From: a virus
Strand: one strand, 5' to 3'
DNA length: 23,879 bases
IMG/VR virus record: IMGVR_UViG_3300027746_000094
Location: 1-23,879 of that record
The translations under genes and the position numbers were made by a program. This document shows, in pieces, positions 1-23,879 of this stretch (positions are counted from its first letter, which is position 1; the number at the start of each line of letters is the position of its first letter). The notes beneath the pieces are model-generated. The model worked only from the letters and a program-made list of their open reading frames with translations. It had not been told where the DNA came from and did no database searches.

Positions 1-349
1 ATCCTGACCATAAAAGAATCATGCCTGTAGGTAATGTAGATGAAGCCGCAGGAATAGTTCCTAATATGCCGTATAAATTATCGTATGTAGCAATTGTTGA
101 ACCCACTGAATCTTGTAATACAAATTTGTAGTTGTAACCGTAAGTCAACCAAATTTCACTTGGCGTTCTACCGTCAGTTCCTAATACTATTGGATTAGCA
201 TTAGCTATAATTCCGCTATTGGTTGTATAAGTTGCTAACGGTGTAGATGATCCAGCTTGATAGGTATATATCTTGCCACCACTTAATGGTAACCCTGTCG
301 TGCCTAAAAAACTTACTCCGTTGCCTATGGGTGATAGATTGACTGCCAT
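1..349 (-). CDS. Tail spike/fibre protein, N-terminal part (cut by window edge)
   Basis: This gene starts with ATG at 349 after an AGGAAAA ribosome site and runs off the left edge, giving the first 116 residues. Residues 24-95 have the pattern of phage spike/fibre head-binding domains: GGKIYTYQAG near 24-33, an NPIVL-x-x-DGR turn near 52-61, and a TYGYNYKFVL strand followed by TYDNLYG. P22 gp9 has an equivalent pattern (GKIY, then PL..N..GK, then a YD.NG strand) in the domain that joins the spike to the neck. From residue 100 a linker leads to PTGMILLWSG, which looks like the start of a tail-collar domain. The gene lies directly after the gp16-position gene, as gp9 does in P22. Its role is probably attachment of the receptor-binding fibre to the virion. 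The C-terminal receptor-binding part is outside the window, so its specificity is unknown. Confidence 0.8.
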   Translation of the reverse strand, partial: MAVNLSPIGNGVSFLGTTGLPLSGGKIYTYQAGSSTPLATYTTNSGIIANANPIVLGTDGRTPSEIWLTYGYNYKFVLQDSVGSTIATYDNLYGILGTIPAASSTLPTGMILLWSG

Positions 350-350
350 T

Positions 351-2585
351 TTATTTTCCTATGTCTGATAGTTTTGTTTTTGGTTTAGGATTTAAAGATT
401 TTTTAACTTCTTTATTTATTTTTCTTTCTTGCAAAAGCCTTGATGCAGGTTCAACAACACGACCAACTATTGGTATTCCTTTAATTAATTCGCCACCATA
501 TTGTTTAACCATTGAACCCATAGCTGTAGCAGTATTAGATTCGTTTACAAAAGAACCTTTTGGTCTTGCTTCTACAATTTTAGAAACTTCTGCTAAATCT
601 TGTAATTGTTTAGAATGTTCACCAAACAATGCGTCTAATTTTTTATTTACATTAAGATTTTCAATAGCTTTATTAAATTTAGCATTACTAAAGTTACCGC
701 TTGCATCCGTAGATTCTCTAATAATATAGTCCATTGTGCCTGAACGCAAATGTTCTAATGCAGTAGGATCATTTTTTAACAAATCTATTGATTTAATAAA
801 GTCAGCATTTTTTGATCTAATAACAAAGTTTTGTATAAAGTCTTTGCTATCAGCCGCTTCATTTAATACTTTACTATAAAGAGGGTTTGATTTTTCAAGA
901 TCAAAATCTGCTTTAGCAGTTTTTCTAGCGTTGTCAGCTAATCTTTTTAATGCAGCGTCACCTTCTTGCATAGGTAAGTTTTCTAATTGATCTCTTACCA
1001 CGCTTAAAACATGCTTCATATTGCCGTCACCAGCTCTATCCGCTTTACGCATTTCAGCCGCTAAATCAGAACGTAAATTTTCAAATAAATTAAAATTCAT
1101 TTCTTTAGTTCCTGCGGCATAAGAATCTAATTTTGTTTTAATAGTAGAAGGTAAATAATCTAATCTATCTTCGCTTGTAAGTTTTTCAATAGCATTGTTA
1201 GCAAACTTTTTACCATCAATAGGAAATTTACCGCCTGATGCTTCTTCTAACGCTTTATATGCTTCTTTAGTTTTAAGTGCGTTAGCTTCTTTAATGGATT
1301 TAACTGAATCAATAAGATTTGAAGCATCTGCTACATAGTCAGTAGTGGTTATATTCGGAGCTACGTTTTGTTTAATAATGTTAGCATTATCTTGAAGCGC
1401 TTTATTTTGTTCATTAAATCGTTGAGCATGAGCTTCTTTAAAACCACGTTCATTGCGTTCACGAGATATAAGAATAGGATCTTGAGCTGCTTGACCTGAG
1501 GTTAATTCTACAGGCACAGGTAATTCTGAAGCTTTTTTAAGTCTAACGTCATGCAATACATCTTCAGATATTTGAGATTTAAATTGTTTAGGAGGCTCTA
1601 CACCGATTTCTGCTTCTTTACGTTTAGCAAATTGACCTAACATTGTTTCGTCAATACCGCCAACAGGCTTTCCTTTGACTTTACTATATACTCTACCAGC
1701 AACTTCAGGAGCAACAAACGATCCTGCATTAATAATATTTTGCACATCTTCTTGTGCCATGCCTGTATTTTTAGAAATCCAACTTGCGCCTTTTTCAATA
1801 TTTCTACCAATAAAATCCATTAATTTATTTGCAGGTGCATTTGCATATTCTTCTGTGCCAGCAAGTCCTGTAGCTTTTGCAAAAGGACTTTTAAATCCTT
1901 CAGAATAAACATCTGCAATTTGTCTTGCTTCTTGAGGTGATTTTTTTAAACCATATCTTGCAGCTGTGTAAGCACCAATATCAGCAACTGTTCCACCTAT
2001 GTTTGGTATTATGTCTGCTAATGCAGTTGTTGAAGCGCCAACTGTGGTTTTTTGTTGTTGTGGAGCTACGGCTTTAATTACATCTTCTCTAGAAGGTGCA
2101 AGTGATTTTTTTGGTTGTTGGTTTGTTTCAACAGCAACTTCAGGTTTTTGTGTTAAGAAACTAACAAAATCATCTGTAGGTTGTTCTTGTGATTGTTGAG
2201 TTGTTGATTGAGGAGTGCCTTTTAATTTTGTAAGGCCTTGCTCTTGTAAAATAATAGGGCCACTAATAATGTGACGAATAGCAGGATTAGAAAGATCAAT
2301 TTCTTCATCAGGTTTAAGCCCTGTTTTTTGAGATACAAAGTTGATATAAGAATCTGTGTCATTTTCAGACGAAGGCGCCCATCTAGATATAACACCTCTT
2401 AAAGTATTAATTTTATGTTTTGAGCCATAAGCCTTTAAATTATCATCAACAGCTTTAATGCCCTCTTCAGTCGTAGCATATTGTTGAAATCCTGTAGAAC
2501 TTCCAACAGGTCTTATGTTTCCTACGTTTGTAAGAGTAGGTGACTTTTGACTGCCACCTGTTAAGAATTGAACAAAATCATCCAT
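351..2585 (-). CDS. Internal virion/DNA-ejection protein with peptidoglycan-hydrolase-like N-terminal domain (P22 gp16 position)
   Basis: A 744-residue protein in the position of P22 gp16, the last ejection protein before the spike gene. Residues about 18-120 contain a transglycosylase-like region known from phage internal proteins: a VGNIRP motif, GFQQYATTEEGIKA, the block SRWAPSSENDTDSYINFV (68-85) and a final ILQEQG helix. The rest is mostly charged helix and Q/K-rich, typical of ejection proteins, with a small Gly/Ala/Ile-rich stretch near 186-206 and another close to the C-terminus (GELIKGIPIVGRVV). The inferred role is local cell-wall opening and formation of the DNA passage during infection. 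A short peptide, DDFVQFLT, at residues 2-9 is repeated as DDFVSFLT at 138-145, on either side of the hydrolase-like region. The start ATG follows the stop of the upstream gene with no gap (TAAATG). Specific enzymatic activity is not proven by sequence. Confidence 0.75.
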   Translation of the reverse strand: MDDFVQFLTGGSQKSPTLTNVGNIRPVGSSTGFQQYATTEEGIKAVDDNLKAYGSKHKINTLRGVISRWAPSSENDTDSYINFVSQKTGLKPDEEIDLSNPAIRHIISGPIILQEQGLTKLKGTPQSTTQQSQEQPTDDFVSFLTQKPEVAVETNQQPKKSLAPSREDVIKAVAPQQQKTTVGASTTALADIIPNIGGTVADIGAYTAARYGLKKSPQEARQIADVYSEGFKSPFAKATGLAGTEEYANAPANKLMDFIGRNIEKGASWISKNTGMAQEDVQNIINAGSFVAPEVAGRVYSKVKGKPVGGIDETMLGQFAKRKEAEIGVEPPKQFKSQISEDVLHDVRLKKASELPVPVELTSGQAAQDPILISRERNERGFKEAHAQRFNEQNKALQDNANIIKQNVAPNITTTDYVADASNLIDSVKSIKEANALKTKEAYKALEEASGGKFPIDGKKFANNAIEKLTSEDRLDYLPSTIKTKLDSYAAGTKEMNFNLFENLRSDLAAEMRKADRAGDGNMKHVLSVVRDQLENLPMQEGDAALKRLADNARKTAKADFDLEKSNPLYSKVLNEAADSKDFIQNFVIRSKNADFIKSIDLLKNDPTALEHLRSGTMDYIIRESTDASGNFSNAKFNKAIENLNVNKKLDALFGEHSKQLQDLAEVSKIVEARPKGSFVNESNTATAMGSMVKQYGGELIKGIPIVGRVVEPASRLLQERKINKEVKKSLNPKPKTKLSDIGK

Positions 2586-3962
2586 TTATAATGAACCTGT
2601 TTCTTCAAGTTTTTTAATGTTATTCCATTTTTCAATAAATATTTTTTGTTCTTTTTTATCTTTAGGAAATAATCTATTTTTTGCAGCTTCTTTTTCTTTT
2701 GTGTTTAATTCAGGATCATTGTAAATATTATTAAGTTCAAATATTCTTGAATCAGCATTTTTAGACCACATTTGTTGAAATGATTTAAAATTATTATCGC
2801 CAAATTTAGAACTAAACTTTTGAGCGGCAGTGGCTTTTTTATCAATTTCTGTCATGTCTGCTTGCGCTCTATTTATAATATTAAGTAAAACGCTTGGAGG
2901 ATATGTTTCATCGCCATTAGCCATTTTAGTTAATTGTTGACCTGCAACTGTATCTAAAGAACCACCTTTAGCTTGAATATTAGATATTTGAACATTAGCT
3001 AAATCTTTAGATAATTGTTTATATTTTACGCCTTGTTCTGTTCCTAAAAATGTTGATAAATTTCTACCTGCCATTCCCCAAAATCCTGCGCCTTTATTCC
3101 ATTCTTCTTTTGCTAAATCTTTAGTAACTTGTTTTGCTTCTAAAAGATTTCTTCGGTCAGTAGTTAAATTAGATTGTCTATCAATTAAAACATTTCTATT
3201 TTTAAAACCTGAATCTTGATCTGCTTTTTCAGTAGGCGCATAAGGCGTTATTGTAGTTGGTGTTCTTACAGGATAAGATAATTGTGCAGGCTGACTGTGT
3301 GCAGGTTTGTTCATATTTTCCATGTTACCTTTTAAGGTGTTTGAAGTAACAGGCACATTTTCATTAGTTCCTTTTGGAGTATTTGAAGTTACAGGCAATG
3401 TTTCAAGTTGAGGCAATTGTGAAGGGTAAACGCCACCTGGAGCTAATTTGTCTAATTGACTTAAACCACCAATAGATTTAGTTAATCCTTGAGCAAGAAA
3501 AGCTCTTAAATCATTAACATTATCTGTTTCAGGAAGCCCTGCTAAAGTTTGCTTTAATGATTGTTCGTTACCACCTGCATTGTTATTTATTTCTGTAGCT
3601 CTTTGAATAATGTCATCACGAGTTAAACCAGGCTTTGTAATTAAAGTTGAAATGTTTTGAATTACATTTTCAAAATGTTTTTTAGTGTTTTCTAATTTTT
3701 TAGAATTTAATTCAACACCAGCTCCTTCAGTTACATATTCTTGTTGTTTAATTTTTGGCGCTAATGTTTCTCTAGCTAATCTTTGGCCTAATAAACTTCT
3801 TTCTTTTTCTGATTCTGCTGTTTCTAATTCAACAGGATTAAGTTTTTGTTGTTGTTGGTATGCTTGTGCGCCACGAGCAATATTAAGCATATCAGGTAAT
3901 GATATAGGTGTTGGAGGTTTAACTCCCATGGCTATAGAAGTGTCAAATTGATTAATTGCCAT
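2586..3962 (-). CDS. Putative DNA-ejection (internal virion) protein, P22 gp20 position
   Basis: A 458-residue protein that I do not recognise by a firm domain. It is rich in Gln, Lys, Asn and Glu and is predicted mainly helical. Residues 35-100 are coiled-coil-like (AYQQQQKLNPVELETAESEK and following). The centre (about 175-245) is a Pro/Thr/Ser linker containing a 14-residue tandem repeat, L/V-PVTSNT-x-KG-x-x-EN, at 189-202 and 203-216. The C-terminal third is again charged helix. Lying between a gp7-position and a gp16-position gene, it matches P22 gp20, an ejection protein delivered with the genome. The start ATG is preceded by TAAGGATAAGTT, a good ribosome site, and the gene ends directly against the next start. 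Function is assigned from position and composition only. Confidence 0.6.
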   Translation of the reverse strand: MAINQFDTSIAMGVKPPTPISLPDMLNIARGAQAYQQQQKLNPVELETAESEKERSLLGQRLARETLAPKIKQQEYVTEGAGVELNSKKLENTKKHFENVIQNISTLITKPGLTRDDIIQRATEINNNAGGNEQSLKQTLAGLPETDNVNDLRAFLAQGLTKSIGGLSQLDKLAPGGVYPSQLPQLETLPVTSNTPKGTNENVPVTSNTLKGNMENMNKPAHSQPAQLSYPVRTPTTITPYAPTEKADQDSGFKNRNVLIDRQSNLTTDRRNLLEAKQVTKDLAKEEWNKGAGFWGMAGRNLSTFLGTEQGVKYKQLSKDLANVQISNIQAKGGSLDTVAGQQLTKMANGDETYPPSVLLNIINRAQADMTEIDKKATAAQKFSSKFGDNNFKSFQQMWSKNADSRIFELNNIYNDPELNTKEKEAAKNRLFPKDKKEQKIFIEKWNNIKKLEETGSL

Positions 3963-3971
3963 AACTTATCC

Positions 3972-4796
3972 TTATCCTAAAAATGCACCAAAACCGCCAC
4001 CTGATGAATAACCACCTGAATAGCCTGGAACAGTTCCTCTTTGATTTAAAAGACCGCTTAAAGCATACATATTACCTGCATTTTGTAATCCGCCTGAATA
4101 AGCATTTGCTGCGCCTACAGTTCCTGCTGCTCTAGCATTTGATCCACCAACATCTAAATTAGCAACATTAGTTCCATAATTAGAAGCGTTAGCTCCTGTT
4201 TGATTTGTTGCTGTTTGACCAATACCTGAAATACCAGCTAATGTATTGTAAATGTTGCCACGTTGATTTTGAAAATTATTAAATGCGTTTTGATACGCAT
4301 TGCCTGCAAAAAGTTGATTGTAGTCTATTAAACCTTTTTGAGCATTTCCACCAACTAAACCGCCTGTAGCGTTAAATAAATTTCTAGTTGCGCCTTCGCC
4401 TTGCTCTCGTTGAAAATTATAATTAGGTGATAAATAATTATTTAAATCTAAATTGCTAAATTCTCTAGTAAGATAACCTGATCCTGTGCCTGTTCCAATT
4501 GGCTTGCCTTCTGCGTCATATTTAGTGTATTCACCAGGAAGCATTGATCCAATTGTATTTAAAGAACTATAGCCTGCACCTCTAAATGGAGCTTGTTGTT
4601 TGTTTTGTATTTCAAATATTCGTCTTTGTTCAGCCATTTGTCTATCGGCTGCGTCTGATTGCATCTGTGCTGCATCTTCGGCTGCATTTCCGCTTATAGC
4701 ACTTCCAATTAAAGAGCCTCCTACGGCAATTGCAGCTGAAAACGGATCGTTATAGCCTGGATGTTTGAGAATACCTATAAATCTTGGATTAAACAT
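3972..4796 (-). CDS. Putative DNA-transfer/ejection protein, P22 gp7 position
   Basis: A 274-residue protein of a type frequent in short-tailed phages and often annotated as a DNA transfer protein. Residues about 18-40 form a Gly/Ala/Ile-rich hydrophobic helix (AAIAVGGSLIGSAISGNAAE). A helical segment, DAADRQMAEQRRIFEIQNK (about 48-66), and QQAPFRGAGYSSLN follow. This order (glycine-zipper-like hydrophobic helix, then Asp/Gln-rich helix, then APFR-x-AG) is characteristic of the family as I know it. The C-terminal half is Asn/Gly/Ala-rich and ends in a Gly/Ser tail, GGYSSGGGFGAFLG. The gene overlaps the upstream GNAT-like gene by 8 bases, with AGGTG as a plausible ribosome site. The inferred role is a membrane-interacting internal virion protein ejected before the DNA. 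Confidence 0.6.
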   Translation of the reverse strand: MFNPRFIGILKHPGYNDPFSAAIAVGGSLIGSAISGNAAEDAAQMQSDAADRQMAEQRRIFEIQNKQQAPFRGAGYSSLNTIGSMLPGEYTKYDAEGKPIGTGTGSGYLTREFSNLDLNNYLSPNYNFQREQGEGATRNLFNATGGLVGGNAQKGLIDYNQLFAGNAYQNAFNNFQNQRGNIYNTLAGISGIGQTATNQTGANASNYGTNVANLDVGGSNARAAGTVGAANAYSGGLQNAGNMYALSGLLNQRGTVPGYSGGYSSGGGFGAFLG

Positions 4797-5190
4797 AGTT
4801 GCACCTATCGCATTTTAAATAAAATTTATCTTGATCTTCTTTTTCTATTTCAAAACCAAGACGTTTACAGAACTTTAAACCATTTTTATTGCTTTTCATT
4901 ACAGTTGTAACTGCACAACCATTTATATCTATTAATTTTTTAAGCGTTTCTTTAATATGTTTTCTTATTGAAAACGTAGGTTTTTTGCTATAGCCTACAT
5001 GAAGCTCATTACCTTTTATAATTACAGCGCCTACTACTTCATTGTTTTGGGTTAATTCAACAAACTCCCAATCTTTCATTATTTCTGCATACTGTTCTTC
5101 AGTAATATTTAACTTATTTTTTATAGACAAATATATAGCATTTACAGCTTTACTAGACATTATAGTATGGCACTTTAACTTGTTGGCCAT
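4789..5190 (-). CDS. GNAT-like N-acyltransferase domain protein
   Basis: A 133-residue protein with GNAT-type features: a beta strand pair WEFVELTQNNEVVGAVIIKG (residues 41-60), a helix with SIRKHIKETLKKLI, and the C-terminal block NKNGLKFCKRLGFEIEKED (101-119), which matches GNAT motif B (N-x-x-x-x-x-FY/FC-x-x-LGF). It ends with a CDRC cysteine pair. The classic acetyl-CoA loop (Q/R-x-x-G-x-G/A) is not obvious, so catalytic competence is uncertain. The gene overlaps the upstream 80-aa gene by 38 bases if ATG at 5190 is used; a second ATG at 5160 (MSSKAVNAIY) would shorten the overlap to 8 bases and may be the true start, as neither has a strong ribosome site. Its place inside the tail/ejection module suggests modification or folding of a virion protein, but the substrate is unknown. 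Confidence 0.55.
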   Translation of the reverse strand: MANKLKCHTIMSSKAVNAIYLSIKNKLNITEEQYAEIMKDWEFVELTQNNEVVGAVIIKGNELHVGYSKKPTFSIRKHIKETLKKLIDINGCAVTTVMKSNKNGLKFCKRLGFEIEKEDQDKFYLKCDRCNYV

Positions 5191-5395
5191 TTACTGTCAT
5201 ATTAATAAATCCTGCTGGTTTAGCAGGTAGCGTTGCTGTTCCTGTAGTTGCTGTGGTTGAACTACTAAAATTAAGCAAGTTTAAAAAGAATTGTTGCCAA
5301 GCACGAGTTGGTCTTTTTGATGCAGCATCTAAAAATTCAGTCTGTGGGTATGGATTGGTCTGACTTGATCCATAAATACCATTTCCTGTAGCCAT
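5153..5395 (-). CDS. Small conserved phage structural-module protein (80 aa)
   Basis: An 80-residue protein coupled to the gp10-like gene by a TAATG overlap. The N-terminal half is polar (YPQTEFLDAASKRPTRAWQQ) and leads into an aromatic helix QQFFLNLLNF. The C-terminal half is a small beta-like region ending FINMTVNGQQVKVPYYNV. Endings of the form G-F-I-x-V-T-V-x-G-x-x-V-K-V-P-Y-Y are common in small phage proteins encoded next to tail genes, but I know no experimental role. In P22 the next gene after gp10 is gp26, the tail needle; this protein is much shorter than gp26 (233 residues) and lacks an evident long coiled coil, so equivalence is not supported. It may be a minor tail-tip or assembly factor. 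Confidence 0.6.
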   Translation of the reverse strand: MATGNGIYGSSQTNPYPQTEFLDAASKRPTRAWQQFFLNLLNFSSSTTATTGTATLPAKPAGFINMTVNGQQVKVPYYNV

Positions 5396-7503
5396 TAGTT
5401 TTCACCCTCTGAAGCTTTAAGATTAGACGATATTATAACTGCATTTACAGGGTCTGTAACTACAACCTCAAAAACTCTATCTCTAGACCAACCTAATCTG
5501 CGCCAAATAGCACGATTTTTATATAAACCGACTGCACCAATAGAAGTCCAATGTTCGTTTGACCATGTAGAACCACCGTCATTAGACCAGCGAAGCATAG
5601 CTTGTGGGCTTTGACCTGGATCGGATTGATTACCTACGCCTGGTTGAAACTGAATTTGTAACTCTTCCAAGTATTCACGTTGTAAATCAGTCACAATATG
5701 AGGCGCTCTGCGTAATCTACGAATTTCATTACCATTGTCAGTATAGTTATTAGGATCAAGCAAATAAATAATGCCGTTATCAAAATCGCCCACATAAACT
5801 TTACCATTAAATACAGCGCAACAATTGCCACGATGTCTATGATAAGTATTAGTGGTATCAATAGATAACCATTTATGCCACATACCTGTAGATACGTCAT
5901 ATACCCATGTTAAATCTAATGTAGGAAATGAAACAACATAACATTCGTGGCCTTCTTGTTGATAAGTCCATGAAATAGCGTCATCAATATATTGATTTAA
6001 TAATGTTTGTTCTACAGCGTGAGTAGATATGCGAGTTGGCACATAACCATTCATCATCATAATTTGAGCTTGACCACGATTATTTCTAGATACATAAGCA
6101 AAAGAATTACCTAATCGTGCTACAGAAAATTTAGCTGCAATACCATGTTGAGTTGATGTGCCTGGTATTCTTTGAAAAGGAAAAGGAAATGATCCAACGT
6201 CAACCCATACTTCAGATGAAGTTTCACCAAGACAATATACTTCACGATGATCTACAATTAAAGATACAAGATTATCAGGTGCGCCATCTTTAGATGAAAA
6301 ACTTAAAGCAGGTGTAATTGGGCTTAATGGATTAGAAGCAGCCCATTGTTGTGAGTTAGGTCTGTTGTAAACAAAATAATTATCTACAATGTCAACAGTA
6401 TTGCCACCTGAAAACGCACCATCAGTAGAAGGTAAAGTAGTAAAGTTTAACGCATACATTGTTCTTGACGTTACAGTTTGAGATGCGCTTATAGGATATG
6501 TTCCTGTTGAGCCTGAACCTGTGCCAAACGTTAATGTAAGTTTTAATCCTGTTCCAGCGCCACTTGATGAAGTAGATACATCGTTAGTAGGCTGGGAAGT
6601 ATAAGAGCCAGCGTTAGTTAAAGTTAATCCTGTAACCACGCCAGCTGATACAGATGAAACGGTATAGGTTGCAGGCGTTGTTCCGTAAACGCCACCTAAT
6701 ACGGTTACAGTATCGTTGACTGCATATCCTGATCCACCTGCTGCAATAGTTTGACTTAACACAGATGAATTACCTAAAGCAGTAATAATTGTGTTAGCTG
6801 AAACAGTAGAACCTTGAATAGTTTGACCTGGATACAATGTGCCTGAACTAGCTGTTACAGTCATTGTAGTGCCTGACATTGAAGCGGTTAATACTGAAGC
6901 CACAGCAGCAGAATTCATTAATGTAGAAGCTACTGTTTGGCTTTGATTAATGGTGTATGTTCCAACGCCACCTGTGCCTGTGCCTAAAGCTGTGATTACA
7001 GTTGCACTAGTAACGCCTAAACCAAATAAAGCCTGGCTAATAGCTATTGTGCCTGACGTGACTGCGGTTACAGTTAAAGTTGTTCCTGAAATAGAACCTG
7101 TAAATAAAGCAGCGGAAGGTGTAGAAATGCGCCATGTATAACGATATGATCCGTCAACAATATAAACATTTAATCCATTATCAGTAATACCTACTCGGCC
7201 TGTTGCAGTATTTAATTGACCTATTAATGTAGGTGTTAAAGTAGAAGTTAAAACATATACATAAGGGCCAACAACTGCCACCATGTATGATCCACCTGAT
7301 ACGGTTCGCATACCACGAACTTCTTGTTTGTTTTGAAATACAACTGATGATGTAAGACCAGGCGTTGGATATAAAGCTACAACACCTCTTGAACCTTCAG
7401 GTTTTAATGGGTCAATTTCAGGGCGAAAGTTAATGCACTCTTGGCCATCTTGATAAATGGAAGGTGCTTCATAACTAGGGCCTACAAAGCCAAAATCTGC
7501 CAT
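5395..7503 (-). CDS. Packaged-DNA stabilisation / tail hub protein, P22 gp10-like, with inserted beta modules
   Basis: A 702-residue homologue of the P22 gp10 family, which closes the portal channel and binds the spikes. The N-terminus ([21 protein letters not shown] type, residues 8-28, then YPTPGL) and the C-terminal two thirds (residues about 355-700, including [27 protein letters not shown], and WHKWLS) fit this propeller-like family. P22 gp10 is about 470 residues; the excess is explained by an insertion at about 132-350. That insertion holds one complete Thr/Ser/Gly beta module (132-196) and a second one (203-243 plus 328-350) itself split by another module rich in GGSGY and NAGSYT (249-327). 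Removing it leaves about 480 residues. The gene is joined to the gp4-like gene upstream and the 80-aa gene downstream by TAATG overlaps, matching P22 gene order. Confidence 0.85.
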
Positions 7504-8492
7504 TATCTAAAGAATCCGCCTGTTAATATCCAACCAGCGTCTTTTTGACGGCTAGATAGTAAAGCATCGTTAAACCTTGCAGATTGCATAGGTTTCATGT
7601 TAGTGCGTTTTAAGGTAGCTTTACCTTGTGCAGCAAACGCCACAATCATCGCTATTTGCGTTTGTGAGGCTTTGCCATACATAGGCATCAATCTTTCGGC
7701 TAAACACCAACGTAGCGCCATAGAATAGCCTTGTGGAAGGTTTATATCGTCATTAAGTGAAGCGTAGTTTCTAAACAGTGTTTGAGCAAACATGTGGATT
7801 TCACCCTGTGCAGGATTAGGCCATACAAAAACATTACCTGAATCAGAATTGGGATTGAAATATAAAGCTTTTGGCCATGGGCCATTTAAAGTTTTTAATC
7901 CAATCATGTTGTAATCATCTAAAGCTAAAATAGCTATTGGATAATCTAAACCACCATTTACAATAGGTTGACCGTTAGAAGTTGTGTTAATACGAACATA
8001 AGCAGAATCAATGCCAAGAGGCTTTTGATAGTAAGCTTGAATAAGGGTAGATGCTACAGGGCTTGCATAAGTAGTATTAAGTATATATGTGCCTGCATAA
8101 TTTACATTACCACCTGCACCTGTTAATTCATCTAAAATTTTAGTGCCGTCAGTAATGCCTGTGCCACTTAACGTTTGACCTTGAGCAACTGCGCCTGACG
8201 TAATACCTGTAACTGTTAAAATGTTACCTGTAATTGATCCTGTAAATTGTGCGCCAATAAAATTAGGTGATGCGTGATAAGGGCCAATAGTGTATTGAGT
8301 TTGTCCTGCAATAACAGGCCATATAATTTCAGTTGTGTTAAAGACAATCATGTCCTCATTTGACCATTGGTCAATAAGGTCGTTAAGCATATCAAAAGCG
8401 TCTTGAGCTTCTTCAGGTGTTGGAGTTTCACCTGATGCTAATGCACCGATGTCTTTTAAAGCTCTTGATATAATGTCTATTGGCTTTGGCAT
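7503..8492 (-). CDS. Tail accessory factor / head completion protein, P22 gp4-like, with inserted beta module
   Basis: A 329-residue homologue of P22 gp4, which binds beneath the portal ring and receives gp10. The N-terminal signature is clear: a helix with [20 protein letters not shown] (10-29), then a [13 protein letters not shown] helix (34-46) and a strand preceding [10 protein letters not shown] (62-71). Later regions include GIDSAYVRI and a C-terminal helical part with [13 protein letters not shown] (261-273). An extra Thr/Ser/Gly beta module (residues about 82-151; [20 protein letters not shown] and a terminal SPVASTL) is inserted just after the YTIGP strand and resembles the modules inserted in the adjacent gp10-like protein. 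Without it the protein is near 257 residues. The start follows AGGAT at suitable spacing. Confidence 0.85.
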
Positions 8493-8500
8493 AATAAATC

Positions 8501-8821
8501 CTAGATATTAGGTGTGAATACGTTAGCGAGCCAAGGAAAGCCAACTGTTTTGGTTTTTTTAAGCTCTAATAATTGCTCATCTAAACGAGATTTTATACTA
8601 GAAACCTCATCTACGGTTGTTTCCTTATCAATCCAATCTATAATTGTTTGCTCTCTGACTTCTTCATAAGGAATTTTAATTTCTTTACCTTTAAAATAAT
8701 AATTGCCTTCTGTTTCTACAGTGTTTTCACCGTTAGTAGCAGTTACATGATAATAAGCATGAGTTACTAAACCTTCTTCTGCGGTTACTTCAATAAGTTT
8801 CCATTTATATTGATTAGACAT
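8501..8821 (-). CDS. Small conserved phage protein (106 aa), fibre-associated
   Basis: A 106-residue protein whose first part is a set of beta strands ([20 protein letters not shown], then [11 protein letters not shown] and IKIPYEEV) and whose second part is a helix pair ([11 protein letters not shown], then [20 protein letters not shown]) ending in GFPW. Proteins with this plan, a W-x-I/L-x-x-V beta start, an acidic helix with LDEQL and a terminal LPW/FPW, are frequent next to fibre genes in aquatic phages; their function is unknown to me. It overlaps the upstream 120-aa gene by 8 bases, so the two are probably translated together. It could be a small structural or fibre-assembly protein. 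Confidence 0.7.
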
Positions 8822-9176
8822 TGGCTATTTCTTTCCATGATAAAGTATCTTCATCCCATGAATACATTTTATCGTCTGTAGGCATAGCAACAGGTGCTTT
8901 CCATTGGCAAGTTAATTCATCTAATAACCATGAGTTATATGGTTTAGCAGGAATAAAAGCATCACGACTTTCGTCATAAGCATAACCAATACCTGCATAA
9001 TTTTTACGAATCTTGCCGTTGTAAGATGTTTGTTTCCAAGTTCCACCTAAAAGGTTAGAGCAAAAGTCTATACCTTTTTGTTCTGATTCTTGACCGTTTT
9101 CATCTAAAATATCTTGGTTAGCAACCACAATCACATTGGTTACTATATTGTTTTCTAATTTTGCAAAATGTGCCAT
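8814..9176 (-). CDS. Conserved phage protein of aquatic tailed phages (120 aa)
   Basis: A 120-residue protein with a well-conserved look: MAHFAKLENNIVTNVIVVAN at the start, then ILDENGQESEQKGIDFC, TWKQTSYNGKIRKNYAGIGY (46-65) and a Trp-rich end with WLLDELTCQWKAP and YSWDEDTLSWKE. I recognise this as a family common in marine and freshwater phages, often close to tail-fibre genes, with no proven function. It is soluble, beta-rich and Trp/Tyr-rich, without a signal peptide. A strong AAAGGAAA ribosome site precedes the ATG. The position directly after the glycine-rich protein suggests a role as a fibre partner or virion accessory. Confidence 0.75.
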   Translation of the reverse strand: MAHFAKLENNIVTNVIVVANQDILDENGQESEQKGIDFCSNLLGGTWKQTSYNGKIRKNYAGIGYAYDESRDAFIPAKPYNSWLLDELTCQWKAPVAMPTDDKMYSWDEDTLSWKEIANV

Positions 9177-9192
9177 GTTATTTCCTTTGTTG

Positions 9193-11715
9193 TTAAGCTG
9201 TATAAGTTCCTGAAGCTGTATAAGTTAATATAGTGTTTGCACCTGATGTTGTTACAGTTGGTGATCCTGTTGTAGTCCCTGAGTATCTAACAGTAGGAAC
9301 AGATAATATTATCACACCTGATCCGCCAGCTGCACCATTTGTGCCAGCACCACCGCCTCCAGCACCACCGCCACCACCACCTGTATTTGCAGTTCCAGCT
9401 ACAGCAGGAGCGCCTCCTGCACCGCCACCGCCTGCACCACCAGCACCATTATTTACTCCACTATGGCCACCACCACCGCCACCAGCATAAGTAACTGAAG
9501 TCCCTGTAATTGAAGATGCAGAGCCTGCACCACCTGCTCCACCTTGAGTTGTTGAAGGTGCTGTTTGTCCAACTGCACTAGCTCCACCACCGCCACCACC
9601 AACAGCAGTGCCAGGCCCACCAAATCCACTACCACCTGCAAAACCTTGACCTGATGTTCCAGCACCACCACTTTGAGTAGTTATTGTGCTTCCTCCGCCA
9701 CCGCCACCAGAGCCACCTGTTCCACCAACAGCACCAATATTACCTCCTGCACCGCCACCTGTTGAAGTAACAGTAGTTATTCCTGTGCCTGATAAAACAG
9801 AATTTACACCTTGTGTATTAGATGCTCCACCTGAGCCAATTGTTACAGTATAAGAAGTTCCAATACTTAAAAATGCAGATGAAGTTAATAACCCACCAGC
9901 ACCACCACCGCCACCATAGCCTGTATTACCTCCACCACCACCTCCTGCAACAACTAAATATGTTGCAGAATAAACAGGAGTTAAACTTCCACTTGCAGTA
10001 AATGTATGTATTGTGTTTCCGCCTGATGATGTTACAGTTCCGCCTGTAAATACTTGTGAGCCAGCGTATGAGATGATAACTGTTCCGCTACCACCTGCAC
10101 CACCAGCATAAGAACCATTTGTTGATACATTTAAATGGCCACAACCACCACCACCGCCACCTAAATTAGCTGTTCCAGCAATCCCTGTTGCATTACCTCT
10201 TGCATCACCACCACCGCCAGTTCCGCCAGTTCCTTGATTAGTTGCTCCACTTCCATAAGCAGCACCACCGCCTCCACCTGCATAGGTTACACTAGAGCCT
10301 GAAATAGAAGAGGCAGTTCCTGCACCACCATTACCTCCAGCACTTCCTGAACCATTACCACCTACAGCTCCTGCACCGCCACCGCCGCCTGAACCATAAT
10401 TAGGAGAGGTATCTGCTCCAGTTCCTCCACTATTTCCATAAGAAGTAAAACCAGTATAAGAACTTTGATTTGATGTGCCTGCGTTAGAAAAATAATTACC
10501 GCCGCCTCCGCCTGAACCACCATTTGTTGCATCAGTGGGATACACACCGCCACCACCACCGCCATTTGCAGTAACAGTAGTTAAACCTGTGCCTGATAAA
10601 ACTGAATTAGAACCTGTGCTTCCAACGGCTTGTGAACCAGCTCCACCACCATTACCACCTGCACCAACAGTTACTGTATATGTAGCAGGATAATAAAGTG
10701 TAGTAGAACCTATAACTAACCCACCAGCTCCACCTCCGCCAGTTGACCTACCAGTTGTAGCAGCATTAGTATTTCCACCACCACCGCCACCACCACCTGC
10801 AATTAAAACTGATGCTGTAACTGCTGTAGCAGGAGTTAATGTTCCTGTAGATGTGAATGTATGAATTTGGTTACCACCTGAAGTAGTAATTGTGCCACCT
10901 ATGAATTTAGGTGTAGCAGATGTGTAAGATATGATGACTATGCCTGAACCACCAGCAGAACCATTACCATTTGCACCGCCTGCGGTAACTCCTCCTCCAC
11001 CACCGCCTCCACCTGTGTTTGCTGTTGCATTTGAAGTATTAACAGCTCCTGTTCCTCCGCCTGCACCGCCACCTGATCCTCCTGAAGAAGCTGTGCCACT
11101 TGGTCTTAAACCACCACCACCACCACCTGCATAAGTTACTGATGATCCACTAATTGATGAAGCAGATCCTGCACCACCGTTACCACCTTGTGTGCCTCCA
11201 GCATTAGTATTTGCACCAACAGCAGAAGCTCCTCCACCGCCACCGCCTGCACCATTACTTGCTGATGTAGTTTGAAAACCGTTACCGCCAGCACTACCTT
11301 GACCTGAAGTTCCTGAAGCTCCGCTTGTATATGGCCCTGACATACCACCACCACCGCCCGAACCTCCTGAAGCAGGAGCAGAACCACTACCATTACTTCC
11401 TGAACCACCTCCTGTAGAAGTGACAGTAGATAAACCTGTGCCTGAAATTACTGAATTTGTTCCACTAGTTTCACCACTACCATTGTATGCGCCTCCATTT
11501 CCTCCTGCACCAACGGTTATTGTATAAGTATTAAGAGTTGATAATGTAAAAGTAGAAGTTAAATAACCACCTGCTCCACCACCTCCACCACCTGTGCCAC
11601 CGCCACCACCACCTCCTGCTACAGAAAGATAGGATGCAGCTACATTGTTAGGATTAGACGATAAAATACCATAAGCTCTTGCTGCTTGAACGGCTAGTCT
11701 TGACAATAATGACAT
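9193..11715 (-). CDS. Large glycine-rich repeat protein, putative fibre/adhesin
   Basis: An 840-residue protein with very high Gly, Ser, Thr and Ala content. After a short N-terminal helix (MSLLSRLAVQAARAYGILSS) it consists of three tandem modules, about residues 28-297, 301-580 and 583-840. Each opens with a hydrophobic strand (YLSVAGGGG, SVLIAGGGG, TYLVVAGGGG), contains a TYT-I/V-TVG-A/S-GG strand, a G-T/S-ASSI-S/T-G-S/T-SVTYAGG block near 182, 465 and 730, and a Gly-run bundle. The first two modules end in G-x-VIISY plus GG-N-x-IHTFT-x-x-G-x-LTP, the third in a divergent version ending TYTASGTYTA. Long Gly runs separated by hydrophobic tips resemble glycine-rich phage adhesins that pack as polyglycine-II helices, and many phages carry proteins annotated simply as glycine-rich. 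The likely role is host recognition or a fibre; no receptor can be inferred. A GTAGGA ribosome site precedes the start. Confidence 0.75.
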   Translation of the reverse strand: MSLLSRLAVQAARAYGILSSNPNNVAASYLSVAGGGGGGGTGGGGGGAGGYLTSTFTLSTLNTYTITVGAGGNGGAYNGSGETSGTNSVISGTGLSTVTSTGGGSGSNGSGSAPASGGSGGGGGMSGPYTSGASGTSGQGSAGGNGFQTTSASNGAGGGGGGASAVGANTNAGGTQGGNGGAGSASSISGSSVTYAGGGGGGLRPSGTASSGGSGGGAGGGTGAVNTSNATANTGGGGGGGGVTAGGANGNGSAGGSGIVIISYTSATPKFIGGTITTSGGNQIHTFTSTGTLTPATAVTASVLIAGGGGGGGGNTNAATTGRSTGGGGAGGLVIGSTTLYYPATYTVTVGAGGNGGGAGSQAVGSTGSNSVLSGTGLTTVTANGGGGGGVYPTDATNGGSGGGGGNYFSNAGTSNQSSYTGFTSYGNSGGTGADTSPNYGSGGGGGAGAVGGNGSGSAGGNGGAGTASSISGSSVTYAGGGGGAAYGSGATNQGTGGTGGGGDARGNATGIAGTANLGGGGGGCGHLNVSTNGSYAGGAGGSGTVIISYAGSQVFTGGTVTSSGGNTIHTFTASGSLTPVYSATYLVVAGGGGGGNTGYGGGGGAGGLLTSSAFLSIGTSYTVTIGSGGASNTQGVNSVLSGTGITTVTSTGGGAGGNIGAVGGTGGSGGGGGGSTITTQSGGAGTSGQGFAGGSGFGGPGTAVGGGGGGASAVGQTAPSTTQGGAGGAGSASSITGTSVTYAGGGGGGHSGVNNGAGGAGGGGAGGAPAVAGTANTGGGGGGAGGGGAGTNGAAGGSGVIILSVPTVRYSGTTTGSPTVTTSGANTILTYTASGTYTA

Positions 11716-11725
11716 TAACTAATTC

Positions 11726-14317
11726 CTACTTAAATTGTGTTTGTGCTGCAAATACTGTAAATGCGGCTGAACCTGTTTTAACAATAGTATATGAATAAGC
11801 GTCTATACTTGAAACGTTACCTGATGTTGGTGCTGTGCCACCTTGATATTTAGGTGTGACAGATGTGCCGTCAATTGTGATTGCGTTGTTATAGTAAGCT
11901 GTTGTGCCTTGAGTTACTAGGAATACGACTGTAACTGATTGGCCTGTTGACATAGCTGTATTTAATGATGTGCCACTTGAAGCTCTAAAATTTACAGTCC
12001 AATTAGCTGACGCATTAGATGTGTAGTAAATAACTGATTGAGTGGTTACATCGTAGTTAATAGTTCCTGTTGCAGCGGTTGCAGATATAGTTGTTGTTTC
12101 TGCTGCGTTTGCAAATACGGCTGCTAATGTGCTTGTAGAACCATTAAATGTAGCTGTTGCACTAAATGTTGAAGCACCACTAATTGTTGTTGTGCTGTTT
12201 GCAGATAATGTTGTAAATGCACCTGTGCTTGGCGTTGTAGCACCTACAGAGCCATTTAAAGATCCAGCAAAACCTGTTGAAGTTAATACGCCTGTGCTTG
12301 GGTTATATTGTAATTTAGTAGAGCTTACATATTCAGTTGTTATGTTACCTGTAGTTACTGTAGTAAATAGTGGGTAGCGAACCGCAGCCGTTGTTGTATC
12401 GTCAGTAATACTTACACCTGAAGTGATTGTAGTCCATGTAGGTGCGGCAGCAGAGCCAGCAGAAGTTAATACTTGGCCACTTGTGCCAAATCCTGTTGTT
12501 CCTGTGGTTGCAGCGGTTGTGCCTAAATTAGTTGATAGTCCAATAGCGCCTGATGAATTAATAACGTGAGCTGACTGTCCTAGCGTTCCCCATGTTAAAT
12601 ATAATTTATATCCATTTCCTGATCCAACGCTTAAATCGCCATCGTGACCTGAAAAGTAAATACCATTATTAATAGAAAAGAAGTCTGCAAAAGTGCCTGA
12701 AGCAGTAAATACAGATGAATTCATACCAAACTCACCATAATAGGTTGAGTCTGTGGCTAAATCATTAGATACCGCAAAATTAGTAGATGCTCCAGCAGTT
12801 CCTGATTTGTTTTGTAATACAGCTTGCAAATAACTACCTGAAATAGTTGCACCTGAAGCAAACGATGTATTAGAAGCATTAAAACCTAATACAGGTGTTG
12901 TGCTTGTAGTGCTACTAGTTGATAAATAAGTAAACGCACCTGTTGAAGCTGTTGTTGCACCGATAGATACAGCGTTAAAAGCTGAAACTGTTGCGCCTAA
13001 ACTTACCGATGTTGCGCCAAAAGTAATAGATGAGTTAGTTAATGCACTGTTAGGGATTGCAGTTAATGTATTAGTTGCACCGCTAATTGATTTATTAGTT
13101 AATGTTTGTGTGCCTGACAATGTAGCTACTGTTGAATCAATTGCAATCGTAACCGCAGCTGATCCGTTATAGCTTGTGCCACTTAAACCTGATCCAATAG
13201 TAAGCGCATTAGATGCAGTTGCAGTAACTGTAGTTGATCCGCCTAAACTAACAGAATTTCCGTTAATTGTAATAGAACTATTAGCTAATTGAGCGTTTGT
13301 AACTGTTCCGCTTAAATCTGTTGTAGGAATTGAAGCCGATGCAGTTAAAGCAGCTGTTCCGCTACCTTTAACATAACCTGTCAATGTGGTTGCACCTGTG
13401 CCACCGTAAGCCACGCCAATAGTTGAAGCAGTCCAAGTGCCAGCTGTTAGCGTTCCTACGCCTGTAATGCCTGTATAAGAGCCTGTGAGGTATGCTGAAC
13501 CAATAGTGCCTGATGTAATCTGTGATCCTGCAATAGCTATGTTTGTATCGGCTAAAGCTGTTAATTGACCTTGTGCATTAACTGTGGCCGTTAAAGTTTT
13601 ACTTGCAGAACCTACTGAAGCAGCTGTAACGCCTGTGTTTGTAATAGAAAATTGTGTGCCTGTTAAAGTAAGGCCTGTGCCTGCGGTGTAACTTGATGAG
13701 AATGAAAGATTATACCAATTCATTGCAGTTGTGCCTAATGTGCCACCTGGTTGAGCTGTTGTATAAAATGCAGCAGTCGCTTGACCGCCAGCTACTATAT
13801 AGATAACTGCACCAATGTATTGTGACCAAGTTGTAGAGCCAATAGCGTAAGTCCATGCACCTGTTTGAACGGTATAAATACCATTTTCAGCTGCGTTTGT
13901 TTGGTTTTTAACTAAAACTGTATCGCCTGCAACAACTGAAACGGTATCAATTGTTTGTGGGCCTGAAAGCGTAATGTTTACAGTTGTGGCGGCTTTTGCT
14001 GGAGCTTTCCATGAAATGCCTAATAATGCGTAATCTACATATTGTTTATTAGCAATATCAGTAGCCGCAGAAGGTGTTGTTGAAATTGTGCCTGTTGTAG
14101 TGGCTATATTAGTAAATACACCTGTTGACGGTGTAATAGCACCAATAGTCGTGCTATTGATCGTGCTGTTTGTGATATTTACACCTGATTGGTCAGGATT
14201 TGCTGATGCGTAAAATGGCTTGTTCTGCCCAATAAACGTTACAAAATTATCTTGTGCGTCAAAATATGCCTGAACAGGCAATAAGTTTTGAACCGCTGAT
14301 TGAGCAGGACTAGTCAT
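11726..14317 (-). CDS. Long tail-fibre-like structural protein
   Basis: An 863-residue Thr/Ser/Gly/Ala-rich protein with typical fibre segments. Residues about 1-100 form an N-terminal region with PFYASANP and TPSTGVFTNI strands leading to ATDIANKQYVDYAL. Residues 131-150 carry the pattern GDTVLVKNQTNAAENGIYTV, common in phage fibres, followed by an aromatic SQYIGAVIYIV strand. The middle has repeated short beta units such as VAYGGTGATTLTGYVKGSG and ANSSITINGNSVSLGG and several xxPSTGAFT units. The final ~130 residues (WTVNFRASSGTSLN, VTVVFLVTQGTTAYYNNAI, YSYTIVKTGSAAFTV) look like a C-terminal globular domain found in many aquatic phage fibres. The gene follows a 114-aa protein with an AAGGAAA ribosome site and precedes the glycine-rich gene by 10 bases. 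It is probably a virion fibre; whether it sits on head or tail is not determined. Confidence 0.75.
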   Translation of the reverse strand: MTSPAQSAVQNLLPVQAYFDAQDNFVTFIGQNKPFYASANPDQSGVNITNSTINSTTIGAITPSTGVFTNIATTTGTISTTPSAATDIANKQYVDYALLGISWKAPAKAATTVNITLSGPQTIDTVSVVAGDTVLVKNQTNAAENGIYTVQTGAWTYAIGSTTWSQYIGAVIYIVAGGQATAAFYTTAQPGGTLGTTAMNWYNLSFSSSYTAGTGLTLTGTQFSITNTGVTAASVGSASKTLTATVNAQGQLTALADTNIAIAGSQITSGTIGSAYLTGSYTGITGVGTLTAGTWTASTIGVAYGGTGATTLTGYVKGSGTAALTASASIPTTDLSGTVTNAQLANSSITINGNSVSLGGSTTVTATASNALTIGSGLSGTSYNGSAAVTIAIDSTVATLSGTQTLTNKSISGATNTLTAIPNSALTNSSITFGATSVSLGATVSAFNAVSIGATTASTGAFTYLSTSSTTSTTPVLGFNASNTSFASGATISGSYLQAVLQNKSGTAGASTNFAVSNDLATDSTYYGEFGMNSSVFTASGTFADFFSINNGIYFSGHDGDLSVGSGNGYKLYLTWGTLGQSAHVINSSGAIGLSTNLGTTAATTGTTGFGTSGQVLTSAGSAAAPTWTTITSGVSITDDTTTAAVRYPLFTTVTTGNITTEYVSSTKLQYNPSTGVLTSTGFAGSLNGSVGATTPSTGAFTTLSANSTTTISGASTFSATATFNGSTSTLAAVFANAAETTTISATAATGTINYDVTTQSVIYYTSNASANWTVNFRASSGTSLNTAMSTGQSVTVVFLVTQGTTAYYNNAITIDGTSVTPKYQGGTAPTSGNVSSIDAYSYTIVKTGSAAFTVFAAQTQFK

Positions 14318-14332
14318 TTTATTTCCTTAATA

Positions 14333-14677
14333 TTATTGATCGCCAACAGGGGTTACATACAGCGTAGTTGTATCGCTACCGCCACAAATTGCAGTAATTT
14401 GAAATGGAGCTGGCGGAATTACTAAAGTAATAGGATACGTCATACTTGCTGGCAATACAAAATCACCTGGAGTGCCTGCTGTTGGAAATACCGCAGCTGG
14501 AGCAGTAGCTAAACTAGATACATTAACAGCACAAGCTTTAGTGCCAACATTTAAAAATGTAGCAAAATTAACTTGGTCGTTAGTATTAGGGCTAATAGTA
14601 ATCGAGGTTGATGATGTAGCTGTAACAGCAATAACTGATGTTTTACCTGCTGCTTTAAAAACTGTGGTATTAGCCAT
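14333..14677 (-). CDS. Small beta-rich structural protein (114 aa)
   Basis: A 114-residue protein rich in Thr, Ala, Val, Ser and Pro, with alternating beta strands (TSVIAVTATSSTSITISP, QVNFATFLNVGTKACAVNVS, YPITLVIPPAPFQITAICGG) and no helix-rich region. The pattern suggests a single beta-sandwich, as in capsid decoration proteins or small fibre components. I do not recognise the family. It is encoded between a 107-aa protein of similar composition and the long fibre, inside the block added between coat and the gp4-like gene, and downstream of the terminator at 15068-15096. The start ATG is preceded by AAGGAAAAATC. Function is inferred from composition and location only. Confidence 0.6.
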   Translation of the reverse strand: MANTTVFKAAGKTSVIAVTATSSTSITISPNTNDQVNFATFLNVGTKACAVNVSSLATAPAAVFPTAGTPGDFVLPASMTYPITLVIPPAPFQITAICGGSDTTTLYVTPVGDQ

Positions 14678-14686
14678 GATTTTTCC

Positions 14687-15010
14687 TTATAAAACAGTTG
14701 CAGGAATAGGGCTATCTTCACAAGATTTAACACTTAACAATAATGTTGCGGCTGCTTGCGTTACTGATGCGCCTGTTAAATTTAACAAACGAACAATAAC
14801 TGCATTGTCAGCTGTTGTGTAAACGTTACCTATACCAACACCAACAGTCATTGCAGCATCAACTTGAGCTTGAATTTTATCTGTTGACTTAACGCCAGGA
14901 ACAGAAATAGTAACTTCAGTTGATGTTGTTGCGAATGTTGTGCTTGGTAATGTGACTTGAACAATCGTGTGCGCTAATACATTGCCACGACTAATAGTTG
15001 TTTTTGACAT
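14687..15010 (-). CDS. Small beta-rich structural protein (107 aa), first gene after the terminator
   Basis: A 107-residue Thr/Val/Ala-rich protein. It starts MSKTTISRGNVLAHTIVQVT, continues with strands such as TSTEVTISVPGVKSTDKIQAQ, and ends LLLSVKSCEDSPIPATVL. No family is recognised; the likely fold is a small beta sandwich, which would fit a virion surface or fibre-joining protein. It is the first gene after the strong terminator at 15068-15096 and has its own leader with a TATAAT-like box and a perfect inverted repeat, so it may begin a separately controlled unit. AAAGGA at suitable spacing precedes the ATG. Confidence 0.6.
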   Translation of the reverse strand: MSKTTISRGNVLAHTIVQVTLPSTTFATTSTEVTISVPGVKSTDKIQAQVDAAMTVGVGIGNVYTTADNAVIVRLLNLTGASVTQAAATLLLSVKSCEDSPIPATVL

Positions 15011-15029
15011 GATTTTTCCTTTGCAAAGA

Positions 15030-15046
15030 AATCTAGAAGCTAGATT
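15030..15046. repeat. Perfect 7-bp inverted repeat in the leader of the 107-aa gene
   Basis: AATCTAG and CTAGATT are separated by three bases (AAG). The repeat lies between a TATAAT-like box and the AAAGGA ribosome site of the next gene. It could be a protein-binding operator or an RNA hairpin in the 5' leader that affects stability or translation. No binding protein is suggested by the sequence. Confidence 0.5.
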
Positions 15047-15051
15047 GGTTA

Positions 15052-15057
15052 ATTATA
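15052..15057 (-). promoter_or_regulatory. Possible -10 box (TATAAT) just after the terminator
   Basis: On the minus strand a perfect TATAAT occurs 11 bases past the U-tract of the terminator at 15068-15096. No acceptable -35 hexamer is found at 16-18 bases and there is no TGn extension, so this is a weak or phage-specific promoter candidate at best. AT-rich sequence makes chance occurrence likely. Confidence 0.25.
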
Positions 15058-15067
15058 CTATATATGG

Positions 15068-15096
15068 AAAAAAAGCCATTAGAAATTTAATGGCTT
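15068..15096 (-). terminator. Intrinsic (rho-independent) terminator after the 141-aa gene
   Basis: Read on the minus strand, AAGCCATTA is followed by a 6-base loop (AATTTC) and TAATGGCTT, a perfect 9-bp stem, running directly into a run of seven T residues. It lies 22 bases beyond the stop of the 141-aa gene and is correctly oriented to end transcripts from coat. The plus-strand side lacks a T-run, so it is one-directional. Partial readthrough may set the ratio of capsid to fibre products. Confidence 0.85.
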
Positions 15097-15118
15097 CTTC
15101 TCTTAATGCTTTAATTGC

Positions 15119-15544
15119 TTATAGTGCTGTGAAATCATAACCATAAACATATACATCAAATGTTGCAGCTGCACCTTGTGCAGTTCCAACGTTTACATAT
15201 AGATTTTGGGTTGTTTGCACAATGTTAGAAGCAACTGTTCTTTCAGAAACAACTGTAGAGCTTGTAAGAGCAGATAAAGCTGCGTTAGCAACAATAGCTG
15301 TTCCGCCAGCTGAAGGAGCAGGGAATAAACCTGCTGCCGCAGTTGTTAAACTTGTAGAAGCATTAGTAAACACAACAAACTTAACTGAATAAGATGTTGA
15401 ATCTAATAATGGTAAAACTGTATCACCTGTTGCATTAGCGTTCACGCCAACAGCAGAAGATAATAATCTTAATGCTTGATTAGAACCTAATACTTGTGGG
15501 TGTCCACCTTGAGTTATTGCTGGGCCTGGATTTGAAGTAGCCAT
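15119..15544 (-). CDS. Small beta-rich protein next to coat, putative capsid decoration/head protein (141 aa)
   Basis: A 141-residue Ala/Thr/Ser/Val-rich protein without Cys. Sequence elements include GHPQVLGSNQALRLLSSAVG (residues 13-32), strands YSVKFVVFTNAS and NLYVNVGTAQGAAATFDVYVYG, and a short C-terminal DFTAL. It looks like a compact beta protein. No family is recognised. It is the gene right after the coat gene and the last before a strong terminator, so it is likely produced at high level with the coat, which fits a decoration or head-stabilising protein. A strong AAAAAGGAAAATATT ribosome site precedes the ATG. Other structural roles are equally possible. Confidence 0.6.
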   Translation of the reverse strand: MATSNPGPAITQGGHPQVLGSNQALRLLSSAVGVNANATGDTVLPLLDSTSYSVKFVVFTNASTSLTTAAAGLFPAPSAGGTAIVANAALSALTSSTVVSERTVASNIVQTTQNLYVNVGTAQGAAATFDVYVYGYDFTAL

Positions 15545-15571
15545 AATATTTTCCTTTTTGTTTAGTTAATA

Positions 15572-15593
15572 GAAGGGGTTTTTACGCCCCTTC
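15572..15593. repeat. GC-rich hairpin between coat and the 141-aa gene
   Basis: GAAGGGG and CCCCTTC form a perfect 7-bp stem around an 8-base loop, located between the coat stop and the ribosome site of the next gene. On the minus strand the stem is followed by TATTAACTAAAC rather than a T-run, so it is not a standard terminator. It could protect the 3' end of the coat mRNA or mark an RNA processing site. Confidence 0.55.
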
Positions 15594-15602
15594 ACCGTTA
15601 CA

Positions 15603-16844
15603 TTAAGCTGCTACGCGGCAAGCTAACTCTGGGTAGAGTGGCGCCCAACCATACAATACGTCTAAACGAGTAGGAATACTATCGTTGTTGATTGTGTATT
15701 GACGAACAACACGCATTGATAAACCAATTTCTTTATCAGATGCACGACCAGCGAAGTGAACACCGTCAGGTAGCTCAAGATCAGCTACTGCTAATGTAAA
15801 CGCATTTCTGTGCATAATGATATTTTGTGGTGAAACAACGCCTGTGTTGTTGAATGGTGTAACAGCAGCAGTTGCAGAAGTTGATAAGATAGACACGTTT
15901 TGGAACTGACCGCCTGAAATAACAGCAGGTGATACAGTTACAGAAGTTGTGCCTGAAGTAGCAACAGTAACGTCAGCAGTAACAACAAAGTTACGAAGTT
16001 TGCCGTAAGATTGACGATTTTGTGGATTAACTGCATAAACGTTTGCAATAGTAATCACGTCACCTTGTTTCAAACCTGCTGTAGCTGTAGTAGCTGTTAA
16101 AGCAATAGTTGAAGTTGAAGCCCAACCGCTTGTTAAGAAACCTGTAGCTGTTGTAGTAGCACAAGCTAATGTAGCAGTTGCATAAGAACCAAAAGTTTGT
16201 GAAACAACGTTTTGATCTAATTTCCAATTCATACCGCCTGAATCACGACCCATTAAACCTTTAGTATATTGAGCTGCAATTGCAGTTTGTGGACTGAAAA
16301 GACCTTTTAAGCTATCAACAATAGTTGCTGATGTAAATGGCTCAACAATACATGATCTACGGCCATCTCTAGGAGCGCCTTCAGAATCAAGATATGCTTG
16401 GCCTGATAAGTAAGTGATTAAACCTGTAGGAGCTACGCCTGCTGAACCCACAATGTTTGCTGTGTTGTTTTTAGCAGTTGTAAGACCGTCACGATCAATC
16501 TTATTTGCAATCGCTGCAACAGCTGGTTTAAGAACTCTGTCGCTAAACATATCTAAAGATAATGCTAGGTCTTGAGTTGTAAACTGTGTGTCAACGTGAA
16601 ATTGTGTTGATAAAGTAACAGGAACTGAAGTTTCATTGAAATCTTCAACGTTTAATGCTGGGCCTGTTGTTCCGATGAAACGACCAGGACGTCTTACGTT
16701 TACAGTGTTACCGATTTTTGCACCTACAACAGCGAATTGGTCATCGTAGTTACGATCAACTTCTGAAGTAAATGTTAATTCATTTTCCAAAACCATCAAC
16801 GCTTCGTTGGTGATCTTGCTAATGGTTAGTAAATTATTAGCCAT
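15603..16844 (-). CDS. Major capsid (coat) protein, P22 gp5-like
   Basis: A 413-residue protein close in length to P22 coat (430). The N-terminus is diagnostic for the P22 coat family: LTISKITNEALMVLENEL (5-22), VDRNYDDQF (29-37), KIGNTVNVRRPGRF (43-56), then VEDFNETSVPVTL and a DTQFTTQDLALSLD block. These form the N-arm, E-loop and P-domain strands of the HK97-type fold. A Thr/Ala-rich stretch around residues 230-330 is where P22 carries its extra insertion domain and is likely the equivalent. It sits directly after the scaffold gene, as in P22, with a strong AAGGAAAT ribosome site, and is followed by a hairpin and a small head-like gene. It would assemble around the scaffold into the procapsid. 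Confidence 0.92.
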   Translation of the reverse strand: MANNLLTISKITNEALMVLENELTFTSEVDRNYDDQFAVVGAKIGNTVNVRRPGRFIGTTGPALNVEDFNETSVPVTLSTQFHVDTQFTTQDLALSLDMFSDRVLKPAVAAIANKIDRDGLTTAKNNTANIVGSAGVAPTGLITYLSGQAYLDSEGAPRDGRRSCIVEPFTSATIVDSLKGLFSPQTAIAAQYTKGLMGRDSGGMNWKLDQNVVSQTFGSYATATLACATTTATGFLTSGWASTSTIALTATTATAGLKQGDVITIANVYAVNPQNRQSYGKLRNFVVTADVTVATSGTTSVTVSPAVISGGQFQNVSILSTSATAAVTPFNNTGVVSPQNIIMHRNAFTLAVADLELPDGVHFAGRASDKEIGLSMRVVRQYTINNDSIPTRLDVLYGWAPLYPELACRVAA

Positions 16845-16877
16845 GATATTTCCTTATTTTAAGAGTTTAATATCCTG

Positions 16878-17831
16878 CTACCTAATTTTTCCTGCTTTAC
16901 GAGATTCACGCCATTGTTGGTAAGTGCCATGGAATTCACCATCAGAACCTACTCCAACATCGGCAACTGCTGAACTTGTCTTTATAGGACTAATTGGTGC
17001 AGGTGCTTTGCTGCGTGCAATAGAAGGTTTAGTTTCAGCGTCAGTCTTGGCATCTTTAGGTGTTTCACTAGCCTCAAACTTTGCTTCCAACTTTCCAATT
17101 TCTCGAAGGGCGCTCACTGTTGATAAAGTATTTAGCTTTTCTGCTAGCTCAGGATTTTCTGCTAAATGATAAAGTATTCTAGGGCCTTGTTCAGACTCTA
17201 ACATTGCATCTCTTATAGCATCGTTGACAGTTATGTCGGATGCAGAGGCAATCATTTCATCATAATCAGGTAAATCCGCCTTAACATTAACTAATCGATC
17301 ATTCCAAGATTTAATGATTTTTGATCGTTCATCTTGAATTTTTCGTTCAGCTTCGGCTTTATCTCTATTCAAAAGGGCATTTTCTGCCGACCATTCAGCT
17401 AATGCTTCAGCGTATTCAAACGCATCATTAAACTGACTTGGCGAAGGCTTAACGTTTTCCTCTACAGGTTTCGGTTCAGCTCTTCCTTCTAGCTCTTTAA
17501 TACGACTTTCTAAAGACTCACGAGCTTCACGTTCTTTAGCCGCTTCTTTGCGAGCTTCTTCACGTTGCTTTGTTAGTTCTGAAAATCTTTTCTCAAGCTT
17601 GGGGTTTTGTTTCTTCTCTTCTGTTGCTTTTGTTTCTGTTTCTTTTTCAGTTGTTTCTGATTCACTCTGAACTTCAGCTTCTTCCGTTGGCTCTGTTGTA
17701 TCAACTTCCTGTTTAGGTGTTTCTACTTCAGCCTCAATCGGTGCTTGTTCAGCTAAACCCAACTTATTTGCATAAAACGCTTCTGAATTTTCAGAAGTTA
17801 CTACTGTTGCTACTCGTTCTTGTTCTGACAT
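16878..17831 (-). CDS. Capsid scaffolding protein (P22 gp8 position)
   Basis: A 317-residue acidic, highly charged protein that directs coat assembly and is released on packaging. From the ATG at 17831, residues 30-75 are a Glu/Thr-rich disordered region, residues 77-117 a long coiled coil (LEKRFSELTKQREEARKEAA and following), the middle is helical, and the C-terminus is short, basic and helical (TYQQWRESRKAGKIR), as in P22 scaffold, whose basic C-terminal helix-turn-helix binds coat. The reading frame stays open upstream to a TTG at 17843, but the ATG at 17831 has GGAG six bases before it and is the better start. It lies between portal and coat as in P22, behind a promoter-like site and a small hairpin. 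Confidence 0.88.
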   Translation of the reverse strand: MSEQERVATVVTSENSEAFYANKLGLAEQAPIEAEVETPKQEVDTTEPTEEAEVQSESETTEKETETKATEEKKQNPKLEKRFSELTKQREEARKEAAKEREARESLESRIKELEGRAEPKPVEENVKPSPSQFNDAFEYAEALAEWSAENALLNRDKAEAERKIQDERSKIIKSWNDRLVNVKADLPDYDEMIASASDITVNDAIRDAMLESEQGPRILYHLAENPELAEKLNTLSTVSALREIGKLEAKFEASETPKDAKTDAETKPSIARSKAPAPISPIKTSSAVADVGVGSDGEFHGTYQQWRESRKAGKIR

Positions 17832-17837
17832 GGATAA

Positions 17838-17841
17838 CTCC
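17838..17841 (-). promoter_or_regulatory. Ribosome site (GGAG) that sets the scaffold start at ATG 17831
   Basis: GGAG is six bases upstream of the ATG at 17831 and overlaps the alternative upstream TTG codon at 17843. It cannot serve that TTG, so the ATG start (317 residues, beginning MSEQERV) is preferred. Confidence 0.7.
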
Positions 17842-17852
17842 AAGATTTTTAC

Positions 17853-17868
17853 CCAATGATTCCATTGG
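17853..17868. repeat. Small inverted repeat in the scaffold 5' leader
   Basis: CCAATG and CATTGG form a 6-bp stem with a 4-base loop, between the promoter-like site at 17880-17908 and the scaffold ribosome site. It has no T-run in the transcribed direction close enough to act as a terminator. It might stabilise the leader or modulate scaffold translation, which is autoregulated in P22, but this is speculation. Confidence 0.4.
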
Positions 17869-17879
17869 TAGATTGTTGC

Positions 17880-17908
17880 TTTATACTACAAAATCACTTA
17901 CAAATCAA
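17880..17908 (-). promoter_or_regulatory. Sigma70-like promoter upstream of scaffold and coat
   Basis: On the minus strand TTGATT (17908-17903) is followed by a 17-base spacer and TATAAA (17885-17880), matching 4 of 6 and 5 of 6 consensus bases at ideal spacing. It starts only eight bases after the portal stop codon and would give a leader of about 40 bases ahead of scaffold. It would raise scaffold and coat transcription relative to the low-copy portal and terminase. Confidence 0.5.
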
Positions 17909-17915
17909 TTCTTAC

Positions 17916-19991
17916 TTATATAGCTCTTTCAGTTGTTTCTGCACTAGCCATTTTAGCTTGCACGCCATTCATTTTTGCTAATAAAAGGGCTACTTGCGCT
18001 TTAAGCTCTTCAATTTGGATTTTAGTGTCATTATTAATGTCTGTATTGCGCTTGCTAGTTTCTTCACGCAATTCAGTATCGTGAGCTTTAGCTGTGACAT
18101 CCATAAGTTTACGTTTAGTTTCTGCATCTTGTTTGACTCCTTCGATGTCTTGACGTTGTTGGATAACCATTTGAAGCTGTTGAATAGCTTGTTGTGATTG
18201 TTGGTTTTGTGCTTGGAGTTGTTGGAGTTGCATTTGAACTCTTGGTGGCACTTTAGACTTATCGTCAACTTTAGCTAATGGGTTATTTACTGCTAATCTA
18301 TCAGCAATCGTTTCTGCGCCTGGAAAATCCATGTTTCTTACCAATAGGTCACCTGCTTGTTGGATTAAACTAGGATCAGCTGCAAACAGAGCCATCATAG
18401 ACTCAACTGCTTCTTGACGTTTAGAGTTGTAACCTGGGCCTGTATCCATAACAACATCATATTCACCTACGGTTACATCATTAAGAATCTTTGTGATACC
18501 TTCTTCGTCTTGGCCATATTGGTTAATAGTTAAGATTTCAGGTTTGCCATCGTCACCAATAATTCTTAATACTCTTTCTCTATCATATATCTTTGGAACT
18601 AAATCAAGAATGATACGACCTGTTTGACGAATAGAGCGAGTTAAGTTGTCATAGTAATGGAAGTTAGTCATATCAACTTGTTGTTGCTGACCTTGTAATG
18701 CTTTACCTGAAACATTGCCTTGTGGTAGTTGAGCTGGATCAAATATACCTACTACTTGCATTAAGTCAGTAGTCATAGATTGAGCCGCAGCCATAATGCC
18801 AGCTGGAGGTGGTTCAGGTTGTAATCTTTGTGGTGGAGGCGCTGGTTGACCATCAATGTCTTTTTGCTTATAACGCAAAACAGGCATAGATTTAATGTTA
18901 GCCATAGCCCATTCATTTTCGTGGCCTTCATCTTGGCCTTCAGCCAATAGCCATTTAGCTTTAGGTGCTAATGCAACTGATTCGGTAAGGGAAGTTTGCC
19001 AAAAGTTATACATTCTTTGTGGGTCTTTAGCCATGCGAACAATACCAAACTTCTTCTTTTTGTTTTCGACTACAGTTTCTTGACCAAACACAGGAACAAT
19101 AGGGATATATTTACCTGCCCATTCGCCTTCTTCTAATACTTCCATAGCAGTTAGTTTGCATACTTTAATCTTTTTCTCAAACGAATCACGAGATTCAACA
19201 ATGGTAATGCCTGCTGCGTCTAATATATCTTGTGAAGGTAAGTCGGTTGACTTAACACTCGAACCATCAGATAGTAAATGAACCTTAATAGATTTGCGTT
19301 CTGTGTAAAAGTATTCAGCAATTCTAATATCTTCCTTCATAACCCATTCAGGATTAGTGTCACCTGTGCCACGCATTGTGAAGCCTTGTTCTGTTTCGGC
19401 TTTAGGATACATTTTACGGAAGTTGTCTTTTGATACGACTGTAGTAATTAAAACTGTTTCTGCGTCTGATCCATCAGGCATAACAGAATTAGGGTCAAAG
19501 TAAACTGTGAAAGGATTATCAATAGCTCTAATGTAGATTTCTTGATCGAATGAATCGTCACGAACATAATCTGTAGTAACACGCCAATAGCCCCAACCCA
19601 TTCTTACTGCAAAGTCACCTGCTTTGTCATAAGCTTGGTCTGCGTCTGATTGTGTTTCAACGTGGCGGCATATACCTTGTAGTATTTCTGCCATTCTTGC
19701 GTCTGATTCGTTATTCATGCCATGCACTTTAATGCGTGGTCTTTGTTGGCGCATCTGATTAGTGATCTGACGGCAATAAGCGTCAACTTTGTTTACTGTT
19801 AGACATGGGCGAGCTTCTAATACTCGGCTGTTTTGAATTTCAACAGGCCATTGGTCACCTGCTGCAAACTTTAAATCTTCTAAAGCTTCTGATCTATTGT
19901 TTTGGTCTGCTTCGTTGGCAAACTGTAAGAATTTAATCGCATCTGCTATGCGTGGGTCGTTATCACTTTGTTGAATGCTATCTTCTGCCAT
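17916..19991 (-). CDS. Portal protein, P22 gp1-like
   Basis: A 691-residue portal of the P22 family (P22 gp1 is 725). Typical segments are the N-terminal helix with EALEDLKFAAGDQWP (35-49), RPCLTVNKVDAYCRQITNQM (61-80), GWGYWRVTT (132-140) with DPNS (166-169) shortly after, and AQLPQGNVSGKALQGQQQQ (420-438) in the stem/crown part. Residues about 586-680 are a Gln-rich then charged coiled coil matching the long C-terminal barrel of P22-type portals. It forms the dodecameric DNA channel, docks the terminase and later binds the gp4-like protein. The gene begins 3 bases after the TerL stop and is followed by the scaffold promoter-like site. Confidence 0.93.
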   Translation of the reverse strand: MAEDSIQQSDNDPRIADAIKFLQFANEADQNNRSEALEDLKFAAGDQWPVEIQNSRVLEARPCLTVNKVDAYCRQITNQMRQQRPRIKVHGMNNESDARMAEILQGICRHVETQSDADQAYDKAGDFAVRMGWGYWRVTTDYVRDDSFDQEIYIRAIDNPFTVYFDPNSVMPDGSDAETVLITTVVSKDNFRKMYPKAETEQGFTMRGTGDTNPEWVMKEDIRIAEYFYTERKSIKVHLLSDGSSVKSTDLPSQDILDAAGITIVESRDSFEKKIKVCKLTAMEVLEEGEWAGKYIPIVPVFGQETVVENKKKKFGIVRMAKDPQRMYNFWQTSLTESVALAPKAKWLLAEGQDEGHENEWAMANIKSMPVLRYKQKDIDGQPAPPPQRLQPEPPPAGIMAAAQSMTTDLMQVVGIFDPAQLPQGNVSGKALQGQQQQVDMTNFHYYDNLTRSIRQTGRIILDLVPKIYDRERVLRIIGDDGKPEILTINQYGQDEEGITKILNDVTVGEYDVVMDTGPGYNSKRQEAVESMMALFAADPSLIQQAGDLLVRNMDFPGAETIADRLAVNNPLAKVDDKSKVPPRVQMQLQQLQAQNQQSQQAIQQLQMVIQQRQDIEGVKQDAETKRKLMDVTAKAHDTELREETSKRNTDINNDTKIQIEELKAQVALLLAKMNGVQAKMASAETTERAI

Positions 19992-19994
19992 GTT

Positions 19995-21284
19995 TTATCC
20001 CATCCAGCTTGCGCCAGGACTATAAGTTAATTTTTGAGCTTTACGTTCTTTTTTGTCTTGGATCATTAAACCTATATAGCGAAATGCGTCAGCGCCATGC
20101 GAATATACATCATGGAGTGGATTTCGACTAAATTGACCTGTATCAGAATCAACTTCATATCGGTAGTGACGCAAACATTGTAACCCATCCTCGCAATTTT
20201 CTCTATCAAAATAGCAACTATTGAATATGGTTCTTGCTGCATTTATAGAATCAACTACAGGAACTCTAGGTAAAATGTTTGTTTTAAACCCTGCTGCTTT
20301 TACTATGTCATTAATAGAGCGGCCATTAGACGCAATGTTTTTACTCTCGGCATCGTGTGGCAAGTGCAAAGTGTCGTATATATATCCAAACTTTTGCATT
20401 TCAGCCAAGTAATGACTAATAGTTTTTTGCGTATCCTGCAAATATCTAATAAGCCTTGTTTCCATGCCTATGAATTGCACAAACCAAATAGCTGTGTGAT
20501 CTGCCCAACCCAAGTCAAAGACCGCATGAACAGGTTTTGTGGCATCGTAAGGCACTCTTGTTATTCTACCTGATAGATCCGCCATATTCATCTCATTAGC
20601 GAATATAGCGCCATCAACGGTGATTCGGCATAGGCCTTCCCACACATTATTGTAAGCCTGCAAGTCCCTATTCTTTAGGGCGTCTTTTTCTAATCGTAAC
20701 GTTTCAGGAAACCAAGGGTTGTCGTTCCAATTAATACGCTGAACAACAGAGTGTTCAGGTGGATTAACTACAAACCTTTGGTAAGTTTCATCTGTTTCTA
20801 ATTCAGGGTTAAATGTGATCCATATTTCTGATTGTTCTTTACGAATAGTCGGTATTAATACATTCCAGCTAGTCTTTGATACGGTTTGCGCTTCCTCTAC
20901 CCAAGCTATGTCAATACCTTCAAACGACTTAACATTAGCAATATTGTTTTTTAAACCTACAAAGGCAAACTCTGTGCCATTTAATCCTCTGATTGTGTTT
21001 TGAGTTACTTCATAGAACCCATCTAAACCCATATCAATGATTTGATCTGATAGTAATTTATGCACCGAGTCTTTAATAGATGTCATAAACTCTCTAGCGC
21101 ACAAAACACGAGTTGGCACTTTAGCGCCTTTAATCAATAAAGCTCTTGCAACACCCCATGATTTTGCACCGCCTCGGCCACCAAACAATATTCGATAGCG
21201 TGATTGTTTAGGTTCAAATAAGCATTCTAGTTTTTGTGGAAACTGAACCCTGGCTATTGCATCTTTAAGTTGTTGTTGATCCAT
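19995..21284 (-). CDS. terL: Terminase large subunit (packaging ATPase/nuclease)
   Basis: A 429-residue terminase of the PBSX/Terminase_3 type. The ATPase domain shows a Walker A-like GGRGGAKS (35-42), a Walker B with acidic pair IDIAWVEEA (124-132) and a coupling motif ITFNP (156-160). The RNase H-like nuclease has its acidic residues at FDLGW (D257), LPHDAE (308-313) and HGADAFRY (D399), so both activities appear intact. It uses ATP to pump DNA into the procapsid and cuts the concatemer. It overlaps the small subunit gene by 20 bases and is followed by portal, the usual order. Headful packaging is suggested by the P22-like portal and coat, but the family alone does not settle the end type. 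Confidence 0.95.
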   Translation of the reverse strand: MDQQQLKDAIARVQFPQKLECLFEPKQSRYRILFGGRGGAKSWGVARALLIKGAKVPTRVLCAREFMTSIKDSVHKLLSDQIIDMGLDGFYEVTQNTIRGLNGTEFAFVGLKNNIANVKSFEGIDIAWVEEAQTVSKTSWNVLIPTIRKEQSEIWITFNPELETDETYQRFVVNPPEHSVVQRINWNDNPWFPETLRLEKDALKNRDLQAYNNVWEGLCRITVDGAIFANEMNMADLSGRITRVPYDATKPVHAVFDLGWADHTAIWFVQFIGMETRLIRYLQDTQKTISHYLAEMQKFGYIYDTLHLPHDAESKNIASNGRSINDIVKAAGFKTNILPRVPVVDSINAARTIFNSCYFDRENCEDGLQCLRHYRYEVDSDTGQFSRNPLHDVYSHGADAFRYIGLMIQDKKERKAQKLTYSPGASWMG

Positions 21285-21612
21285 CTGACTTTACAAAGGT
21301 GACTTGTATGCCTTCAAGTGGCGTGCCGTCAATATTACCAAATTTAGTGGTATTGGTTTCACCCCAGCCCATTTGAGCCTTTGTCCACCATATTGCAGCA
21401 GTAGTGTCACCTGATACAGCTTTGTTGTATAAAGATTTAGCCACTTGAGCCGATGCAGTTGCTTTGCCCACCGCTAGCTCTTTTTCATAGTGTTTGCGTA
21501 GCGTCACATCAGATATGCCAAGTAATGCAGCTATTTGTAATTGAGGCAATCCTAGCCCTGAAGCACTTAATACTTGCTCTTTAGTCTTCTCTGTTGGTGT
21601 GTGTTCTAGCAT
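21265..21612 (-). CDS. terS: Terminase small subunit (DNA recognition)
   Basis: A 115-residue protein with an N-terminal helix-turn-helix: LGLPQLQIAALLGISDVTLRKH (20-41 approx.), in which the AALLGIS turn and TLRKHY recognition helix are clear. A central helix (AQVAKSLYNKAVSGDTTAAI) probably drives ring formation. The segment AAIWWTKAQMGWGE is characteristic of phage small terminases. The C-terminal beta tail (LEGIQVTFVKSDGS) likely contacts TerL. It would recognise the pac/cos site and regulate TerL. The gene overlaps terL by 20 bases. No strong ribosome site is seen (AAAAAAG only). The packaging site, which lies inside this gene in P22, could not be identified. Confidence 0.88.
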   Translation of the reverse strand: MLEHTPTEKTKEQVLSASGLGLPQLQIAALLGISDVTLRKHYEKELAVGKATASAQVAKSLYNKAVSGDTTAAIWWTKAQMGWGETNTTKFGNIDGTPLEGIQVTFVKSDGSTTT

Positions 21613-21654
21613 CTTTTTTATTAACCCAAAGTGTTTTCTATAATGTGTATGTAA

Positions 21655-21825
21655 TCAAGCGCTTACAAGTTTAGTTAAAGTAAACTCTAATTGCACCACA
21701 TTTAGCTTATTCTTATTGCTTAAAGTATCCAATTTATCCTGTGCTTTGGCCTTATGTGTAAATATACACTCATCTAATGGTGATTGATCGTGGCTAAATA
21801 CAATAAACCATCTTTTATACGTCAT
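21655..21825 (-). CDS. Small protein of unknown function (56 aa)
   Basis: A 56-residue frame from ATG 21825 to TGA 21655 fills most of the space between the methyltransferase and terS. It overlaps the methyltransferase end by 11 bases. The product is MTYKRWFIVFSHDQSPLDEC at the N-terminus, with a Lys-rich middle (HKAKAQDKLDTLSNKNK) and a beta-like end (LNVVQLEFTLTKLVSA). The amphipathic pattern, an aromatic start and the tight overlap support a real gene. I do not recognise it. Possible roles include a terminase partner or a small regulator. It has no clear ribosome site and may depend on translational coupling. Confidence 0.6.
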   Translation of the reverse strand: MTYKRWFIVFSHDQSPLDECIFTHKAKAQDKLDTLSNKNKLNVVQLEFTLTKLVSA

Positions 21826-23032
21826 TCTGTATTAACTCGGCTTTCTTTCCTGTGAAATCTTCCCAGCGTTTAACTATTACGTCACAATATTTAGGGTCTA
21901 GTTCCATTGCATTACATCTTCTTCCTGTTTTTTCGCAAGCAATTAAAGTGCTTCCACTACCACAAAAAGGTTCAAATACAATTACTCCATGATTGCTGGA
22001 GTTTAATAAAGCTCTTTCAAGTAACTCAACGGGTTTTGTTGTAGGATGTAAATCGGATCGTTTGGGCCTTTTACATTGCCATAAATCTGATTGTTTTCTA
22101 TCCTGAACAGTCCATATTCTTGGGCCATCAGACTTCCATCCATACCATATAGGTTCATATTGAGTATGATAATCTTTTCTTGATAAAACTAAAGTGTCTT
22201 TAGCCCATATAATTGTAGATGACCAATGAAAATCAGCGTCTCTTAAAGCTTTGTCTACAGCAGGCCATTCTGAAGCACCCATCACACAATATATTGGACA
22301 CCCTGGAAGAGTAACAATATTTATACAACCCATAGTTCCGCTTAAAAAGTCTTGCCATTCTTTATCGGTTGCAAAATTATCATTCATAATCTCACGTGCT
22401 TTATACCCTTGAGCATTATTTGCAAGATTTGTTCCGTAAGCAACGTTCCAGGGAGGGTCTGTTATAACTAACGAAGCTTTATTGCCATCCATTAATTTTT
22501 CAACTTGATCTATACTTGTAGAATCGCCACACATAAGTTTATGGTTACCTAATTGATATATGTCACCTGGCTTTGTTTTTGGTTCAATTGGCGTATCAGG
22601 AACGACATCCTCATCGGTTAAACCTTCAACTTGATCAGGCTTTAATATATCCGCTAATTCTTTATCGGCAAACCCTGTAAGATTTAGGTCAAAGCCCAAG
22701 TCTTGTAGGTCTTTTAGCTCAATAGCTAGTAGGTTTGAATCCCAATCGGAGTTTAGTGCTAGTTTATTGTCCGCAATGATTAATGCTTTGCGTTGTTCTT
22801 TAGATAAATGTGCTAACTCAATGACAGGAACTTCAGTCATGTTTAGTTTTTTAGCCGCCATAATGCGACCATGGCCTGCAATAATTCCATTATCACCATC
22901 AACTAATATAGGATTAGTCCATCCAAACTCTTTAATCGAAGCCGCTATTTGCGTAACTTGATCGTCTGAATGCTTCCTAGAGTTGTTGATATACGGAATT
23001 AGCTCCGATAGCAACCTCTGTTCTATTTGCAT
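21815..23032 (-). CDS. ParB-like/DNA methyltransferase fusion (adenine or N4-cytosine)
   Basis: A 405-residue two-domain protein. Residues 1 to about 115 are a ParB/sulfiredoxin-type domain: NSRKHSDDQVTQIAASIKEF (17-36), NPILVDGDNGIIAGHGR (40-56, the GHGR box) and KALIIADNKLAL (82-93). Residues about 155-400 are a DNA amino-methyltransferase with the catalytic DPPW (192-195), a HPTTKP block (329-334) and the SAM-binding FEPFCGSGST (353-362) at the C-terminal side, that is, the beta-class motif order. DPPW favours N6-adenine but N4-cytosine is possible. Such ParB-MTase fusions are common in phages and usually lack a partner nuclease, and none is seen here. It likely modifies phage DNA to evade host nucleases or to time packaging. 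It is joined to the 62-aa gene by TAATG. Confidence 0.9.
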   Translation of the reverse strand: MQIEQRLLSELIPYINNSRKHSDDQVTQIAASIKEFGWTNPILVDGDNGIIAGHGRIMAAKKLNMTEVPVIELAHLSKEQRKALIIADNKLALNSDWDSNLLAIELKDLQDLGFDLNLTGFADKELADILKPDQVEGLTDEDVVPDTPIEPKTKPGDIYQLGNHKLMCGDSTSIDQVEKLMDGNKASLVITDPPWNVAYGTNLANNAQGYKAREIMNDNFATDKEWQDFLSGTMGCINIVTLPGCPIYCVMGASEWPAVDKALRDADFHWSSTIIWAKDTLVLSRKDYHTQYEPIWYGWKSDGPRIWTVQDRKQSDLWQCKRPKRSDLHPTTKPVELLERALLNSSNHGVIVFEPFCGSGSTLIACEKTGRRCNAMELDPKYCDVIVKRWEDFTGKKAELIQNDV

Positions 23033-23220
23033 TAGACTGTTGGTTCTTCAGGTGCAGGTTCAGCTTTAACTTTGTCAGCTTCTTGTTGCTCTGCTATTTG
23101 TGGGATAGCTTGAGTTTTAATCTTTACTACGATTTGCTCTGCTACTTCCATTGGTAGTTTATATAGACCTGCTACTACTAATTCTGCTTCTTTGATTTCA
23201 AGTTCCAACTTAATGGCCAT
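23032..23220 (-). CDS. Small acidic-tailed conserved phage protein (62 aa)
   Basis: A 62-residue protein with MAIKLELEIKEAELVVAGLY at the start, a helix with KLPMEVAEQIVVKIKTQA, and a disordered acidic/Pro tail ending APEEPTV. Short proteins beginning with a K-L/I-E-L-E-I/V-K strand followed by LxxLPxxxAxxLIxKI occur near terminase genes in many aquatic phages, with no known function. TAATG coupling links it to the methyltransferase. It could be a small oligomerising partner; no binding residues are evident. Confidence 0.65.
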   Translation of the reverse strand: MAIKLELEIKEAELVVAGLYKLPMEVAEQIVVKIKTQAIPQIAEQQEADKVKAEPAPEEPTV

Positions 23221-23238
23221 GATAGTATCCTTTGTTAG

Positions 23239-23379
23239 TTATTTAGATTTCTTCTTTGATGCTTCACGTTTTACCGCATAAGCAATTGCTACTGCTTGCT
23301 TTTGTGGTTTACCAGCTTTGATCTCTGCCTTAATGTTTGATGTAAATGCTTTAGGGCTTGTAGATTTCTTTAACGGCAT
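23239..23379 (-). CDS. Tiny basic conserved protein (46 aa)
   Basis: A 46-residue frame from ATG 23379 to TAA 23239: MPLKKSTSPKAFTSNIKAEI, then AGKPQKQAVAIAYAVKRE and a Lys/Ser tail. The core pattern N-I-K-A-E-x-x-A-G-K-P-x-K-Q-A-V-A-I-A is one I know from many small phage and bacterial proteins of unknown function. The strongly basic tail suggests nucleic-acid contact. Its start codon overlaps the stop of the preceding 52-aa gene (TAATG), which supports its being translated. Confidence 0.7.
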   Translation of the reverse strand: MPLKKSTSPKAFTSNIKAEIKAGKPQKQAVAIAYAVKREASKKKSK

Positions 23380-23537
23380 TATTTTACTCCCTTTTTTACT
23401 GTCTTTGCTGATTGTTTAAATGCTTCAGCTGTTGGTGCGCCTTTAGTGCCTGGCTTTCTCATGTGTTCTTTGCTGCCATGCTTGATTCTTTCTTGTTTTG
23501 CATGGATGTTTGCATATAAACCTGGTTTAACTGCCAT
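23379..23537 (-). CDS. Tiny basic conserved protein (52 aa)
   Basis: A 52-residue frame from ATG 23537 to TAA 23379. The sequence MAVKPGLYANIHAKQERIKH followed by GSKEHMRKPGTKGAPTAEAF is a recurring pattern in phage genomes (LYANIHAK, then MRKPG-x-KGAPTA), with unknown function. It is Lys/Arg-rich throughout and likely binds nucleic acid or an acidic protein. It overlaps the GroES-like gene by 11 bases and hands over to the 46-aa gene by TAATG. GGAGCAAGAAG upstream provides a ribosome site. Confidence 0.72.
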   Translation of the reverse strand: MAVKPGLYANIHAKQERIKHGSKEHMRKPGTKGAPTAEAFKQSAKTVKKGVK

Positions 23538-23835
23538 CTTCTTGCTCCTCAATAAATGCTACGTCTTGCCATGACATAATAAGAAACTTCTCACCGTTAT
23601 CCATGACAGGTTGAAATTTAAGATATTCGTCTTTACCCATAGTTCCAAATCTGATTCGATCACCTATTTTAACATGAACAGGTTCATACTTGCCTTCTTT
23701 GATCTTTTTGCCAGGGCCAACTGCTACAACTACGCCTGTATTGTATTCTTCATCGTATATAAAGCCAGGAATAGTTGACTTGGCTTCACGCTCAATTGGT
23801 TTTACTAATATCTTATCTGCAAAGGGTCTTATCAT
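23527..23835 (-). CDS. Phage-encoded GroES-like co-chaperonin
   Basis: A 102-residue protein matching Cpn10/GroES in length and motif order: MIRPFADKILVKPIERE (1-17), like the IRPLHDRVIVKR start; a mobile-loop region around 18-34 with GFIYDEEYNTG; GVVVAVGPGKK (34-44); VKIGDRIRFG (56-65), like VKVGDIVIF; and the end KFLIMSWQDVAFIEE (83-97), like the LIMSESDILAIVE end of GroES. The subunit should form a heptameric lid on host GroEL. The mobile-loop hydrophobic tripeptide that GroES has as IVL reads FIY here, and the loop is shorter. T4 gp31 shows that a phage co-chaperonin can be needed to fold coat protein, and this gene is just upstream of the packaging and capsid genes. It overlaps upstream and downstream genes (ATGA and 11 bases). 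Confidence 0.88.
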   Translation of the reverse strand: MIRPFADKILVKPIEREAKSTIPGFIYDEEYNTGVVVAVGPGKKIKEGKYEPVHVKIGDRIRFGTMGKDEYLKFQPVMDNGEKFLIMSWQDVAFIEEQEDGS

Positions 23836-23879
23836 TTCTTAATCCTTTTAGGTTTAGTTTCAATTTGAATAGGTTTAGA
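23832..23879 (-). CDS. C-terminal end of an upstream gene (cut by window edge)
   Basis: The last 15 codons of an open frame enter from the right edge and read SKPIQIETKPKRIKK before TGA. The stop overlaps the start of the GroES-like gene as ATGA, the same tight coupling seen elsewhere in this cluster, which supports a real gene end. Its product has a Lys-rich tail; nothing more can be said. Confidence 0.55.
   Translation of the reverse strand, partial: SKPIQIETKPKRIKK

Follow-up and report, generated by a model that had tools for sequence, protein, structure and literature searches.

The Tail Hub Gene and Its Genomic Context

The window, by which we mean the whole stretch of DNA that was analyzed (23.9 kb), is the record of an uncultured phage, in which the portal, coat, adaptor, hub, and ejection genes are located on the minus strand in a P22/Pam1-like order. 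The coordinates of the features described here are given in Table 1. The 702-aa hub ORF yielded a family match over the core to PHROG 578 (head closure Hc3) with an E-value of 1e-102, and by sequence it matched the gp10-type PDB chains 7eeq and 9vyg (E ~1e-15 to 1e-16), which represent the solved Pam1 and Pan3 hub proteins. A Foldseek search with the AlphaFold (AF2) model of the 702-aa protein revealed P22 gp10 (8u10, E 2e-16; 8eap), Pan3, Sf6 gp8, and Pam1 as best folds (chains 9vyg, 7sg7, and 7eeq). On the basis of sequence and model, the protein is predicted to be a P22 gp10/Hc3-type tail hub with a propeller fold. The adaptor–hub gene order agrees with a hexameric ring below the adaptor, whereby the prediction made here is that of a monomer. 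Two further ORFs on the minus strand of the window were noted. One of them (9193–11715) encodes a glycine-rich protein of 840 aa, in which three Gly_rich_2 stretches were recognized (Pfam E 1.5e-52), and the other one (4789–5190, 133 aa) lies close to where an acetyltransferase is annotated in the tail cluster of related phages (PBR31, Pam1).

Table 1. Features of the tail hub gene and the adjacent adaptor gene in the window.
Feature	Residues	Position	Strand	Evidence
Tail hub/head-closure Hc3 (P22 gp10-like) protein, 702 aa (predicted)		5395..7503	-	PHROG, PDB, and AF2 fold matches
N-terminal part of hub core	1–126	7126..7503	-	Alignment with insert-less homologs L083/L084
Module A1	129–201	6901..7119	-	Homology to A2; model; 42-member alignment
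Module A2, first half	202–244	6772..6900	-	Homology to A1; relatives with uninterrupted A2
Inner module B	246–326	6526..6768	-	Absent from A-A relatives; 35-member alignment; model
Module A2, second half	327–352	6448..6525	-	Homology to A1; relatives with uninterrupted A2
C-terminal part of hub core	353–702	5398..6447	-	PDB sequence matches; insert-less homologs; P22 gp10
Module A copy in adaptor (ORF 7503–8492, SU10-adaptor-like)	~77–153	8034..8264	-	z = 13.5 to A1; tblastn E 6e-10

A Second Beta Module Is Split by a Different Module

The propeller of the hub is broken by about 227 extra residues (~126–352), which comprise a module A1 followed by a module A2 that is split by a module B; residues 132–351 of the hub are encoded by positions 6453–7110 on the minus strand. 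The initial annotation had described a complete module at residues 132–196 and a second copy from about residue 203, which breaks off near 245 and is resumed at about 328, with an unrelated segment in between. This outline holds with slightly shifted borders: A1 extends over ~129–201, A2 starts at ~202 (with SMSGTT from residue 208), breaks off after ITALG at residue 244, and picks up again at 327, and the segment in between (~246–326) is B. With its ~80 residues, B sits in the A2 loop that matches A1 residues ~173–181, before the last strand of A2. Smith–Waterman alignment of A1 with the rejoined A2 gave a score of 151, compared to a mean of 47 and a maximum of 73 for composition-preserving shuffles (z = 14), and each A2 half matched A1 separately (z = 10.2 and 9.6). 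The comparison of A1 with B, which is of similar composition, yielded a z of 0.2. Thus, the A1–A2 match is not explained by common composition, and B is indeed unrelated to the module that surrounds it. The module alignments comprised 42 members for the A1 family and 35 members for the B family.

Modeled alone with AF2, the insert reached a pLDDT of 93.0, whereas the full-length hub model was weaker (pLDDT 77, with residues 1–46 and 596–611 below 50). In the model, A1 has beta strands of ~20 residues (132–151 and 181–200) with short strands between them, and A2 has long strands at 203–219 and 334–351, between which B is predicted to fold. The insert is placed between the blade strands 120–125 and 354–357, at a propeller hairpin, and residues 132–351 are modeled as separate long-stranded domains rather than as an integral part of the propeller core. 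The proposed nest, in which a second beta module is split by a different one, is therefore supported by the sequence, by the empty sites in relatives, and by a confident structure model.

Relatives With and Without Each Layer

Insert-free gp10 homologs were found in L083, L084, L085, L086, and L087, whereby L083 (MW202674, 489 aa) is 64% identical to the window hub over the aligned parts. At least 53 distinct ORFs show the arrangement A-A without B (IMG/VR counts stem from query-biased searches and represent minimum numbers, not prevalences). The window hub is of the type A-A[B], and L099 and L267 are of the type A-A[B[X]], in which B is split after GV by a further segment of roughly 80–90 residues and resumes at VTSL/VTGL. 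A 24-residue stretch of L104 runs uninterrupted through A2 exactly where the window hub, with 14 and 23 residues flanking, has B. In L019, it is A1 that is interrupted, and the loop concerned is the one occupied by B in A2. Several architectures are thus found at this hot-spot loop, of which the nest is one, and two relatives add a further level to it. The lengths of the homologs vary widely, from 446–531 residues for the insert-free ones (open frames with untrimmed starts) to about 835 residues with insert. Different long inserts are present in the hub ORFs of L249 and L135, where they lie in the N-terminal part of A2 in a loop other than that of B.

When the A2 modules of B-containing proteins were compared, the nearest other class was that of the B-lacking A2 modules in 63 of 65 cases; A2 thus represents one and the same module, whether or not it contains B. 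In a core-only tree of 127 proteins, the presence of B switches state 3 times, compared to a mean of 37 times with shuffled labels; a B-lacking clade lies between B-containing ones, and the three switches are unpolarized as gain or loss. The DNA at the borders of B was compared for short repeats, which revealed a short Gly-Thr-Gly-type repeat that is only suggestive since the loop is Gly-rich anyway. With more than 100 distinct ORFs from a large number of metagenomes showing this arrangement, a chimeric assembly was rejected. The relative L311 (contig QVQD01000042.1) likewise combines an A-A[B] hub with an A-bearing adaptor; its MAG is labeled as Methylococcales, which might be a hint on the host or the result of mis-binning.

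Mean pairwise identity was 0.61–0.66 for the insert compared to 0.74 for the core, and median pairwise dN/dS was ~0.19–0.22 compared to 0.13. Purifying selection thus acts on the insert, albeit less strictly than on the core, so that the insert has been retained while evolving at a higher rate.

Module A Occurs in Several Unrelated Virion Proteins

The adaptor gene next to the hub gene carries an A insert as well, and the part of its product after this insert matches the Pfam family SU10_adaptor. Among the adaptor ORFs detected in the examined loci, 172 of 182 contain A, ten of them in two copies (e.g., L045, L060, and L068). The ten adaptor ORFs without A are mostly fragments; the adaptors of L085 and L086 lack A. 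In L083 and L084, A is present in the adaptor and absent from the hub. A scan of bacterial genomes led to the identification of A in nine diverse contigs, including sheath-like, DUF3383, and GDSL-esterase proteins. In one phylum, 398 genomes were sampled, and 4 of these contained A. Two baseplate J-like proteins, from L319 (751–2214) and L324 (361–1797), are 53% identical over 404 aligned residues and bear A at different positions, each of which is empty in the other protein. In a fold search, the insert matched an HK97-type capsid protein over 68 columns with 54% identity, and PHROGs 21413 and 38233 contain A. Overall, A occurs in adaptor, hub, baseplate J, sheath, esterase, and, by fold, capsid proteins, i.e., in several unrelated virion proteins.

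One Rhizobium prophage harbors multiple copies of A, for which a recent duplication was rejected, as the copies are only 41–58% identical. Searching the phage collection by tblastn with A or B alone gave no match, for which the low-complexity filter is a possible cause. Among the Pfam and NCBIfam families, none reached the cut-off for A or B, including families of the Ig/BIg type. A phosphodiesterase-like protein from a Verrucomicrobia MAG (L314, 631–3717) contains two A modules, and the distribution of A may therefore extend beyond phage virion genes. It is conceivable, even if we are inclined to doubt it, that A serves as a plug-in domain, which is transferred between virion genes as a unit and whose own loop is the landing site of the next module, so that arms would grow outward recursively.

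Module B and Its Similarities to Database Entries

For the inner module, the initial annotation had suggested a search for stand-alone inserts in other phage proteins. Here the outcome was negative: close sequence searches found no copy of B outside gp10/hub homologs, and the idea that B moves as a stand-alone insert through other proteins was dropped, as its close copies are confined to gp10 homologs. B showed weak matches to PHROG head-decoration and Hc2 families. A profile comparison of B with domain I of T4 gp18 was likewise weak (E 0.07 over 20 residues), and so were the matches to Pfam Gp18_dom_I in 9 of the 35 B members (best E 0.0026). With Foldseek, the whole insert matched the T4 sheath protein gp18 with a probability of 0.98 but an E-value of 0.31, which is the best E-value among the solved structures, followed by a chain of the Arthrobacter phage Bridgette entry (probability 0.98, E 0.91). 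Thus, no strong match to solved structures was found for A and B (best E 0.31). These weak PHROG, profile, and structure matches suggest that B may have relatives elsewhere. The best fold match of the insert was A0A6J5QB28 (BFVD), an uncultured Caudovirales “Gp10” (probability 1.00, TM 0.56, 221 columns), which is annotated as P22 Gp10 and is itself a database prediction. We found no published analysis of the insert.

Proposed Origin and Role of the Insert

At the sequence level, the layers, the empty sites, and the continuity of the reading frame are established, as are the purifying selection on the insert and the distribution of A over several virion genes. Beyond that, we consider it rather probable that a stepwise insertion of modules into surface loops has equipped the tail hub with six arms of a decorative or adhesive kind, whose outward position and function we infer. 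A P22 gp10-type hub gene would have gained two copies of the promiscuous beta module A at one blade-hairpin loop, B would later have entered the second copy, namely the loop that precedes the last strand, and would in turn have taken in a further module in some relatives. In the model, the first and last strands of A are long and appear paired. The two ends of an inserted module would be close together, so that the outer fold could close around it, and this may be the reason why such insertions are tolerated. The insertions themselves may go back to recombination events between phage genes, either illegitimate or guided by short homology, at Gly-rich codons of the loops. Since 6 × 227 extra residues would be hard to place in the DNA channel, we infer that the six arm copies project outward around the tail hub. 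As accessory surface domains, they might decorate or stabilize the adaptor–hub–spike region and/or bind weakly to cell-surface sugars.

The main rival to these arms is that the A of the adaptor and the A-A[B] of the hub face each other and jointly hold a tail fiber or spike. It owes this rank to the facts that adaptor and hub both bear A and that the fiber of T7-like phages sits between adaptor and nozzle docks: in P-SCSP1u, each fiber trimer is fitted between the nozzle fiber dock and the adaptor fiber dock (PMC10575957). Furthermore, wherever A is present in the hub of a relative and the adaptor gene is intact, the adaptor bears A, too. However, the PBR31 and P26218 homologs (L085, L086) have the insert in neither hub nor adaptor, L083 and L084 have A only in the adaptor, and A is also part of capsid, sheath, and esterase proteins, which hold no fiber. 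The relatives without either insert argue that the insert is not required, and such a joint dock seems fairly unlikely.

It might also be that recombination-prone modules spread and persist as neutral baggage since they are harmless to the hub, which would fit the presence of A in many unrelated proteins and the faster evolution of the insert. Yet a dN/dS of ~0.2 indicates purifying selection, long open frames have been maintained, and an insert is retained in every intact IMG/VR relative that was found by the C-terminal core query alone, which makes neutrality quite improbable. That the likeness of A1 and A2 merely reflects a Ser/Thr/Gly-rich beta composition, with no homology and no nest, draws on the Ser/Thr/Gly/Val-rich nature of the segment and on the lack of tblastn matches for A or B alone in the phage collection. 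This reading is exceedingly improbable: z = 14 over composition-preserving shuffles, versus z = 0.2 for A1–B, and the homologs with an uninterrupted A2 speak against it, and a compositional or chance match was refuted by the shuffles together with the empty-site alignments.

Under stepwise insertion, the natural series of none, A-A, A-A[B], and A-A[B[X]] would provide readable intermediates of how virus surface proteins gain domains inside one another. The unnamed module A is shared by capsid, neck, sheath, baseplate, and tail genes and shows reciprocally filled and empty sites. Owing to the empty sites, it can be tested in which order the events took place and how far the loop tolerates insertions.

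Comparison With Known Systems

Interrupting and shuffled domains are already known from phage virion proteins (PMC9230969, PMC10684548); a description of the layered series, of module A, or of this insert was not found in the openly accessible literature. P22 gp10, Sf6 gp8, and the Pam1 needle head have the core fold and sequence as well as the gene neighborhood (coat, adaptor, hub) in common with the window hub. P22 gp10 (472 aa) and Pam1 (442 aa), and likewise Sf6 gp8, are without the ~227-residue insert, in line with the absence from the P22 homolog that had been claimed initially. In the T4 sheath protein gp18, long insertions interrupt a conserved core, and those domains that do not belong to the core are remote from the tube (PMC9230969). 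Such an interruption of a conserved core by long insertions is shared by gp18 and the window hub, but the host protein is a different one, and the resemblance of B is too weak to claim homology. According to Fraser et al. (2006), as cited in PMC9230969 and PMC10684548, promiscuous Ig-like domains are small beta domains in many unrelated virion proteins, for which a weak binding to cell-surface carbohydrates has been proposed. Module A resembles them as a small beta domain that is present in many unrelated virion proteins. In contrast to these domains, it reaches the cut-off of no Pfam model, Ig-like or otherwise, is inserted in loops within one reading frame, and can host another module.
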